64,000 nt of DNA from the NCBI RefSeq assembly GCF_001013905.1, contig NZ_LN831790.1:7020001-7084000 (forward strand), written 5' to 3'. A program made the position numbers and the translations under genes. The stretch comes from Streptomyces leeuwenhoekii (GTDB lineage Bacteria; Actinomycetota; Actinomycetes; Streptomycetales; Streptomycetaceae). The notes under the pieces were generated by a model. The model was not told the origin of the DNA. It saw nothing but the letters and a program-made list of their open reading frames with translations, and did no database searches. This document shows positions 1 through 64,000 of the stretch, one piece after another; position 1 is the first letter of the stretch; the number at the start of each line of letters is the position of its first letter.

Positions 1-180
1 GGGAGGGCTGAACACCGCGGGCGGTACGGCCATCGCGGCCATGCCGAAGCCCATGAGGGCCTCGCCGCCCGCCTCGCGGCGCTGCTCCCCGGCGCCGCCG
101 CGCATCCGCAGCAGGCAGTAGGCACCGGCCGCCGCGCACAGCGCCACCAGTGCCCAGCCGGACGACCCCCCTGTGTGCAT
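1..180 (-). CDS. DUF5134 membrane protein, N-terminal part only (cut by window start)
   Basis: The minus strand reads from an ATG at 180 through the window edge for 60 codons without a stop. The peptide starts MHTGGSSGWALVALCAAAG and continues with YCLLRM and EALMGFGMAAMAVPPAVF, which matches what I know of the start of actinobacterial DUF5134 integral membrane proteins: a first hydrophobic helix at about residues 8-24, then a short polar loop and a second helix. The function of this family is not established. It is divergent from the FUSC gene, sharing a roughly 190-bp upstream region. Only the N-terminus is visible, so membrane topology cannot be judged further. Confidence 0.75.
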   Translation of the reverse strand, partial: MHTGGSSGWALVALCAAAGAYCLLRMRGGAGEQRREAGGEALMGFGMAAMAVPPAVFSPP

Positions 181-344
181 GCGTGCCTCCCGCTCGCCCG
201 AGGCCGGGCCGCCGCTCAGGGGAGGTTCCCGGCCGTCGTCCTCCCCGACGATCGGTCAAGGGCTGCCCCGGCGGTGCGGCGCGCACGCGAGCGCAAGGAT
301 GTACGCGGGGAGCACTGGAGGGCTCACAGCGCCGCCCGGTTTTA

Positions 345-371
345 TTTCACGAGTAAAACACCTGTTAAAGT
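345..371 (+). promoter_or_regulatory. Putative MarR-type operator and promoter of the FUSC-MarR gene
   Basis: Just before the FUSC start there is an unusually AT-rich stretch with the imperfect dyad TTTCAC-GA-GTAAAA (345-358, five of six pairs) and a small AACA-CC-TGTT dyad (357-366). TAAAGT at 366-371 could serve as a -10 box, which would put transcription start close to the ATG at 378, and no clear Shine-Dalgarno is seen. An autoregulated, possibly leaderless promoter is an inference; the dyads are short. Confidence 0.35.
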
Positions 372-377
372 ATGTGT

Positions 378-2654
378 ATGAGCAGTGCGACCCCCACCTC
401 CGCGACCCCGCTCCGTCGGCGTCTGCCACTGGCCGGCGTGCTGCGCCCCGGACGCCCCTCCGACATCTGGTTCAAACCCGCCCTGAGCGTGGTCGCCGCC
501 GTCGCCCCGCCCAACCTGATCCTGCTGGCGCTCGGCCGGCTCGACCTCGCGATGTACACCATGGCCGGGTCGCTGTGCGCCCTGTACGCCCACAACCGCC
601 CCTACGCCGCCCGCGCCCGGGTCCTGGCCTGGGTGGTGCTCGGCATGCTCGGCGGCGTCGCCGTCGCTCTGGTCACGGCCTCGCTCACCCGCGACGCCGT
701 CGTGCTGGTGACCGTCGGCGCCCTGCTGGCAGCCGCGCAGAAGGTTCTGTGCGACGCCACCCGCGTCGGCCCGCCCGGCAACGTCGTCCTCACCTTCATC
801 AGCTCCGCCTCCCTCTTCGCGCCGCAGTCCCTCGGCCAGGTCCCCGGCCATCTGGCGCTGGCCGCCGCCGCGGGCGCCTGGGCCTGGCTCGTCGGCATGG
901 CACCCGCGCTGCTGCGTCCCACCGGCCCGGAGCGCCGCGCCACCGCCCACGCCCTGAACGCCACCGCCGCGTACGCCGAAGCGCACGGCGCCGACGAGGG
1001 GCGCGCCCGGGCGGCGCGCGCCGCCGGATACGCCGCCGTCCAGGCCGCCTGGCAGACGCTGCTGTCGCTGCCGGCCAACAGCGCCCGCGCCACGACCCGG
1101 CACGCCTTGGAGCGGCTCGTCGTCCGCGCCGAGGTCGCCCTCGCCGCGCCCGCCGACGCCGACCCCGAGCGGCTGCGCACCTGGGCCCGCGCCCTGCGCG
1201 GCACCGGACGCGTCCCCCGGACCGGAGACCCGCGCACCGGCGACGCCCGCACCGGCGACTCCCGGGCCGCCGCGGACGAACTCCTCGGCGTGGAGGCCGA
1301 GCTCGGCGCCCGCCCCGTGCCGCTGTGGCACCGTCTGGTCCCGCTGGCCCCGCTCGGTGTGCGCACCGCCCTCGGCTGCGCCCTGGCCGGTTACGCCTCG
1401 CTCGCCCTCGGCATCGGCCGCCCCTACTGGGCCCTGGTCACGGCCGCCGCCCTCTACCAGGCCAACCTCACCCTCACCTGGAGCCGGGCCGTCCAGCGGG
1501 TCGTCGGCAACCTGGGCGGAGCCCTCGTCTTCGCCGCCGTGGCCCCGCTGGCCCACCTCGGCCAGGCCGCCCTGGTCCTGTGCTGTCTGCTGTTCGCCTT
1601 CGGGGCCGAGGCGCTCATCAGCCGCAACTACTGGCTCGGCACGCTCTGCGTCACCCCGATGGCGCTGCTCATCACCGAGTTCACCGGCTACCAGGAACCC
1701 GGCGCGCTGATCACCGAGCGGATCGTCGACACCCTGGTCGGCGCGCTGGTCGGCTTCGCCGCCGCCGTGGCCGTCACCAACCGGCGCGCGGGCGACCGCG
1801 TCGAGCGCGCGGTGGCCGTCGCGGACCGCGCCCGTGAGCGCGCCGCCCGCCTGCTGGCCGAGCCCCATGCGGCGCCCGGCGCCCTGGACGCCGCCCACCG
1901 CGCCTTGGCCGCCGCACTGGTCGAACTGCGGGCCACCGCCGACGCCGCGGCCGGTGAGTGGTGGCAGCGCGCGCTGCCCCAGGAGAGGGTGGTGCGCGCC
2001 GAGCAGGCCGGACACCGTACGCTCGCGGCCATGGTCCGCCGCCGGACCGACGCGGCCGGACCAGGACGCGGGGACGACGACGGAGGACGTACGGCCATGA
2101 CGGCAAGCGGTGGGCGCCCGGTGGACGAGGGCACCGGGGCGGGTACGGCGGCGGGGGACACCGTGGCCGCGGTGGTCCGGCAGTGGCGGGCCGTCCGCCC
2201 CGGTCTCGACACCGGACCCATGGAGATCATCGGCCGCATCAACCGCTGCGCCGCCCTCCTCCAGCAGGCCGAAGACGCCCCGCTGCGCCGGGCCGGCCTG
2301 AGCCGCGCCGAGTTCGACCTGCTGGGGGCCCTGCGCCGCACCGGTCACGAGCTCACCCCGGGGGAGCTGGCCCGCGAGACCTTCTCCTCGGGCGCCGCCG
2401 TCACCAAGCGCCTCAAGCAGCTCACCGAGCGCGGCCTGGTCGAGCGCCGCGGCGACACCCGCGACCGCCGGGTCGCCCACCTCCGCCTCACGGACGCCGG
2501 CCGCGACCTCGTCGACGGCATCCTGCCCGAGCAGCTCGCCTACGAGACCGCCGTGCTGTCCGGCATGGACGGCCCGCGGCGGGACGACCTGGCCGCGCTG
2601 CTCGGGGAACTGCTCGGCCAGCTCGAAGGACGCCTGGACGCGCTGCGGGCCTGA
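378..2654 (+). CDS. FUSC-family permease continuous in frame with a MarR regulator
   Basis: One open frame of 758 residues. The first about 560 residues are an aromatic-acid-exporter/FUSC-type protein: a first block of hydrophobic helices at about 25-180, a long hydrophilic Ala/Arg-rich stretch, and a second helix block at about 320-440 (with SRNYWLGTL and TEFTGYQEPGAL) followed by a cytoplasmic helical tail. From about residue 574 it continues as a MarR protein with winged helix-turn-helix (LTPGELARETFSSGAAVTKR, wing RRGDTRDRRVAHLRLT). Normally these are separate neighbouring genes. Here no stop separates them; the ATG of the MarR part at 2097 sits in an ATGA context, so a one-base shift in the FUSC tail would restore an overlapping stop at 2098-2100. 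It is therefore either a true permease-regulator fusion or a tail indel. ATG 372 is an alternative start. Confidence 0.7.
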   Translation: MSSATPTSATPLRRRLPLAGVLRPGRPSDIWFKPALSVVAAVAPPNLILLALGRLDLAMYTMAGSLCALYAHNRPYAARARVLAWVVLGMLGGVAVALVTASLTRDAVVLVTVGALLAAAQKVLCDATRVGPPGNVVLTFISSASLFAPQSLGQVPGHLALAAAAGAWAWLVGMAPALLRPTGPERRATAHALNATAAYAEAHGADEGRARAARAAGYAAVQAAWQTLLSLPANSARATTRHALERLVVRAEVALAAPADADPERLRTWARALRGTGRVPRTGDPRTGDARTGDSRAAADELLGVEAELGARPVPLWHRLVPLAPLGVRTALGCALAGYASLALGIGRPYWALVTAAALYQANLTLTWSRAVQRVVGNLGGALVFAAVAPLAHLGQAALVLCCLLFAFGAEALISRNYWLGTLCVTPMALLITEFTGYQEPGALITERIVDTLVGALVGFAAAVAVTNRRAGDRVERAVAVADRARERAARLLAEPHAAPGALDAAHRALAAALVELRATADAAAGEWWQRALPQERVVRAEQAGHRTLAAMVRRRTDAAGPGRGDDDGGRTAMTASGGRPVDEGTGAGTAAGDTVAAVVRQWRAVRPGLDTGPMEIIGRINRCAALLQQAEDAPLRRAGLSRAEFDLLGALRRTGHELTPGELARETFSSGAAVTKRLKQLTERGLVERRGDTRDRRVAHLRLTDAGRDLVDGILPEQLAYETAVLSGMDGPRRDDLAALLGELLGQLEGRLDALRA
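2097..2654 (+). CDS. MarR-family transcriptional regulator (internal start in the same frame)
   Basis: The MarR module has its own ATG at 2097 with GGAGGA about 9 nt upstream, so a free 185-residue regulator is likely made whether or not the upstream frame is fused to it. Residues about 40-160 hold the canonical MarR fold: dimerisation helix, recognition helix in SSGAAVTKRLKQL, then a wing with DTRDRR. The likely job is to repress the FUSC exporter gene and sense an aromatic or phenolic ligand, by analogy with other MarR-permease pairs. This entry overlaps the fused frame deliberately. Confidence 0.6.
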   Translation: MTASGGRPVDEGTGAGTAAGDTVAAVVRQWRAVRPGLDTGPMEIIGRINRCAALLQQAEDAPLRRAGLSRAEFDLLGALRRTGHELTPGELARETFSSGAAVTKRLKQLTERGLVERRGDTRDRRVAHLRLTDAGRDLVDGILPEQLAYETAVLSGMDGPRRDDLAALLGELLGQLEGRLDALRA

Positions 2655-2711
2655 CCCCGGGGCAGCGGGGCAACGGGCCGCACAAGGACACCGGGGGTCG
2701 GAGCGCCGGTG

Positions 2712-3473
2712 TCAGTCCTGGTGCGCCCGGTACACCCCGAACATCGCCCCCTGCGGGTCCCGCAGCACCGCGATGCGCGGCCCCTCGGGAAGCGAGGTCG
2801 GCACCATGAGGACACTGCCGGAGCCGCCCGTGGCGTCGGCCGCCGCGGCGTCCACGTCCGCCACCGCGAAGTACGGCAGCCAGTGCGCCGGCACCTCGTG
2901 CGGGAACTTGTCGTCCATCGTCACCATGCCGCCGAATTCGGCGCCGCCCACGCGCCACCGGGGGTAGCGCTCCCCGCCGCCGACGCTCCAGCCGAAGACG
3001 GCGGCGTAGAAGTCCCGGGCCCGGGCGGGCTCGCGGGTCAGCAGCTCCACCCAGCCCAGCGCCCCGGCCGCGTGGAACAGTCCGGCGCCCGCAAAGGCAC
3101 GGGCCTGCCACACCTGGAACACCGCCCCGTCCGGATCCGCGGCCACCACGAAGCGGCCCGCGTCGAACACGTCCGCCGGGCCGAGCAGGACCGCCCCGCC
3201 GGCCTCCGCCACCCGGCGCGCGGCGTCGTCCGCGTCGTCCACGGCGAAGGAGACGTTCCACGCCACCGGCTGCGCCGGCTGGTACAGCGGGGTCAGTCCG
3301 GCCACCGCCGCGTCCCCGAGGTGCGCGATCGTGTAGCCGCCCGCCTGGAGCCGCGCGTCGATCGTCGGGCGCCAGCCGAACAGCTTGGTGTAGAACCGCT
3401 TGGCCGCCTCCACGTCGCTGGTCCCCAGCTCGGCCCAGCAGGGCCCGCCGGTCACCGGTCGGTCGAGCTTCAT
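2712..3473 (-). CDS. VOC family protein with two glyoxalase-like modules
   Basis: 253 residues starting MKLDRPVTGGPCWAEL. Two tandem vicinal-oxygen-chelate modules are visible: residues about 10-120 (CWAELGTSDVEAAKRFY ... DPDGAVFQVWQ) and about 135-250 (GWVELLTREPARARDFY ... DPQGAMFGVYR). This resembles the Streptomyces CFP32/27-kDa-antigen-like subgroup of glyoxalase/bleomycin-resistance proteins; the substrate is unknown. The ATG at 3473 is chosen because the two-module alignment begins there and the codons further upstream are not family-like. It is followed in the same direction (upstream side) by a second, single-module VOC gene, with 127 bp between them. Confidence 0.85.
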   Translation of the reverse strand: MKLDRPVTGGPCWAELGTSDVEAAKRFYTKLFGWRPTIDARLQAGGYTIAHLGDAAVAGLTPLYQPAQPVAWNVSFAVDDADDAARRVAEAGGAVLLGPADVFDAGRFVVAADPDGAVFQVWQARAFAGAGLFHAAGALGWVELLTREPARARDFYAAVFGWSVGGGERYPRWRVGGAEFGGMVTMDDKFPHEVPAHWLPYFAVADVDAAAADATGGSGSVLMVPTSLPEGPRIAVLRDPQGAMFGVYRAHQD

Positions 3474-3600
3474 GGCGTCGGGCGTCCCTTCCGCAGACCT
3501 GGCCAGGCCCCCCTCCAGCACGCTAAGCCTCCGCCCGGACTCCGGCCATCCGGCACCAAGGCACCGGCGCGGGCGGCCCGGCCCGGCAGCCCCGGGGAGC

Positions 3601-3993
3601 TCAGATGCCCGGCCGATACCGCAGCGGATGGTCCGCCGGCACCTCCACCAGCACGATCTGCGTCCCGTCCGGATCCGCGATCCACATCTCCACCAGCCCC
3701 CACGGCTCCCGCACCGGGGGCCGGGTGATCTCCACGCCCCGCGCCCGCAGCTCCTCGTGGGCCGCGGTGACATCCCCGACCTGGAGCCACAGCCGCACGG
3801 CCGGGGAGGGCGGGGTGTCGGAGCGGCCGGAGACCTCCAGGAAGCCGCCGCCCAGGAAGTAGACCGTGCCGCGCTCCGGGCCCGTACCGAACTCCCGGTA
3901 GACGGCCAGGCCCAGTCGCTCGCCGTAGAAGGCGCGGGAACGTTCGGGATCGGTGGGGCGGAGCAGGATCCTGCTGCCGAGTACGTGGACCAT
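3601..3993 (-). CDS. VOC family protein, single glyoxalase-like domain
   Basis: 130 residues, MVHVLGSRILLRPTDPERSR at the start, one VOC domain over its whole length with the typical RAFYGERLGLAVYRE helix-strand start and an IADPDGTQIVLVEVP end. Such proteins bind a divalent metal through residues from the paired beta-alpha-beta units; the reaction is not predictable here. It lies upstream of another VOC gene on the same strand, and divergent from the GNAT gene with only about 70 bp between start codons, so the two share a control region. Confidence 0.85.
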   Translation of the reverse strand: MVHVLGSRILLRPTDPERSRAFYGERLGLAVYREFGTGPERGTVYFLGGGFLEVSGRSDTPPSPAVRLWLQVGDVTAAHEELRARGVEITRPPVREPWGLVEMWIADPDGTQIVLVEVPADHPLRYRPGI

Positions 3994-4064
3994 GCACCCG
4001 GAGCCTAACGGCAGCGTTACGCTCGTCCGTGCCCACGCCGCGCCCGAGAACGGGAGACACCACC

Positions 4065-4604
4065 ATGGCCACCACCACGACCGGACTGACGTTCCGCGAC
4101 GCCGCCGACGCCGACGTGGACGAGCTCGTCGCGCTCATCGAGTCGGCCTACCGCGGGGAGTCCAGCCGGGCCGGGTGGACCACCGAGGCGGACATCCTCC
4201 AGGGGCAGCGCACCGACCCGGAGGGCGTGCGGGAGGTCATCACGTCGCCCGACAGCCGGCTGCTGACGGTGGAGCGGGACGGGCGGATCGTGGCCTGCTG
4301 CCAGCTCGAGCACCGCGGGCAGTACGCCTACTTCGGGATGTTCGCGGTCAGCCCGGCGCTCCAGGGCGCGGGCCTGGGCAAGACCGTCATCGCCGAGGCC
4401 GAGCGGCAGGCCCGTGAGACCTGGGGCGTGACGGAGATGCACATGACCGTGATCTCCGTCCGCGAGGAACTCATCGCCTGGTACGAGCGCCGCGGCTACC
4501 GCCGTACGGGACGCATGACGCCCTTCCCGTACGGCGACGAGCGTTTCGGCGTTCCCCAGCGCGCCGACCTGCGGTTCGAGCTGCTGGTCAAGCCGCTGGT
4601 GTGA
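4065..4604 (+). CDS. GNAT family N-acetyltransferase
   Basis: 179 residues with a GNAT fold: N-terminal LTFRDAADADVDELVALIES, acetyl-CoA binding motif A in AVSPALQGAGLGKTVIAEA (about residues 98-116, Q/R-x-x-G-x-G/A pattern), and a C-terminal YERRGYRRTGRM segment. The acceptor is unknown. ATG 4065 is preceded by GGGAGA at a good distance; an earlier in-frame ATG at 4029 has no family support. The gene ends three bases before the stop of the convergent GDPD gene. Confidence 0.88.
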   Translation: MATTTTGLTFRDAADADVDELVALIESAYRGESSRAGWTTEADILQGQRTDPEGVREVITSPDSRLLTVERDGRIVACCQLEHRGQYAYFGMFAVSPALQGAGLGKTVIAEAERQARETWGVTEMHMTVISVREELIAWYERRGYRRTGRMTPFPYGDERFGVPQRADLRFELLVKPLV

Positions 4605-4607
4605 TCC

Positions 4608-5291
4608 TCACGCGGTGAAGCGGCCGGTGCGCTTGATCTCCGGGCGGTCGGTGGTCGCGCCGTCCAGGCCCAGGGCCCGTACCAGGCGCAGGTGGTCCTG
4701 GGTGTTCACCACCCAGGCGAAGACCCTCAGGCCCGCCGCGCGTGCCAGCCCCACGATCTCCAGGGTGATCCGGTTGATGTCCAGGCAGAGGGTGGCGGCC
4801 CCGGCCTCGACGGCGCGCTCCACGACCTCGGGGCCGTAGTACTGGGCCACCAGCGCCGTCCGCACCCCCGGCACCAGACGCGCGACCTCCATGATCGCCT
4901 CCGGGTGGAAGGAGATCACCTCCACCCGGCCTGCCAGGTCCCGCCGGCGCATCACCTCCGCCAGCGTCCGCGCCGCCGCCACGTCCTTGATCTCGGCCTG
5001 GAGCGGCACCGACACCGCGTCCAGCACCTCTTCGAAGACCGGGACCCGCTCGCCGTGGCCCGCGTCCAGGGCGCGCAGCTCGGCGAGGGTCTTGCCGGCG
5101 ATCGGGCCGGTGCCGTCGGTCGTCCGGTCCACGTCCGCGTCGTGCATGACGACCAGGGCGCCGTCCTTGCTCAGGTGCAGGTCGAGTTCGACGACGTCGA
5201 GTCCGGCCTGCTCGGCGGCGACGAAGGAACGCAGGGTGTTCTCCGGCTCGACACCCATGACTCCGCGGTGACCGATGGTGAGGAAGTTCAA
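4608..5291 (-). CDS. Glycerophosphodiester phosphodiesterase
   Basis: 227 residues. The GDPD TIM-barrel signature is clear: IGHRGVMGVEPENTLRSF (catalytic His and Arg-Gly, Glu-Asn), ELDLHLSKDGALVVMHD (metal-binding Glu/Asp and second catalytic His), then DRTTDGTG. It should hydrolyse glycerophosphodiesters to glycerol 3-phosphate and an alcohol. There is no signal peptide, so a cytoplasmic enzyme is likely. The start is taken as the TTG at 5291 (encoding MNFLTIGHRG), since the family begins about there and a GGAAGCGAG stretch lies upstream; no closer ATG fits. Confidence 0.87.
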   Translation of the reverse strand: MNFLTIGHRGVMGVEPENTLRSFVAAEQAGLDVVELDLHLSKDGALVVMHDADVDRTTDGTGPIAGKTLAELRALDAGHGERVPVFEEVLDAVSVPLQAEIKDVAAARTLAEVMRRRDLAGRVEVISFHPEAIMEVARLVPGVRTALVAQYYGPEVVERAVEAGAATLCLDINRITLEIVGLARAAGLRVFAWVVNTQDHLRLVRALGLDGATTDRPEIKRTGRFTA

Positions 5292-5496
5292 GGTCCGACT
5301 CGCTTCCGTCGACTGCGGCGGGCAGGTCCGCAGCGTAACGCCGGTCGGTGCTCCCTCCCCGCTTCGGTGTGCCCGACAGGAAAACATGCGGTGAAGGCGG
5401 GGGTCGGGCAGGATATTTTCCTGAGGTGCCCCTTGCTGAGAGAAACCCCGTACGCATACGGTGTGCCCACGCGAGTTCTCCTGTGGAGGATGGGAC

Positions 5497-6894
5497 ATGA
5501 CGGAAATTCTTGTGCAGGTGGGTGCGGAGGAAAGGGTTCCTCCGGTGGCCAGGGTGGTGGAGCACCCGGCATGGCCCGTGCTCAAGGATGCCGTGGAGCA
5601 GATCCGGCCATGGCAGTCCAAGGACGGGTCGATCGACTTCGACGCCGAGGGCGCCCCGCGGCGCGCCGAGGCCGAGGACGCCGTACGCCGAGTCGCCGGC
5701 GCCGTCGAGGAGCTGTCCCCGCTGCTCCCGCACGACCGCGCCTACCACGAGGCCCTCGTGAAGGACCTGCGCCGCTGGGCCGAGGACGGCTTCCAGGTAC
5801 CCGACTTCCTGGACTCGCTGCTGGCCTTCCAGCCGGCCGCCGACCGCCGGGACGGCCTCCAGCACCTGGTCGTCTTCCCGATGTACACCCAGAACGGCAA
5901 CCCCGACCGCAACCTGGAGGCGGTCGTGCTGCGCATGGTCTGGCCGGAGTGGCTGGCCGAGCTGGAGCGCACCCGCTACGACAACCCGCTGTTCTGCGGC
6001 ATCACCTTCGAGGACTTCACGGCCGGGTACGACACCAACTCCGCCGTCCTCTTCCCCGAGACCATCGCCGTGCGCGAGGCCCCCGAACGCTTCACCTGGG
6101 GCGGCATCTTCTGCGACCGCGAGGCCGCCCGCTTCCGCCGGGTCACCGCCGCCGCCGTCGACATCCTGGGCCTCGAGCTGCCCGAGGACGTCGCCGCCAT
6201 GGTCCACGACCAGAAGCGCTGCGAAGAGGCGTTCGTGCTGTGGGACATGATCCACGACCGCACCCACAGCCACGGCGACCTGCCGTTCGACCCGTTCATG
6301 ATCAAGCAGCGCCAGCCGTTCTGGATGTACGGACTGGAGGAGCTGCGCTGCGACCTCACCGCCTTCAAGGAGGCCGTGAAGCTGGCGGCCGACGGCGTCC
6401 CGCAGGCCCGTGACGTGCAGTACGCGGTGCTGTTCGACCGCATGTTCCGCTTCCCGGTCACCGGCGAGCGGGTCCGCAACTACGACGGCCTCGGCGGCCA
6501 GCTCCTCTTCGCCTACCTGCACAAGCACGACGTCGTGCGCTGGACCGACAACAAGCTCTCGATCGACTGGGAGCGCGCCCCGCAGGTCACCAACCAGTTG
6601 TGCGCCGAGATCGAGAAGCTGTACCGGGACGGCATCGACCGGCCCAAGCTCGTCCACTGGTTCGCCGGGTACGAGCTGGTCTCCGCCTATCTGGCCCCGC
6701 ACCCCGGCTCGAAGTGGGCCAAGGGACCGGACGCCCTGGACCTGACCCAGCCGCCGCGCAAGCTCGTGGACGACGTGCTTCCGGACGAGTTTCCGCTGAG
6801 CATGTTCTACGAGGCGCTGTCCAAGAAACTGAAGAACGTGATCGCCTCCACCAAGGGCATCACGGCGGACGGCACGGAGCGGGTGGCCGCGTGA
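5497..6894 (+). CDS. DUF6421 family protein, possible metallohydrolase
   Basis: 465 residues beginning MTEILVQVGAEERVPP, with GGAGGATGGGAC before the ATG. I recognise it as the Streptomyces DUF6421 family, which has no established role. Two short motifs stand out: HDRTHSHG at residues 253-260 and LEELRCDL at 280-287. HDxxH followed 24 residues later by EE-R-D looks like a gluzincin arrangement (HExxH...E) and recalls the EECRAE-type second motif of M49-like peptidases. This is my inference, with Asp in place of the usual Glu base. No signal peptide or membrane segment. It heads a coupled operon with an SDR and a threonine aldolase-like gene. Confidence 0.85.
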   Translation: MTEILVQVGAEERVPPVARVVEHPAWPVLKDAVEQIRPWQSKDGSIDFDAEGAPRRAEAEDAVRRVAGAVEELSPLLPHDRAYHEALVKDLRRWAEDGFQVPDFLDSLLAFQPAADRRDGLQHLVVFPMYTQNGNPDRNLEAVVLRMVWPEWLAELERTRYDNPLFCGITFEDFTAGYDTNSAVLFPETIAVREAPERFTWGGIFCDREAARFRRVTAAAVDILGLELPEDVAAMVHDQKRCEEAFVLWDMIHDRTHSHGDLPFDPFMIKQRQPFWMYGLEELRCDLTAFKEAVKLAADGVPQARDVQYAVLFDRMFRFPVTGERVRNYDGLGGQLLFAYLHKHDVVRWTDNKLSIDWERAPQVTNQLCAEIEKLYRDGIDRPKLVHWFAGYELVSAYLAPHPGSKWAKGPDALDLTQPPRKLVDDVLPDEFPLSMFYEALSKKLKNVIASTKGITADGTERVAA

Positions 6895-6932
6895 GCGGCC
6901 GCACCACGGACAAGGCTCGGGAGGCGAGGACC

Positions 6933-7679
6933 ATGGGGAACGGGGCGCTCGACGGCGCGGTGATCGCGGTGGCCGGTGCGGGCGGACCCGCCGGCCGGGC
7001 CGCGCTGCTGCGGCTCGCCGAGGCGGGGGCGACCGTCGTCGGCTCGGACAACGACCCGCAGCGGCTGGCGGAGGCCGTGGACGCGGCGCGCTACGCGCAC
7101 GGCGGAGCCACGGTCACCGGCGAGACGGTCGACCTGCTCGACCTGGACGCCACCAAGGGCTGGGCGGACCGGATCGAGAAGGAGTACGGCCGCGTCGACG
7201 GCCTGGTCCATCTCGTCGGCGGCTGGCGCGGCAGCCAGACCTTCACCAAGACGAACCTCGACGACTGGGACCTCCTCGAGAAGCTGCTGATCCGCACGGT
7301 GCAGCACACCTCCCTCGCCTTCCACGAGCCGCTCCAGCGCAGCGACCGCGGACGCTACGTCCTGATCAGCGCCGCGGGCGCCACCAAGCCCACCGCGGGC
7401 AACGCCGCCTACTCGGCCGCCAAGGCCGCCGCCGAGGCGTGGACACTGGCCATGGCCGACTACTTCCGCAAGGCGGGGGGCGAGCAGGGGCCGACGTCCG
7501 CGGCTGCGATCCTGGTGGTGAAGGCGTTGGTGCACGACGCGATGCGCGCCGAGCGCCCCAACGCGAAGTTCGCGGGCTTCACGGACGTCGGGGATCTGGC
7601 CGAGGCCGTCGCCGGCGTCTGGGACAAGCCCGCCGCGGAAGTGAACGGAACCCGTCTGTGGCTGACCGAGAAGCCGTGA
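6933..7679 (+). CDS. SDR family NAD(P)-dependent oxidoreductase
   Basis: 248 residues, MGNGALDGAVIAVAGAGGPA at the start. The Rossmann glycine motif is GAGGPAG, and the catalytic Ser and Tyr-x3-Lys are in LISAAG and AAYSAAKAA, so this is a classical short-chain dehydrogenase/reductase. The substrate is unknown. The ATG at 6933 has a strong GGGAGGCGAGG site; an in-frame GTG at 6891 overlaps the DUF6421 stop (GTGA) and would add 14 residues. The stop overlaps the next start by four bases, so DUF6421, SDR and the aldolase are probably one transcript with coupled translation. Confidence 0.87.
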   Translation: MGNGALDGAVIAVAGAGGPAGRAALLRLAEAGATVVGSDNDPQRLAEAVDAARYAHGGATVTGETVDLLDLDATKGWADRIEKEYGRVDGLVHLVGGWRGSQTFTKTNLDDWDLLEKLLIRTVQHTSLAFHEPLQRSDRGRYVLISAAGATKPTAGNAAYSAAKAAAEAWTLAMADYFRKAGGEQGPTSAAAILVVKALVHDAMRAERPNAKFAGFTDVGDLAEAVAGVWDKPAAEVNGTRLWLTEKP

Positions 7680-8746
7680 ACCGACCCAGGACCGACGCGC
7701 GTCGTCATCACGACCCCGAGGTCCGTGGTTTCGCCAGCGACAACTACGCCGGCGCCCACCCCGAGGTACTCGCCGCCCTGGCCCTGGCCAACGGCGGGCA
7801 CCAGGTCGCCTACGGCGAGGACGCGTACACGGAGAACCTCCAGCGCGTCGTCCGCGGCCACTTCGGGGCGACGGCCGAGGCGTTCCCCGTCTTCAACGGC
7901 ACCGGGGCCAACGTCGTGGCGCTCCAGTCGGTCACCGACCGCTGGGGCGCGGTGATCTGCGCCGAGAGCGCGCACATCAACGTCGACGAGTGCGGGGCGC
8001 CGGAGCGGGTCGGCGGACTGAAGCTGCTCACCGTCCCCACCCCCGACGGCAAGCTCACCCCCGAGCTGATCGACCGGCAGGCCTACGGCTGGGACGACGA
8101 GCACCGTGCCATGCCGCAGGTCGTCTCGATCACCCAGAGCACCGAGCTCGGCACCCTCTACACCCCCGAGGAGATCCGGGCCATCTGCGAGCACGCCCAC
8201 GCGCGCGGGATGAAGGTCCACCTCGACGGCTCCCGGATAGCCAACGCCGCCGCCTCCCTGGACGTGCCCATGCGGACGTTCACCAACGCGGCCGGGGTCG
8301 ACATCCTCTCCCTGGGCGGCACCAAGAACGGCGCCCTGTTCGGCGAGGCCGTCGTCGTCATCAACCAGGACGCCGTCCGCCACATGAAGCACCTGCGCAA
8401 GCTGTCCATGCAGCTCGCCTCCAAGATGCGCTTCGTCTCCGTGCAGTTGGAGGCGCTGCTCGCCAAGGACCTGTGGCTGCGCAACGCCCGGCACGCCAAC
8501 GAGATGGCTCAGCGCCTCGCCGAGGGGGTCCGGGCGGTGCACGGGGTGGAGATCCTCTACCCGGTGCAGGCCAACGCGGTCTTCGCCCGGCTGCCGCACG
8601 AGGTGAGCGAGCGTCTGCAGAAGCGGTTCCGCTTCTACTTCTGGGACGAGGCCGCGGGCGACGTCCGCTGGATGTGCGCCTTCGACACCACCGAGGAGGA
8701 CGTGGACACCTTCGTGGCGGCCCTCAAGGAGGAGATGGCCCGCTAG
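7676..8746 (+). CDS. Low-specificity threonine aldolase/beta-eliminating lyase family protein
   Basis: 356 residues in the PLP fold-type I aldolase group. The start region RGFASDNYAGAHPEVL, the central VHLDGSRIANAAASL and the PLP lysine K217 in LSLGGTKNGALFGEA fit low-specificity threonine or phenylserine aldolases, which cleave beta-hydroxy amino acids to glycine and an aldehyde. The GTG start at 7676 overlaps the SDR stop (GTGA), a sign of translational coupling. Together with the SDR it could act on a hydroxy-amino acid: one enzyme cleaving, the other reducing or oxidising. That pathway link is inferred from position only. Confidence 0.88.
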   Translation: MNRPRTDARRHHDPEVRGFASDNYAGAHPEVLAALALANGGHQVAYGEDAYTENLQRVVRGHFGATAEAFPVFNGTGANVVALQSVTDRWGAVICAESAHINVDECGAPERVGGLKLLTVPTPDGKLTPELIDRQAYGWDDEHRAMPQVVSITQSTELGTLYTPEEIRAICEHAHARGMKVHLDGSRIANAAASLDVPMRTFTNAAGVDILSLGGTKNGALFGEAVVVINQDAVRHMKHLRKLSMQLASKMRFVSVQLEALLAKDLWLRNARHANEMAQRLAEGVRAVHGVEILYPVQANAVFARLPHEVSERLQKRFRFYFWDEAAGDVRWMCAFDTTEEDVDTFVAALKEEMAR

Positions 8747-8846
8747 GGCCGGGCACACGGCGAAGCAGGACACAGCAATGCATAGATATGCAGTCACCTG
8801 AAAAGTCATTGACTGACGGGTGATCGCGTTCCTATGCTCTGCGGGC

Positions 8847-9440
8847 ATGGAGCTGATTCAGGAAAACCCCGACCTTTCCGCCTACTTGGCTGCCGACGAG
8901 GTCATCGACCATGACCATTTGGTGGTACGGAAGACGGCCGCGCGCCTCGCCAAGGAGGCGGAGGACTCGTATGCCTATGCCCGCCTGGCCTTCGAGTTCG
9001 TCCGCGACGTGATCCCGCACTCGCAGGACTCCGGTGATCTGCGCGTCACCTGGAGGGCCTCCGACGTCCTGGAGCAGGGCACCGGCATCTGCTACGCCAA
9101 GGCCCACGCGCTGACCGCGCTGCTGCGGGCCGAGGACATCCCCACCGCTCTGTGCTACCAGCGCCTGCTGCACGACGATGGCGCCGGACACGTGGTGCAC
9201 GGGCTGGTCGCCGTCCGCTTCGGCGGCGCCTGGCACCGCCAGGACCCGCGCGGCAACAAGCCCGGCGTGGACGCCCGCTTCTCCCTGGACGGGGAGCGGC
9301 TCGCCTTCCTCCCCGACCCCGCGTCCGGCGAGGTGGACTACCCGCTGCTCCACGCGGAACCGCATCCGGCCGTGCTGGGCGCCCTGAAAGCGGCGCCCGA
9401 CCGGCCGCACCTGTGGCAGACGCTCCCGGCCGGGCTGTGA
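8847..9440 (+). CDS. Transglutaminase-like domain protein
   Basis: 197 residues. The core has the Cys-His-Asp arrangement of transglutaminase/arylamine-peptidase-like proteins: C82 in GTGICYAKAHALTALLRA, H118 in HVVHGLVAVRFGG, and an acidic residue in WHRQDPRGN. Prokaryotic members of this fold usually act as proteases or amidases. There is no signal peptide. It starts 100 bp after the threonine aldolase gene on the same strand with its own TATGCT-like upstream sequence, so it may be a separate transcription unit. Confidence 0.83.
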   Translation: MELIQENPDLSAYLAADEVIDHDHLVVRKTAARLAKEAEDSYAYARLAFEFVRDVIPHSQDSGDLRVTWRASDVLEQGTGICYAKAHALTALLRAEDIPTALCYQRLLHDDGAGHVVHGLVAVRFGGAWHRQDPRGNKPGVDARFSLDGERLAFLPDPASGEVDYPLLHAEPHPAVLGALKAAPDRPHLWQTLPAGL

Positions 9441-9683
9441 GGCGAGGCGGGGCCGCGCGCTCGCCGCGTCCGCCGAGGCGCCCGTACCGAGACGGCGGCC
9501 CGATCCGCCGTACCACCGGAGGCGCCCGCCCCCGGAGCGGGGGCCGCCGCACGCTCCGCACGGGGCCACCGCGCCGCTCCTCCGTCCTGCCGGGACGCCG
9601 AACGGCTGCCGGCACGGATGGATGGCCCCCGGGGCCTGTCCGGTTCCCGGGTCACGGAGGCGAGGCGGTCGTGGCCGGGGCGC

Positions 9684-10427
9684 TCAGTGCGCCTCCTCCG
9701 CGCGGACCTCCTGCGCGCGGACCTCTTCCGCCGTGGGCGCCGTGCCGCCGAGGTGGGCAGGCATCCACCAGGTGTCGTCCGGGCCCTTGGGGCGCACCGG
9801 ATAGGCGCGCTGCGCGGCCTCCAGCAGCTCCTGCACCCGCTCGCGCACCCGGCGCGTGATCGCGCCCGCGTACTGCTCGCGGGACGCCTCGATCGCCTCG
9901 CCGACCCTTATCGTGATGGGGATGTGGCTGCGCTTGAAGTTGCGCGGGTGGCCCTTGGTCCACAGCCGCTGCGTGCCCCACACCGCCATCGGGATCAGCG
10001 GGACGCCCGCCTCCTGGGCCAGGCGCGCGGCACCCGACTTGAAGCTCTTGAGCGTGAACGACTGCGAGATGGTCGCCTCCGGGAAGACTCCGACGATCTC
10101 GCCCGACCGCAGGGAGTCCAGCGCGTGCGCGTAGGCGGCCTCCCCCTGGTTGCGGTCGACCGGGATGTGCTTCATCCCGCGCATCAGCGGGCCGGAGATC
10201 CGGTGGCGGAAGACGGACTCCTTCGCCATGAAGCGCACGAGGCGCTTCTGCGGCAGCGCCGCCAGTCCGTTGAAGATGAAGTCCAGGTAGCTGATGTGGT
10301 TGCTCACCAGCACGGCGCCGCCCGAGCGCGGAATGTTCTCCGATCCTCGGCAGTCGATCTGGAGGTCCCACACCTTGAACATGGTGCGGGCGAGACCGAC
10401 GACGGGGCGGTAGACGAGTTCTGCCAT
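9684..10427 (-). CDS. 1-acyl-sn-glycerol-3-phosphate acyltransferase family protein
   Basis: 247 residues of the PlsC-like acyltransferase family. The catalytic H-x4-D motif is NHISYLD at about residue 43, followed by FPEATIS (motif III, acyl acceptor binding) and a Pro-containing VPLIPMAVWG block (motif IV). It should transfer an acyl chain to lysophosphatidic acid or a related lipid at the membrane face. The C-terminal 30 residues (DDTWWMPAHLGGTAPTAEEV) are a tail typical of streptomycete members. Convergent with the transglutaminase-like gene. Confidence 0.87.
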   Translation of the reverse strand: MAELVYRPVVGLARTMFKVWDLQIDCRGSENIPRSGGAVLVSNHISYLDFIFNGLAALPQKRLVRFMAKESVFRHRISGPLMRGMKHIPVDRNQGEAAYAHALDSLRSGEIVGVFPEATISQSFTLKSFKSGAARLAQEAGVPLIPMAVWGTQRLWTKGHPRNFKRSHIPITIRVGEAIEASREQYAGAITRRVRERVQELLEAAQRAYPVRPKGPDDTWWMPAHLGGTAPTAEEVRAQEVRAEEAH

Positions 10428-10828
10428 GGGCCGGACGGACCCTTCCTGCTCTGCCTGGGAAGGGACTCCCAGTCGAAAGTTACGCGGCCGTAGGTTTACG
10501 GCATGTCGCAGATGGTGCCCGAAGAACGGCCGGTGAACCAGTCTTGGTGCCCGTCGGCGGCGTAATCCTCGTCACGTCCCGTCTTTGACCCGGTTTTTGC
10601 CCCCTGGTTACTCCCCGCCTACCTCCCTCGCCTCGCCGTGGCCTCCGTGGCGCCGGCCTCTCGCGCGCATCACACGCCCCGCGGCGGACACCCGGAGAAG
10701 GGCGGGAATCTTCGCGGCCCGGCGAGCGCTTCCGACAGGGGCGGCCGGACCGGACCGGTGCGCCCCGGTGGTTACGGCGGTGAGCGGCCACGGCACCGGA
10801 CGACGGACACGACAGTGGGAGAGGGCGC
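10428..10828. other. Intergenic region, no gene recognised
   Basis: Divergent control region between the acyltransferase (-) and thioredoxin-like (+) genes. It holds a TTTACGGCATG-type AT-richer patch near 10490-10505 and the GTTACGGCGGTGAG stretch near 10770, but I can assign no promoter, gene or repeat with confidence. Confidence 0.4.
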
Positions 10829-11155
10829 GTGCGCGAACGGGACGACGGAGTGCGGCTGGATGCCGCCCGGCTGGGCACCGCTCTCGGCGAACGCGCCACG
10901 CTCGTGCAGTTCTCCAGTGCCTTCTGCGCCCCCTGCCGGGCCACCCGGCGCATCCTGGGTGAGGTGGCGCGCATGGTGCCGGGCGTCGTCCATGTCGAGA
11001 TCGACGCCGAGGCCCGTCTCGGCCTGGTCCGCGCGCTGGACATCCTCAAGACGCCGACGGTCCTCGTGCTGGACGCGGACGGCCGGATCGTGCGGCGCGC
11101 CGCCGGGCAGCCGCGCACCGCGGACGTGATCGCCGCTCTGGGGGAGGCCGTATGA
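10829..11155 (+). CDS. Thioredoxin-family protein
   Basis: 108 residues, short thioredoxin fold. The active site is FCAPCRATRRIL (CxxC with Ala-Pro inside, instead of the usual CGPC), the cis-Pro loop is KTPTVLVLDADGRIV. It should reduce or exchange disulfides in the cytoplasm. The GTG start has GGGAGAGGGC upstream. Its stop overlaps the ATG of the flavin reductase gene by four bases (ATGA), so the pair is probably co-translated and may work together in redox homeostasis. Confidence 0.87.
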   Translation: MRERDDGVRLDAARLGTALGERATLVQFSSAFCAPCRATRRILGEVARMVPGVVHVEIDAEARLGLVRALDILKTPTVLVLDADGRIVRRAAGQPRTADVIAALGEAV

Positions 11156-11715
11156 CGCGCCCCGCCGGGGCCGCCGCCCGTCGTCCGACGCCTGGGGACG
11201 GCCCCGCGCCGGTCCCGCCCGGTGCGGGCACGCCCGCACGCGCCGCTCCCGATCTGCTGCGGTCCGTCTTCCGGCGCCACGCCGCGGGGGTCGCCGTCAT
11301 CACCGCGGGCGGCGAGCGGGGCCCGGCCGGATTCACCGCCACCTCCCTCGCCTCCGTCTCCGCCGAGCCCCCGATGCTCTCCTTCGGGGTCGCCACCGGC
11401 GCCTCGAGCTGGCCCGCCATCGCCGCCGCCGGCCACGTCGGCGTGCACATACTCGGTGAGCACCAGCGGGAGCTCGCCGCCACCTTCGCCCGCAGCGGCG
11501 CCGACCGCTTCGGCCCGTCCACCGCCTGGCGCGAGGGTCCCGAGGGCGTGCCCGTCCTCGACGGTGTCCTCGCCTGGCTGGTGGGCCGCGTCGTCGCCCG
11601 CGTCCCCGCCGGCGACCACCGCGTGGTGCTGGCCGAGGTGGTGCACGGCGACTGCGCCGGACCCGGCCGGCCGCTCCTGTACCACCAGGGACGCTTCACC
11701 GCCCTGCGTGACTGA
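11152..11715 (+). CDS. Flavin reductase family protein
   Basis: 187 residues with a flavin reductase-like FMN-binding split barrel: FRRHAAGVAVITAGG, GFTATSLASVSAEPPMLSFG (typical FMN phosphate-binding region), GVHILGEHQRELA, and a C-terminal PLLYHQGRFTALR. Such proteins reduce free flavin with NAD(P)H for a partner monooxygenase, or reduce a bound substrate directly. The first about 30 residues are Pro/Ala-rich and probably disordered. Overlaps the thioredoxin gene by four bases. Confidence 0.86.
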   Translation: MTRPAGAAARRPTPGDGPAPVPPGAGTPARAAPDLLRSVFRRHAAGVAVITAGGERGPAGFTATSLASVSAEPPMLSFGVATGASSWPAIAAAGHVGVHILGEHQRELAATFARSGADRFGPSTAWREGPEGVPVLDGVLAWLVGRVVARVPAGDHRVVLAEVVHGDCAGPGRPLLYHQGRFTALRD

Positions 11716-11782
11716 CCGGCCCGGGGCGCTTCTGCGGAACGGTCGGGTTCCGGTTACGCTGCGTTGCGAAGGTCACAGTTCA

Positions 11783-11817
11783 AAGCGCTTGCTTAGCGGG
11801 CATGAACTCGATGTACT
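11783..11817 (+). promoter_or_regulatory. Possible etf promoter with an AAGCGCTT dyad
   Basis: AAGCGCTT (11783-11790), a perfect 8-bp palindrome followed by GCTTAGCG, overlaps TTGCTT (11789-11794), which is 17 bp from TGTACT (11812-11817). AAGCGCTTGCTTAG-like sequence resembles half of TetR-type fatty-acid regulator sites in actinobacteria. The promoter match is only moderate. Confidence 0.35.
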
Positions 11818-11883
11818 GACGAGTAATATTCCGGCAGGGAGTGCGGGGACGCCCCGGCCGGGATCGGCCGCTTGGGGCGCCTA

Positions 11884-11905
11884 TGCTGCCTGCAAGCAGG
11901 CAGCA
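11884..11905. repeat. 22-bp perfect inverted repeat upstream of etfB
   Basis: Arms TGCTGCCTGC (11884-11893) and GCAGGCAGCA (11896-11905) are exact complements around an AA spacer, 30 bp before the etfB GTG. It can be a dimeric operator or, if transcribed, a leader hairpin ending just ahead of the ribosome binding site. Confidence 0.7.
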
Positions 11906-11935
11906 CTGAAATGTCGACGCAGTAGGAGAGCCGGC

Positions 11936-12724
11936 GTGAGCTTGAGGATCGTTGTCACCGTGAAGTACGTGCCCGACGCCACTGGCGACCGGCACTTCGC
12001 CGATGACCTGACCGTCGACCGTGACGACGTGGACGGTCTGCTCTCCGAACTGGACGAGTACGCGGTCGAGCAGGCGCTGCAGATCTCGGAGAACTCCGAC
12101 GACGACGTGGAGATCACCGTTCTGACGGTGGGCCCCGAGGACGCCAAGGACGCGCTGCGCAAGGCGCTGTCCATGGGTGCGGACAAGGCGATCCACGTCG
12201 AGGACGACGACCTGCACGGCACCGACGCCATCGGCACCTCCCTGGTGCTGGCCAAGGCGATCGAGAAGGCCGGTTACGACCTGGTGATCTCCGGCATGGC
12301 CTCCACCGACGGCACCATGGGTGTCGTTCCCGCGCTGCTGGCGGAGCGCCTGGGCGTGCCGCAGGTGACGCTGCTGTCCGAGGTGAGCGTCGAGGACGGC
12401 GTGGTCAAGGGCCGCCGCGACGGCGACACCGCGTCGGAGCAGTTGGAGGCGTCCCTGCCGGCGGTGGTCTCGGTCACCGACCAGTCGGGCGAGGCCCGTT
12501 ACCCCTCCTTCAAGGGCATCATGGCGGCCAAGAAGAAGCCGGTGGAGTCCTGGGACCTGTCGGACCTCGACATCGACGAGGACGAGGTCGGTCTCGAGGG
12601 CGCCTACACGACGGTCGACGCGGCGACCGAGCGTCCGGCCCGCACCGCGGGCACGATCGTCAAGGACGAGGGCGAGGGCGGCAAGCAGCTCGCTGAGTTC
12701 CTCGCGAGCCAGAAGTTCATCTGA
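11936..12724 (+). CDS. etfB: Electron transfer flavoprotein subunit beta
   Basis: 262 residues. The ETF beta pattern is full length: IVVTVKYVPDATGDRHF, ENSDDDVEITVLTVGPEDAK, then the adenosine-binding region DLVISGMASTDGTMGVVPALLAERLG and VVSVTDQSGEARYPSFKGIMAAKKK. With EtfA it accepts electrons from acyl-CoA dehydrogenases and passes them to the quinone pool. The GTG start is preceded by AGGAGAG. etfA follows 58 bp downstream. A 22-bp inverted repeat and a candidate promoter precede the gene. Confidence 0.95.
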   Translation: MSLRIVVTVKYVPDATGDRHFADDLTVDRDDVDGLLSELDEYAVEQALQISENSDDDVEITVLTVGPEDAKDALRKALSMGADKAIHVEDDDLHGTDAIGTSLVLAKAIEKAGYDLVISGMASTDGTMGVVPALLAERLGVPQVTLLSEVSVEDGVVKGRRDGDTASEQLEASLPAVVSVTDQSGEARYPSFKGIMAAKKKPVESWDLSDLDIDEDEVGLEGAYTTVDAATERPARTAGTIVKDEGEGGKQLAEFLASQKFI

Positions 12725-12782
12725 GGGTCCCGGCCCCTCACCGCCGCTCACGACTTCGCGATTCCGCAAGGAGATCCATCCC

Positions 12783-13745
12783 ATGGCTGAAGTTCTCGTC
12801 TACGTCGACCACGTGGACGGTGCCGTCCGCAAGCCCACGCTGGAGCTGCTCACCCTCGCCCGCCGCATCGGCGACCCGGTCGCCGTCGCCCTCGGCAACG
12901 GCGCCGCCGACACCGCCGCCACGCTCGCCGAGCACGGCGCGGTGAAGGTCCTCACCCACGACGCGTCCGAGTACGCGGAGTACCTGGTCGTGCCGAAGGT
13001 GGACGCGCTGCAGGCCGCCCACGAGGCCGTCTCCCCGGTCGCCGTGCTCGTCCCCTCCTCGACGGAGGGCAAGGAGATCGCCGCGCGTCTGGCGCTGCGC
13101 ATCGGCTCGGGCATCATCACCGACGCCGTCGACCTGGAGGCCGGCGACGAGGGCCCGGTGGCCACCCAGTCGGTGTTCGCCGCGTCCTACACCACCAAGT
13201 CCCGCGTCACCAAGGGCACCCCGGTCATCACGGTCAAGCCGAACTCGGCCGCCGTGGAGTCCGCGCCGGCCGCCGGTGCGGTCGAGGCCCTGTCGGTGAC
13301 CTTCTCGGAGAAGGCGACCGGCACCAGGATCACGGGCCGTACGCCGCGTGAGTCGACCGGCCGCCCGGAGCTGACCGAGGCCGCGATCGTGGTCTCCGGC
13401 GGCCGTGGTGTCAACGGCGCGGAGAACTTCTCGGTCATCGAGGCCCTGGCCGACGAGCTGGGTGCCGCCGTGGGCGCCTCGCGCGCCGCGGTGGACGCGG
13501 GCTGGTACCCGCACACCAACCAGGTCGGCCAGACCGGCAAGTCGGTCTCCCCGCAGCTCTACATCGCCTCCGGCATCTCCGGCGCGATTCAGCACCGCGC
13601 CGGCATGCAGACCTCCAAGACGATCGTGGCGATCAACAAGGACCCCGAGGCCCCGATCTTCGAGCTGGTCGACTACGGCGTCGTCGGCGACCTCTTCGAC
13701 GTCGTCCCGCAGCTCACCGAGGAGATCAAGACCCGCAAGGGCTGA
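12783..13745 (+). CDS. etfA: Electron transfer flavoprotein subunit alpha
   Basis: 320 residues. The N-terminal half (MAEVLVYVDHVDGAVRK ...) is the ETF alpha/beta-like domain; the C-terminal half binds FAD with the conserved VVSGGRGV, GASRAAVDAGW, QVGQTGKSVSPQLYIASGI and AIQHRAGMQTS segments and the end IVAINKDPEAPIFELVDYG. It pairs with EtfB in electron transfer from acyl-CoA oxidation. The ATG is preceded by AAGGAG. A perfect 16-bp-stem terminator lies 46 bp after the stop. Confidence 0.96.
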   Translation: MAEVLVYVDHVDGAVRKPTLELLTLARRIGDPVAVALGNGAADTAATLAEHGAVKVLTHDASEYAEYLVVPKVDALQAAHEAVSPVAVLVPSSTEGKEIAARLALRIGSGIITDAVDLEAGDEGPVATQSVFAASYTTKSRVTKGTPVITVKPNSAAVESAPAAGAVEALSVTFSEKATGTRITGRTPRESTGRPELTEAAIVVSGGRGVNGAENFSVIEALADELGAAVGASRAAVDAGWYPHTNQVGQTGKSVSPQLYIASGISGAIQHRAGMQTSKTIVAINKDPEAPIFELVDYGVVGDLFDVVPQLTEEIKTRKG

Positions 13746-13791
13746 GCCCTCCGCGTCACTCCCGCGGCCCCGCGTCCCGCGCCGGACCGCA

Positions 13792-13831
13792 CCGAGGCCC
13801 CCGCGACCGTCCGTGGTCGCGGGGGCCTCGG
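13792..13831 (+). terminator. Terminator of the etfBA operon
   Basis: Perfect inverted repeat with 16-bp arms (13792-13807 and 13816-13831) and an 8-nt loop. There is no U tract, which is usual for Streptomyces. Confidence 0.85.
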
Positions 13832-13969
13832 CCGTCCCGGAGGCCGTCGCGCGCCCGGTCCGCCGTCCCCTCCGGTGCTGTACTGGACGTCAAAAGGGGC
13901 GTCCCGTCCGGAAAGAGGGTGTTGACCGGCGGGAAGGTCGGCGGATAACTTCGCTCTGCGGATTATTGA

Positions 13970-13984
13970 TTCCGTACAACGGAA
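13970..13984. promoter_or_regulatory. Putative operator TTCCGT-ACA-ACGGAA
   Basis: Perfect 6-3-6 dyad in an AT-rich patch, 16 bp ahead of the next start codon and immediately before its AGGAGG site. The form resembles operators of IclR-family regulators of allantoin/glyoxylate genes in Streptomyces; that link is tentative. Confidence 0.5.
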
Positions 13985-14000
13985 AATAGGAGGGTGTGGA

Positions 14001-15299
14001 ATGGGTCAGCAGGAGAAGGTGGCGACGAGCCTCGCGGGCACCGTGAGCGAGGAGATCAGCGCCTCCCTCGCACCGGTCGACGCGGAGCTGGAACGCCGCT
14101 ACCCCGGAGACCCCGGCACCCGCCAGCCCGTCCACACCGTCTACGTGCCGGGCGACGTCTTCGCCGCCGACACCATCCGCTCCTGGGGCGACCGGGCGCT
14201 CGCGGCCCTCGACGAGCACGCCCCCGACGCCGCGTCCTTCGCCGCCGTCCTCGGGCTGTCCGACGACCTCGCCGAGCCGGTGTACTCCCGGGTGCGCGCC
14301 AAGCTGGAGCGCGAACCCATCGAGGACCTGCGCATCGACTTCGAGGACGGCTACGGCAACCGCCCCGACGCCGAGGAGGACGAGGCCGCCGCCCGCGCGG
14401 CCCGCCTCGTCTCCGAGGCGTACGCCCAGGGCACCGCCGCCCCGTACATGGGCATCCGGATGAAGTGCATGGAAGCGGCGGTGCGCGACCGGGGCATCCG
14501 CACCCTCGACGTCTTCCTCACCGGCCTGGTGGAGGCCGGCGGCCTGCCGGACGGGCTGGTGCTGACCCTGCCCAAGGTGACCTACCCGGAGCAGGTCACC
14601 GCCATGGCACGCCTGCTGGAGGCGTTCGAGAAGGCGCACGGCCTGGAGCCCGGCCGGATCGGCTTCGAGATCCAGATCGAGACCAGCCAGTCGATCCTCG
14701 GCCCCGACGGCACCGCCACCGTCGCCCGCATGATTCAGGCCGCCGAGGGCCGCGCCACCGGCCTGCATTACGGCACCTTCGACTACAGCGCCTGCCTCGG
14801 CGTCTCCGCCGCATACCAGGCCAGCGACCACCCGGCCGCCGACCACGCCAAGGCCGTCATGCAGGTCGCCGCCGCCGGCACCGGCGTCCGCGTCTCGGAC
14901 GGCTCCACCAACGTCCTGCCGGTCGGTCCGACCGAGCAGGTCCACGACGCCTGGCGCCTGCACTTCGGCCTCACCCGCCGCGCCCTGGCCCGCGCCTACT
15001 ACCAGGGCTGGGACATGCACCCCGGCCACATCCCCACCCGCTACGCCGCCGTCTTCGCCTTCTACCGCGAGGGCTTCGAGCAGGCCGCAGGCCGCCTCGC
15101 CCGCTACGCCAGCCACACCGGCGGCGACGTCATGGACGAACCCGCCACCGCCAAGGCCCTCAGCGGCTACCTGCTGCGCGGCCTGGACTGCGGCGCCCTC
15201 GACACCGCCGAGGTGGCCCGGCTGACCGGCCTGACCCGCGCCGACCTGGAGGGCTTCGCCGCACCCCGGCGCGGCGACCTGACCGCCTCGGCGCAGTAG
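14001..15299 (+). CDS. HpcH/HpaI aldolase/citrate lyase-type protein (DUF6986)
   Basis: 432 residues. I recognise a HpcH/HpaI-like TIM barrel of the DUF6986 type: EDLRIDFEDGYGNRPD (metal-binding acidic cluster), MGIRMKCMEAAVRDRGIR, LPKVTYPEQV, GFEIQIETSQSIL (Glu ligand) and GTFDYSACLGVSAAYQ. Relatives make or cleave C-C bonds of oxo-acids such as glyoxylate, pyruvate or malate derivatives; the exact reaction is unknown. AGGAGG lies just before the ATG and a perfect dyad overlaps the leader. It is followed by a 12-bp-stem terminator and is convergent with the LacI gene. Confidence 0.85.
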   Translation: MGQQEKVATSLAGTVSEEISASLAPVDAELERRYPGDPGTRQPVHTVYVPGDVFAADTIRSWGDRALAALDEHAPDAASFAAVLGLSDDLAEPVYSRVRAKLEREPIEDLRIDFEDGYGNRPDAEEDEAAARAARLVSEAYAQGTAAPYMGIRMKCMEAAVRDRGIRTLDVFLTGLVEAGGLPDGLVLTLPKVTYPEQVTAMARLLEAFEKAHGLEPGRIGFEIQIETSQSILGPDGTATVARMIQAAEGRATGLHYGTFDYSACLGVSAAYQASDHPAADHAKAVMQVAAAGTGVRVSDGSTNVLPVGPTEQVHDAWRLHFGLTRRALARAYYQGWDMHPGHIPTRYAAVFAFYREGFEQAAGRLARYASHTGGDVMDEPATAKALSGYLLRGLDCGALDTAEVARLTGLTRADLEGFAAPRRGDLTASAQ

Positions 15300-15316
15300 G
15301 CGACCGCGACGGCGCC

Positions 15317-15351
15317 CCCCGCGTGCCGCCGCCGGTCCACGGCACGCGGGG
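15317..15351. terminator. Terminator between convergent lyase and LacI genes
   Basis: Arms CCCCGCGTGCCG (15317-15328) and CGGCACGCGGGG (15340-15351) are exact complements with an 11-nt loop. The remaining sequence to 15612 is G/C-rich with short GGGGTCGG-type reiterations and holds no gene that I can support. Confidence 0.75.
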
Positions 15352-15612
15352 CGGGCCCGTCCGGTGGGCCGCCCGGGGCCGGGCGGCACCGGCGGGGTCG
15401 GTGGGGTCGGCGGGGCCGGTTCCGCAGGCCGCCCGCCCGGCGCCGCCGCGCGGACCGCTCGCGCCACCCGGCGCCCTCGCCGGTGTCTGCTCGCCGGACG
15501 GCCGCCCGCGGGGGTGGCGACCGTCCACCGGCCGGGCGCGGGCCGGTCCGCCCGCAGGCGTGGCCCGGGCGCGGGGTGCCCCGCCCGCCGTGTCGCGTCC
15601 CCCGCGCGACGT

Positions 15613-16662
15613 TCAGTCCGCGGGCGGCAGCTCGCCCGAGCCCCGGGTGATCAGCCGGGTGGGCAGCTCGATCCGTTCGGGCGCGACCAGGGCACCGTCC
15701 AACTGCCGGAAGAGCCGCTCGGCGGCGGTGCGGCCGAGGGCCGTCGCGTCCTGGGCGACGACGGTGAGACCCGGCCGGAGCAGCTCGGCCAGTTCGATGT
15801 CGTCGAAACCGACGAGGGCGACGCGGCGGGAGTGCTCGGCCAGGACGCGGATCACGGTGACCGTCACCCGGTTGTTGCCGGTGAAGACCGCGGTGACCGG
15901 ATGCGGGTCCGAGAGCATCTCCTCGGTCGCCCGGCGCACCCGCTCGGGATCCGTGACGCCCAGCGACATCCAGGAGTCCTTCACCGGTATGCCCGCGTCC
16001 TCCATGGCCGCCCGGTAGCCGCGCAGCCGCTCGGCCGCCGTGTGGATCCGGGGCATGTCGCCGATGAAGCCGATCCTGCGGTGCCCGTGGGCGATCAGAT
16101 GGGCCACCCCGTCCCGGGCGCCGCCGAAGTTGTCCGAGAGCACCACGTCCGCGTCGATCCGCCCGGCCGGCCGGTCCACGAACACCGTGGCGACGCCCGC
16201 CTTCAGCTCCGGCTCCAGATACCGGTGGTCGTCCCCGGCCGGGATCACCACCAGACCGTCCACGCGCCGGGCGCACAGCGCGAGCACCAGCTCCCGCTCG
16301 CGGTCGGGGTCCTCGGCGCTGGAGCCGTTGATGAGCAGGGCGCCGTGGGCGCGGGCCACTTCCTCCACCGCGCGGCTCAGCGGCCCGTAGAACGGGTCCG
16401 CTAGGTCCTCCAGGACCAGCCCGACGCTCGCCGTGCGGCCCTTGCGCAGCACGCGCGCGCTGTCGTTGCGGCGGAAGCCGAGCGCGTCGATGGCCTCCTG
16501 GACCCGGCGCTCCGTCTCCGGCGTCACGCCGGGCTCGCCGTTGACCACGCGGGAGACGGTCTTCAGCCCCACCCCGGCGCGGGCGGCGACGTCCTTCATG
16601 GTCGGACGGTTGCCATAGCGGGTCCCGGAGAGGCGGTCGGTGCGGCGGGGCGTCTCGGGCAC
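15613..16662 (-). CDS. LacI-family transcriptional regulator
   Basis: 349 residues. The helix-turn-helix is TMKDVAARAGVGLKTVSRVV with the LacI hinge region ARVLRKGRTASVGLV at about residues 75-90; a periplasmic-binding-like effector domain follows (VFVDRPAGRIDADVVLSDNF, GHRRIGFIGD, VALVGFDDIELAELLRPGLT). The ligand is probably a sugar. The start is the GTG at 16662 (MPETPRRTDRL), with ATG 16599 as a shorter alternative. It is divergent from a ROK sugar kinase; a perfect 12-bp palindrome between them is the likely operator. Confidence 0.88.
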   Translation of the reverse strand: MPETPRRTDRLSGTRYGNRPTMKDVAARAGVGLKTVSRVVNGEPGVTPETERRVQEAIDALGFRRNDSARVLRKGRTASVGLVLEDLADPFYGPLSRAVEEVARAHGALLINGSSAEDPDRERELVLALCARRVDGLVVIPAGDDHRYLEPELKAGVATVFVDRPAGRIDADVVLSDNFGGARDGVAHLIAHGHRRIGFIGDMPRIHTAAERLRGYRAAMEDAGIPVKDSWMSLGVTDPERVRRATEEMLSDPHPVTAVFTGNNRVTVTVIRVLAEHSRRVALVGFDDIELAELLRPGLTVVAQDATALGRTAAERLFRQLDGALVAPERIELPTRLITRGSGELPPAD

Positions 16663-16746
16663 GGTGCGGTGTCCTGTCCTGTCGTCCACGGGACGCGTCG
16701 GTCCCTGCGGTGATATTTGAGGATGTGGCGTCGAGCATAGAGCCTG

Positions 16747-16758
16747 GACAACGTTGTC
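16747..16758. promoter_or_regulatory. LacI-type operator GACAACGTTGTC
   Basis: Perfect 12-bp palindrome with the central CG usual for LacI-family sites, in the divergent region between the LacI gene and the ROK kinase. It probably serves autoregulation and control of the kinase. Confidence 0.7.
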
Positions 16759-16878
16759 AAGTGCGAGGGAGACTGTCCACAGCGCCCCCCGGACCGCGCC
16801 GTCGCCGCACGGCCGCTCGGTGGTGCCCTTTCGCGTTTTTTCCAGGTTTCTCATGGTGGACGGGGAGATCCGACTCTG

Positions 16879-17832
16879 ATGCACACCGACCTCGTGGCCG
16901 CGCTGGACATCGGCGGCACCAAGATCGCCGGAGCGCTGGTGGACGGCGACGGCCGGATCCTGGTGCGCGCCCAGCGCGCCACGCCCGCGCAGGAGGACGG
17001 CGAGACCGTGATGCGGGCCGTCGAGGAGGTGCTCGGTGAGCTGAGCGCCTCGCCGCTGTGGGCACGCGCCGCGGCGGTCGGCATCGGCAGCGCCGGCCCG
17101 GTGGACGCCTCCGCGGGCACGGTGAGCCCGGTCAACGTGCCCGGCTGGCGCGACTACCCCCTGGTCGCGCGGGTCCGGGCCGCGGCCGGGGGCCTGCCCG
17201 TCGAGCTGATCGGCGACGGCGTCGCCATCACGGCGGCCGAACACTGGCAGGGCGCCGCCCGCGGGCACGACAACGCGCTGTGCATGGTGGTCTCCACCGG
17301 GGTCGGCGGCGGCCTGGTCCTCGACGGGCGGCTGCATCCCGGGCCCACCGGCAACGCCGGTCACATCGGCCACATCAGCGTGGACCTCGACGGCGACCCC
17401 TGCCCGTGCGGCGCGCGTGGCTGCGTGGAGCGGATCGCGAGCGGTCCGAACATCGCCCGCCGGGCCCTCGACGACGGCTGGCGGCCCGGCCCCGACGGCG
17501 ACACCTCCGCCGCCGCGGTGGCCGCCGCCGCCCGGGCGGGCGACCCGGTGGCCGTGGCCTCCTTCCGGCGGGCGGCCCAGGCGCTGGCCGCCGGCATCGC
17601 GGCGACCGCGACCCTCGTCGAGATCGACATCGCGGTGATCGGCGGCGGTGTGGGCAAGGCGGGCGAGGTGCTCTTCGCCCCGCTGCGCGAGGCCCTCGCC
17701 GACTACGCCACCCTGTCCTTCACCCGGCACCTGACGGTGGCCCCCGCCCAGATGGGCACGGACGCCGGGCTGGTCGGAGCGGCGGCGGCCGCCCTCGCCA
17801 GGCGGGGGCACGCGGCTCCGGCGGGGGTCTAG
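16879..17832 (+). CDS. ROK family sugar kinase (glucokinase-like)
   Basis: 317 residues, no DNA-binding domain, so a kinase rather than a repressor. ATP-binding DIGGTKIAGALVDGDGR at the start, sugar/phosphate segment ELIGDGVAITAAEHW (the Asp is the expected general base; relatives usually show NDAN here), VSTGVGGGLVLDG, and the zinc motif GHIGHI ... CPCGARGCVERIAS. The likely role is phosphorylation of glucose, mannose or an N-acetylhexosamine, under control of the divergent LacI repressor. Confidence 0.88.
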   Translation: MHTDLVAALDIGGTKIAGALVDGDGRILVRAQRATPAQEDGETVMRAVEEVLGELSASPLWARAAAVGIGSAGPVDASAGTVSPVNVPGWRDYPLVARVRAAAGGLPVELIGDGVAITAAEHWQGAARGHDNALCMVVSTGVGGGLVLDGRLHPGPTGNAGHIGHISVDLDGDPCPCGARGCVERIASGPNIARRALDDGWRPGPDGDTSAAAVAAAARAGDPVAVASFRRAAQALAAGIAATATLVEIDIAVIGGGVGKAGEVLFAPLREALADYATLSFTRHLTVAPAQMGTDAGLVGAAAAALARRGHAAPAGV

Positions 17833-17875
17833 TGCCGCGGCAGGCAACGTCCGCCCCGTCGCGACGCCCGGCACG

Positions 17876-17908
17876 CATTCCCAAGCTCTTCGAGCAGGGG
17901 GTCCCCAC
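17876..17908. repeat. REP-like intergenic hairpin sequence
   Basis: Contains GCTC-TTC-GAGC (17885-17895) followed by GGGG-GT-CCCC, a combination I recall as a frequent intergenic repeat in Streptomyces genomes. The surrounding 17833-18195 region holds no supportable gene. Confidence 0.4.
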
Positions 17909-18195
17909 TCGCCGCTCCGGCCGGGAAGCCTGGGTACGTCCAGTACGAGGACTTCCGGCCGGCACCGCGAGCACGCACCGGACGCCGCTCCTTGACGGGC
18001 CCCGCGCGCTGCCGCCCCGGGCCGCGCGCCCGGTAGGGCCCCAGCGGCGACGGGAGGGCACCCGCCGTCGTCACGGACCGGCCGGGCGGCCGGCCGCCGC
18101 TCGGTCCCGTATCGCCGTACGCCGGCGCGTCCCGGTCGCCGGCGCGGACCCGCCCGGGGCGCGGGGAGTCCGGGACCGTCCGCTCTGACGAGGCG

Positions 18196-18591
18196 TCACC
18201 GGCCGGTGTACCCGAGGGTGCGATGGGCGAGGACCGACAGGGCGGAGAGCAACTCGCTCTCCTCCTGCGCGGTGTGCTCCCGGGTGAAGAGCAGATAGCA
18301 GTTGCGCTCGCACGCCCACGCCACGACGCGCAACAGCTTCTCGTCCTCGTCCGGGTCCGTGCCGACCAGTCCCCGGGCGCGGTCACGGGCGACCGCCGCA
18401 CAGGCCAGCATGACCCCGTGTTCGATCAGGCCGGTCCAGATGTGCCGGTAGCCCGGATGGGCGGCCAGTTCGATCCCGACCCGGAAGATGTGCGCGTGCT
18501 GCCGCCAGTTGTCGAGCAGCCGACCGACGACAAGGGGGAAGCATGAAGACGAGGAAGATCGGCGCGGCTCTGACCGTGGCGCTGGCCGCAC
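18196..18591 (-). CDS. Small conserved-looking hypothetical protein
   Basis: 131 residues if the GTG at 18591 is used. The part from about residue 20 on looks like a real, mostly helical protein (DNWRQHAHIFRVGIELAAHP, WACERNCYLLFTREHTAQEE, LSALSVLAHRTLGYTG), while the first about 18 residues are low-complexity and overlap the 5' end of the secreted-protein gene on the other strand. No better start codon is available downstream, so the gene may have lost its original 5' end. Function unknown. Confidence 0.45.
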   Translation of the reverse strand: MRPAPRSEPRRSSSSSCFPLVVGRLLDNWRQHAHIFRVGIELAAHPGYRHIWTGLIEHGVMLACAAVARDRARGLVGTDPDEDEKLLRVVAWACERNCYLLFTREHTAQEESELLSALSVLAHRTLGYTGR

Positions 18592-18908
18592 TGGCCTACG
18601 CCGGGGCGCCCGCGGCGGCCGACGGCCATGTGCAGCGGTTCGACGGCAGTGCGCGGGTGACCTTCTACTCGACGGGCGAGAAGCTCAAGGTGTGCGACGG
18701 CCGCAAGGACGGGCACTCCGCGGTCGGGCGGCTCTACCGCAGCGACACCGGCAAGACCTACTCCGTTTGGCGCCGCGCGGGTGTCGGGTGCTCGACGTTC
18801 AACTACTCGATGCCCGAGGGCACGGATGTGAAGTACCGCGCCTGCCTCGGCAATTGGAACAACAAGACGTACTGGGGCTGCTCGGTACGGGTCGACGACG
18901 AGGCATGA
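18543..18908 (+). CDS. Small secreted protein, unknown function
   Basis: 121 residues. A clear Sec signal peptide (MKTRKIGAALTVALAALAYA, cleavage probably after AAA near residue 27) is followed by about 95 residues with four cysteines (VCDGRK, GCSTFN, YRACLGN, WGCSVRV) that could form two disulfides, and aromatic-rich strands (TYSVWRRAG, GNWNNKTYWG). This suggests a compact extracellular beta domain. AAGGGGGAAG precedes the ATG. I do not recognise the family. Confidence 0.75.
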   Translation: MKTRKIGAALTVALAALAYAGAPAAADGHVQRFDGSARVTFYSTGEKLKVCDGRKDGHSAVGRLYRSDTGKTYSVWRRAGVGCSTFNYSMPEGTDVKYRACLGNWNNKTYWGCSVRVDDEA

Positions 18909-19026
18909 CACGGCCCTCGGGACCGGGCTGATCGCGAAAGCGCGGTCTTTCGGCCGCCCTGGCGCGGAATCACCGGCCGGGGCGGCCACCGCGTGACCTC
19001 AGCCGGTCCGCGCAGTTGAATCCGGC

Positions 19027-19221
19027 ATGAAGAAGCGCAGCATGCTCGCCATTGCCTCCCTCGCCGCCGGATTCGTCGTCGCGGCCGTGACCCCTTCCCA
19101 CGCCCTGAACGCCCATCCGCTCGGCCCCGACGTGACGGACGACACTCTCAGCACCCTCGAGCAGGCCACCGGCGACGACAGCTTCGCCTTCGCCGTCCAG
19201 ACCGGGAACGACCAGCTCTGA
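19027..19221 (+). CDS. Very small secreted peptide, 64 residues
   Basis: MKKRSMLAIASLAAGFVVAA is a strong signal peptide with probable cleavage at SHA near residue 26; the mature part is about 38 acidic residues (HPLGPDVTDDTLSTLEQ, TGDDSFAFAVQTGNDQL) with no cysteine. The gene is closely followed by a 15-bp-stem terminator, which supports it as an independent small transcription unit. Function unknown. Confidence 0.65.
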   Translation: MKKRSMLAIASLAAGFVVAAVTPSHALNAHPLGPDVTDDTLSTLEQATGDDSFAFAVQTGNDQL

Positions 19222-19247
19222 TCCCTTCCGTCCCACCGAAGCGCACA

Positions 19248-19285
19248 CGGCGCCGGTGCCCCGCGGCGACGGGGCACCGGCGCCG
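19248..19285 (+). terminator. Terminator after the small secreted peptide gene
   Basis: Perfect 15-bp arms (19248-19262 and 19271-19285) with an 8-nt loop, 26 bp after the stop codon. Confidence 0.85.
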
Positions 19286-19369
19286 TCGCCGTGTGACCTC
19301 AACCGGGCCTGGTTTCCATGGCAGGGTGGAGCGGGCAAGCCACAGGGGGCCAACGGAAGAGGGGGACCT

Positions 19370-20413
19370 GTGACCGTCGTCTGGATCAACGGCGCGTTCG
19401 GTGCGGGCAAGACGTCCACCGCACGGGAGCTGATCGAACTGATCCCGAACAGCACGTTCTTCGACCCCGAGGTGATCGGCGCGGGCCTCACCCACCTGCT
19501 GCCGCCCAAGCGCCTCGCCGAGGTCGGCGACTTCCAGGACCTTCCGATCTGGCGCCGTCTCGTGGTCGACACGGCGGCGGCGATGCTCGCCGAGCTCGGC
19601 GGGACCCTGGTGGTGCCCATGACCCTGCTGCGCCAGGAGTACCGCGACGAGATCTTCGGCGGCCTCGCCGCTCGCCGGATACCCGTACGGCACATACTCC
19701 TGACCCCCGCTGAAACGATCCTGCGGGAGCGGATAGCCGACCGGAAGGTCCCGCCGGACCTCCCCGACGGCGAGATACGGATACGTCAGTGGTCCTACGA
19801 CCACATCGAGCCCTACCGCGCCGCCCTCGCCTCCTGGCTGACCGCCGACGCCCACCCGATCGACACCAGCGCCCTCACCCCGCGTGAGTCCGCCGCCCGT
19901 ATCGCCGAGGCCGTCAGCACCGGCGCCGCACCCGTCTGCGACATCGTGCAGACGCCCGAGCCGACCGCCGAGACCCTCGCCGCCGGCGTCCTCCTCTTCG
20001 ACGAGCAGGACCGCGTGCTGCTGGTCGACCCCACCTACAAGCCCGGCTGGGAGTTCCCCGGCGGCGTCGTCGAACCCGGCGAGGCGCCCGCCCGCGCCGG
20101 CATCCGCGAGGTGGAGGAGGAGACCGGCATCGTCCTGGACGACGTACCCTCCCTGCTCGTCGTCGACTGGGAGCGGCCCGTGCCGCCCGGCTTCGGCGGG
20201 CTGCGCCTGCTCTTCGACGGCGGCCGTCTCGACTCCGCCGAGGCCGGGCGGCTGCTGCTGCCGGGGCCCGAGCTGCGCGGCTGTCGTTTCGTCACCGAGG
20301 AGGAGGCCGCCGACCTGCTGCCCCCGGTCCGCTACGAGCGCCTCCGCTGGGCGCTGCGGGCCCGGGAACGCGGAGCGGCGCTCTACCTGGAGGCCGGAGT
20401 CCCGGTCGGGTGA
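19370..20413 (+). CDS. P-loop kinase-like domain fused to a NUDIX hydrolase
   Basis: 347 residues. Residues 1-175 form a P-loop NTPase/kinase-like domain with Walker A NGAFGAGKTST, a STFFDPEVIG segment and LLTPAETILRERIADR. Residues about 205-345 form a NUDIX domain whose box fits GX5EX7REUXEEXGU (GVVEPGE ... REVEEETGI). The protein could pair a nucleotide or small-molecule kinase with a pyrophosphohydrolase that cleans up a nucleoside diphosphate derivative. The GTG at 19370 has AGAGGGGGA upstream. Stand-alone gene. Confidence 0.87.
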   Translation: MTVVWINGAFGAGKTSTARELIELIPNSTFFDPEVIGAGLTHLLPPKRLAEVGDFQDLPIWRRLVVDTAAAMLAELGGTLVVPMTLLRQEYRDEIFGGLAARRIPVRHILLTPAETILRERIADRKVPPDLPDGEIRIRQWSYDHIEPYRAALASWLTADAHPIDTSALTPRESAARIAEAVSTGAAPVCDIVQTPEPTAETLAAGVLLFDEQDRVLLVDPTYKPGWEFPGGVVEPGEAPARAGIREVEEETGIVLDDVPSLLVVDWERPVPPGFGGLRLLFDGGRLDSAEAGRLLLPGPELRGCRFVTEEEAADLLPPVRYERLRWALRARERGAALYLEAGVPVG

Positions 20414-20561
20414 CGCCGGCGGGACGCCCCGGCCGTCCGCGCGCCGGGCAAGCCGAGGGCGCGCCGGGCACCCCGAGCCGTGTCGCCCGGCCGGAACGGG
20501 AGGCGGCGGCCTCCCGCACGCAGAGGCGGCCACGGTAAGCGGGGGGTGCGGCGCGCGGCGG

Positions 20562-21917
20562 TCAGCTCGCCGCGTAGTTGAGCAGGAACAGCGCCTCCGC
20601 CACCGACAGCCGCTCCAGCTCCTCGGGCGACACGCTTTCGTTCACGGCGTGGATCTGGGCCTCCGGCTCGCTCAGACCGATCAGCAGGATCTCCGCCTCC
20701 GGGTACAGGGTGGCGAGGGTGTTGCACAGCGGGATGGACCCACCCTGGCCGGCGTACTGCATCTCCTGGCCGGGGTAGGCCACCGCCATCGCCTCGGCCA
20801 TCGCCTTGTACGCCGGGCTGGAGGTGTCGGCGCGGAACGCCTGGCCCTGGCCGATCTGCTCGACGCGGACCCGCGCACCCCACGGTGTGTGCGCCTCCAG
20901 GTGCGCCGCGAGGAGACCGGTCGCCTCGGCGGCGTCCACGCCCGGCGGCACCCGAAGGCTGACCAGCGCCCGGGCGCTCGCCTGCACCGACGGGGTGGCG
21001 CCGACGACCGGCGGGCAGTCGATGCCGAGTACCGTGACGGCCGGACGCGCCCAGATGCGGTCGGCGACCGTGCCGGAGCCGATCAGCTCCACCCCGTCCA
21101 GCACCTTGGCGTCCTGGCGGAACTGCTCCTCGTCGTACTGGAGGCCGTCCCACCGCGCGTCGGTGGTGAGCCCGTCGACGGTCGTCGTGCCGTCCTCGGC
21201 GCGCAGCGAGTCCAGTACGCGGATCAGGGCGGCCAGCGCGTCGGGGGCGGCGCCGCCGAACTGGCCCGAGTGCAGGTTGCCCGCCAGGGTGTCGACCTGC
21301 ACCCGTACGAGGGTCATGCCGCGCAGGGTGGCGGTGACCGTCGGCAGACCGGCCCGGAAGTTTCCCGCGTCCCCGATGACGACGGTGTCGGCCGCCAGCA
21401 GTTCGGGGTGCTCCTCGGCGTACCGCTCCAGACCGCCGGTGCCCTGCTCCTCGGATCCCTCGGCGATCACCTTGACGTGCACCGGTACGCCGCCGTTCGC
21501 CTTCAGCGCCCGCAGCGCCAACAGGTGCATGATCACGCCGCCCTTGCAGTCGGCGGCCCCGCGTCCGTACCAGCGGCCGTCCCGCTCGGTCAGCTCGAAG
21601 GGCGGGGTGTCCCAGCCGGCCTCGTCGAGCGGGGGCTGCACGTCGTAGTGGGCGTAGAGCAGCACCGTCTTCGCGCCCTCGGGGCCGGGCAGGTAGCCGT
21701 ACACCGACTGCGTGCCGTCCGGGGTGTCCAGCAGCGCCACGTCCTGGAAGCCCTCGGCGCGCAGCGCGTCGGCTATCCAGTTCGCGGCGGCCTCGCTCTC
21801 GCTCCTCGGGAACTGGTCGAAGTCCGCCACCGACTTGAAGGCCACCAGTTCGGCGAGCTCCTCCTTCGCCCTGGGCATCAGCGAGGCGACGGTCCCGGTG
21901 ACCGGATGCGACGACAT
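20562..21917 (-). CDS. M20/M25/M40 family dipeptidase
   Basis: 451 residues. Zinc-binding motifs of M20 peptidases are complete: LLYAHYDVQPP (His, Asp), GRGAADCKGG (bridging Asp), EGSEEQGTGGLE (catalytic Glu pair) and the dimerisation-domain LAGNLHSGQFGG; a late GGSIPLCNTL region is typical of dipeptidases of the CNDP/PepV-like group. It should cleave dipeptides or N-acyl amino acids in the cytoplasm. AAGGAGCG precedes the ATG. Divergent from the flavoprotein gene. Confidence 0.9.
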   Translation of the reverse strand: MSSHPVTGTVASLMPRAKEELAELVAFKSVADFDQFPRSESEAAANWIADALRAEGFQDVALLDTPDGTQSVYGYLPGPEGAKTVLLYAHYDVQPPLDEAGWDTPPFELTERDGRWYGRGAADCKGGVIMHLLALRALKANGGVPVHVKVIAEGSEEQGTGGLERYAEEHPELLAADTVVIGDAGNFRAGLPTVTATLRGMTLVRVQVDTLAGNLHSGQFGGAAPDALAALIRVLDSLRAEDGTTTVDGLTTDARWDGLQYDEEQFRQDAKVLDGVELIGSGTVADRIWARPAVTVLGIDCPPVVGATPSVQASARALVSLRVPPGVDAAEATGLLAAHLEAHTPWGARVRVEQIGQGQAFRADTSSPAYKAMAEAMAVAYPGQEMQYAGQGGSIPLCNTLATLYPEAEILLIGLSEPEAQIHAVNESVSPEELERLSVAEALFLLNYAAS

Positions 21918-22178
21918 GGGCACGCTCCTTGTGGTGCGACGTTGTACCGGTGATCGATCCTCGCACAGCGGGCGGCGGCTCCTCGTACGGCGGCCGGTCA
22001 CCTGGCGCGGGGGCCAGGGGGCATGCCGCGCGGCGGCGGCGCGTGGCCCCGCGGGCGGCCGCCCGCCGCCTGCCGCGCGGCGGCCCCCGCGGATCCTCGC
22101 GCGGGGGCCCGCGGCGATGCCGCCGTAGGATGCGGGGGACAGGAGCGGCATGCGGCTGGATCGGAGCGGTAGACCATC

Positions 22179-23411
22179 GTGAGCAGCGAGAACTCTTCGG
22201 CGGAGGACGCGCGGCAGGTGTGGGACGTCGTGGTGGTGGGGGCGGGACCCGCGGGCGCCTCGGCCGCCTACGCGGCGGCGGTCGCCGGACGGCGCGTGCT
22301 GTTGCTGGAGAAGGCGGAGCTGCCCCGCTACAAGACGTGCGGCGGCGGCATCATCGGCCCCTCACGCGACGCCCTGCCACCCGGCTTCGAACTGCCCTTC
22401 AAGGACCGCGTGCACGCCGTCACCTTCTCCCACAACGGGCGTTTCACGCGGACGCGCCGCTCCCGGCAGATGCTCTTCGGGCTGATCAACCGGCCCGAGT
22501 TCGACCAGCAGCTCGTCGAGCACGCCCAGAAGGCGGGCGCCGAGCTGCGCACCGGCGTGACCGTCTCGCGGGTCGAGCAGCACGGGTCGGCCGTGCCGGA
22601 CCGGCGCACGGTCGCCGTCGTCCTGCAGGGCGGCGAGACCGTGCTCGCGCGGGCCGTCGTCGGCGCCGACGGCAGCGCCAGCCGCATAGGAGCGCACGTC
22701 GGGGTCAAGCTCGACCAGGTCGACCTGGGGCTGGAGGCCGAGATCCCGGTGCCGGAGACGGTCGCCGAGGACTGGAAGGGGCGGGTCCTCATCGACTGGG
22801 GGCCCATGCCCGGCAGTTACGGCTGGGTCTTCCCCAAGGGTGACACGCTGACGGTCGGTGTGATCTCCGCCCGCGGCGAAGGCGCCGCGACCAAGCGGTA
22901 CCTGGAGGACTTCATCGGCCGGCTCGGTCTCGCCGGCTTCGAACCGAGCATCTCCTCCGGCCATCTGACCCGCTGCCGCGCCGATGACTCACCGCTCTCG
23001 CGGGGCCGGGTCCTGGTGTGCGGGGACGCGGCGGGGCTCCTGGAGCCATGGACCCGCGAGGGCATCTCGTTCGCGCTGCGGTCGGGGCGGCTCGCGGGGG
23101 AGTGGGCGGTGCGGATCGCCGAGGCGCACGACGCCGTGGACACGCGCCGGCAGGCCCTGAACTACGCGTTCGCCGTCAAGGCCGGCCTCGGCGTGGAGAT
23201 GAGCGTGGGCAAGCGCATGCTCGCCGTCTTCGAACGGCGTCCGGGGATCTTCCACGCGGCGCTGACCGGGTTCCGGCCCGCCTGGCGGGCGTTCAAGGAC
23301 ATCACGCAGGGCTCGTCGTCGCTGGGCGAGCTGGTCCGCAGCCATCCGATGGCCCAGCGCGCCCTGAACGCGCTGGACCGCCGGTCGGCCGACGAACCGG
23401 TCGGCTCCTGA
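22179..23411 (+). CDS. Geranylgeranyl reductase family FAD-dependent oxidoreductase
   Basis: 410 residues. FAD-binding Rossmann motif VVVVGAGPAGASAAYAAA at residue 17, LLLEKAELPRYKTCGGGI (typical PxxxKxCGG of the geranylgeranyl reductase group), VGADGSASRIG and the second FAD contact VLVCGDAAGLLEPWTREGIS. Relatives reduce isoprenoid double bonds or act as dehydrogenases with menaquinone/NADPH. GTG start with a GGAGC site. The last codons abut a Tn3 transposase remnant, so the 3' end lies at a rearrangement boundary, though the protein has normal family length. Confidence 0.88.
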   Translation: MSSENSSAEDARQVWDVVVVGAGPAGASAAYAAAVAGRRVLLLEKAELPRYKTCGGGIIGPSRDALPPGFELPFKDRVHAVTFSHNGRFTRTRRSRQMLFGLINRPEFDQQLVEHAQKAGAELRTGVTVSRVEQHGSAVPDRRTVAVVLQGGETVLARAVVGADGSASRIGAHVGVKLDQVDLGLEAEIPVPETVAEDWKGRVLIDWGPMPGSYGWVFPKGDTLTVGVISARGEGAATKRYLEDFIGRLGLAGFEPSISSGHLTRCRADDSPLSRGRVLVCGDAAGLLEPWTREGISFALRSGRLAGEWAVRIAEAHDAVDTRRQALNYAFAVKAGLGVEMSVGKRMLAVFERRPGIFHAALTGFRPAWRAFKDITQGSSSLGELVRSHPMAQRALNALDRRSADEPVGS

Positions 23412-23770
23412 ACGCGCTGCGGGACGCCGTGCGGCGCCGGGAGATCTACGTCGAAGGCGCCGCGCGCTGGCGCAACCCGGAGGACGACCTGCCCGGCGAC
23501 TCCAAGGCGGCCCGCGCCGTGCGCTACGCCGCGATCCGCCAGCCGCTGAACCCGTGGACGTTCATCGCGGATCTGAAGAAGCGCATGACCGCGGGCCTGG
23601 ACCAGCTGTCCGGCGCGCTCGCGGGCGGCAGCGCGGGCGGGTGAAGGTCACACCCCGCAAGGGCGAGCCGTGGATCGCCGTGCCCAAGCTGAAGCCGCCG
23701 GCCGAGCCCACCGGCCTGACAGCCTCAAGGACGAGGTCGCGCGACGCTGGGGCGTCCTGGGCCGGCCTTG
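23408..23770 (+). pseudogene. Tn3-family transposase remnant, internal fragment
   Basis: From LNALRDAVRRREIYVEGAAR through DLPGDSKAARAVRYAAIR, NPWTFIADLKKRM and DQLSGALAGG the sequence matches the central part of Streptomyces Tn3-type transposases. The frame then breaks: VKVTPRKGEPWIAVPKL continues in a second frame and LKDEVARRWGVL in a third, after which similarity stops. N-terminal and catalytic C-terminal parts are missing. No terminal inverted repeats are seen. Confidence 0.75.
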
Positions 23771-23812
23771 GGGAACGTCGGTACAGTCGCTTGGCGCTGA
23801 GAGTGATCATGG

Positions 23813-24058
23813 TTGGGGCCGGAGTCAGGGGGAGCGGGTCGCCCGCCATCGGCCCGGGCGACGCGGCCCGGATCACCTACGCCGAGGGCCTGGAGACGGA
23901 CACGGTGGGTGGCCCTGCGGAGCTGCTGCTGTGGGAGATGCGCGGCGACCGGGCCGCGGGCGCCTCCTGGGCGGGACTACATCGACCACAACACCCAGGG
24001 GTACCGCGAGTTCCAGTGCCGGTGGAACGACGGCACCTGGGAGGTGTGGGTCCGCTAG
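23813..24058 (+). pseudogene. Broken gene of unknown function
   Basis: Two protein-like stretches lie in different frames: ARITYAEGLETDTVGGPAEL then LLWEMRGDRAAG, and after a shift at about 23970, YIDHNTQGYREFQCRWNDG ending WEVWVR and a stop. I do not recognise the family. The frame break and the position next to the Tn3 remnant indicate a decayed accessory gene. Confidence 0.4.
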
Positions 24059-24174
24059 CCGAACTCCTCGCCCTTACCTCCCGGGCGCCGGCGCCGGCCT
24101 GCGCCCGGGAGCGTGAACGGTCCTGAGAAGGCCATCGGGTCCGAACGGGAATCAGCGGTAGCCGCTGACCCGGA

Positions 24175-24690
24175 TCATGGTCCGGTCGGGACGAGGGCGC
24201 TGACGCGATTCTCGTACTCGCGGCGGGCCTTGCGCTGTGCCGGGACAGTCGGGGTGCCTGGCCGCCGTCGAGGGGCTGGCAGCGGGCGAGGAGCTGGCGG
24301 TGGACGGCCCGGGTGGTGCTGACGCGCAGGGTGTAGCCCTGGCCGTGCCGTACGGTCACGCCTTGGTCGAGCGCCGCCCGCTCGGCGGGTTCCAGCTCGG
24401 CGGTGCGGAGGAAGTCGGCGACCTTGCTCGGCATGTCGAGGGTGACCGGCAGCTCCGGCGGCGGAGTGTCCTCCTCGGTGGCGGTGTGGTCGGGCAGGAG
24501 GTCGGCGATGGCGCCGCGGCTGATGCCGTGGTCGCGGGCGAGGGCGGCGATGGAGCGGCCTTCAGCCCACCGCCTGGTTGAACAGCGCCACCGGCCCCTC
24601 GGCGTGCGTCCACGCCCGCCCGTGCGGGAACGTACGGAACCGCCGGGACCGCTCCGAGCACTTCACTTGGCGGATGAGCGCTTGGGCTGG
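24175..24690 (-). pseudogene. Broken gene with helix-turn-helix-like segment
   Basis: Reading the minus strand, three frames give one continuous sense: RFRTFPHGRAWTHAEGPVAL plus FNQAV, then EGRSIAALARDHGISRGAIA (helix-turn-helix-like) with DLLPDHTATEEDTPPPELPV and VADFLRTAELEPAERAALDQ, then after another shift AQRKARREYENRVSALVPTG and a stop. At least two frameshifts are needed. Probably plasmid- or transposon-derived; the family was not recognised. Confidence 0.45.
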
Positions 24691-24749
24691 CGGGGCTGAG
24701 CGTTCCAGGTGGCGATCAGCAAGGTGACCGACGGGTCCGATGCACGCGC

Positions 24750-24781
24750 TTGACCCGTACCCCAAGGTCCGGGTTTAGCGT
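24750..24781 (+). promoter_or_regulatory. MerR-type promoter with 20-bp spacer and 9-4-9 dyad
   Basis: TTGACC (24750-24755) and TAGCGT (24776-24781) are 20 bp apart, longer than the normal 17 and characteristic of MerR-activated promoters. Inside the spacer lies the dyad ACCCGTACC-CCAA-GGTCCGGGT (24753-24774), 8 of 9 pairs. The MerR-peroxiredoxin start follows 22 bp later. Confidence 0.75.
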
Positions 24782-24803
24782 TCTGGGCGACGAGGAGGTG
24801 CAC

Positions 24804-25769
24804 ATGCGTGCAGGTGAGGCGGCCGCGGCTGCCGGTGTGACGATCAAGGCTCTGCGTTACTACGAGGATTGCGGTCTGCTCAGCCCGGGACGTGCGGCCA
24901 ATGGCTATCGCGACTACACCGCGGAGGACGTCCGGCTGGCCGAGGAGATCCGCAGCCTCGGGACGCTCGGCCTCGCTCCGAAGGAGACCGGACCATTTCT
25001 CGCATGCCTGCGCGCGGGCCACGAGCAAGGTGACCACTGTGTGGAGTCCCTGGCCGCCTACCAGCGGAAGATCGAGGCCCTGGACCTCCTCGTCGCCCGG
25101 TTGACCCGCTCCCGGGACCAGCTGATCCGCCGCCGGGACGCGGCGGCCCAACGAGGTTTCCCCTCGGCCACCGAGCTAGCGAAGGAATCCACCGAGATGC
25201 TGCCCACAGCCGACCCCCTGCCCGCCGATCTGCCGGCTCCGGTGGACGACGGTGCTGCCGCCCACCTTCCGGGTCGTACGCTCCCCGCCCTGTCTTTCAC
25301 CGGCACGGACGGCAGCAATATCCGCCTGGACGCGGTCTTCGAAGGCCGCTGGGTGCTTTTCCTCTACCCGCTCACCGGGGACCCGGCAGCCGATATCCCG
25401 GAAGGCTGGAACGAGATCCCCGGCGCCCGCGGCTGCAGCCAGGAGGCCTGCAGCTTCCGCGACAACCTGGACGCGCTACGGGCGGAAGGCATCGGCCGCG
25501 TCCTCGCCCTGTCCTCGGACCGAGCCGATTACCAGCAGGCACTCGTGGACCGCCTGCACTTGCCTTACCCGATGCTCTCCGATCCCCGGCTCACGCTTGC
25601 GGACGAGCTGAAACTCCCGACGTTCGAGGCAGGCGGCCAGACCCTCTACCGGCGCCTCACTCTCGTACTGCGCGGCGCCACCATCGAGCACGTCTTCTAC
25701 CCGGTCTTCCCGCCGGACACCCACGCCGACGAAGTGGCGCAGTGGTTCCGGGACCATCGCGACGCGTAA
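24804..25769 (+). CDS. MerR regulator fused to a BCP/PrxQ-like peroxiredoxin domain
   Basis: 321 residues. Residues 1-110 are a MerR DNA-binding and dimerisation region (MRAGEAAAAAGVTIKALRYY, wing NGYRDYT, long helix ALDLLVARLTRSRDQL) with a Cys/His cluster ACLRAGHEQGDHC (C68, H73, H78, C79). Residues about 155-320 are a thioredoxin-fold peroxiredoxin: VLFLYPLTGD, then GCSQEACSFRDN with C211 and C216 spaced like the peroxidatic and resolving cysteines of BCP. The Thr that normally precedes the peroxidatic Cys (TPGC) appears replaced (ARGC). It is plausibly a thiol- or peroxide-sensing autoregulator. GGAGGTG precedes ATG 24804. Confidence 0.85.
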   Translation: MRAGEAAAAAGVTIKALRYYEDCGLLSPGRAANGYRDYTAEDVRLAEEIRSLGTLGLAPKETGPFLACLRAGHEQGDHCVESLAAYQRKIEALDLLVARLTRSRDQLIRRRDAAAQRGFPSATELAKESTEMLPTADPLPADLPAPVDDGAAAHLPGRTLPALSFTGTDGSNIRLDAVFEGRWVLFLYPLTGDPAADIPEGWNEIPGARGCSQEACSFRDNLDALRAEGIGRVLALSSDRADYQQALVDRLHLPYPMLSDPRLTLADELKLPTFEAGGQTLYRRLTLVLRGATIEHVFYPVFPPDTHADEVAQWFRDHRDA

Positions 25770-25937
25770 CCGCCCCGATGAAAGGCCGTCATCCCGCCCC
25801 CGCAGCGACACCGACCGGCCGCATCAAGCTGAGCGCTTCAGTTGCCCGGTGAGCGTGTGAGTTGGCCGCTCATAGCCCCTCAGTCCGTCGTGCCCGGCCT
25901 CGCTCACCACCACGACGGGCCGGGGGAGGGGCGCCGG

Positions 25938-26408
25938 TCAGCTCGTGCGCGGGCCGACCGTGATGCGGAAGACGGGGTGGTCGGGGGCCGAGGCGATGAT
26001 CTCCTCGTCGGACGACGCGGCGGTGACCCCCTGGAAGTACTGGTCGACCTCCCAGCCCCACTTCTCCAGGTAGGTCCGCAGAACTGGGAGCTTCTCGTCG
26101 TCGGGGAGCTCCACCGCGGTGAAGGCGCGGACCTCGCGGCCGACGCGCAGTTCCCCGCCCCCGGCGGCGCGCATGTTGCGCACCCACTGCGAGTGTCCGC
26201 GCGCCGAGACCAGATACCGCGCGCCGTCGTAGGTGTGCGGGTTGACCGGGATGCGCTGCATCCGTCCGCTGGTGCGGCCGCGGACGGACATCTCCGCGGT
26301 GCCCGCGAGGCTCAGACCGTGCCGGGCCAGCCAGCCGACGACTCGGTTCAGCCGGAGGGCCAGCGGGCTGGCCTTCAGGTAGTACGGCGATGACGGCGAC
26401 GGTGACAT
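25938..26408 (-). CDS. Nitroreductase family deazaflavin-dependent oxidoreductase
   Basis: 156 residues of the Ddn/F420-dependent split-barrel family: TAEMSVRGRTSGRMQRIPVN near residue 36, YDGARYLVSARGHSQWVRNM and RAAGGGELRVGREVRAF. These use reduced coenzyme F420 to reduce quinones, nitro compounds or enoates. The upstream region holds five copies of an 11-bp palindrome that also occurs upstream of the TetR gene at 28757, so regulation by that TetR is likely even though a hydrolase gene now lies between them. Confidence 0.87.
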   Translation of the reverse strand: MSPSPSSPYYLKASPLALRLNRVVGWLARHGLSLAGTAEMSVRGRTSGRMQRIPVNPHTYDGARYLVSARGHSQWVRNMRAAGGGELRVGREVRAFTAVELPDDEKLPVLRTYLEKWGWEVDQYFQGVTAASSDEEIIASAPDHPVFRITVGPRTS

Positions 26409-26429
26409 GGGACCCCCAGGACATGGTGA

Positions 26430-26555
26430 GAGCGCCGCTCACGATTGTGAGCACTGCTCTCGCTTCGATGGGTCCAGTCTGAGCGAGAGTGACGCCCTGC
26501 GCAAGAGCAGTGCTCTCGTTTCTGTGCGCCGCTCTCTTCTCTTGGTGCGCCGCTC
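26430..26555. promoter_or_regulatory. Array of five 11-bp palindromic sites before the nitroreductase gene
   Basis: GAGCGCCGCTC (26430), GAGCACTGCTC (26449), GAGCAGTGCTC (26505), GTGCGCCGCTC (26524) and GTGCGCCGCTC (26545). The form is a 5-1-5 dyad with arms GAGC(A/G) or GTGC(G). Spacing is 19 bp in two steps and 21 bp in one, with a 56-bp gap (about three times 19). The remaining sequence to 26875 contains no gene I can support. Confidence 0.75.
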
Positions 26556-26875
26556 CCGTCTGGGGGTGCCGGCAAGAACGCTGTCACCGGCCGCAAAACG
26601 GCGTGATCTTGCGATGAAGGGGCCACGGGGGGTGATCTTGAAGCCCTGAGGCAGGCCACAGCCGTCACCCGAACGGGCAGGGCCGGGTCTGCCATCGGCC
26701 CGGCCACAGAGGTGATCGAGCGGCCGGGGTCCAGGAAGGCTGCCCGGCCACAGGCGACGTCTGCCGGGAGAGCGGTCCCTGACCTGTGCAGTCCGCAGCG
26801 GGGCCACACCGCGGACGGCACTCCGGCAGGAAAGGGCGACGGCCGCCGTGCCGTCGGCTGCCGCGGCGCGGCTGA

Positions 26876-26907
26876 TCAGCGGCTTTCGCCCGGGCGAAAG
26901 CCGCTGA
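26876..26907. repeat. 32-bp perfect palindrome over the hydrolase stop codon
   Basis: Arms TCAGCGGCTTTCGCCC (26876-26891) and its exact complement (26892-26907) meet with no spacer. The left end is the stop codon of the minus-strand hydrolase gene, so the palindrome encodes its last ten residues and probably also acts as its terminator. Confidence 0.85.
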
Positions 26908-28330
26908 GGTCGCCGTAGTCCGACAGAACGCCGACCAGGTCACCGGGTTTGTGCCGCAGGGTGGTGTCCAGGAAGGCGAGAGTGGTCGCGGCGACGACGT
27001 GCACGCTCTCGGTGCGGCCTAGGGACCCGGCTACCGATGGCACCGGCGGCAGATACAGGGGGCCGTCCATGAAGGTGAGGTGCGCGGCGCCGGGGATGGT
27101 GAGCCGGTAGCTCGTCGCGGTGCTGAGCTCGAGGACCTTGGTGAGGCGAGGTATGTAGCGCGGGTCGGTTTCTGGGCCGATGGCCTGGGTGAGCGCGAGC
27201 GCGGGCTGGTGGAAGGGACGCGGGTCGGGGTCGCGGGGGTAGCCGTCCAGATTGATGACGGCGTCGAACCGGAGGTCCTGGCGGGCTGCCTGCAGGGCGG
27301 CACCGCCACCCAGGGAGTGGCCGGTCGCCGCGGTTCGGCCGGTGTCCAGGCGCCCGGTCAGCGGGCCCGCGATCTCACCTCGGTCCAGACGGCCCAGCTG
27401 AGTGAGGACGAAGCTGAGGTCGGCGGCCCGAACCCTCGTTGCTTCGACGGCCAGTTCGTCGTCCTCGTCGTCGTCGCCGGTGGAGGCGATCTTGGTGTGG
27501 ACCGTTCGGCCGTCGGCGAGGACGACGGCGGCGGAGTCGTACAAGTGGTCGAGGGCGGCGACCACATAGCCGTGGCCGGCCAGTTCCTCCGCCCAGGCGG
27601 TGTTCTGGGTGCGCACTCCTCCCAGCCCCGGGGAGAACAGTACGACCGGGAACCGCCCTCCCCTGTCGGCCACCGGGACGTCGAAGACCGAATGGGTGCG
27701 GGCACGCGGGACGCCGTCGACCAGGAAGCCGGGCAGGCCGGCGTAGCGCGCGAGCGCGTCGGAGACGGTGTGGGCCTCGTGCTCCGTGCGTCCGAGGTAC
27801 TGGGCCCGCTGCGCGCCCGCGGGGCTCTTCTGCGCGGGGTACCAGAGCTGGACCACGACCGTGCGCCGGTCGTGCGGGTCGGCGGTGGCGGTCTCGGGAC
27901 GGTGCGGGTCGGTCCACTGCAGCACGCGGGTGCCGACCGCGAAGTCGCCTGACGGCTCGGGGAACACGGGTACGGGACAGGCCCAGGCGGCCGCCGGGCC
28001 CGAGGCGATCAGGCCGATGCAGGCCACCGATCCCGGCAGCGCCAGCCACCATCGGGCCCGCCTCGTCGGCCGGCCGGTACGTTGCCGCAGCAGAGGCACG
28101 ACGGCGAACGGCAACGCGAAGGCGGCCCCCGCCAGTACCGGCAGCATCTGCCAGCGGATCCCCGCCACGCTCAGCACGATCGCGGACAGCACGAAAACCG
28201 CTCCCGTCGCGATCGTGGCGCGTGGGCGGGCGGCGGGGGAGAGCCAGCGTGCCACCACCAGCGCGACGGCACCCAGCAAGACGAGGATTTCCAGGGGAGA
28301 CATCTGAAATCTCGTGATGATCTCGTTCAC
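26876..28330 (-). CDS. Membrane-anchored alpha/beta hydrolase, PAF-acetylhydrolase-like
   Basis: 484 residues. Three hydrophobic helices at about 12-30, 40-58 and 62-80 and a fourth near 105-125 (WWLALPGSVACIGLIASG) precede an extracytoplasmic hydrolase domain. The nucleophile elbow is ATGHSLGGGAALQAARQDLR; an oxyanion region FPVVLFSPGLGGVR, acid LDGYPRDPDPR and His in PGAAHLTFMD complete the set seen in bacterial platelet-activating-factor-acetylhydrolase/lipase proteins. The start is taken as GTG 28330; ATG 28303 is possible. It sits between the nitroreductase and TetR genes and may be a later insertion there. Confidence 0.82.
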   Translation of the reverse strand: MNEIITRFQMSPLEILVLLGAVALVVARWLSPAARPRATIATGAVFVLSAIVLSVAGIRWQMLPVLAGAAFALPFAVVPLLRQRTGRPTRRARWWLALPGSVACIGLIASGPAAAWACPVPVFPEPSGDFAVGTRVLQWTDPHRPETATADPHDRRTVVVQLWYPAQKSPAGAQRAQYLGRTEHEAHTVSDALARYAGLPGFLVDGVPRARTHSVFDVPVADRGGRFPVVLFSPGLGGVRTQNTAWAEELAGHGYVVAALDHLYDSAAVVLADGRTVHTKIASTGDDDEDDELAVEATRVRAADLSFVLTQLGRLDRGEIAGPLTGRLDTGRTAATGHSLGGGAALQAARQDLRFDAVINLDGYPRDPDPRPFHQPALALTQAIGPETDPRYIPRLTKVLELSTATSYRLTIPGAAHLTFMDGPLYLPPVPSVAGSLGRTESVHVVAATTLAFLDTTLRHKPGDLVGVLSDYGDLSGFRPGESR

Positions 28331-28632
28331 CCGGCCATCCTCGGCCCGGGGTACGCGCTGCCGCATCGATCCCGGGTCGCCATCGCGTACAACCGGAGTC
28401 GCAATCGAACACGCCAGGTCAGCGGCTGCTCTGCGACCGCGGGAGGGAGCGGGACTCCTCCTGCGGTCGTATCTCGGCAGGGTGCCGTCAGACCGTGGAC
28501 CCATGTGCTCCGCGGGGCTGCGGCCTACCGTGACAGAGCCGCGGCAGACGCTGGGTGCGCGGCCCACCTGGGCCAGGAGCGTGACGCCCCTCGTTCGCGG
28601 CTGGTGCCGGCGTTCTGACCGCCACCTCGTCC
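28331..28632. other. Intergenic region, no gene recognised
   Basis: Upstream region of the hydrolase (-). I see no coding pattern, only ordinary G/C-rich sequence with an AT-richer patch near 28385-28410 that could hold its promoter. Confidence 0.35.
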
Positions 28633-28720
28633 GAGCGCCGCTCTCGCCTTGGCGCACTGCTTCTCATGCTGGTGCACTGCTCTCTCCCGTGTGCAGTGCT
28701 CCCTTTCGCGTGCACTGCTC
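28633..28720. promoter_or_regulatory. Regular array of five 11-bp palindromes before the TetR gene
   Basis: GAGCGCCGCTC (28633), GCGCACTGCTT (28652), GTGCACTGCTC (28672), GTGCAGTGCTC (28691) and GTGCACTGCTC (28710). Start-to-start distances are 19, 20, 19 and 19 bp, close to two helical turns, so all sites face the same side of DNA. The first member is identical to the first member of the array at 26430. Confidence 0.8.
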
Positions 28721-28756
28721 TGATCGTCATGGAGCCGTCATGGAACACTGACCGCC

Positions 28757-29494
28757 ATGAGCAGCACCGCATACGGCGCCCGCGCGCGGGCCAGGGCCGA
28801 GGTCACCGCCGCCATCAAGGACGAGGCGCGCAGGCAACTGGCGGCGGAGGGCGCCGCCAAGCTGTCGCTGCGTGCTGTGGCCCGCGCCCTCGGCATGGCC
28901 TCCTCCGCCGTCTACCGCTACTTCCCCAGCCGCGACGACCTGCTGACCGCGCTGATCATCGACGCCTACGACTCGCTCGGCGCGGCCGCCGAGGTGGCGC
29001 ACGACGCGGAGGCGGAGGCCGGCCCCGTACAGCGCTGGATCGTGGTGTGCGAGGCCGTCCGCGGCTGGGCGCTGGCGCACCCCCACGAGTACACGCTGAT
29101 CTACGGCTCACCGGTCCCCGGCTACACGGCGCCCGCGGACACGGTCCCCGCCGCGTCCCGTGTCGGGCTCCTGCTCATCGGCATCGCGAGGGACGCCCAT
29201 CAGGGCCTGGGGCTCGCCCGGCCCCGGCTGCCCGCCGAGCTGCGGGACGAGGCCGTGCGGATGGCCTCGGACCTGGCGCCCGACCTGCCGCCGGAGGTCG
29301 TGACGGCGCTCGTCGCGGCATGGGCCCAGTTGTTCGGGCTGGTCGGGTTCGAGCTGTTCGGGCACTACAACAGGGTCGTGGAGGACCGCGAGGCGTTCTT
29401 CCGGCACGCCGTGGCCCGACTCGCCCACGATGTCGGCCTGGTGTACCCGCAACGGGGCCGGTCCGGCGGCGCCGCGGCCACGGGAGAAGAATGA
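28757..29494 (+). CDS. TetR/AcrR-family transcriptional regulator
   Basis: 245 residues. The N-terminal helix-turn-helix is AAKLSLRAVARALGMASSAVYRYF in overlapping parts (about residues 33-57), followed by SRDDLLTALIIDAY. The C-terminal region (GWALAHPHEYTLIYGSPVPG, VVTALVAAWAQLFGLVGFEL) matches the TetR subgroup usually found next to nitroreductase-family or small oxidoreductase genes. The five-site array directly upstream points to strong autoregulation by cooperative binding. Confidence 0.88.
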   Translation: MSSTAYGARARARAEVTAAIKDEARRQLAAEGAAKLSLRAVARALGMASSAVYRYFPSRDDLLTALIIDAYDSLGAAAEVAHDAEAEAGPVQRWIVVCEAVRGWALAHPHEYTLIYGSPVPGYTAPADTVPAASRVGLLLIGIARDAHQGLGLARPRLPAELRDEAVRMASDLAPDLPPEVVTALVAAWAQLFGLVGFELFGHYNRVVEDREAFFRHAVARLAHDVGLVYPQRGRSGGAAATGEE

Positions 29495-29567
29495 CGGACG
29501 GCCGGACGAGTTCGGAGACGCACGCGGAGGAGCGGCCGGGTCTGTCTCGGCGGACGGCCGCGCGTCG

Positions 29568-29620
29568 AGGACGGTGAGGCGCTCGCCCACCCGCGACGGT
29601 GAGGCGCTGAAGCGCTCGCC
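29568..29620. repeat. Two tandem copies of GACGGTGAGGCGCT
   Basis: The 14-bp unit occurs at 29570 and 29595 (25-bp period), the second followed by GAAGCGCTCGCC that can fold back on GGCGCT. It lies between the convergent TetR and DUF6332 genes and may work as a terminator. Confidence 0.45.
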
Positions 29621-29913
29621 TACCCGCCGGTGCCGGTGCCGTGCCCTGTGCCGGTGCGGGCGGGCCGTCCCGACCGCTGGAAGCGGACCAGCACATGGAC
29701 GACCCGGGCGATGAACACGACGGCCGCCACCGTCGCCCCGGTCCCGACGAGCGTGCCGCGCGCACCGTCCGTCAGGTCGAAGACGTACGCCGGTCCCGCC
29801 ACGGCCCCGAACAGTACGGCGGCGGCGAAGGCCGCGCTGCACAGCGCGTACCCGATCTCGACGGTGATCGCGTCCCGCTCGGCCTGCGTCCGTCGTCCCC
29901 CGTGGCGCTCCAT
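29620..29913 (-). CDS. DUF6332 family small membrane protein
   Basis: 97 residues. RRTQAERDAITVEIGYALCS begins the conserved part; two membrane helices follow (about 20-42, AAFAAAVLFGAVAGPAYVF, and 52-76, GTLVGTGATVAAVVFIARVV), with a basic Gly/Thr-rich tail. I recognise the DUF6332 pattern; no function is known. The ATG at 29913 is chosen over an upstream in-frame start since the family begins MxxHxxRRTQAERDA. Confidence 0.8.
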   Translation of the reverse strand: MERHGGRRTQAERDAITVEIGYALCSAAFAAAVLFGAVAGPAYVFDLTDGARGTLVGTGATVAAVVFIARVVHVLVRFQRSGRPARTGTGHGTGTGG

Positions 29914-30009
29914 GCCCGTGAGTGTCACAGGAGGGCGCGCGGCGGGCAAGCAGCCGCCGGTCGGGGCCCCCGGCGCGGGGTACCCCGGGGGCGGACGGCC
30001 CGGCGTCAG

Positions 30010-30741
30010 TCAGATCGCGGAGGCCTCCCGCCACAGTGTGGCGACGGAGGCGTCCCCGGTCACGTCCGGGTACGGCTGACGGTTCCACAGCGACAGATAC
30101 AGCCGTGCGGCGGGGCCGGCGATCTCGCAGTCGGCGTCCGCCGTCTCGATCGGCTCGGTTGCGGGCGGCTCCTCCGTCAGCCGTACGGTCCATACGGCAC
30201 CGTCCACGTCCGTCGCCCGCACCCGCAGCACGCGCGGTTTGTCGCTGCGGACCCTGCTCTTGTGCCGGGCGTGGAAGCCGCGCAGCAACTCGTCGATGCC
30301 GTCCGCGGCGAAGCCGGGGGCTATGCCGCCCGGTGTGCCGCCGCGGGCGGACTCGGCGTCGATGCGGTGCACGGTCGTCTCGTGCGCCTGCCGCCGGGCC
30401 CAGAAGGCCAGCGGCGAGGACGCGGGCAGGAACTGCCAGCACTCCAGGTCGGGCGGGGCGGCGGCGAGGCTGTCGACGAGACGGCGGTGCTCTTCCCGGT
30501 ACCAGGCCAGCAGGTCGGGACCGTCGAGCTCCGGGGGATCGCCCAGGGGGCGGGCGGCGGTGTGCCGCTCGGCGACGAACCCCGCCGCCCAGCGGTGCAC
30601 CGCCCCCGTGTGCCGCAGCAGGTCCCGCACCTGCCAGCCGGGACAGGTCGGCACCTCGGCGTCGACCCCGGCGGTCTCGGCGGCTTCGGCGAGCAACCGG
30701 CCTTCCCGGTCCAGGACTTCGACGTACATGGCAGTCTCCAT
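30010..30741 (-). CDS. Maleylpyruvate isomerase family mycothiol-dependent enzyme
   Basis: 243 residues of the DinB/MDMPI fold. TCPGWQVRDLLRHTGAVHRW holds the first metal-binding His, and RRQAHETTVHRIDAESA the second His-x3-H-x2-D-like set; the C-terminal third is the MDMPI C-domain (ATDVDGAVWTVRLTEEP, GPAARLYLSLWNRQPY). Mycothiol S-transferases of this group detoxify electrophiles. ATG 30741 (METAMYVEVLDREGRL) fits the family start. Confidence 0.87.
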   Translation of the reverse strand: METAMYVEVLDREGRLLAEAAETAGVDAEVPTCPGWQVRDLLRHTGAVHRWAAGFVAERHTAARPLGDPPELDGPDLLAWYREEHRRLVDSLAAAPPDLECWQFLPASSPLAFWARRQAHETTVHRIDAESARGGTPGGIAPGFAADGIDELLRGFHARHKSRVRSDKPRVLRVRATDVDGAVWTVRLTEEPPATEPIETADADCEIAGPAARLYLSLWNRQPYPDVTGDASVATLWREASAI

Positions 30742-30880
30742 GGCAGGCAGTGTGCACGATGGAGTGCGGTCCAAGGGAAGGGCGGTGCGGGGCAGGAGCG
30801 GTCAGGGGAAGGGTGGTTCGGGGCGGGGCCCGGCGTACGCCCTGCCACCGCGGCGCCGGTCGCCGCGGTGGTGGCGGCGC

Positions 30881-32110
30881 TCAGTGGCTCGCGGCCTCGC
30901 GGGGCGGGCCCGAGGTCGCGTGCCGTGTCGCGAGCGCGATCAGCACGGCCACCGCCGCCAGGACCGCCACGCTGGTCAGCGCGGTGGGCAGCGAGAACCA
31001 GTCCGCCATGAAACCGATCGCGGGCGGCCCGAGGAGCATGCCGCCGTAACCGAGGGTGGACGCCGTCGCCACGCCGCTCGGCCCGCCCAGCGCTCCGGCG
31101 CGCTCCACCGCCACCGGGAAGATGTTGGCGAGGCCGAGCCCGGTGACGGCGAAGCCGAGCAGGGCGGCCCACACCGAAGGGGCGAGTGCGCCGAGCAGCA
31201 TGCCCGCCACGGCGGTCGTGCCGCCGGCCACCACCGTGCGGGTGCGGCCCAGGCGCTCCAGCAGGATCGTGCCGCTGAGTCTGCCGATCGTCATGGCCAG
31301 GGCGAAGCAGGAGTAACCCGCCGCCGCCATGCCGGCCGACGCGTCCAGGTCCTCTTCCAGGTGCAGGGCGCCCCAGTCGGCCATGGCGCCCTCGCCGTAG
31401 GCGGTGCACAGGGCGATCAGGCCGAAGGTGAGCACGAGGGCGCGGGTGCGGCCGGCCGGCCGGTGCGGCGCGGTGTCGCGCCGGGGCGCGGCGTCCGGCG
31501 GCACGGGTGGCTCGCAGCGCAGCAGCAGGCGGCCCGCTACGAGGGTGACGAGCAGGCCGATCAGAGTGAGGCCGAGCAGGTGCCGCAGCGGGGAGAGGGA
31601 CCCGGCGACGAGACCGCCCAGCCCGGCTCCGACCATCCCGCCGAGGCTGAAGGCGGCGTGGAAACTGGGCATGATCGGACGCCGCAGAACCGCGACCAGG
31701 TCTACGGCGGCGCTGTTGAAGGCGACGTTGATCCCGCCGTACGCGCTGCCGAAGACGAGCAGGACGGCGCCGAGGGCGAGCGCGGAGTGGGTCAGCGGCG
31801 GCAGGGCCACGCTCAGTGAGAGCAGCACGGCGCAGACGACGGTGACGGGGTGGCTGCCGTAGCGGCGGCACAGGCGGCCGGTGAGCGTCATCGTGACGAC
31901 CGCGCCGGCGGAGACACCGAGCAGGGCGAGCCCGAGGGCGCTGGCGGAGGCGCCGGTCTGCTCCTTGATGGCGGGGATGCGGACGACCCAGCCGGCGAAG
32001 ACGAAGCCGTCGAGGGCGAAGAAGGCGGTGAGAGCGATACGGAGGCGGACGAGGTCGTCGCGGGGACCCGGCACGGCGCTGTGCGAACGGGTTTTGTTTA
32101 TCAGCGGCAC
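30881..32110 (-). CDS. MFS transporter
   Basis: 409 residues with about 12 hydrophobic helices. The loop 2-3 signature appears as GRLCRRYGSHPV and the equivalent in the second half as GRLSGTILLERLGRTR; the conserved VFGSAYGGINVAFNSAAVD and FPVAVERAGALG segments are typical of the FucP/YbjJ-like subgroup of the major facilitator superfamily. Substrate unknown, probably an efflux or sugar-type carrier. The GTG at 32110 is preferred because a good promoter places transcription start right at it, with no ribosome binding site upstream. Confidence 0.87.
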   Translation of the reverse strand: MPLINKTRSHSAVPGPRDDLVRLRIALTAFFALDGFVFAGWVVRIPAIKEQTGASASALGLALLGVSAGAVVTMTLTGRLCRRYGSHPVTVVCAVLLSLSVALPPLTHSALALGAVLLVFGSAYGGINVAFNSAAVDLVAVLRRPIMPSFHAAFSLGGMVGAGLGGLVAGSLSPLRHLLGLTLIGLLVTLVAGRLLLRCEPPVPPDAAPRRDTAPHRPAGRTRALVLTFGLIALCTAYGEGAMADWGALHLEEDLDASAGMAAAGYSCFALAMTIGRLSGTILLERLGRTRTVVAGGTTAVAGMLLGALAPSVWAALLGFAVTGLGLANIFPVAVERAGALGGPSGVATASTLGYGGMLLGPPAIGFMADWFSLPTALTSVAVLAAVAVLIALATRHATSGPPREAASH

Positions 32111-32146
32111 AAAAGTCAGGGTAGGAAGGCGCAACGACAACGGCAA
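32110..32146 (-). promoter_or_regulatory. Promoter giving a probably leaderless MFS transcript
   Basis: On the minus strand TTGCCG (32146-32141) is 17 bp from TACCCT (32123-32118), and the GTG at 32110 starts 7 nt after the -10 box. No Shine-Dalgarno is visible. Confidence 0.6.
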
Positions 32147-32430
32147 GGGCGAAAGCGGCGGTCCCCCTGGCCGCGGTCGCCCCGTCGCGGCCGCCCCCGG
32201 CCGCGAGGACGGCCGGCCCCACGCCGACCTACGGGTCCCGTTGCGGCGGCGTCGACCGCCCCGCAGAGCCCCGCCACACCGTCTGTTGCGCCCCTCGCGA
32301 CCCCTCGGTCGCCAGTGCCCGCGAGCCCGGCACCCGGCCCGGTGTACCGCCTCCCCGACGGGGTGCGGCGCGCGTTCGCCCCACCGGCCGTGCGAGGCGC
32401 CGGGCGGTGTCGCATACGCTCGGCACCACC

Positions 32431-33672
32431 ATGAAGAACCACCTGACCCCCCTGGAGCCGAAGGCCGACAAGGCCACGGTCCGACGGCACAACCTCAGCC
32501 TGGTGCTGCGGGCCGTGCACGACGCGGGGGAGGCGACCAGGGCCGGGATCGCCACGCACGTGGGTCTCACCAGGGCCGCGGTGTCGTCCCTGGTCGAGCA
32601 GTTGCTGGCGTACGGCTTCGTCAGCGAGTGGGGCAAGACGAGCAGCGGGCAGGCCGGACGGCCGGGCACCGTGCTGAAGGTGGCCCGCTCGGGACCGGCC
32701 GGAGTCGGGGTCGAGATCAACATCGACTACATCGCCGTCTGCGTGGTCGACCTCGCCGGCACCGACCGCGTCCGCCTGGTCGAGCACGTCGACAACCGCG
32801 GTGTGCGGCCGTCCGAGGTGCTGGCGCGCGCGGCCCGCCTCACGGCCCGTGCCATCGGGTCGGCGGCCGAGCAGGAACTCGTGCCGGCCGGCGTGCATGT
32901 GGCCCTGCCGGGCCTGGTGAGCGGGGGCACCGTGCGCCAGGCACCCAACCTCGGCTGGCAGCGCGTCGCCGTGGAAGGGCTGTTCGCCCAGGCGCTGCTG
33001 GCGCTGCCCACCCTGCACCGGGCGCTGCCGGTCAGCTCCGACAACGAGGCCAATGTCGCCGCCCTCGCCGAACTCTGGTACGGCGCGGGCACCGAGGGCG
33101 TGCGCAGCTTCCTCTATCTGACCGGCGAGATCGGCATCGGCGGCGCCCTGGTCCTGGGCGGCGAACTGCTGCGCGGCGCGCACGGCTTCGCCGGGGAGAT
33201 CGGCCATATGGTCGTCGATCCGCAGGGCCCGCGGTGCCGGTGCGGCGCCCGCGGCTGCCTGGAGCAGTACGCCGGGCAGGGCGCCCTGCTGACCGCCGCC
33301 GGGCTCGACGCGGACGCGGGGGTCTCCGGCGTCGCCGAGCTCCGGCGGCGGGCCCGGAGCGGCGAGCCGTCCGCCCTGTCCGCGCTGGAGCGGGCGGGAC
33401 GGCAACTGGGTGTCGTGGTGTCGGGCGCGGTCAACCTGTTCGACCCGGACGCGGTGATGCTCGGCGGCGTCTACCGGGAGCTGATGGACTGGCTGGCGCC
33501 CGCCGTCGACCGCGAACTCGCCCTCCGGGTGGTGTCCGGGCTGTGGAGCGCGGGCGGCGACCGGCTGCGCGCCGCTTCCTCGCTGGGGGACGCGGCCCGG
33601 GGCGCCGCCGGGGTGATCGTGCGCGAAGTGCTCGCCGACCCGGTGGCCTACGCCGAACGGGAGGCGGGATGA
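32431..33672 (+). CDS. ROK family transcriptional repressor (XylR/NagC type)
   Basis: 413 residues. A MarR-like helix-turn-helix at about residues 18-75 (TRAGIATHVGLTRAAVSSLV) precedes a ROK domain with VGVEINIDYIAVCVVDLAG, SDNEANVAALAELWYGAG and the zinc motif FAGEIGHM ... CRCGARGCLEQYA. It is the probable regulator of the adjacent carbohydrate genes and should respond to a released sugar such as xylose or glucose. A CATACGCT -10-like box lies close to the ATG. A perfect hairpin follows the stop. Confidence 0.88.
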   Translation: MKNHLTPLEPKADKATVRRHNLSLVLRAVHDAGEATRAGIATHVGLTRAAVSSLVEQLLAYGFVSEWGKTSSGQAGRPGTVLKVARSGPAGVGVEINIDYIAVCVVDLAGTDRVRLVEHVDNRGVRPSEVLARAARLTARAIGSAAEQELVPAGVHVALPGLVSGGTVRQAPNLGWQRVAVEGLFAQALLALPTLHRALPVSSDNEANVAALAELWYGAGTEGVRSFLYLTGEIGIGGALVLGGELLRGAHGFAGEIGHMVVDPQGPRCRCGARGCLEQYAGQGALLTAAGLDADAGVSGVAELRRRARSGEPSALSALERAGRQLGVVVSGAVNLFDPDAVMLGGVYRELMDWLAPAVDRELALRVVSGLWSAGGDRLRAASSLGDAARGAAGVIVREVLADPVAYAEREAG

Positions 33673-33700
33673 CCCGGGCGGGCACACCGGCCCGCCCGGG
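33673..33700. terminator. Terminator after the ROK repressor gene
   Basis: Arms CCCGGGCGGGC (33673-33683) and GCCCGCCCGGG (33690-33700) are exact complements with a 6-nt loop, starting one base after the stop codon. It can serve the convergent GH1 operon as well. Confidence 0.8.
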
Positions 33701-33804
33701 CGCCGGGACGAGCGGAGCGGACCGGTGCGCCTGCCGGGAAGCCGGGCGGCGGGCGGGACCGGGGCCGCCCGCCCGGGCCCGGCGGCCCGCGCGGCCCGTC
33801 GCGG

Positions 33805-35184
33805 TCAGCGGCGCTGCGCCGCGATCATCTCCCGGTACCAGTGGTAGCTGTCCTTGGGGGTGCGCCGCTGTGTGTCGTAGTCGACGCGGACGATCCCGAA
33901 CCGCTTCCCGTAGCCGTACGCCCACTCGAAGTTGTCCAGCAGCGACCAGACGTAGTAGCCGCGGACGTCGACGCCGGCGTCCATCGCCGCCCGCAGCGCG
34001 GTGAGATGGTCGCGCAGATAGGCCACGCGGTCGGCGTCGTGCACCGCCCCGTCGGCGGCGACCGTGTCGTCCTCCGCCGAGCCGTTCTCGGTGATGTGGA
34101 TCGGCGGCAGCGCGTCCCCGTACTGCTGCTTCAGCCGCACGAGCAGGTCGGTGAAGGTGTCCGGGGCGACCGGCCAGCCCATCGCCGTGTGCCGCACGCC
34201 CGGCAGCCGCACCTCCTCGTAGCGGTTGTCCGTCGCCGTGCGCCGGGCCGGGTCGGCCTCCCGGTGCGGGGCGTCGGCGACCACGATCGGCCGGTAGTAG
34301 TTGACGCCGAGGAAGTCCAGCGGCTGGGAGATCAGCTCCAGGTCGCCGTCGCGCCGGAAGTCCTGGCCGGTGATCAGCTCGCCCCAGGTCTCCTCCTCCG
34401 TGGCCGGGTAGCGGCCGGCCAGGATCGGCTCGGTCCACACCAGATTGTGCTGGGTGTCCGCGCGGACCACGGCCGCCAGATCGGCGGGGGAGTCGGTGGC
34501 CGGCAGGTTCCGGTCCAGGTTGAGCGTGATGCCCACCTCGCGCACCCCGGCCGCCCGCAGCGCCGACACCGCCAGTCCGTGGCCCACCAGCAGGTGGTGG
34601 GCGGCGGCCAGGGCGCCCCGGCCCTCGCGGGCGCCGGGCGCGTGGCGGCCGACGGAGTAGCCGAGGAAGGCGCTGCACCACGGCTCGTTCAGGGTGATCC
34701 AGCGCGGCACCCGGTCACCGAGACGCTCGGCGACCGCGGCCGTGTACGCGGCGAACCGCTCGGCCGTCTCCCGCACCCGCCAGCCGCCCCGGTCCTCCAG
34801 CGCCTGGGGCAGGTCCCAGTGGTAGAGGGTGGCGGCCGGCTCGATGCCCGCCGCGAGCAGCTCGTCCACCAGCCGGGAGTAGAAGTCCAGGCCCTTGGGG
34901 TTCACCGGGCCCGAGCCGTCGGGCACGATCCGCGGCCAGGCGATCGAGAAGCGGTAGGAGTCCACGCCCAGGTCGCGCAGGAGCGCCACGTCCTCCGGGT
35001 AGCGGTGGTAGTGGTCGCAGGCGACATCGCCGGTGTCGCCGTCCGAGACCAGGCCGGGGGTGTGGCTGTAGGTGTCCCAGATCGACGGGCCGCGGCCGTC
35101 CTCGCGCGCCGCTCCCTCGATCTGGTACGAGGCGGTCGCCGCGCCGAAGACGAAACCGGGTGGGAAACCGGGGAAGTCACTCAT
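33805..35184 (-). CDS. Glycoside hydrolase family 1 beta-glucosidase
   Basis: 459 residues, normal GH1 length. FPPGFVFGAATASYQIEGA at the start, the acid/base Glu in WITLNEPWCSAFLGY and the nucleophile Glu in IHITENGSAEDD are all present, as is the aglycone-site SLLDNFEWAYGYGKRFG. No signal peptide, so it cleaves imported beta-linked oligosaccharides in the cytoplasm. It is the last gene of the ABC transporter operon, 31 bp after the second permease. Confidence 0.92.
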   Translation of the reverse strand: MSDFPGFPPGFVFGAATASYQIEGAAREDGRGPSIWDTYSHTPGLVSDGDTGDVACDHYHRYPEDVALLRDLGVDSYRFSIAWPRIVPDGSGPVNPKGLDFYSRLVDELLAAGIEPAATLYHWDLPQALEDRGGWRVRETAERFAAYTAAVAERLGDRVPRWITLNEPWCSAFLGYSVGRHAPGAREGRGALAAAHHLLVGHGLAVSALRAAGVREVGITLNLDRNLPATDSPADLAAVVRADTQHNLVWTEPILAGRYPATEEETWGELITGQDFRRDGDLELISQPLDFLGVNYYRPIVVADAPHREADPARRTATDNRYEEVRLPGVRHTAMGWPVAPDTFTDLLVRLKQQYGDALPPIHITENGSAEDDTVAADGAVHDADRVAYLRDHLTALRAAMDAGVDVRGYYVWSLLDNFEWAYGYGKRFGIVRVDYDTQRRTPKDSYHWYREMIAAQRR

Positions 35185-35215
35185 GGGATCGGACCCATCT
35201 CCAGAGGTGTGGTGG

Positions 35216-36052
35216 TCACTTGACGGATCCGCCGGTGATGCCGGCGGCGATGTACTTCTGGGCCAGGACGAGCAGGATCGCCGCCGGGACCGCGGACAGG
35301 ACGGACGCCGCCATCACCGAGCCCCAGTCGCCGACGTGCGCGCCGATGTACTGGTAGATGCCCAGTGTGATCGGCTTGACGTCGTCCGTGGTGTTCAGGG
35401 TGAGCGCGAACATGAAGTCGCTCCACGAGAACAGGAACGCGAACAGGCCCGAGGTGATCAGGGAGTTGCGGCTCATCGGCAGCACCACCCGCAGGAACGT
35501 GCGCACCGGCCCGGCCCCGTCCAGCTCCGCGGCCTCGATCACCTCGCCCGGGATGGACACCATGAAGGACCGCATCAGCACGATGGAGAACGGGATGCCG
35601 AGCGAGGCGTCCGCCAGCATCAGGCCGAAGTAGGAGTTGACCAGGCCGAGGTCGACGTACGAGTTGTACAGCGCGTTGGCGATGACGATGCCCGGCACCA
35701 TCTGGGTGATCAGCGTGCCGAACACGATCCCGCGCGAGCCGCGCAGTCCGAAGCGGGCCAGTCCGTACGCCGCCGGAGCCGCGATCAGCAGGCAGATCGC
35801 GACGGCGCCGAGCGAGACCAGCAGCGAGGTGAGCAGGTGACCGCCCTGGTCGCTGACGGCCTTGGAGAAGCCGGACAGGTCCAGGCTGCCCGGCACCGGG
35901 TCGACCTGGAGCAGCCCCGACTCGGGCTGGAGCGCGGTGTTGAGCATCCAGTACAGCGGGAACAGCATCACGCACAGGATGAGCAGCCCGGCGAGGGTGG
36001 AGCCCCAGCGGCGCCGGGGCGTGGTCGGCGTGGGAGCGGCCATGTCCGTCAC
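35216..36052 (-). CDS. Carbohydrate ABC transporter permease (MalG-like)
   Basis: 278 residues with six membrane helices and the EAA loop EAAELDGAGPVRTFLRVVLP typical of CUT1 sugar importers. It forms the membrane channel with the upstream permease. The GTG at 36052 overlaps the stop of that gene (GTGA); ATG 36043 with GAGGGGAAG upstream is an alternative. Confidence 0.9.
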   Translation of the reverse strand: MTDMAAPTPTTPRRRWGSTLAGLLILCVMLFPLYWMLNTALQPESGLLQVDPVPGSLDLSGFSKAVSDQGGHLLTSLLVSLGAVAICLLIAAPAAYGLARFGLRGSRGIVFGTLITQMVPGIVIANALYNSYVDLGLVNSYFGLMLADASLGIPFSIVLMRSFMVSIPGEVIEAAELDGAGPVRTFLRVVLPMSRNSLITSGLFAFLFSWSDFMFALTLNTTDDVKPITLGIYQYIGAHVGDWGSVMAASVLSAVPAAILLVLAQKYIAAGITGGSVK

Positions 36053-36996
36053 TTCCCCTCGGTGCGGTTGGCCCGCAGGTAGAACACCGCGAACACCGCG
36101 GAGATCAGGATGAGTACGTTGCCGACGACCGCGCCCGCCCCGAAGTCGAGCTGCACGAAGGAGTTCTGGTAGGTGAGCGTGCCGAGGGTCTGGGTCGCGT
36201 CGGCGGGGCCGCCGTCGGTGAGGGCGAGGATCAGGTCGAGGATCTTGACCGTCGACATGAAGCCGAGCACGAGGACGACCGTGATGACGGGCTTGAGCAT
36301 CGGCAGGGTGACCGACCGGAAGATCCGCCACGCCGACGCGCCGTCCAGCGAGGCCGCCTCGTACAGCTCCTTCGGGATCTCCTGGAGGCCGCCGTACAGG
36401 ATGACCATGTTGAACGGGATGCCGATCCAGATGTTGACCAGCACCACCGACAGCAGGGCCAGGTCCGGGCTGGTGAGCCACGGCGTGTGACCGCCAAGGC
36501 CCAGGGTGTCCAGGAACGAGTTGAGCACGCCCGTGTCCTGGTCGAGGATGCGCCGCCACACGATGCCGGACACCACCATGGGCACCAGCCAGGGCAGCAG
36601 GATCAGCGAGCGCAGCGCCCCGCTCAGGGGGAACCTGCGGTTGAAGAAGACGGCCAGGGCGAGTCCGGCGCAGAACTGCCCGAGCAGCGAGCCGGCGGTG
36701 AAGACGAGCGTGTGCCACAGGGCCTTGCCGAACAGGGCGTCCTGGAACACGTGGGCCCAGTTGTCGGTGCCGTTGAAGGGCGCCTCGCCGGTGAAGAACG
36801 TCTTCGGGGTGTAGTGCTGGAAGCTCATCACGACGTTGCGGACGAGCGGGAAGCCGAAGAACAGCAGCATGAAGACGACCGCGGGGGCGACGAACCCCCA
36901 CTGGGCGAGCCGGCGGCGCAGCCGGCCGGAGCCGGGGGCGCGGGCCGCCGTGGCGGTGGCGGCGGGCGCCGGAGCGGTGGCGGTGGACGTGGTCAT
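36049..36996 (-). CDS. Carbohydrate ABC transporter permease (MalF-like)
   Basis: 315 residues. A basic, Ala-rich N-terminus is followed by six helices; the EAA motif is EAASLDGASAWRIFRSVTLP. Typical CUT1 MalF-like partner. It starts 11 bp after the binding protein gene ends and overlaps the next permease by four bases, so SBP, both permeases and the GH1 gene form one operon. No ATPase gene is nearby; Streptomyces CUT1 systems usually share the ATPase MsiK. Confidence 0.91.
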   Translation of the reverse strand: MTTSTATAPAPAATATAARAPGSGRLRRRLAQWGFVAPAVVFMLLFFGFPLVRNVVMSFQHYTPKTFFTGEAPFNGTDNWAHVFQDALFGKALWHTLVFTAGSLLGQFCAGLALAVFFNRRFPLSGALRSLILLPWLVPMVVSGIVWRRILDQDTGVLNSFLDTLGLGGHTPWLTSPDLALLSVVLVNIWIGIPFNMVILYGGLQEIPKELYEAASLDGASAWRIFRSVTLPMLKPVITVVLVLGFMSTVKILDLILALTDGGPADATQTLGTLTYQNSFVQLDFGAGAVVGNVLILISAVFAVFYLRANRTEGK

Positions 36997-37007
36997 GGCG
37001 GTGTACC

Positions 37008-38303
37008 TCAGTTCCCGCTCGTGGCCCGCTGCTGGGCGCGCCGGAGGGCGGCTTCGCTGGACTGGCCGGTCAGGGCGGACTGGAAGGCGCTCTGCAGGGC
37101 GAGCGACACGTTCGGCCAGCCGGCGCCGAGCCGCGCCGTACGGGACCGGGCGGCGGCCACCTGGTCGGCGAGGGCGTCCAGCTCGGGCACCCGCTCCCGC
37201 CAGACGGCGGCGGCCTTGGCGTTGGCCGGGACCATCCAGCTGTTGAGGGCGTAGGTGAGTTGCTCCTTCTCACTCGCCAGGCAGGCGACGATCCGGCCCG
37301 CCGTCCGCTCCCGCTGAGCGTCGCCGGTCCTGGGCACGGTGAGCACGGCGCCGCCGAGCGGACCGACCGATGTCGCACCGGCCTCGGGTACCGGGATCTC
37401 GGCGATGCCCCAGTGCAGCGACTTCCTGGTGTTGAGGGTCTCCACCTGCCACGGCCCGTTGATCATCATGGCCGCGTTGCCGGCCATGAACTGGTCGTTG
37501 ACGTCGGCCTGCGTCCAGTTGACCGTCGACTTCGACAGCGAGCCGTCCTTCAGCAGCGCCTTCCAGTAGTCGAGGGCCTCCACGACCCGCGGGCCGTCCA
37601 GCTTGCGCTCGTCGCCGCCGTTGGACCACATGAACGGCGTGAACTGGAAGACGCCGTCCTCCGCGCCGCCCGCGCTCAGCGCCAGCCCGTACCGCTTGCC
37701 CTCGGTCAGCTTCCGCGCGGTCTCGCGCAGCTCGGCCCAGGTGGTGGGCACCCGCACCCCGGCCTCGTCGAGGACGTCCTTGTTGTAGAAGAGCGCGAGC
37801 GTGTTCACCGACCGCGCCGCACCGTAGTACGTCCCCTTGTAGGAACCGAAGTTCACGATCCCCTCGGGGACGTCCCGGGTGCTCAGGCCCAGCGTCCGCA
37901 GGTCGACGAGGCCGCCGGCCTCCGCGAAGACCGGCATCTCGGAGGCGTCGAACTGCACGATGTCCGGCAGCGACTTGGAGGACGCCATGCGCAGCGCCTT
38001 CGTCATCACCTGCGCCGCGGGAACGCTCTGCTGCTCGATCCGTACGCCCAGCCGCTCGCCGCAGCGGGCCATCGCCTCCGCGTCCCAGCGGTGGTAGGAC
38101 TCGTCGGTCGAGGAGTTCATCACGGTGTACACATCGCCGTCGCGTTGCTGCGCGCAGCCGCTCAGCGCCACCCCGGCGATCAGGACGGAGGCGGCGGCCA
38201 GCGGCGTGACGGCTCCGCGCGAGCCCGCGCGCAGGCGGCGTACGGCGGCCGGAGAAGGTGCTGTCACGGTGGGTGTACTGCCCCGCGTGAAGCGTTCGGA
38301 CAT
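37008..38303 (-). CDS. Extracellular sugar-binding lipoprotein of the ABC transporter
   Basis: 431 residues. The N-terminus has a twin-Arg-like/basic stretch, a hydrophobic segment TPLAAASVLIAGVALSGC and the lipobox LSGC, so it is anchored by lipid at Cys50. The mature part is a family 1 solute-binding protein (DIVQFDASEMPVFAEAGGLV, ALFYNKDVLDEAGVRVPTTW, MINGPWQVETLN). It should capture an oligosaccharide for the two permeases. ATG 38303 gives a rather long n-region; a later start inside the first 20 residues is possible. Confidence 0.9.
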   Translation of the reverse strand: MSERFTRGSTPTVTAPSPAAVRRLRAGSRGAVTPLAAASVLIAGVALSGCAQQRDGDVYTVMNSSTDESYHRWDAEAMARCGERLGVRIEQQSVPAAQVMTKALRMASSKSLPDIVQFDASEMPVFAEAGGLVDLRTLGLSTRDVPEGIVNFGSYKGTYYGAARSVNTLALFYNKDVLDEAGVRVPTTWAELRETARKLTEGKRYGLALSAGGAEDGVFQFTPFMWSNGGDERKLDGPRVVEALDYWKALLKDGSLSKSTVNWTQADVNDQFMAGNAAMMINGPWQVETLNTRKSLHWGIAEIPVPEAGATSVGPLGGAVLTVPRTGDAQRERTAGRIVACLASEKEQLTYALNSWMVPANAKAAAVWRERVPELDALADQVAAARSRTARLGAGWPNVSLALQSAFQSALTGQSSEAALRRAQQRATSGN

Positions 38304-38325
38304 TGCTGCGGCCCTTGCTGTCGTA

Positions 38326-38378
38326 CCGTTCGGCCCCTTCGCCGAACGGATTTGTTTGATGTGATGACTAATACGTCA
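38326..38378. promoter_or_regulatory. Dyads in the leader of the binding protein gene
   Basis: A perfect 9-bp inverted repeat CCGTTCGGC-N6-GCCGAACGG (38326-38349) lies 22 bp upstream of the SBP start, and TGAC-N6-GTCA (38365-38378) just beyond it in an AT-rich patch. Both are candidates for the ROK repressor or a general sugar regulator. The first contains CCGAAC, which recurs at 38692-38723. Confidence 0.5.
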
Positions 38379-38579
38379 GCAATAGGTTGGCGCGCTAGAG
38401 GAAGTGGCGTCCGTCTCCCTGTTCCGGAGGGTGAAAACCGCTTGCCGTTCGGTAATCGGCCCTGGTCACGCTGTCGCTTCCGCGTCGAGGGCTCCCTCAG
38501 CGGCATTTGTTTTGTGTACGATCAAATCGCTTCGCGCGGTCCCTTCCGGGGCCGTCGGACAGCTCCAGGCCGAAACTCC

Positions 38580-38682
38580 GTCGACAGTTCGTCGAAGCGC
38601 CGTCGAACTCGGTCGAATCGCCGTCGAAACGGCGTCGAACGAGTGTCGAAAGGCCGTCGAATTCCTGTCGAACGAAGTCGAA
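38580..38682. repeat. Phased array of ten GTCGA(A/C) boxes
   Basis: GTCGAC at 38580 and GTCGAA at 38591, 38602, 38612, 38623, 38634, 38645, 38656, 38667 and 38677: steps of 11,11,10,11,11,11,11,11,10 bp (mean 10.8). The 4-5 bp between boxes differ in every unit, so the core and the spacing are kept rather than a whole repeat unit. It lies in the divergent region between the SBP and GH31 genes. Confidence 0.85.
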
Positions 38683-38691
38683 TGGGCCGGC

Positions 38692-38723
38692 CCGAACAGC
38701 TCGGCCGAACAGCTCCGCCGAAC
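38692..38723. repeat. Three CCGAAC boxes with 13-bp period
   Basis: CCGAACAGCTC at 38692 and 38705, then CCGAACGG at 38718, directly after the GTCGAA array and 43 bp before the GH31 start. CCGAAC also forms one arm of the hairpin at 38341. Confidence 0.6.
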
Positions 38724-38765
38724 GGTTCCCCCACCGGACGGATCCCGCCCCACCCGAGGAAGATC

Positions 38766-41036
38766 ATGAAGTTCACCGATGGCTTCTGGCTCGTCCGCGA
38801 CGGCGTGCGCATCTCGTACGCCACCGACGTCCGCGACGTGCGCTCCGGCGCCGACCGCTTCACCGCCCACGCCGCCGTCCGGAAGGTGACCGGCAGAGGA
38901 GGCACGCTCAACGCGCCGCTCCTCACGGTCGACTGCTTCTCCCCGGCCGAGGGCGTGATCGGCGTCCGCGTCACGCACCACGCGGGCAAGCGCCGCCCGG
39001 GCCCCGACTTCGCCCTCACCACGCCCGGCGGCGAGACCGCCCGGGTGCGCCGGGACGGCACCGTCACGGAGCTGACCAGCGGCCCGCTGACCCTCCGGCT
39101 GGACGAGTCCGCCCCCTGGGCGCTCACCTTCCACGACGCGGACGGACGCGAGCTGACCCGGTCGGGCCGCAAGGGCACCGCCTTCGCCGTCACCGGCGAC
39201 GGCGCCCACCACATGCTCGCCCAGCTCGCGCTCGGAGTCGGCGAGCAGATCTACGGCCTCGGCGAGCGTTTCACCCCGTTCGTCAAGAACGGCCAGGTCG
39301 TCGACATCTGGCAGGCCGACGGCGGCACCAGCAGCGAGCAGGCGTACAAGAACGTCCCCTTCTACCTCTCCTCCCGCGGCTACGGCGTCTTCGTCAACCA
39401 CCCCGGCGCGGTCTCCTTCGAGGTCGGCTCCGAGTCCGTCGGGCAGGTGCAGTTCAGCGTCGAGGACCAGACGCTGGAGTACTACGTCGTCGCGGGCCCC
39501 ACCCCCAAGGACGTCCTGACCCGCTACACGGCCCTCACCGGCCGCCCGGCCCTGCCGCCCGCCTGGTCCTTCGGCCTGTGGCTCAGCACCTCCTTCACCA
39601 CCTCCTACGACGAGCGGACCGTGATGTCCTTCGTCGACGGCATGGCCGAGCGCGGCATCCCCCTGTCCGTCTTCCACTTCGACTGCTTCTGGATGCGCGA
39701 GTACCAGTGGTGCGACTTCCAGTGGGACCCGGACGTCTTCCCCGACCCGGAGGGCATGCTGGCCCGGCTGAAGGAGAAGGGCCTGAGGGTGAGCGCCTGG
39801 ATCAACCCCTACATCGCCCAGAAGTCCCCGCTGTTCGACGAGGCCGCCGCCCTCGGCCACCTGGTGCGCCGGCCGAACGGCGACATCTGGCAGTGGGACC
39901 TGTGGCAGGCGGGCATGGGCCTGGTCGACTTCACCAGCCCCGAGGCCCGCGCCTGGTTCCAGTCGAAGCTGAAGCCGCTGCTGGACCAGGGCGTCGACTG
40001 CTTCAAGACCGACTTCGGCGAGCGCGTCCCCACCGACGTCGTCTGGCACGACGGCTCCGACCCCGAGCGGATGCACAACTACTACACCCACCTCTACAAC
40101 CGGACCGTGTTCGAACTTTTGGAGAAGGAGCGGGGCCACGGCGAGGCCGTGCTCTTCGCCCGGTCCGCGACCGCGGGCGGACAGCAGTACCCGGTGCACT
40201 GGGGCGGCGACTGCTGGTCCTCCTTCGAGGCCATGGCCGAGTCGCTGCGCGGCGGTCTGTCGCTGTCCCTGAGCGGCTTCGGCTTCTGGAGCCACGACAT
40301 CGGCGGCTTCGAGGGCACCCCCGAGCCGTCGGTGTTCAAGCGCTGGCTGGCCTTCGGCCTGCTGTCCTCGCACAGCCGCCTGCACGGCTCGTCGTCGTAC
40401 CGGGTGCCGTGGGAGTTCGGCGACGAGGCGGTCGACGTCGCCCGGCGGTTCACCCTGCTCAAGCAGCGGCTCATGCCCTACCTGTACGGCGCCGCCGCCG
40501 AGGCCCACCGCACCGGCGTGCCGGTCATGCGGCCCATGGTGCTGGAGTTCCCGCACGACCCGGCGTGCCGCCCGCTGGACCGCCAGTACATGCTCGGCCC
40601 CGACCTGCTGGTCGCCCCCGTCTTCACCGAGGACGGCGAGGTGGAGGTCTACCTCCCCGAGGGCACCTGGACCCACCTGCTGAGCGGAGAGAAGGTCACC
40701 GGCCCGGCCTGGCGCACCGAACGGCACGGCTACGACAGCCTCCCGCTCTACGTCCGTGAGGGCGCCGTCCTGCCGCTGGCCGCCGAGGGCACGCGCCCCG
40801 ACGGCGACTGGCTGGACGCGCTCACCCTGCTCGTCCACCCGCCCACCGGACCCGAGTACGCCGCCGAGGTCACCGTGCCCGACGCGACCGGGGCGCCGGC
40901 GGCCGGCTTCCGCGTACGGCGCGAGGGCGATCTGCTGCGCGTCACCGGGAGCGGCGGCGGCCGGCCGTTCACCGTGCGGGTGGCCGGCGGCCCGAGCGCC
41001 GAGGGGACGGGCGAGGTGACCGTGCCGCTGGCCTGA
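38766..41036 (+). CDS. Glycoside hydrolase family 31 alpha-xylosidase (YicI-like)
   Basis: 756 residues, close to YicI length (772). MKFTDGFWLVRDGVRISYAT is the typical N-terminal beta-sandwich start; the catalytic nucleophile is Asp in DCFKTDFGERVP and the acid/base region is HWGGDCWSSFEAM; YGLGERFTPFVKNGQ and WDLWQAGMGLVDFTSP match alpha-xylosidases. No signal peptide. It should remove alpha-xylose from isoprimeverose or xyloglucan fragments imported by the divergent ABC operon, whose GH1 enzyme would hydrolyse the beta-glucan backbone. GAGGAAG precedes the ATG. Confidence 0.92.
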   Translation: MKFTDGFWLVRDGVRISYATDVRDVRSGADRFTAHAAVRKVTGRGGTLNAPLLTVDCFSPAEGVIGVRVTHHAGKRRPGPDFALTTPGGETARVRRDGTVTELTSGPLTLRLDESAPWALTFHDADGRELTRSGRKGTAFAVTGDGAHHMLAQLALGVGEQIYGLGERFTPFVKNGQVVDIWQADGGTSSEQAYKNVPFYLSSRGYGVFVNHPGAVSFEVGSESVGQVQFSVEDQTLEYYVVAGPTPKDVLTRYTALTGRPALPPAWSFGLWLSTSFTTSYDERTVMSFVDGMAERGIPLSVFHFDCFWMREYQWCDFQWDPDVFPDPEGMLARLKEKGLRVSAWINPYIAQKSPLFDEAAALGHLVRRPNGDIWQWDLWQAGMGLVDFTSPEARAWFQSKLKPLLDQGVDCFKTDFGERVPTDVVWHDGSDPERMHNYYTHLYNRTVFELLEKERGHGEAVLFARSATAGGQQYPVHWGGDCWSSFEAMAESLRGGLSLSLSGFGFWSHDIGGFEGTPEPSVFKRWLAFGLLSSHSRLHGSSSYRVPWEFGDEAVDVARRFTLLKQRLMPYLYGAAAEAHRTGVPVMRPMVLEFPHDPACRPLDRQYMLGPDLLVAPVFTEDGEVEVYLPEGTWTHLLSGEKVTGPAWRTERHGYDSLPLYVREGAVLPLAAEGTRPDGDWLDALTLLVHPPTGPEYAAEVTVPDATGAPAAGFRVRREGDLLRVTGSGGGRPFTVRVAGGPSAEGTGEVTVPLA

Positions 41037-41143
41037 CGGGCGCCTGCGCGCGGCGGGCAGGCGCCGGGCCCCGGCGGACGGCGCGCCGGACAGGACACGC
41101 GCGGCGGGGCCGCCCGCCTTCGCCGCGCCCGCCGCCGGGACCC

Positions 41144-41194
41144 GGCGCCCTGCCCTGCCAGCCCTCCCGCGCGCGGGGGGGCCGGCAGGGCGCC
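41144..41194. terminator. Terminator between GH31 and the convergent membrane protein gene
   Basis: Arms GGCGCCCTGCC (41144-41154) and GGCAGGGCGCC (41184-41194) are exact complements; the 29-nt interior itself pairs CCTCCCGC with GCGGGG-type sequence. It abuts the stop of the minus-strand gene. Confidence 0.7.
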
Positions 41195-42256
41195 TCACGG
41201 ACCGGCGTGCGCCGGAGCGCGTTCCCGGCTGCCGGGGTGGCGGTGCCGCCAGATCCAGAAGACCGCGCTGGACAGCAGCGCCCAGCCGGTCAGCACCAGG
41301 AACGGGAACGCGTGCTGGTGCCCCGGGAAGTACACCGCCGTGTGCTGGGCATTGATCGAGGCGCCCGGCGGCAGCCACTGGCCGATCACCCCGAGCACCG
41401 ACGGCAGCAGCGGCCAGGACACCGCGCCGCCGGAGGAGGGGTTGCCCAGGAGCACCATCAGTCCCCAGGTCGGCAGCATCGCCCAGCGCCCGACGAGGGT
41501 GTTGAACATGGTGAAGACCATGCCGCTGGCGAACATCGTGAACGCCAGGATCAGCCAGGACTCGACGAACGGCAGGTCGAGCGCGCCCAGCAGCCAGTCC
41601 ACCGCCGCCGCGATGGCGAAGGCGCCGAGCAGCGCGTAGGCCAGCGTGAACGCGATCCGCTCCAGCGGGGTGAGCGCCCGCGCGTGCACGCTCAGCTGGA
41701 TCGCCCCGACGAAGCCGATGATCACGGCGGCGAGGGAGACGTAGAAGATCGCCAGCCCGCGCGGGTCCCCCTCCTGGAGGGGTTTGATGTCCCGGACGGT
41801 CACCTCCACCCCCGTCTTCGCGCCCACGGCGGGCGCCGCCTCGGCCAGGACCTGGGCGACGGAGACACCGGACGCGCTCGACAGATCCAGGAGGACGGAG
41901 CGGCCGTCGTCCCGCAGCTCCAGGAGTGCGAAGACCTCCTGTTCCTCGACGGCCCGCCGGGCGTCGGCGAGACCGCCGTAGGTCCGCACCTTCACCGAGG
42001 CGTTGAGCGCCTTCTCCAGCCCCGTCAGGAAGGCCCGCCCCGGCCCCTGCTCGAAGGAGCCGACCACCGCCGTCGGGATGGAGCGCGGCGTCGGATTCGC
42101 CATGGAGTACGTGTAGGAACCGGCGAAGAGACCGGCCGCGGCCGCCAGGATGAACACCAGCACCACGGCCGGCAGGAACGGGGACTCCTTGAACCGGGCC
42201 CACCGCTGCGCGGGCGTCGGCGGCCTGCCGTGCTCACCATGTGACATCTCGGGCAT
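41195..42256 (-). CDS. DUF3533/ABC-2-type integral membrane protein
   Basis: 353 residues. One helix near the N-terminus (LPAVVLVFILAAAAGLFAGS), a roughly 140-residue extracytoplasmic domain, then five to six helices (FYVSLAAVIIGFVGAIQLSV, ... SWLILAFTMFASGMVFTMFN). This arrangement is that of YhgE/Pip-like DUF3533 proteins and ABC-2 permeases. The substrate is unknown; no ATPase partner is adjacent. ATG 42256 has GAGCGAGCGAG upstream; ATG 42247 is also possible. Confidence 0.8.
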   Translation of the reverse strand: MPEMSHGEHGRPPTPAQRWARFKESPFLPAVVLVFILAAAAGLFAGSYTYSMANPTPRSIPTAVVGSFEQGPGRAFLTGLEKALNASVKVRTYGGLADARRAVEEQEVFALLELRDDGRSVLLDLSSASGVSVAQVLAEAAPAVGAKTGVEVTVRDIKPLQEGDPRGLAIFYVSLAAVIIGFVGAIQLSVHARALTPLERIAFTLAYALLGAFAIAAAVDWLLGALDLPFVESWLILAFTMFASGMVFTMFNTLVGRWAMLPTWGLMVLLGNPSSGGAVSWPLLPSVLGVIGQWLPPGASINAQHTAVYFPGHQHAFPFLVLTGWALLSSAVFWIWRHRHPGSRERAPAHAGP

Positions 42257-42365
42257 CTCGCGCTCGCTCGCTCGTCCTGGACCGGGGGCGCGGTACCGCC
42301 GCCGGCGCGGGCTCCGGCGCCGTCGGGTGCCGCCCGGGTGGCACAGGCCCGCCCCGCGGCGCGGG

Positions 42366-42962
42366 TCAGACGCGCACCAGGGGGGTGTCGACGAGGTGCT
42401 CCGCGACGAACCACGCCTGGAGTTCGTTGGTGCGGACCACCTCGGAGACCAGCAGGTCGTTGGTGCCGTCGTCGCCCTGTTCCTGGGTGCGGGCCGCGGC
42501 GTCGTGGCAGTCGGCCAGGATCAGCTCGTGCGCCTCCAGCAGCCGCGACAGCATGGCCGGCACCTCCTCGACCCCGTCCGGCGGGCGCGGCACGCCGGTG
42601 ATCTCCGCGACATGGCGGGGGTCGCCGACCGCCACACCGCCCAGGGTCTGGACGCGCTCCGCGATCGTGTCGACGAGCCCGAGCTGCTCGCCCGCGTGCT
42701 TGTCCAGCAGGAGGTGCAGTTGGTAGAACGTCGCCCCGCGCATCAGCCAGTGGTACTTCTTGTACAGGTCGTGCAGGATGCGCGTGTCCGCCAGCACCTT
42801 GTTGAGCCGCTGGCAGGAGTAGAGGCGGGCCTCCATGGACAGGGCCACGGGGAACTGCTTGACGGTGCCGAACTCCTGGATCACGCGGCCTCGTTGATGC
42901 AGCCACGGCTGGCTGCCGTCCGGGCCCCGCCCCGTGGGCGTCGACTGGGGATCGGTGGTCAC
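42366..42962 (-). CDS. Dps family ferritin-like DNA-binding protein
   Basis: 198 residues. The Dps ferroxidase signature is in DLYKKYHWLMRGATFYQLHL and LLDKHAGEQLGLVDTIAERV; the N-terminal 25 residues are polar and could touch DNA. Dps dodecamers store iron with peroxide and compact the nucleoid under stress. Somewhat longer than E. coli Dps (167) at both ends. GTG start with GAAGGAG upstream. Confidence 0.88.
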   Translation of the reverse strand: MTTDPQSTPTGRGPDGSQPWLHQRGRVIQEFGTVKQFPVALSMEARLYSCQRLNKVLADTRILHDLYKKYHWLMRGATFYQLHLLLDKHAGEQLGLVDTIAERVQTLGGVAVGDPRHVAEITGVPRPPDGVEEVPAMLSRLLEAHELILADCHDAAARTQEQGDDGTNDLLVSEVVRTNELQAWFVAEHLVDTPLVRV

Positions 42963-43136
42963 ACCTGAACTCCTTCCACGGAGAGCCGAGGGGGTGCCGG
43001 GAGCCGCGCACGTCCGGCTCCGGCCCCCCGCGACAGTCGATCAGCAGCCCGGCCGCCCCGCAAACGCTGCGGCCCGAGTGAGGCACGGGTCCCGCCCCCG
43101 CCCTGCTCCCGACGCGCCGGTGATCTTCCCCGGGGG

Positions 43137-43188
43137 TTGTCCGGACATCCCGGCCACCCCTAAGGTTCAGCGGAGTGAAAGCGCTTTC
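43137..43188 (+). promoter_or_regulatory. Promoter and LacI-type operator of the Gfo/DUF6807 operon
   Basis: TTGTCC (43137-43142), 18 bp, TAAGGT (43161-43166), then the perfect palindrome GAAAGCGCTTTC (43177-43188) covering about +4 to +16. The central CG and AAAGCGCTTT form match LacI-family operators, so a block on initiation is likely. Confidence 0.7.
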
Positions 43189-43225
43189 TGCCCGCGCTGT
43201 CCACCGTCCGCCCGAGGAGCACCGT

Positions 43226-44350
43226 ATGGCCCGCACGTCCCCGGCCCCCGCCCGCCGCCGCGTCGCCGTCGTCGGCACCGGCGCCATCGTCGTCGGCGGT
43301 CATCTGCCCGCGCTCAGGGCGCACGCCGACCGCGCCGGCCTGGTCGCCGCCGTCGACGTGGACGCGGACCGGCTGGCCGCCTTCCGGGAACTGGCGGGCG
43401 CGGACGTCGCCGGGTACACCTCGCTGGACGACATGCTCGACGCCGAACGCCCCGACCTCGTCGTCATCGGCACGCCGCCCTCGCTGCACCGGGAGCAGAC
43501 GGTGGCGGCCCTGAAGGCGGGCGCCTGGGTGCTCTGCGAGAAGCCGCTGTGCCTGTCCCTGGCCGCGTACGACGACATCGCGGCGGCCGAGGAGGCGTCC
43601 GGGGCGTACGCCTCCGTGGTCTTCCAGCACCGCTACGGCTCCGGCGCCGTCCACGCCCGCGACCTGATCGCCCGCGGTGAACTCGGCGCCCCCCTGGTCG
43701 CGCACTGCCAGACCACCTGGCACCGCGACGCCGCCTACTACGAGGTGCCCTGGCGCGGGCGATGGGCCACCGAGGGCGGCGGGCCGACCATGGGGCACGG
43801 CATCCACCAGTACGACCTGCTGCTGCACCTGCTCGGCCCCTGGAAGGAGGTCCGGGCGATGGCCGCGCGCCTGGTCCACGACACCGAGAGCGAGGACGTC
43901 TCCACGGCGCTGGTGCGGTTCGCGAACGGGGCCCTGGCCACCGTCGTCAACAGCGTGCTCTCCCCGGCCGAGGTGAGCCGCGTCCGCGTCGACTGCGCCG
44001 ACGCCACGGTCGAACTGACCCACCTGTACGGGCACCGCAACGACGACTGGGTCTACACCCCGGCCCCGCACGTCGACCCCGGGCGCGCCGCCGCCTGGCG
44101 CACCCCGGCCGCCGACGTGCCCAGCTCCCACACCGCCCAGCTCGGCGCCCTCCTCGACGCCTACGACCGCGGCGTACGGCCGCCCGGCAGCGGCACCGAC
44201 GCCCGCGCCACCCTGGAACTGGCCGCCGCCCTGTACAAGGCGGCCTTCACCGGCCGCCCGGTCCGCGCCGGCGAGATCGGCCCCGGCGACCCGTACTACG
44301 CCGCCATGCACGGCGACCACCCCGACTGGGCCCCGAAGGAGCGCGCATGA
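43226..44350 (+). CDS. Gfo/Idh/MocA family oxidoreductase
   Basis: 374 residues. NAD(P)-binding motif VAVVGTGAIVVGGHLPAL at about residue 14; the catalytic Lys in VLCEKPLCLS (EKP motif); GGGPTMGHGIHQYDLLLHLL holds the conserved GxxxDxGxH-like active-site region. It should oxidise or reduce a sugar or inositol derivative. The ATG at 43226 follows GAGGAGC; the operator lies upstream of it. It overlaps the DUF6807 gene by four bases, so they are co-translated. Confidence 0.89.
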   Translation: MARTSPAPARRRVAVVGTGAIVVGGHLPALRAHADRAGLVAAVDVDADRLAAFRELAGADVAGYTSLDDMLDAERPDLVVIGTPPSLHREQTVAALKAGAWVLCEKPLCLSLAAYDDIAAAEEASGAYASVVFQHRYGSGAVHARDLIARGELGAPLVAHCQTTWHRDAAYYEVPWRGRWATEGGGPTMGHGIHQYDLLLHLLGPWKEVRAMAARLVHDTESEDVSTALVRFANGALATVVNSVLSPAEVSRVRVDCADATVELTHLYGHRNDDWVYTPAPHVDPGRAAAWRTPAADVPSSHTAQLGALLDAYDRGVRPPGSGTDARATLELAAALYKAAFTGRPVRAGEIGPGDPYYAAMHGDHPDWAPKERA

Positions 44351-45273
44351 ACCTCCGCGTCAGCCACGAGCACGGCGACCACGTCGCGGTCACCGCGGCG
44401 GGCGGCACCGAGATCCTGCGGTACGTCTACCGCCCCGACCCCGACCCGTTCGAGTCCCGCAAGCCCTACGCCCACCCGGTGCGCACCCTGGCCGGGCGCA
44501 CCGTCACCGGCTACCGCCCCAGCGACCACCGCTGGCACAAGGGCCTGCAGATGACGGCCAGTCATCTCTCCGGCCAGAACTTCTGGGGCGGCAACTCCTA
44601 TGTCCACGGCCGGGGTTACCTGGCCCTGCCGGAACGCGTCGGCTCCATGCGCCACGACGGCTTCTCCGCGTTCACGGTCGAGGACGGCCGGCTCGCCCTC
44701 ACCGAGGACCTGACCTGGGTGGCGCACCACGGGGAGGAATGGGCCCGCGAGGCGCGCGGCCTCACCGTCCACTCGGTCGACGAGAAGGCCGGGGCCTGGG
44801 CCCTGGACTGGTCGATCCACCTCACCAACCTCCGCGCCGAGCCCCTGGCCTTCGGCTCCCCGACCACCGCCGGGCGCGAGCTGGCCGGCTACACCGGCCT
44901 GCACTGGCGCGGTCCCCGCGACTTCACCGGCGGCACCGTGTTCACCCCCGGTGCCGACGCGGACGCCGCGGACCTTATGGGCACCCAGGGGCCCTGGCTC
45001 GCCTTCACCGCCGAGCACGACGAGGCCGACGCGCACTCCACTCTCGTCTTCGCGCACGCGCCCGAGAACCTGGACGGCACACGCGCGATCCACCCGTCCC
45101 ACTGGTTCGTGCGCGCCGAGCCGGTCCCGACGGTCGCCTTCTCCTGGGCGTTCTTCGAGGAGTTCGAGCTGGAGCCCGGCGAGTCGTTCGCCTTCCGCTA
45201 CCGCCTCGTCGTCGCGGACGGCGCCTGGGACCGCGACCGTGTCGCCGCCCACCTGGCGGGCCTGCCGTGGTGA
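44347..45273 (+). CDS. DUF6807 (PmoA-like) family protein
   Basis: 308 residues. GYRPSDHRWHKGLQMTASHL, FWGGNSYVHGRGYLALP and LHWRGPRDFTGGTVF are hallmarks of the former PmoA, now DUF6807, family that accompanies Gfo/Idh/MocA dehydrogenases in Streptomyces sugar loci. The biochemical role is unknown; the His-rich DHRWHKG motif may bind a ligand or metal. ATGA overlap with the oxidoreductase gene. Confidence 0.87.
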   Translation: MNLRVSHEHGDHVAVTAAGGTEILRYVYRPDPDPFESRKPYAHPVRTLAGRTVTGYRPSDHRWHKGLQMTASHLSGQNFWGGNSYVHGRGYLALPERVGSMRHDGFSAFTVEDGRLALTEDLTWVAHHGEEWAREARGLTVHSVDEKAGAWALDWSIHLTNLRAEPLAFGSPTTAGRELAGYTGLHWRGPRDFTGGTVFTPGADADAADLMGTQGPWLAFTAEHDEADAHSTLVFAHAPENLDGTRAIHPSHWFVRAEPVPTVAFSWAFFEEFELEPGESFAFRYRLVVADGAWDRDRVAAHLAGLPW

Positions 45274-45340
45274 ACGGCGCCCCCGGGGCCGATGCTCCCG
45301 CGCCCCCGCCCGGGGCGGACGGCCCGCCGCGCCCGGGCGT

Positions 45341-45982
45341 CTACGACCGGGCCGCCGCCACCACCGCCGACGACGCCGTCAGCGCGGCGGTGGCGCTCGC
45401 GACGCCCAGCACGGCTCCCGCGGCCACGTCACCCGGATAGTGCACGCCGGTGTGGACGCGGGAGTACCCGACGGCGCCGGCCAGCACCCCGAGCGGTACC
45501 GCCGCCCCCGGCAGGACCACGCCGACGGCGACGGCGAACGCCACCGCCGACGCCGTGTGGCCGGAGGGGAACGACGCCGACGTGGGCATCGGCACGTGCC
45601 GGCCCACGGTCACCCGGGCAGCCTCCCGGTCGGGCCGGGCCCTGCGCACCAGACGCTTGCCGAGCAGATTGGCCGAGGCCGAGGCCACGGCGACGGCGCC
45701 CACCCCCACCAGCGCCGCCCTGCGGGGCCGGGGGCCGGCGGCGGCGAGGGCCGCGGCGATGCCCAGCGAGATCTTGGAGCGGTCGGCCGCGTGCGACAGC
45801 CGCCGCAGGGCGCGGTCCAGCGTGGGCGTGGGAGTCGCGGCCACCGCGGCGTACAGGGCGCCGTCCACGGCCCGCAGATCGCCGAGCACCGCCGCCGGAC
45901 CCCTCCGGCGGGGAGCCACGGGACCGGCAGCGGGGGCGAGCGGTCCGGTCGTGTCGCCGTCGGCGTCGGTCGGTTCGGTCAT
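45341..45982 (-). CDS. PAP2-family membrane phosphatase
   Basis: 213 residues. The three PAP2 phosphatase motifs are present: KRLVRRARPDR (KxxxxxxRP), PSGHTASAVAFAVA (PSGH) and SRVHTGVHYPGDVAAGA (SRxxxxxHxxxD). Relatives dephosphorylate phosphatidic acid, undecaprenyl pyrophosphate or similar lipids. Four to five hydrophobic helices. GGGGAAGGAAG lies just before the ATG. Convergent with the DUF6807 gene. Confidence 0.9.
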   Translation of the reverse strand: MTEPTDADGDTTGPLAPAAGPVAPRRRGPAAVLGDLRAVDGALYAAVAATPTPTLDRALRRLSHAADRSKISLGIAAALAAAGPRPRRAALVGVGAVAVASASANLLGKRLVRRARPDREAARVTVGRHVPMPTSASFPSGHTASAVAFAVAVGVVLPGAAVPLGVLAGAVGYSRVHTGVHYPGDVAAGAVLGVASATAALTASSAVVAAARS

Positions 45983-46230
45983 GACTTCCTTCCCCGGGTC
46001 CGGCATGGTGCGGGGCGCGGCGGTTCGGGCGGGTGGGCCGCCCCGCGGTCCGTTGCCGCACCAGCCTGGTCCCTGCCCGCCGCGCCCGCTGCCCGGCACA
46101 CCCGTCCGGGCGACGGGCGTGCCCTGGCCCGGGGCGCCCGGCCGCACGGCCCACGATCGCCTCGCCGCCGTACCGCCCGTCCGGCCGGACCCGTCGATCC
46201 CCCGTACCCCCCGCCCCTCCCCGTGACGCG

Positions 46231-46267
46231 CCGTCACCCGGCGTCCCTTGCGGACACCGGGTGACGG
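46231..46267 (-). terminator. Terminator downstream of copA
   Basis: Arms CCGTCACCCGG (46231-46241) and CCGGGTGACGG (46257-46267) are exact complements, 15-nt loop, 20 bp beyond the copA stop. The rest of the 305-bp gap toward the PAP2 gene shows nothing else. Confidence 0.75.
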
Positions 46268-46287
46268 GGGCGGCGGGCGCGTGCCGG

Positions 46288-48549
46288 TCAGTCCGCGGCC
46301 CGGAAGGACCGCAGGCGCAGGGAGTTGCCGACCACGAAGACCGAGGAGAAGGCCATGGCCGCCCCGGCGATCATCGGGTTGAGCAGACCGGCCGCCGCGA
46401 GCGGCAGCGCGGCCACGTTGTAGGCGAAGGCCCAGAAGAGGTTGGACCGGATGGTGCCGAGCGTACGGCGGGCGAGCCGGATGGCGTCCGCCGCCGAGCG
46501 CAGGTCGCCCCGTACGAGGGTCAGATCGCCCGCCTCGATCGCGGCGTCCGTGCCGGTGCCCATCGCCAGCCCCAGGTCCGCCTGGGCGAGCGCCGCCGCG
46601 TCGTTGACGCCGTCGCCGACCATCGCCACCGCACGCCCCTCGCCCTGGAGCCGCTTGACGACGTCGACCTTGTCCTGCGGCAGCACCTCGGCGATCACGT
46701 CGTCGGGCGCGATGCCCACCTCGCGGGCCACCGAACGGGCCACCGCCTCGTTGTCACCGGTCAGCAGGATCGGCGTCAGGCCGAGGGCGCGCAGCCGCCG
46801 GATCGCCTCCGCGCTGGTGTCCTTCACGGCGTCGGCGACCTCCAGGACCGCCCGTGCCTCGCCGTCCCACGCGACGGCGACCGCCGTACGCCCGGCCTCC
46901 TCGGCGGCCTCCCTGGCCCGCGCCAGGTCCGCGGGCAGCTCCATGGCCCACTCCCGCAGCAGCCGCTCCCGGCCCACGAGCACCGCGTGGCCGTCGAGGA
47001 CGCCCTGCACACCGAGCCCGGGCACGTTCGCGAAGTCCTCGGGCGCCGGCAGCGGGCCCAGCTTCCGCAGCGCCCCGTCCGCGACGGCCCGCGCGATCGG
47101 GTGCTCGGAGGCATGCTCCAGCGCCCCCGCCAGCCGCAGGACGTCCGACTCGTCGACGCCGTCCGCGGTGTGCACGCCGAGCAGGGTCATGCGGCCGGTG
47201 GTGACGGTGCCGGTCTTGTCCAGGACGACGGTGTCGACGCGGCGGGTGGACTCCAGGACCTCCGGGCCCTTGATGAGGATGCCGAGCTGCGCGCCGCGGC
47301 CGGTCCCGACCATCAGCGCGGTCGGCGTGGCCAGGCCCAGCGCGCACGGGCAGGCGATGATCAGCACCGCGACGGCCGCGGTGAAGGCGGCGGCGACCCC
47401 CGCGCCGTTGCCGAGCCAGAAGCCGAGCGTGGCCAGCGCCAGGCCGATCACGACCGGCACGAAGACGGCGGAGATCCGGTCCGCGAGCCGCTGCGCCGCG
47501 GCCTTGCCGTTCTGCGCGTCCTCCACCATCCGGGCCATCCGGGCGAGCTGGGTGTCGGCACCGACCCGGGTGGCCTCCACCACCAGCCGCCCCCCGGCGT
47601 TGACCGTGGCGCCGGTGACCGCGTCCCCGGCGGCGACCTCCACCGGCACGGACTCGCCGGTCAGCATGGAGGCGTCCACGGCGGACGTCCCCTCGACGAC
47701 CACGCCGTCGGTCGCGATCTTCTCGCCGGGACGCACCAGGAAGCGGTCGCCGGCCTTCAGCTCGGCCACCGGCACGGTCCGTTCACGGCCGTCGGCCCCC
47801 AGCAGCGTCACGTCCGTCGCGCCCAGCTCCAGCAGCGCCCGCAGCGCCGCGCCCGCCTTCCGCTTGGAACGGGCCTCGAAGTAGCGGCCGGCCAGGATGA
47901 AGGCGGTCACCCCGGCCGCGGCCTCCAGGTAGATGTTCCCGGCGCCGTCGGTGCGGGCGATGGTCAGCTCGAAGGGGTGGGTCATGCCCGGCGTGCCCGC
48001 GGTACCGAAGAACAGGGCCCACAGCGACCACAGGAACGCGGCCGAGGTGCCGACCGAGATCAACGTGTCCATGGTGGCCGCGCCGTGCCGCGCGTTGGTG
48101 AACGCCGCCCGGTGGAAGGGCCAGGCGGCGTACGTCACGACGGGTGCTGCCAGGGTCAGGGACAGCCACTGCCAGTACTCGAACTGCCAAGCGGGGACCA
48201 TGGCCATTGCGATGACGGGCACGGCCAGCGCCACGGCCGTCACCAGCCGCTGCCGCAGCGGCCGCAGCTCGTCGTCCCCCTCCGGTTCGCCGCCCGCGGC
48301 CGCGGGCTCGGCGGGCGGCGCGGGCTCCCGTGCCGTGTACCCGGTCGCCTCGACGGTGGCGATGAGGTCCTGGACGGACACGTCACCGGCGTAGCTCACC
48401 TTGGCCTTCTCGGTGGCGTAGTTGACGGTGGCGGTGACGCCGTCCATGCGGTTGAGCTTCTTCTCGATGCGTGCCGCGCAGGAGGCGCAGGTCATGCCTC
48501 CGATGGCGAGCTCCACCTCGGCTGTGGCATCGGTCGTACGGGTGGTCAT
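46288..48549 (-). CDS. copA: Copper-exporting P1B-type ATPase
   Basis: 753 residues. One N-terminal heavy-metal-associated domain with [15 protein letters not shown], the transmembrane metal-binding [15 protein letters not shown], phosphorylation site [14 protein letters not shown] motif [12 protein letters not shown] and hinge [16 protein letters not shown]. The CPC motif with [13 protein letters not shown] and [15 protein letters not shown] in the last helices marks Cu(I) specificity. Together with CopZ 83 bp upstream it forms a copper efflux operon, driven by a promoter with CsoR-type sites. Confidence 0.94.
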
Positions 48550-48632
48550 GGCTGCTCCTCATACGGGTCGTACGGGGCACCGGCCGGGACCCGGGACACC
48601 GGGGCCCGGCCGTGCGGGGGAGGGCGGCGGGG

Positions 48633-48908
48633 TCAGACGCGGCCGGTCAGCTCGTAGCCGGCCTCGTCGACGACCCCGGCGATCAGGGCGTCGTCCGGCT
48701 CGGCGGCGCTGGTGACGGTGACCCGGCCGGCTGCGACGTCGACCTCGACACCGGTGACGCCGTCCAGCTCGCCGATCACCTTGGTGAGCGTGGCCTTGCA
48801 GTGGCCGCAGCTCATCCCGGAGACGGCGTAGGCGGTGGTGACGGGCTCCGCGGTGGCGGTGGCGCCGGTGGAGCAGTGGCCGTCGGGGGAGCAGCAGGAC
48901 GAGGACAT
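48633..48908 (-). CDS. copZ: Copper chaperone, heavy-metal-associated domain protein
   Basis: 91 residues. The HMA core carries VSGMSCGHCKATLTKVIGEL (CxxC), then VTGVEVDVAAGRVTV. Ahead of it is an extra Cys/His-rich N-terminus, SSSCCSPDGHCSTG, not found in minimal CopZ, which could add a copper site. It should deliver Cu(I) to CopA. AGGAGG precedes the ATG at 48908. First gene of the copZ-copA operon. Confidence 0.92.
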   Translation of the reverse strand: MSSSCCSPDGHCSTGATATAEPVTTAYAVSGMSCGHCKATLTKVIGELDGVTGVEVDVAAGRVTVTSAAEPDDALIAGVVDEAGYELTGRV

Positions 48909-48947
48909 GCGGGCCTCCTGTGAGGGCGGTGCGGAATGCGGTGCGGA

Positions 48948-49009
48948 TACCCGGCGGGGGTACCCGGCGAACGAGCTCCATGTATACCCCCACGGGGTAC
49001 CCTGCGCAA
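48948..49009 (-). promoter_or_regulatory. copZA promoter with two CsoR-type boxes
   Basis: On the minus strand TTGCGC (49009-49004) is 17 bp from TATACA (48986-48981). Overlapping the spacer and the edge of the -10 is the perfect 6-3-6 dyad TACCCC-CAC-GGGGTA (48985-48999); a second copy, TACCCG-GCG-GGGGTA (48948-48962), lies downstream. G-tract palindromes of this form are sites of the copper-sensing repressor CsoR in actinobacteria. Confidence 0.8.
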
Positions 49010-49023
49010 GTTCCGCCACCGAT

Positions 49024-49051
49024 TGACTTAATACCCTAGGGGGGTATGGTG
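49024..49051 (+). promoter_or_regulatory. Promoter with CsoR-type box for the divergent copper gene
   Basis: TTGACT (49024-49029), 16 bp, TATGGT (49046-49051). ATACCC-TAGGG-GGGTAT (49032-49048), a perfect 6-5-6 dyad, fills the spacer. Occupation by CsoR would block RNA polymerase. Confidence 0.8.
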
Positions 49052-49113
49052 AGCTGCATGAAGGGCCTTGCGTCCCCGGACGGAGGCCGTGTCGCACGAG
49101 GGAGACCATCGCC

Positions 49114-50100
49114 ATGAACACCGGTTTGAGGATCACGGCCTTCGCCGCCGCGCTGGCCGCGGCGTTCGGCACCGCGTACGGCGTGGGCAAGGGCGTCGGC
49201 CCGGTCGTCGAGAATGCCGCGCCCGCGGCCCACGACACGCACAGCCGGACCTCACCGGCGGCGGAGGAGGGCGGCGAAGGCACGGCCCACGCGAGCGTCC
49301 CGGCCGCCGGACTGCAGATCTCCGAGAACGGCTACACGCTCGACCTCGCCACCCCGCGCGTTCCCGCCGGCGAACGCAGCACGCTGCGGTTCACCGTCCG
49401 GGACGGCGACAACCGCGCCGTCACCGCCTACCGGCGCGAACACGGCAAGGAACTCCATCTGATCCTGGCCTCGCGGGACCTGACGACCTACCGCCACCTG
49501 CACCCCGAACGCGCCGCCGACGGCACCTGGAGCACCCCCGTCGAGCTGCCCCGCGCGGGCGGTTACCGGGTCTTCGCCGACTTCACCCCGGCGCGGAAGG
49601 GCGCCGGAAACCTCACGCTCGGCGCGGACCTGGCCGTCTCGGGCCGCTACGCGCCGCGGGAGCTGCCCGCCCCGGCCGCCACCACCAGGACCGGCGGCTA
49701 CGAGGTCGAACTGGCCGGGGCCCTGCGCCCCGGCCGGGCGAGCGAGCTGACCCTGAAGGTCTCCCGCGACGGCAGGCCCGTGACCGACCTCCAGCCCTAC
49801 CTCGGCGCCTACGGCCACCTGGTGGCCCTGCGCTCCGGGGACCTCGCCTACCTCCACGTCCACCCCGGCGGCGAGCCCGGCGACGGCAGGACGAAGCCCG
49901 GTCCGGCCGTCTCCTTCACGGCGACCGCGCCCAGCGGCGGCACCTACCGGCTCTTCCTGGATTTCCGGCACGAAGGACGCGTGCACACCGCGGCCTTCAC
50001 GGTCCGGGCGGGAGCGCCGGAGGCCGTGGAGCGGCCGTCCGGCACCGCGCAGGAGCGGCCCGGCTCGGGCGACGGGCACTCCGACGGCCACGGCCACTGA
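49114..50100 (+). CDS. His-rich membrane-anchored or secreted copper-responsive protein
   Basis: 328 residues. An N-terminal hydrophobic segment (LRITAFAAALAAAFGTAYGV, no clear cleavage site) anchors or exports it. Two beta-rich repeats follow, each with a conserved His pair: LHLILASRDLTTYRHLHPER at about 110-130 and YGHLVALRSGDLAYLHVHPG at about 230-250; the C-terminus is GHSDGHGH. Such HxHP motifs resemble extracytoplasmic metal-binding domains found beside copper exporters. The divergent CsoR-type promoter supports a copper role. Exact function unknown. Confidence 0.85.
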   Translation: MNTGLRITAFAAALAAAFGTAYGVGKGVGPVVENAAPAAHDTHSRTSPAAEEGGEGTAHASVPAAGLQISENGYTLDLATPRVPAGERSTLRFTVRDGDNRAVTAYRREHGKELHLILASRDLTTYRHLHPERAADGTWSTPVELPRAGGYRVFADFTPARKGAGNLTLGADLAVSGRYAPRELPAPAATTRTGGYEVELAGALRPGRASELTLKVSRDGRPVTDLQPYLGAYGHLVALRSGDLAYLHVHPGGEPGDGRTKPGPAVSFTATAPSGGTYRLFLDFRHEGRVHTAAFTVRAGAPEAVERPSGTAQERPGSGDGHSDGHGH

Positions 50101-50130
50101 CGGCCGGGGCGGAACGGCACCGCCGTACCG

Positions 50131-50162
50131 GGGCCCCGGGCCGCGGAACCGGCCCGGGGCCC
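50131..50162. terminator. Bidirectional terminator
   Basis: Arms GGGCCCCGGGCC (50131-50142) and GGCCCGGGGCCC (50151-50162), exact complements with an 8-nt loop, between the convergent copper gene and DeoR-type regulator. Confidence 0.8.
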
Positions 50163-50166
50163 GCCG

Positions 50167-50946
50167 TCACGCCGTCACGACGCCGATCCCGGCCTCCTCG
50201 AACCGGCGCACCGTCCCCGCGTCGGCCGCCGCGTCCGTCACCAGCGTGTCCACCGCCTCGGCGGCGCAGATCCGCGCGAACGCCCGCCGCCCCAGCTTGC
50301 TGGAGTCGGCGGCCACCACGACCCGCCCGGCGCGCTCGCACAGCAGCCGGTTGATCGCGGCCTCCGCCTCGTCGTGGGCCGCGGCGCCGTGCACGACGTC
50401 GAAGGCGACCACTCCCAGCACGGCCACGTCCACCGTGATCTGGCCCAGCACCCCGTCCGCCAGCGGTCCGATGAGCTCGTAGGACTGCGCCCGCGCGACC
50501 CCGCCCGTCACCACGATCTTGAACTGGGGCCGGACGGCGAGCTCGTTGGCGATGTTGAGCGCGTTGGTGACGACGGTCAGCGCGGGCGTCCCGGCGGCGA
50601 GGTCCCCGCGCTCCGCCAGCGCGCGGGCGACTTCCGTCGTGGTGGTGCCGCCGGTCAGCCCCACTGCCTCGCCGGGCGCCACGAGCGCGGCGACCGCCTT
50701 GGCGATGCGCTGCTTCTCGGAGGCGCGGCGGGCCGTCTTGTAGCGCAGCGGCAGTTCGTACGAGACTCCGTGCACCACCGCGCCACCCCGGGTGCGGACG
50801 AGCATCTGCTGCTCGGCGAGCCGGTCGAAGTCGCGGCGGATCGTCGCCGCCGACACCTCCAGCTCGGCCGCCGCCTCCTCGACGTCCAGCCGGCCGCGCT
50901 CGACGAGCAGCTCCAGCAGCGCCTTCCAGCGGGCGTCGCGCGACAT
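50167..50946 (-). CDS. DeoR/GlpR-family transcriptional regulator (AgaR-like)
   Basis: 259 residues. Helix-turn-helix LDVEEAAAELEVSAATIRRD at about residues 20-39, wing MLVRTRGGAVVHG, and the DeoR sugar-phosphate sensor domain with VGLTGGTTTTEVARAL, VVTNALNIANELA and VVVAADSSKLGRRAF. It is divergent from a SIS isomerase and aldolase, so it most likely represses them and is released by a sugar phosphate such as a tagatose or galactosamine derivative. GGAGACG lies before ATG 50946. Confidence 0.9.
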   Translation of the reverse strand: MSRDARWKALLELLVERGRLDVEEAAAELEVSAATIRRDFDRLAEQQMLVRTRGGAVVHGVSYELPLRYKTARRASEKQRIAKAVAALVAPGEAVGLTGGTTTTEVARALAERGDLAAGTPALTVVTNALNIANELAVRPQFKIVVTGGVARAQSYELIGPLADGVLGQITVDVAVLGVVAFDVVHGAAAHDEAEAAINRLLCERAGRVVVAADSSKLGRRAFARICAAEAVDTLVTDAAADAGTVRRFEEAGIGVVTA

Positions 50947-51012
50947 CCGCGTCTCCGTTCCCCATGCTCCGTGCCTCGTGGAGACCCTAGCGCACCCGGC
51001 TTCCCCCCAAAT

Positions 51013-51044
51013 GCTTGATTCTGATCGAAAGCCCGCTGTACGTT
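51013..51044 (+). promoter_or_regulatory. Promoter and probable DeoR operator
   Basis: TTGATT (51015-51020), 18 bp, TACGTT (51039-51044). The imperfect dyad from GCTT (51013) to AAGC (51032) with inner GAT/ATC covers the -35 box, a suitable place for repression by the divergent regulator. Confidence 0.5.
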
Positions 51045-51076
51045 GCAGGAACAAGCAGCGCAGGGAGGGGTACGGC

Positions 51077-51958
51077 ATGACCCATGTCGCGCAAGAGCTG
51101 GCCGGCCAGCCCGAGTGCTGGGCCCGCGCGGCGTCCGAGGCGGCACAGCACCGAGCGGCACTGCCCACCCCCGGGGAGCGCGTCGCGATCGTCGGCTGCG
51201 GCACCTCCTACTTCATGGCCCAGGCCGCCGCCGCGCTGCGCGAGAGCGCGGGCCAGGGCGAGACCGACGCCTTCGCCGCCTCCGAGTTCCCCGCCGGCCG
51301 CGCCTACGACCGGGTCGTCGCCCTCACCCGGTCCGGCACCACCACCGAAGTCCTGGATCTGCTGGGCGCGTTGCGGGGCCGTACCCGCACCACCGCCGTC
51401 ACCGCCGACCCCGGCACCCCGGTCATGGCCGCCGCCGACGACGTCGTCGTCCTCGACTACGCCGACGAGCGGTCCGTCGTGCAGACCCGCTTCGCCACCA
51501 CCGCGCTGACCCTGCTCCGCGCCCATCTGGGCCTGCACACCGACGCCGCCGTCGCCGACGCCCGGGCCGCCCTCGCGGCCGAGCTGCCCCAAGGGCTCGT
51601 GGAGTGCGCCCAGTTCACCTTCCTGGGACGCGGTTGGACGGTCGGACTGGCCAACGAGGCCGCGCTGAAGATGCGCGAGGCATCCCTGTCCTGGACCGAG
51701 GCGTACCCGGCGATGGAGTACCGCCACGGCCCCATCAGCGTCACCACCCGGAACACGGCCACCTGGATGTTCGGCGAAGCGCCCCGAGGGCTGGCCGGTC
51801 AGGTGCGGCAGACCGGCGGCATGTGGATCGAGGGCCACCTCGACCCGCTGGCCGAACTGGTCCGCGCCCAGCGGCTCGCCGTCGCCGTCGCGGCCGCCCG
51901 CGGCCTGGACCCCGACCGCCCGCGCCACCTCACCCGCTCGGTGATCCTCGCGCCCTGA
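51077..51958 (+). CDS. SIS domain sugar isomerase/deaminase (AgaS-like)
   Basis: 293 residues with two SIS subdomains: VAIVGCGTSYFMAQAAAALR, VVALTRSGTTTEVLDLLGAL in the first half and FTFLGRGWTVGLANEAALKM, REASLSWTEAYPAMEYRHGP in the second. EAALKMREAS...E-RHGP is the pattern of glucosamine-6-phosphate synthase isomerase domains and of AgaS. It should isomerise or deaminate an amino-sugar phosphate. AGGGAGGGG precedes ATG 51077. The aldolase gene follows 37 bp later. Confidence 0.89.
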   Translation: MTHVAQELAGQPECWARAASEAAQHRAALPTPGERVAIVGCGTSYFMAQAAAALRESAGQGETDAFAASEFPAGRAYDRVVALTRSGTTTEVLDLLGALRGRTRTTAVTADPGTPVMAAADDVVVLDYADERSVVQTRFATTALTLLRAHLGLHTDAAVADARAALAAELPQGLVECAQFTFLGRGWTVGLANEAALKMREASLSWTEAYPAMEYRHGPISVTTRNTATWMFGEAPRGLAGQVRQTGGMWIEGHLDPLAELVRAQRLAVAVAAARGLDPDRPRHLTRSVILAP

Positions 51959-51995
51959 CGACCAGGAAGCCCGCACCCCGGAAAGGGACAGGCCC

Positions 51996-52871
51996 GTGCC
52001 CCTCGCCACCACCGGCGACCTGGTCACCCGCGCCGCAGCCGCGCGCCGTGCCGTCGCCGCCTTCAACATCATCACCCTGGAGCACGTCGAAGCCGTCGTC
52101 GCCGGCGCCGAGACCGCCGGCACCCCCGTCGTCCTCCAGGTCAGCGAGAACGCGGTGAAGTACCGCTACGGGCGGCTGCTGCCCCTGGCCCGCGCCGCCG
52201 TCGCCGCCGCCGAACGCGCCACCGTGCCCGTCGCCCTGCATCTGGACCACGTCCAGAGCGACACCCTGCTGCGCCAGGCTCCTCAGGCCGGTTTCAGCTC
52301 GGTGATGTACGACGCCTCCCGGCTGCCGTACGCCGAGAACCTCGCCGCCACCAGGGCGGCCGCCGACTGGGCGCACGCCCGGGGGCTGTGGATCGAGGCC
52401 GAGCTGGGCCAGGTGGGCGGCAAGAACGGGCAACCCCCGCTGGACGCCCACGCGCCCGGAGCCCGCACCGACCCCGCCGAGGCCCGCGCCTTCGTCGCCG
52501 ACTCCGGGGTGGACGCCCTCGCCGTCGCCGTCGGCAGCGTGCACGCGATGACCACCCGCACCGCCACCCTCGACCACGACCTCGTCAAACGCCTGGCCGG
52601 CACCCTGGACGTGCCGCTCGTCCTGCACGGCTCCTCCGGCCTCCCGGACGGCGAACTCGCCGCGGCCGTCGCCCACGGCATCACCAAGGTCAACGTCGGC
52701 ACCGCCCTGAACATCGCCATGACCGGCGCCATCCGGGAGTACCTCGCCGCCCGCCCCGAGGCCGTCGACTCGCGCGGCTACCTCACGGTGGGGCGGGAGG
52801 CCATGGTCCGGACGGTCGTCGAGATCGTCCGCGCGCTCGGCGGCCCACCGCCCGGCCGCCCTACCGCCTGA
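51996..52871 (+). CDS. Class II fructose/tagatose-bisphosphate aldolase family protein
   Basis: 291 residues. VPVALHLDHVQSD (base Asp and zinc His), IEAELGQVGGKNG, LAVAVGSVHAMT (zinc His region), LVLHGSSGLPDGEL (third His) and GITKVNVGTALNIAMT (phosphate binding) complete the class II aldolase signature of the GatY/KbaY type. It would cleave tagatose or a related ketose bisphosphate to triose phosphates. No sugar-phosphate kinase gene lies between or beside these genes. The 3' end overlaps that of the convergent methyltransferase by 11 bp. Confidence 0.9.
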   Translation: MPLATTGDLVTRAAAARRAVAAFNIITLEHVEAVVAGAETAGTPVVLQVSENAVKYRYGRLLPLARAAVAAAERATVPVALHLDHVQSDTLLRQAPQAGFSSVMYDASRLPYAENLAATRAAADWAHARGLWIEAELGQVGGKNGQPPLDAHAPGARTDPAEARAFVADSGVDALAVAVGSVHAMTTRTATLDHDLVKRLAGTLDVPLVLHGSSGLPDGELAAAVAHGITKVNVGTALNIAMTGAIREYLAARPEAVDSRGYLTVGREAMVRTVVEIVRALGGPPPGRPTA

Positions 52872-54024
52872 CGGCCTTCAGCACCACGAACTTCGGATCA
52901 CTGGCCACCACCCGGCTGTTGCCGAACAGGCGCCGCAGCTTGACGTGGTAGCCCAGGTGCCGGTTGCCGACCACCCACAGCTCGCCGCCGGGGCGCAGCG
53001 CGCGCCGCGCCCCGCTGAACATCCGCCACGCCGTGGCATCGGTCGTGGCCTGGTGGGTGTGGAACGGCGGATTGTTCAGCACCAGATCGACGCTGCCGTC
53101 CGGCACCCCGGACAGCCCGTCACCGACCCGGAACTCCGCCTGCCCCGGCGCCCCGTTCGCCTTGAACGTGGCCTCGGCCGAGGCCACGGCCTGGAACGAC
53201 TCGTCGGTGAACAGCACCTCGGCCCCCGGGCCGGACAGCGCCACCGCCGTACCGACGACACCGTTGCCGCAGCCGAGGTCCACCACCTTCCGCGGGCCGC
53301 GGGCCTCGGGCAGGTGCTGGAGGAAGAAGCGGGTGCCGATGTCGAGCCGGTCGGCGCAGAAGACCCCCGCGTGGTTCACCACCGTGCGGCCGGAGACCGG
53401 CCCGATCCCGCCGGGCAGGGTGTAGCGCAGCGGCCACGGATTGGCGGGCCGCTCGAGCGCCGGATCCGGCGTGGCGAAGATCAGCCGGGCCTTCTTCTCC
53501 GCCAGCGAGGTCCGGGTCGGGCCGATGATCCGCTCGAACAGCCGCAGCGTCGAGGTGTGGATCTCCTTGACCATCCCCGTGCCCACCACGAGCGTGCCCG
53601 CGTGCACCGCCGGAGCCAGCCGCAGCAACTGGTCCTCCAGCAGCGCCAGACTCTTGGGCACCCGCACCAGCAAGACGTCGATCCGCTCCGGCGGCGGGTC
53701 CTGCGTGGTGAGCAGCCGGACCGCGTCCGGCTCGACGCCGTTGCGCGCCAGGTTGGCCCGGGTCGCCTCCCGGCCGAGCCAGGAATCGGTGATCTGCACC
53801 GGCCGGTGCCCCGCCAGCGCCGTCACCAGCGCGCCCCACCGGTCGCCGACGACCACGACCATGCCGGACGGGGACGGGTGCCGCTCGGCGAGGTGCCGCA
53901 GGAGGTACTCGTCGGAGGCGTCCCAGGCGCGCAGCCTCTCGCGCGCGTCCTCGGGGAATCGGGTCAGCACCCGCTCGCCCCACGGCGTCGGCATGCGGTC
54001 ACTACGGTCGCTGTGGTCGTTCAT
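52861..54024 (-). CDS. RlmG/RsmC-like class I methyltransferase
   Basis: 387 residues. An inactive-looking N-terminal methyltransferase copy (MVVVVGDRWGALVTALAG) precedes the catalytic domain with SAM motif VVDLGCGNGVVGTAVALSGP and VDLVLNNPPFHTHQATTD; NPPF marks exocyclic amino-group methylation. This two-domain layout is that of 23S rRNA G1835 (RlmG) and 16S G1207 (RsmC) methyltransferases. The family assignment is firm; the precise rRNA site is not. Confidence 0.89.
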   Translation of the reverse strand: MNDHSDRSDRMPTPWGERVLTRFPEDARERLRAWDASDEYLLRHLAERHPSPSGMVVVVGDRWGALVTALAGHRPVQITDSWLGREATRANLARNGVEPDAVRLLTTQDPPPERIDVLLVRVPKSLALLEDQLLRLAPAVHAGTLVVGTGMVKEIHTSTLRLFERIIGPTRTSLAEKKARLIFATPDPALERPANPWPLRYTLPGGIGPVSGRTVVNHAGVFCADRLDIGTRFFLQHLPEARGPRKVVDLGCGNGVVGTAVALSGPGAEVLFTDESFQAVASAEATFKANGAPGQAEFRVGDGLSGVPDGSVDLVLNNPPFHTHQATTDATAWRMFSGARRALRPGGELWVVGNRHLGYHVKLRRLFGNSRVVASDPKFVVLKAVRR

Positions 54025-54080
54025 CGTGCGTCCAGGCTAGCCGAGCCGCAGCTCAGGCCCGTTCGGGCAGGATGGGAGAC

Positions 54081-54743
54081 ATGGACGGCGAGCTGTTCCC
54101 CCGGACCCGGACCGAGGTCGCGCCCGGCGCGGTGCACGTACCGGACTGGCTGGACGCCGCGCACCAGAGAACACTCCTGGACGCCTGCCGGGAGTGGGCC
54201 CGTCCGCCCGCGGGACTGCGCACGGTCCGCACCCCCGGCGGCGGCACGATGACCGCCCGGCAGGTGTGCCTCGGCCGGCACTGGTACCCGTACGGCTATG
54301 CCCGCACCGTCGTCGACGGCGACGGCTCCCCGGTGAAGCCCTTCCCCGCCTGGCTGGGCGAACTGGGCCGCCGCGCGGTGGCCGACGCGCTCGGCGCGGC
54401 ACAGGTGGACCCGGCGCCCTACGACATCGCACTGGTCAACTTCTACGACGGCTACGCCCGCATGGGTATGCACCGCGACGCCGACGAGGCGTCCCACGCC
54501 CCGGTGGTCTCCCTGAGCCTCGGCGACACCTGCGTGTTCCGCTTCGGCAACACCGAGACCCGCGCCCGGCCCTGCACCGACGTCGAGCTGCGCAGCGGCG
54601 ACCTGTTCGTGTTCGGGGGGCCGTCCCGGCTCGCGTACCACGGCGTCCCCCGGGTGCGCGCGGGCACGGCACCTCCCGGACTGGGGCTGACCGGGCGGCT
54701 GAACATCACGCTCCGGGTCAGCGGATTCCCGGCCGACGCGTAG
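54081..54743 (+). CDS. AlkB-like alpha-ketoglutarate-dependent dioxygenase
   Basis: 220 residues. The iron ligands are HRDADE (H-x-D) at about residue 132 and the distal His in LAYHGVPRV; the 2-oxoglutarate-binding Arg is in GRLNITLRVS. YGYARTVVDGDGSPV and VNFYDGYARMGMHRDADE are close to bacterial AlkB, so repair of alkylated bases is likely. ATG 54081 has GGGAGA; ATG 54072 is the longer alternative. Confidence 0.88.
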   Translation: MDGELFPRTRTEVAPGAVHVPDWLDAAHQRTLLDACREWARPPAGLRTVRTPGGGTMTARQVCLGRHWYPYGYARTVVDGDGSPVKPFPAWLGELGRRAVADALGAAQVDPAPYDIALVNFYDGYARMGMHRDADEASHAPVVSLSLGDTCVFRFGNTETRARPCTDVELRSGDLFVFGGPSRLAYHGVPRVRAGTAPPGLGLTGRLNITLRVSGFPADA

Positions 54744-54779
54744 GCGTCCGGGTCTGCGGATCATGGGAGACTCGCCTTC

Positions 54780-56030
54780 ATGAGCGGCAAGGCGGACCCC
54801 CGGAGCACGGGGGAAGGGAGCACCCCGGCGAGCGCGACCAGGACACGGCTGGACCGGGGGCGGGGGGCGCTCGGGCCCGCGCTGGAGCTGGTGCACACCG
54901 GACGCGCGCCCACCCGTGCCGTCCTCACCGCCGAGCTCGGCGTGACCCGGGCGACGGCCGGTGCCGTCGCCGCCGAACTGGAGGCGCTCGGCCTGATCCG
55001 GGTCGACGCCCGGCCGGGCGCGGCGGCCGGTTCGCAGGGCCGCCCCTCGCACCGGCTGGCCGTCGCCGAGGACGGGCCCGTCGCCCTCGCCGCCCAGATC
55101 CACGCCGACGGTTTCCGGGCCGCGCTGGTCGGGCTCGGGGGCCGGATCGTCGCCACCGCGCCCGGCTGCGAGGTCGTCGACGCCGACCCGGCGAAGGTGC
55201 TCGGCTCCGTCGTCGAGGCGGGCGCCGGCCTGCTGCGCGCCACCGGGCGGCGCTGTGTGGGCGCCGGGCTCGCCGTGCCCTCCGCGGTGGCCGAACCGGA
55301 CGGGCTGGCGCTGAACCCGCTCCACCTGGCCTGGCCCGCGGGCGCGCCCGTACGGGAGATCTTCGCCGAGCAGGTGCGCGCCGCCGGTATCGACGGTCCC
55401 GTGTTCACGGCGAACGACGTCAACCTCGCCGCGCTCGCCGAGCACCGGCACGGTGCCGGCCGGGGCGCGCACCACCTGCTGTGCGTGGCCACGGGCCACC
55501 GGGGCGTCGGCGGTGCCCTGGTCCTCGACGGCCGTCTGCACCGGGGCAGCTCCGGCCTCGCCCTGGAGGTCGGCCACCTCACCGTCAACCCCGAGGGCCG
55601 CCCCTGCCACTGCGGCAGCCGGGGCTGCCTGGACGTGGAGGCCGATCCGCTGGCCTTCCTGACCGCCGCCGGACGCGCGCCGGGTCCCGAGGTGTCGCTG
55701 CTGCAACAGGCCAACGACCTGATCCGCGGGGACTACGCCGACCCGGCCGTGCGCACCGCGACCGAGGCCCTCATCGACCGGCTCGGCCTGGGTCTGGCCG
55801 GTCTGGTCAACATCCTCAACCCGGACCGGATCATCCTCGGCGGCCTGCACCGCACCCTGCTCGGCGCCGACCCCGACCGGCTGCGCGCGGTGGTCGCCGA
55901 CCGCAGCCTGTGGGGGCAGAGCGGCGGAGTGCCGATCCTGCCGTGCACGCTCGACCACAACAGCCTGGTCGGCGCGGCCGAACTGGCCTGGCAGCCCGTG
56001 CTGGACGACCCGCTGGCCGTGCTCGGCTAG
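54780..56030 (+). CDS. ROK family transcriptional regulator
   Basis: 416 residues. HTH at about residues 45-75 (TRAVLTAELGVTRATAGAVA), ROK domain with TANDVNLAALAEHRHGAG, ATGHRGVGGALVLDG and zinc motif EVGHLTVN ... CHCGSRGCLDVEA; the family Glu after the last Cys is replaced by Asp. The target genes are not obvious; no sugar operon adjoins it. The stop codon TAG at 56028-56030 shares its AG with the first bases of a MITE-like element, so the present C-terminus may have been set by that insertion. Confidence 0.87.
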   Translation: MSGKADPRSTGEGSTPASATRTRLDRGRGALGPALELVHTGRAPTRAVLTAELGVTRATAGAVAAELEALGLIRVDARPGAAAGSQGRPSHRLAVAEDGPVALAAQIHADGFRAALVGLGGRIVATAPGCEVVDADPAKVLGSVVEAGAGLLRATGRRCVGAGLAVPSAVAEPDGLALNPLHLAWPAGAPVREIFAEQVRAAGIDGPVFTANDVNLAALAEHRHGAGRGAHHLLCVATGHRGVGGALVLDGRLHRGSSGLALEVGHLTVNPEGRPCHCGSRGCLDVEADPLAFLTAAGRAPGPEVSLLQQANDLIRGDYADPAVRTATEALIDRLGLGLAGLVNILNPDRIILGGLHRTLLGADPDRLRAVVADRSLWGQSGGVPILPCTLDHNSLVGAAELAWQPVLDDPLAVLG

Positions 56031-56190
56031 GGTCTTTCGTTTGGACCAGGCCGGATCAGGGAGCGGGGTCTGGTGCCGTGCATCGCAAGGCGGAGGAGGG
56101 CGCCATGGCGGAGCCATGGCAACCGACGACAACGCGGCGAGGCATGGTGCCAGGCCCCTCGAGCCCGGCCTGATCCAAACGAGAGGCCCT
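56029..56190. mobile_element. 162-bp MITE-like element with 26-bp terminal inverted repeats
   Basis: The left end starts AGGGTCTTTCGTTTGGACCA (56029) and the right end reads the complement of AGGGCCTCTCGTTTGGATCA (to 56190); over 26 bp 23 positions pair. The interior is also self-complementary: GGGGTCTGGTGCCGTGCATC near 56065 pairs with GAGGCATGGTGCCAGGCCCC near 56140. No coding capacity. Elements with a GGGTCTTTCGTTTGGATCAG end are, from memory, repeated in many Streptomyces genomes. Confidence 0.75.
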
Positions 56191-56216
56191 GGGGTCTTTC
56201 GTTTGGACCAGGCCGG
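56191..56216. repeat. Second copy of the MITE left end
   Basis: GGGTCTTTCGTTTGGACCAG with GCCGGA follows the right end of the complete element directly. No matching right end is seen downstream, so this is a solo end or the start of a truncated second element. Confidence 0.7.
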
Positions 56217-56339
56217 AGCAGCGGCCGAGGAGGCCGGTGCGGTGCCCCGGCGGCCGGGCGCCTGCGCGCCGGAGGCGAGGAGTGCGCCCAGCCACCGCAG
56301 GCGGGGCCCGCTTGGCACGGCGGGAGAGCCCGGCCCCGG

Positions 56340-56580
56340 GGGCATGGGGGCGAACTCGTCGAAGCCGTGGAAGCCGCCCGGCTACACGTGCAGCTCGCAC
56401 TCCCCGCCGCACTGCCACAGACGGCCCGCGTAGGCGACGGTCTCGTCGCGGAAGGTCTCCGCCGAGCCGACGTCGAGGTAGGCCGGAGGCAGACCGGCGA
56501 GGTCCTGCGCGCGGGCGGGCGCGGCGTAGGGGGAGACGTCCGGTGACCCGGCGGTGCCGCCGAGGTAGGCGTCCCAGCCG
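56340..56580 (-). pseudogene. C-terminal relic of an alpha/beta hydrolase (esterase)
   Basis: The minus strand reads GWDAYLGGTAGSPDVSPYAA, then PARAQDLAGLPPAYLDVGSA, ETFRDETVAYAGRLWQCGGE and CELHV-stop-PGGFHGFDEFAP. This is the C-terminal quarter of an Aes/HSL-type esterase with the catalytic His in GGFHGFD. A stop replaces the usual Tyr before PGG, and everything upstream, including the nucleophile, is missing at about 56577. Confidence 0.75.
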
Positions 56581-57330
56581 GTGGCTCGTCCGCGACCCGC
56601 ACGGGGTGACGCTCACGGCCGCCGGCAGGACCCTGCTGACGGAGAGCAAGGCCTTGCTGGCCCATGCCGCGCAGAGGGCCGCCCGGGCGCGCCGGTCGGC
56701 GACGGCGTCCTCGACGGTGACCGTCACCAGTCCCGGATGTGGTGCCGTCCTGCTGGACCGGCTGGTACGCCTTCGACGACGCCTGCCCGCCGCACGCGTA
56801 CGCGTATGCGTCGGCACCGTCGACGACCAGCTCGACCGGCTGCGGTCCGGGCGGGCCGACATCGCGCTGTGGCGGGGACCGGTGCCCGGACCCGGCTTCG
56901 ACAGCCGGCTCCTGTTCGCGAGCGTGGCCACGTCCTGGTCGGCGCCGGTCACCGGCTGGCCGGCCGCGGGTCGGTCACCGTCGCCGACCTGACCGACGAA
57001 CCGGTCGTCCGCCGGCTGGGGACCGGCACCTCGTCGACCTCCCCCGCCCTGTGGCCCGGCGGCCTTCCCGGGCGCCCCGGACCGCAGGTGAGCGACGGCC
57101 CCGGCCGTCGTACGGCTGGGGCAAGCCGTCGCCTTCACCGCCGACCCGGGCCACGGCGCCGGCCGTCCGGAAGGGACGACCAGCCTCCCGCTGGCGGACG
57201 GACCACTCGTCCCCCTGCACCTGACCTGGGCGCGCGTACACACCACCGAGGGCATGCGACGCTTCCTCGACCACACGGGCACCGCAGCGCGCACACGCGC
57301 ATCCGCCCCCGCGTGCTCGGACGCCTCTGT
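56580..57330 (+). pseudogene. LysR regulator relic lacking its DNA-binding domain
   Basis: From WLVRDPHGVTLTAAGRTLL onward the plus strand gives a LysR effector domain: VTVTSPGCGAVLLDRLVRL, VGTVDDQLDRLRSGRADIAL, a frame change near 56930 to HRLAGRGSVTVADLTDEPVV, and another to FTADPGHGAGRPEGTTSLPL and HLTWARVHTTEGMRRFL. The N-terminal helix-turn-helix is absent; the sequence joins directly to the esterase relic on the other strand. Confidence 0.75.
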
Positions 57331-57412
57331 CACCGGGGCGACGCGGGCCGGCGCCGTCGGCTCCCTGACCAGGACGGCCCCGCCCCGGTCTTGGGACGCG
57401 TGGCCGGGCAGC

Positions 57413-58321
57413 TCAGGGCCAGTCCACGGCGAAGGCGCGCCCCGGGTTCTCCGTGAGCATGCGCCGCACCAGATCGTCCCCCACCGCGAGCGCGAGCCGC
57501 GGGGCCACCCGGCGCAGCAGATACGGCATGCCGGGTCCGCCGTCGACCGAGCGGGCGGACGCGGTCGTGGTGTCACCGCCGAGCAGCAGCCGGTCGCCGT
57601 GACCGGCGTCGGCCAGGGCGCGTACCGCCTCCGGCATCCGCCAGTCGGTGGCGTGGTGGGCGCGGGACGGCCCGTCGAACGCCAGGTAGCAGCCCGCCCG
57701 CGCGACCTGCCGGTGCGTCACGGGGTCGGGGGAGCGGTTGAGGTGGCCGAGGATCACGCGGTGCGGGGGTACGCCCGACGTGTCGCACAGCAGGTCCAGT
57801 ACGTCCAGGGCGCCGGTGCCCAGCTCCAGGTGGACGGCGACGGGAGCCCCCGTCGCGTGGTGGGCCTCGGCCGCCGCCGCCATGGTCCGGCGCGCGTGGG
57901 CGTCCAGCGTGTGGAAGCCCCCGGCGACCTTGATCAGGCCGGCCCGGACGCCCGTGTTCCCGATGCCCTCCGTCAGCTCGGCGACGAACACCTCCGCGAG
58001 CCGGCCGCGCAGCCCGGCCAGGGTCTCCTCGTCGTAGTGGACGTCCTGGTGCAGTCCGGTCGCGGCCACCACGTGCACACCGGTCTCGCGGGACAGCCCC
58101 GGCAGGTCGGCGGCGCGCCGGCCCATTCCGTACGGCGTCCACTGCACCACCGTGCCGCCGCCCTGCCGCCGGAACGCCTCCAGTTCCGCGCGTGCCGCCG
58201 GAAGGCTCCGCAGCTCCTGCCCGGCCAGTCGGGGACTGGTGAGGAACAGGTGGTCGTGCGCGTCGCAGACGCCCAGGTCGCCGGGGGCCACGTCGCCGAG
58301 CACCGTACGGACCGCGCTCAC
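57413..58321 (-). CDS. Phosphotriesterase-family metal-dependent hydrolase
   Basis: 302 residues. The binuclear metal site of the amidohydrolase superfamily, phosphotriesterase branch, is complete: VCDAHDHLFL (HxH), LIKVAGGFHT (bridging Lys), VAVHLELGTGA (His), ILGHLNRSPD (His) and LLGGDTTTAS (Asp). Such proteins are lactonases or phosphotriesterases; the substrate is unknown. The GTG start overlaps the DUF4865 stop (GTGA); GTG 58324 is adjacent. Probably co-transcribed with DUF4865. Confidence 0.87.
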   Translation of the reverse strand: MSAVRTVLGDVAPGDLGVCDAHDHLFLTSPRLAGQELRSLPAARAELEAFRRQGGGTVVQWTPYGMGRRAADLPGLSRETGVHVVAATGLHQDVHYDEETLAGLRGRLAEVFVAELTEGIGNTGVRAGLIKVAGGFHTLDAHARRTMAAAAEAHHATGAPVAVHLELGTGALDVLDLLCDTSGVPPHRVILGHLNRSPDPVTHRQVARAGCYLAFDGPSRAHHATDWRMPEAVRALADAGHGDRLLLGGDTTTASARSVDGGPGMPYLLRRVAPRLALAVGDDLVRRMLTENPGRAFAVDWP

Positions 58322-58905
58322 CACTGCCGCCCGCGCGGCAGCCGGTCCCGCTTCGGCGCCGAGAGGCGCAGCACGCGGAAGACGTCGCCTTCGGCCGCCG
58401 CGGGCACCTCACCGGCCCAGAGGGAGAACAGGACGGTCTCCCAGCGGCCGGTGTCCACGGCCGCCGCCGCGAGCACGGCACCGTCCCGCGCCGCCAGCCG
58501 CCCGGCCCGGGCCACCGCGTCCGCCGCGGCCTCGGCCGCGGGCATCCCGTCCGGGACCCGTTCCCGCCGCCGGACCGCCACCCGCGCGGGCGCCGCGGCA
58601 GAGCGGCCCTCCTCGTACGCCAGGCCGCTCCACTGCCGGGCCGACGGCCGCCCGAAGTCGTCGCTGAGCCCCTGGAAACCGCCGCCCCACAGGAAGGAGT
58701 TCATCCCCTCCACCGTGCGCCACAGATAGAACGGCGCGTACTGGTTGACCGGCGAGCCGTCTCTCCCGCGCTCACGTATCAGATACGCCTTCAGCCCGAG
58801 GCCGTCGAAGCCGTCCAGCAGATGCCCGCGGCGGGCCACCCGGTCCCGGACGACGTCCATGTCGTAGTCGGCGGGCAGGGTGATCTCGTACTGCATCGCA
58901 GGCAC
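58318..58905 (-). CDS. DUF4865 family protein
   Basis: 195 residues. MQYEITLPADYDMDVVRDRV, GLGLKAYLIRERGRDGSPVN and QYAPFYLWRTVEGMNSFLWG are the signature of DUF4865. The family looks like a dimeric alpha-beta-barrel (EthD/antibiotic-monooxygenase-like) but has no proven role. GTG 58905 is chosen for its AGGAGA site; ATG 58896 is possible. First gene of a two-gene unit with the phosphotriesterase-like gene. Confidence 0.87.
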   Translation of the reverse strand: MPAMQYEITLPADYDMDVVRDRVARRGHLLDGFDGLGLKAYLIRERGRDGSPVNQYAPFYLWRTVEGMNSFLWGGGFQGLSDDFGRPSARQWSGLAYEEGRSAAAPARVAVRRRERVPDGMPAAEAAADAVARAGRLAARDGAVLAAAAVDTGRWETVLFSLWAGEVPAAAEGDVFRVLRLSAPKRDRLPRGRQW

Positions 58906-59240
58906 CGGGTGTCTCCTCAGGTGTCGTGGCCGTCGCCGCCCACGCGGCTGCCCCGCGCGGTGGCCGCGCCGCGCTCGACGGCCCCGGCGACCGCGGGACG
59001 GTGGTCAAGTACGCGCCCGGCTTCGTGCCCCCGCCCGCTCGCCGGGCGTGTCTCCCGCCGGGTGACCCGCGCGGCCGGTCCCGTCGCGCCGCCACGGCAG
59101 CGCGCCCGCCTGCGCCGTCCGGGCGGGACGCGCGGAACATGGCCGCGGCGGACGGGTACGTCAGGCGGTGGCCGCCCGGGGGCGGAGTGCGCGCGGGCCC
59201 TTCGCCGCCGCGCCGGGGCATCGGACCCGGCGCCGGGTCT
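58906..59240. other. Intergenic region, no gene recognised
   Basis: Lies upstream of DUF4865 and downstream of the TetR gene (both minus). High G/C, no supportable coding frame, repeat or terminator seen. Confidence 0.35.
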
Positions 59241-59813
59241 TCACGCGGCGCGCCGGCCGCGGGGCGCGAGCAGGGAGAGCAGACCCCGCACACCGGCGTC
59301 GAAGGCGGCGGGGGAGCCGGAGGCGCGCGCCAGGACGTACCCGCCCTGGACGGTGGCGACGACGGCCGCCGCGATCTCCTCGCCGTCCAGGGACGGCGCG
59401 AACTCGCCCCGCTCCTTGCCCTCCTCGACGATCCCGGCGATGCGCTCGCGCAGCCAGTCGAGGGTCTCGTCGACGGGGGCGCGCAGCTCGTCGCTGGCCA
59501 CGACGTCCGGGTCCATGGTCAGCCGGCCGACCGGGCAGCCCCGCAGCACGTCCCGCTCGCGCCGCAGATACGCCTCGATACGCTCGTACGCGCTCCCGGG
59601 GCCGTCCAGCACCTTCCCGGTGGCGGCCCGCATCTCCTCGGCGGTGCGCCGGATCGCGGCCAGGGCGAGGTCCGGCTTGCCCTTGAAGTGGTGGTACATG
59701 CTGCCCTGCCCGGCGCCCGCCCGCTCCAGGATCGCCTTCGGGCTCGTGCCCACGTAACCGCGCTCCCACAGCAGCTCACGGGTGGACTCGATCAGTCGCT
59801 CCGAGGTGCTCAT
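59241..59813 (-). CDS. TetR-family transcriptional regulator (YxaF/LmrA-like)
   Basis: 190 residues. HTH in YVGTSPKAILERAGAGQGSM followed by YHHFKGKPDLALAAIRRTAE; the C-terminal part (VLRGCPVGRLTMDPDVVASD, LDWLRERIAGIVEEGKERGE) is the LmrA/YxaF type, which controls multidrug or quinone-responsive genes. A 22-bp dyad lies 8 bp before the ATG, so it probably represses itself. The target gene is not obvious in the neighbourhood. Confidence 0.88.
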   Translation of the reverse strand: MSTSERLIESTRELLWERGYVGTSPKAILERAGAGQGSMYHHFKGKPDLALAAIRRTAEEMRAATGKVLDGPGSAYERIEAYLRRERDVLRGCPVGRLTMDPDVVASDELRAPVDETLDWLRERIAGIVEEGKERGEFAPSLDGEEIAAAVVATVQGGYVLARASGSPAAFDAGVRGLLSLLAPRGRRAA

Positions 59814-59820
59814 GCCGCCA

Positions 59821-59842
59821 CTGTACATACCAGTAGTTACAG
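59821..59842 (-). promoter_or_regulatory. TetR autoregulatory operator
   Basis: CTGTANNTAC-CA-GTANNTACAG: 8 of 10 pairs match in a 22-bp AT-rich dyad just upstream of the TetR ATG, overlapping a TATGTA -10-like box on the minus strand. Confidence 0.65.
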
Positions 59843-60055
59843 ATGTCGAGGCGTACGGGTGACGGTGTCCGCACGCGGGAGGCCGCTGCCTGCGGCGGCC
59901 CGGGCCGTGGGCGGACCCGCCGGCCCGGTACCGGCGCCGGCTCCCGCCCCTCCCCGGTGCGCGGCCCGCCCGGGCGGGGTCACGGGCCGCGGCGACCGGC
60001 GGCCGGACCGTGAGAAGTCCGGGAGAGGACCGGGAAGGGCCGGGTCACCGCCCGG

Positions 60056-60586
60056 TCAGCCGGCGACGGCGGACCGGGCGGGAGCGGGTTGGGGCCGGGC
60101 GAGGCCGACCTGCTCGACCTCGGGGAAGGGATGGACGGGCGCCTCCGCGACCGTGCGCCGCGGCGGGTGCGCGGTGGCCCTTGGCGCGGACACGGCCGTG
60201 GGAAGCGTGAACCAGACGACCTTGCCGGACTCTCCGTCCGGCCGGGCGCCCCAGCTCTCGCTCATCGCGGCCACCATCGCCAGGCCGCGCCCGCAGGTCG
60301 CCAGCGGGTCGGCGTCGTCCACCACGGGCAGGCGCGGATCGTGGTCGCGCACCGAGACCGTGAGCCGGTCGAGCAGCAGCTCCAGCTCCACGGTGCACGT
60401 CTTGTCGGGCCGGGCGTGCAGATGGACGTTGGTCAACAACTCCGTCACGCCGAGCGCCGCCCGGTCGATCAGGGAATCCAGATGCCAGTAGCGCAACTGC
60501 GCAGATACGATTCTGCGGACCTGGCCGATCCGCGACGGCAGGGCTTGGAGCTCCACCGTGCAGTGCCTGCTTGGGTGACTGATCAC
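60056..60586 (-). CDS. ATP-binding protein, RsbW/SpoIIAB-like anti-sigma kinase domain
   Basis: 176 residues. The HATPase_c N-box is ALGVTELLTNVHLHA and the G-boxes are LPVVDDADPL and TCGRGLAMVAAMSESWG. Single-domain proteins of this kind are very numerous in Streptomyces and modulate sigma factors or their antagonists. I take GTG 60586 (ISHPSRHCTVELQALPSRI), with GGGGAG upstream, since the family begins there; a longer frame back to 60766 is open but unlike the family. Pro/Ala-rich tail of about 35 residues. Confidence 0.83.
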   Translation of the reverse strand: MISHPSRHCTVELQALPSRIGQVRRIVSAQLRYWHLDSLIDRAALGVTELLTNVHLHARPDKTCTVELELLLDRLTVSVRDHDPRLPVVDDADPLATCGRGLAMVAAMSESWGARPDGESGKVVWFTLPTAVSAPRATAHPPRRTVAEAPVHPFPEVEQVGLARPQPAPARSAVAG

Positions 60587-60758
60587 GGCTGCGACTCCCC
60601 GACGTGAGGTCCGGAAGAACACGGAGAACGGATCCAGCGGGGCGACTGCGCCCGCTGTCATGGCCGGCGGGCTGGTTCGCAGCGTTATCGCCGGTAAACC
60701 CAGAGTGACGTGAGACCAGAGTGACGCACGGGGTACGGCGCCGCAACTCACGGACATC

Positions 60759-61082
60759 TCAGCCACCGCGCCCCGCCGCGCGGTGCACGGCCTCGATGAA
60801 GCGGCGTGCCGAGGGCGGCCCCGGCTCGCCCGGAGCGGGATCGCTCTCCCCGAGGGTCAGCACGTACCGCTTGCCGCCCAGCTCCGCCAGCGCCCGGTCC
60901 GCCGCGGCGAACCAGGGCCTGGAGGCGCGCACCGCCTGAACCGGAGCACTGTCGATCACCCGGCCGTAACTGGTGAGCAGCTCCAGCCTGCCGTCGCTGA
61001 TCCGGACCTGCCCGGCCCGGGTGAGCGAACGCAGCCGCTGCTCTATCCGTACCCCCGAGGCCGTGAACTCCGGCTTCGCCAT
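60759..61082 (-). CDS. Conserved hypothetical protein, 107 residues
   Basis: MAKPEFTASGVRIEQRLRSL, then RISDGRLELLTSYGRVIDSA and ELGGKRYVLTLGESDP. The strand-rich central part looks like a small PH-like or Bsu-type beta domain, as in several small streptomycete proteins of unknown role. No signal peptide or metal motif. It starts just upstream of the divergent cysteine synthase-like gene's control region. Confidence 0.7.
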   Translation of the reverse strand: MAKPEFTASGVRIEQRLRSLTRAGQVRISDGRLELLTSYGRVIDSAPVQAVRASRPWFAAADRALAELGGKRYVLTLGESDPAPGEPGPPSARRFIEAVHRAAGRGG

Positions 61083-61336
61083 GCCGCCGCCCCCTCACCC
61101 GCGTCGGTGTACCGGTCCGGGCTCCCTGCGGGCCGGTACCGGCTCGTGTCGTGACCGAATGTGCTGCTGCCCCCGTGCGGGGCTCCTGATCCTGGCCCGC
61201 CGGGGTGAAGTCTGCCCGCACGGAGCGCCGAGCACCAGTACATGTGTGCCCCCTCGGACAGCACGTGGGAGCACACGCGCGCGGCGCGCGCCCGCATGCG
61301 CCCCCCGGGCCCGATGCGCCCTCCCCAGGGGCCTCT

Positions 61337-61364
61337 TTGAGTGGCCCAAAGGTGTGTTTATGCA
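61337..61364 (+). promoter_or_regulatory. Candidate promoter of the cysteine synthase-like gene
   Basis: TTGAGT (61337-61342), 16 bp, TATGCA (61359-61364), about 80 bp before the GTG start. A second TATGAT near 61389 is an alternative -10. The rest of 61083-61447 holds no gene that I can support. Confidence 0.4.
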
Positions 61365-61447
61365 GGTGAGAAGCGTGCGCCGGGCGCCTATGATCCATGT
61401 ACCGGCCGCGCGACGCGCCGTCGGCGCGCAGCGTGAGGAGCCCTGTC

Positions 61448-62572
61448 GTGAGTACCACCGAACAGCCCTGTACCGGCGACACCCCGGATGTCGACCGCAG
61501 CGACGCCGCCTACCGCGCGTGGCTGAAGGAAGCCGTCCGCAAGGTCCAGGCCGACGCCAACCGCTCGGCCGACACCCATCTGCTCCGCTTCCCGCTGCCC
61601 GAGCCGTGGGGCATCGACCTGTATCTGAAGGACGAGTCGACCCATCCGACCGGCAGCCTCAAGCACCGGCTCGCCCGCTCGCTCTTCCTCTACGGCCTGT
61701 GCAACGGCTGGATCCGGCCCGACCGCCCGGTGATCGAGGCGTCCAGCGGCTCGACGGCCGTCTCCGAGGCGTACTTCGCGAAGCTGATCGGTGTGCCCTT
61801 CATCGCCGTCATGCCGCGCACGACGAGCACCGAGAAGATCCGCCTCATCGAATTCCACGGCGGGCGGTGTCACTTCGTCGACGACTCCCGCGCGATGTAC
61901 GAGGAGTCCGCCCGCCTCGCGGCCGAGACCGGCGGCCACTACATGGACCAGTTCACCTACGCCGAACGCGCCACCGACTGGCGCGGCAACAACAACATCG
62001 CCGAGTCGATCTTCCGCCAGTTGCGGCTGGAGCGGTTCCCGGAACCGGCCTGGATCGTCGCCACGGCCGGCACCGGCGGCACCTCCGCGACGCTGGCCCG
62101 CTACGTCCACTACATGCAGTACGACACCCGCATCTGTGTCGCCGACCCGGAGAACTCCTGCTTCTTCGACGGCTGGACGACCGGCGACCCCGACGTCACC
62201 TGCGACTGCGGGTCCCGCATTGAGGGCATCGGACGGCCGCGGATGGAGCCGAGCTTCGTGCCCGGCGCGATCGACCGGATGATGAAGGTGCCGGACGCGG
62301 CGAGCGTGGCGGCCGTACGGGCCCTGGAGCGGGCCATCGGCCGCAAGGCGGGCGGCTCGACCGGCACCGGGCTGTGGAGCGCCCTGAAGATCGTCGCCGA
62401 GATGGTGGCCGAGGGCCGCCGGGGCAGTGTGGTGACGCTGCTGTGCGACCCGGGGGACCGGTACCTCGACAAGTACTACTCCGACCGGTGGCTGGCCGAA
62501 CAGGGCCTGGACATCGCGCCGTACGCGGCGGCGATCGAGTCGCTGCTGGAGACCGGCGTCTGGCCCCGCTGA
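61448..62572 (+). CDS. PLP-dependent cysteine synthase family protein
   Basis: 374 residues of the fold-type II PLP enzymes. [20 protein letters not shown] holds the PLP Lys, [19 protein letters not shown] the Ser/Gly substrate loop and [16 protein letters not shown] the PLP phosphate loop. It is longer than CysK/CysM at the N-terminus and C-terminus and carries extra cysteines ([10 protein letters not shown]). Streptomyces relatives are annotated as cysteine synthase or L-cysteine desulfhydrase; synthesis versus breakdown cannot be decided. GTG 61448 has GAGGAG upstream. Confidence 0.87.
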
Positions 62573-62603
62573 CACGTCACGGGGCGGCGGGCGGCGCCGC
62601 CCC

Positions 62604-63467
62604 TCAGGCGGGCTCGCGGTCCGCGTCCCCGCCGTCCCCGCCGAGCCCGGTGTCCTCGCCCAGCTCCCCGGCGACGACCACCCGCAGATGCTCGGCCATC
62701 TCCGCACGCGCCTCGGCCGGCAGCCCCGCGTCGGTCACCAGGGTGTCGACCTGCTCCAGCTTCGCGAAGGAACTCAGGCCCACCACACCCCACTTGGTGT
62801 GGTCGGCGACCACCACCACCCGGCGGGCCGACCGCACCAGCCGGCGGTTGGTCTCCGCCTCCGCCAGGTTCGGCGTCGACAGCCCCGCCTCCACCGATAT
62901 GCCGTGCACCCCGAGGAACAGCACGTCGAAGTGGAGCGCCGCGATCGCCTGGTCGGCCACCGGGCCCACCAGCGAGTCGGACGGCGTGCGCACCCCGCCG
63001 GTCAGCACCACGGTGGCCGCGCCCGGCCGCGCGCCCGAGGTGCGCTGCGCCGCGTGGAAGACATCGGCCACCCGCACCGAGTTGGTGACGACCGTCAGGT
63101 CCGGCACGTCGAGCAGCCGGTGCGCCAGGGCGTACGTCGTCGTCCCGCCCGACAGCGCGATCGCCGCGCCCGGCACGACCAGCTCGGCCGCGGCCCGCGC
63201 GATGTCCTCCTTGGCGGTCTGCTCCAGACCCGACTTGGCCTCGAACCCCGGTTCGTGGGTGCTCGCCTCGACCACCGGCACCGCGCCCCCGTGCACCTTC
63301 TCCAGCACACCCTGCCGGGCCAGCGCGTCCAGATCGCGGCGGACCGTCATGTCCGACACCCCGAGCCGCCGGGTCAGCTCGTTGACCCGGACACCGCCCC
63401 GGCGGCGGACCTCGTCCAGGATCAGGGCGCGCCGCTGCTCCGCGAGGAGGTTCTGATTCTCGCTCAC
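62604..63467 (-). CDS. DeoR/GlpR-family transcriptional regulator
   Basis: 287 residues. HTH VRVNELTRRLGVSDMTVRRD at about residues 24-43 with the typical DLDALARQGVLEKVHGGAVP wing, then the sugar-phosphate sensor domain (IALSGGTTTYALAHRLLDVP, VVTNSVRVADVFHAA, VVVVADHTKWGVVG). It resembles GlpR/SugR-type global sugar regulators. GTG start with GGGAGCG upstream. Convergent with the cysteine synthase-like gene, 31 bp apart; targets not visible in the window. Confidence 0.89.
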   Translation of the reverse strand: MSENQNLLAEQRRALILDEVRRRGGVRVNELTRRLGVSDMTVRRDLDALARQGVLEKVHGGAVPVVEASTHEPGFEAKSGLEQTAKEDIARAAAELVVPGAAIALSGGTTTYALAHRLLDVPDLTVVTNSVRVADVFHAAQRTSGARPGAATVVLTGGVRTPSDSLVGPVADQAIAALHFDVLFLGVHGISVEAGLSTPNLAEAETNRRLVRSARRVVVVADHTKWGVVGLSSFAKLEQVDTLVTDAGLPAEARAEMAEHLRVVVAGELGEDTGLGGDGGDADREPA

Positions 63468-63763
63468 GTACGCTCCCGGTCCTTTCGCCTCAAGTCGCCC
63501 AAAACCCGCCCGGCACGCTCGGCGAACCTGCCCCCACGAGGACGTTCTCCCGGCTCCGGCGCGCGGCGTCCCATCCTCGCACGCCTGCTCGCCGGGTGCG
63601 CCACCACCTGCCCGACGCTCACCGGTCACTCAGGTCTCACCCGTGCGTCGCTCGTGCCACGGATCGGGGAAATTCCGTGACGAGGGGTGTACACCGCCCG
63701 CCGAGCGGAGATCCTGTGCCCGCACGGACACGGCCGACGGCACGTCACGGGGGATCACACACA

Positions 63764-64000
63764 GTGGAACGAGCACAGGAACAGGCCGCGGCGGGCGGGC
63801 AGGACGGCTCCGCCCCACCGCGCACGCCGACCGGAACGGCACTGGAACTCCTGGTCCACGGAGTCGGCGGCACCACACCCGACGCCATGCTGGACGATCC
63901 GCGGACCGTGCGCGTCACCGGCGACGACGTCGCCGCCGTCTTCCGGCGGGCCGAGGACGCCGACGCCGAATCGCGGCCGGGGGACTACCAGGGGCGGCCG
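63764..64000 (+). CDS. N-terminus of a large lipase-like/membrane protein (cut by window end)
   Basis: 79 codons remain open to the window edge. After a polar start comes TGTALELLVHGVGGTTPDAM then LDDPRTVRVTGDDVAAVFRR and AEDADAESRPGDY. HGVGG is an alpha/beta-hydrolase oxyanion-type loop at the start of long streptomycete proteins of unknown function that carry later membrane helices. GTG 63764 follows GGGGGA; an in-frame GTG at 63716 is also possible. Confidence 0.7.
   Translation, partial: MERAQEQAAAGGQDGSAPPRTPTGTALELLVHGVGGTTPDAMLDDPRTVRVTGDDVAAVFRRAEDADAESRPGDYQGRP

Follow-up and report, generated by a model that had tools for sequence, protein, structure and literature searches.

The window, by which we mean the whole 64,000-nucleotide stretch of DNA analysed here, carries a sugar-related gene cluster in which the start of a gene for an ABC transporter sugar-binding protein (SBP, 38303) and the ATG of a GH31 gene (38766) face away from each other across a divergent region of 462 bp. 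A permease and a GH1 beta-glucosidase gene follow the SBP gene on its strand, and a ROK-family gene lies beyond them (Table 1). The locus presumably serves the use of xyloglucan oligosaccharides.

Two short conserved elements and an array of ten GTCGA(A/C) boxes lie in the divergent region. The TGTGTACGATC core of the first element is present in 12/12 aligned and 27/40 counted relatives, and ACTAATACG of the second in 40/40 counted relatives, for which it is also one of the two alternative criteria of counting. The end of the -10-like TACGAT in the first element is 58 bp upstream of box 1, and 84 bp separate the end of box 10 from the GH31 start codon. Since the array lies 3' of this putative -10, it is probably transcribed, as part of the GH31 leader. 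A sigma-70 promoter scan found no promoters. We also considered the array as coding sequence and rejected this: the open GH31 frame extends far upstream, but relatives share the MKFTDGFW start (or a close variant) and a GAGGAAGA-type ribosome site.

Table 1 Features of the locus, in window coordinates
Feature	Position	Strand	Remarks
ROK-family protein	32407..33672	+	
GH1 beta-glucosidase	33805..35184	-	
ABC permease	36049..36996	-	
ABC transporter sugar-binding protein (SBP)	37008..38303	-	
Decayed counterpart of the SBP-start operator of relatives	38286..38301		5 mismatches
Element ATGACTAATACGTCA	38364..38378		contains ACTAATACG
Element TTTGTTTTGTGTACGATC	38506..38523	+	core TGTGTACGATC; includes -10-like TACGAT at 38517-38522 (putative promoter)
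Stretch unaligned to relatives	38532..38729		19 bp there in G118, G190 and G136; net excess 177-182 bp
Predicted hairpin	38579..38674	+	axis near 38626; apical loop holds box 5; box 10 not included
GTCGA(A/C) array, ten boxes	38580..38682	+	boxes at 10-11 bp
13-bp tandem repeat, consensus CCGAACAGCTCCG	38692..38723	+	flanks the array at its 3' edge
GH31, alpha-xylosidase model	38766..41036	+	1217 bits against a cut-off of 606
Decayed counterpart of the relatives' operator at GH31 codons 28-33	38849..38864		6 mismatches

Sequence and phasing of the box array

The GTCGA boxes start at positions 38580, 38591, 38602, 38612, 38623, 38634, 38645, 38656, 38667 and 38677, corresponding to steps of 11, 11, 10, 11, 11, 11, 11, 11 and 10 bp (mean 10.8). 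They keep a single orientation throughout; nine read GTCGAA and box 1 reads GTCGAC. In 200 random windows of 64 kb each, generated by an order-3 Markov model, the longest GTCGA run at 9-12 bp was two boxes (142 windows) or one (58 windows), and the runner-up 5-mer of the real window, with the overlapping TCGAA excluded, forms a run of four. Masked N apart, no other 6-mer runs beyond three at 10-11 bp in 773 kb of Streptomyces DNA including the window. A triple-box pattern matches the 8.1-Mb genome itself eight times, every time within the array, and the reversed pattern, used as a control, has no match in the genome. A chance origin of the run is excluded.

For a period of 10.8 the boxes give a Rayleigh R of 0.985, compared with 0.943 for 11 and 0.842 for 10.5. 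The period is thus closer to 11 than to 10.5, and the boxes drift over the helical face by roughly a quarter turn across nine turns.

The five core positions are invariant across all ten boxes. The nine linkers share a pairwise identity of 30%, against an expectation of 29% from composition, and 789 of 5000 shuffles reach this value. Units of an ordinary minisatellite are alike over their whole length; linker likeness at the level of composition therefore argues that the array is not an ordinary decaying minisatellite. Uniform decay would leave all 50 core bases intact with a probability of 0.005 at a per-site retention of 0.9 and of 2e-8 at 0.7. An invariant core between unrelated linkers is thus a poor fit to uniform decay of a tandem repeat, and points either to selection on core and step or to assembly of the array from cores.

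These results agree with the preliminary description of this DNA, which had placed ten boxes at 10-11 bp in the SBP/GH31 divergent region: their number and spacing lie far beyond chance in the Markov windows, their helical phasing is borne out with the drift given above, and its view that they are not a plain recent tandem duplication gains support from the unrelated linkers. The position 3' of the likely GH31 promoter and the capacity to fold into one hairpin go beyond that description, and the architectural or nucleoid-protein role that it also suggested would be speculative.

Absence of the array in relatives

We then counted the boxes in orthologous SBP/GH31 regions, looking at up to 600 bp upstream. 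From 58 loci, six with neither a divergent SBP nor ACTAATACG were set aside and 12 were dropped because their upstream sequence was identical or no GH31 start was in reach. None of the 40 counted regions has a run of three boxes. The named-genome search covered the best 80 of 582, with a best GH31 identity of 89%; it may omit the records most similar to the window, so that a close sister with the array could be missed. As far as the relatives examined show, the array appears to be lineage-specific, and the persistence of box number and phase in homologous regions that the preliminary description had considered is not seen.

The divergent region measures 280-285 bp in 12 aligned relatives versus 462 bp in the window. 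The extra DNA contains CCGA(A)CAGCTC-like words, a single one of which stands near the ribosome site in relatives, and array unit 1 resembles the native leader word CCGACAGCTCC. From the CCGA(A)CAGCTC-like words and the 13-bp repeat at its edge, the extra DNA looks locally born. An origin from a mobile element was rejected: plasmid and phage collections gave no match to 38535-38765, the sole match lies in the genome itself, and the flanking words look local.

The ROK protein had also been suggested for binding assays. Nothing we found points to it as a reader of the boxes, and the box word matches one half of a LacI-type operator present at this locus in relatives. The ROK gene is aligned in G118 and partially in G136, and has no alignment over 200 bp in G190; it is thus not constant here. 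PMC4856308 gives the RokB site as TTTGTTC-N11-GAACAAA. Conserved TTTGTTT-type elements at 38350-38378 (with ACTAATACG) and 38506-38527 (with TGTGTACGATC) resemble half of it, and by this analogy may be sites of a ROK protein.

Loss of LacI-type operators at the locus

At two mismatches or fewer, a LacI-type operator, GTYGAAGCGCTTCRAC, lies over the SBP start in 39/40 relatives and a second one at GH31 codons 28-33 in 32/40. The box word GTCGAA is the outer half of this operator. In the window, both ancestral-type operators are lost, and no complete operator, with two facing half-sites in a palindrome, is found at up to three mismatches. The inner operator of L338/L003 and other relatives is mostly ATCGAAGCGCTTCACC. 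Some 385 bp separate it from the SBP-start operator, and the two are a possible looping pair.

Operators have also been lost elsewhere without gain of an array, upstream in L346 and within GH31 in L083, L085, L087 and L346, which speaks against a tight link between loss and array. Instead, an operator stands ~70 bp before GH31 in three of them, exact in L083 and with two mismatches in L085 and L087. The operator survey of 29 relatives includes two identical ones.

The genome itself encodes a LacI-family protein (G000:C3:2448745) whose gene has an exact operator, GTCGAAGCGCTTCGAC, upstream. Exact TCGAAGCGCTTCGA stands near the start at 1/26 LacI-type loci fetched from this genome and at 1/31 fetched from G118, the latter being the 91% identical counterpart. 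The literature collection searched gave no match for GTCGAAGCGCTTCGAC, nor for LacI with Streptomyces and TCGAAGCGCTTCGA. In G118, G190 and G136, a LacI gene lies 12-13 kb from the locus; the window is without such a gene. Loss of a cognate regulator was nevertheless rejected as an explanation, as the LacI of G118 belongs to a separate SBP/GH2 block of ~8.5 kb and the genome retains the LacI gene that has the exact operator upstream. This ~8.5 kb is present in G118 and G190 at window positions ~32125-32406 and missing from the window; in G118 the block holds LacI, SBP, GH2 and ricin-B-lectin-type genes.

GTCGAA half-sites and arrays in other Streptomyces

Among the 129 matches listed in other Streptomyces for GTCGAA before GTCGAAGCGCTTC, a step of 11 occurs 12 times and steps of 9, 10, 12 and 13 occur 2-4 times; several of the 12 share their downstream flank and represent the same orthologous site. 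A step of 23 occurs 54 times, mostly in one recurring double-operator arrangement. The excess at step 11 suggested conserved in-phase half-sites, but this was not borne out at that orthologous operator, where an extra half-site 11 bp upstream is present in 3 of 31 sites (30 loci kept from the 134/295 genomes with a match, and the genome's own site). Such a sporadic extra half demonstrates a way for an array to grow, not a function. This operator type is part of a 33-base stretch, GTCGAAGCGCTTCGATGTTGCNGCGAGGTTAAG, found at up to two mismatches in 134/295 Streptomyces genomes and, in the own genome, at G000:C3:2463325 (L223:5326) beside a sugar-binding protein gene. In L147 and L152, a tandem GTCGAA array runs into a one-mismatch operator; within the array described here, the GTCGAAGC continuation is found at box 2 only.

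Triple GTCGAA arrays are found in 19/392 Streptomyces genomes, the own genome included. These minisatellites share the word and the 10-11 bp unit with the array. Unlike it, they mostly have 3-4 units, and their linkers are identical in 11 of the 18 other genomes. A rough gene finder, which is in error at the window itself, places 22/26 such array loci outside called genes. L015, L175, L142, L144 and L148 carry GTCGA-type arrays of 3-6 boxes within ~35 bp of a likely gene start, according to rough gene calls.

The array could be a functionless local expansion in an untranslated leader, where the self-complementary TCGA would have prompted slippage or template switching. We regard this reading as doubtful yet a serious contender. 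Its occurrence in this genome alone against 0/40 relatives, the spread of similar arrays with their largely intergenic position and often identical linkers, and flanking repeats that look like copies of native leader words all favour it; the small probability that uniform decay spares all 50 core bases counts against it. Fold-back copying, moreover, would give TTCGAC in one arm, and every box reads GTCGA(A/C); the G and A that face each other unpaired at the box edges in the predicted fold speak against such copying as the origin.

Predicted folding of the leader

The array may instead act through its structure, a single long hairpin in the GH31 leader RNA or a DNA cruciform, in which TCGA pairs with TCGA, mirrored linkers pair in between and box 5 caps the stem. 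Such a hairpin would govern how stable the RNA is or how it is processed or translated, or would show the motif once per 11-nt turn of A-form. The predicted fold is more stable than that of most shuffled sequences, both as RNA (z -2.76, 1/200 shuffles) and as single-stranded DNA (z -3.40, 0/200). With the boxes held fixed, its energy is reached by 0/1000 shuffles of linker letters and 3/1000 permutations of linker words, and other borders gave 0, 0, 2 and 4 of 400. The position of the array 3' of the likely promoter also suits a structure in RNA. However, this test was picked once the fold had been seen, a coarser, word-level test of mirroring among the linkers yields 749/20000, and the leader taken in full shows no unusual folding (z -1.34, 18/200). 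No Rfam match was found at E up to 1 over 37900-39100. A hairpin alone needs no identical cores, and the box-edge G and A would face each other as mismatches. We consider it rather unlikely that the array functions as a hairpin. The reversed array was discarded as a fold control: it folds better (-53.9), but complementarity survives reversal.

A reading that joins both properties is that ten one-way half-sites with mirrored linkers took the place of the pair of palindromic LacI-type operators in one lineage and form a site for a cooperative protein filament on DNA and, at the same time, a ladder in RNA or cruciform. The leader would then fold into a single stem in which, every 11 nt, one GUCGAA faces another. 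We know of no described counterpart of a graded-dosage sugar switch of this kind, and we consider this reading very unlikely.

Comparison with known direct-repeat sites

PHO boxes have a core of the GTTCA type, and SARP target repeats come in few units. All cores of the array read GTCGA, none of the PHO type. In the portion of PMC7866108 used here, Streptomyces PHO boxes are described as direct repeat units of 11 nt, with up to four core and two weaker units. The corresponding portion of PMC6510168 describes SARP targets as TCGAGXX heptamers with 4-bp spacers, and that of PMC5859096 describes BldC as binding head-to-tail to a varying number of direct repeats with 9-bp AATTXXXX(C) units.

It is tempting to speculate that the boxes are a tandem site for a protein that binds 11-bp direct repeats, such as a response regulator of the OmpR/PhoB type or a SARP-type activator. 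Seven of the nine steps are 11 bp and two are 10 bp, and an 11-nt unit with an invariant core of 5-6 bp and freer linkers is also the build of the PHO boxes, as far as PMC7866108 describes them. The SARP heptamer with its spacer likewise makes 11 bp and has TCGA in common with the array (PMC6510168, in part). Yet the core is neither the PHO core nor TCGAG, being TCGAA in nine boxes and TCGAC in one, so that G after TCGA is lacking. SARP sites lie upstream of the -10 region, according to the same part of PMC6510168, whereas the array would be 3' of the putative -10. No regulator of either type emerged from the analysis. Its ten units also exceed the two to six described for PHO boxes and the numbers described for SARP sites in these parts of PMC7866108 and PMC6510168. 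A direct-repeat binder of these types is, in our judgement, quite unlikely. BldC sites share the head-to-tail arrangement of direct repeats and differ in their 9-bp AATTXXXX(C) units (PMC5859096, in part), the array having units of 10-11 bp with GTCGA cores.

Another close comparison is the LacI-family operator of Streptomyces sugar genes, a motif derived here, whose outer half is GTCGAA and which is found at this locus in relatives. This operator is a palindrome of two facing halves, whereas the array consists of ten halves in one direction and, unlike the operator, is conserved in 0/40 relatives. As each candidate fails in at least one feature tested, we assign the array to no known family.

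Discussion

We propose a mechanistic model in which the array acts as a regulatory site of recent, lineage-specific origin that replaces the pair of LacI-type operators, its likeliest reader being a LacI-family protein of the same genome, or else another repeat-binding protein. We favour this model tentatively, as a possibility and not as a probable account. The array would have grown locally within the leader of GH31, the alpha-xylosidase gene, and selection would maintain the GTCGA(A) word, repeated once per helical turn. The array may have taken over from the operators at the SBP start and at GH31 codons 28-33. Neighbouring proteins bound along a single face of the DNA, 3' of the likely GH31 promoter, would form a cooperative roadblock or a graded switch. 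The first candidate for the reader is the protein encoded at G000:C3:2448745, because of the locus, the word and the lost operators.

LacI-family dimers bind palindromes. The half-sites of the array all point one way, which argues against ordinary LacI binding. The likeness of GTCGAA to the operator half-site may also be due to chance, given the resemblance of unit 1 to CCGACAGCTCC.

If the boxes are read by a LacI-family protein, the locus would represent a case of operator turnover, from a pair of palindromes to a phased array of half-sites. The prior state is seen in 40 related regions and the later state in one genome, so that their promoters are directly comparable. In that case, the array would offer a testable route by which the growth of a short tandem word leads to new control logic.
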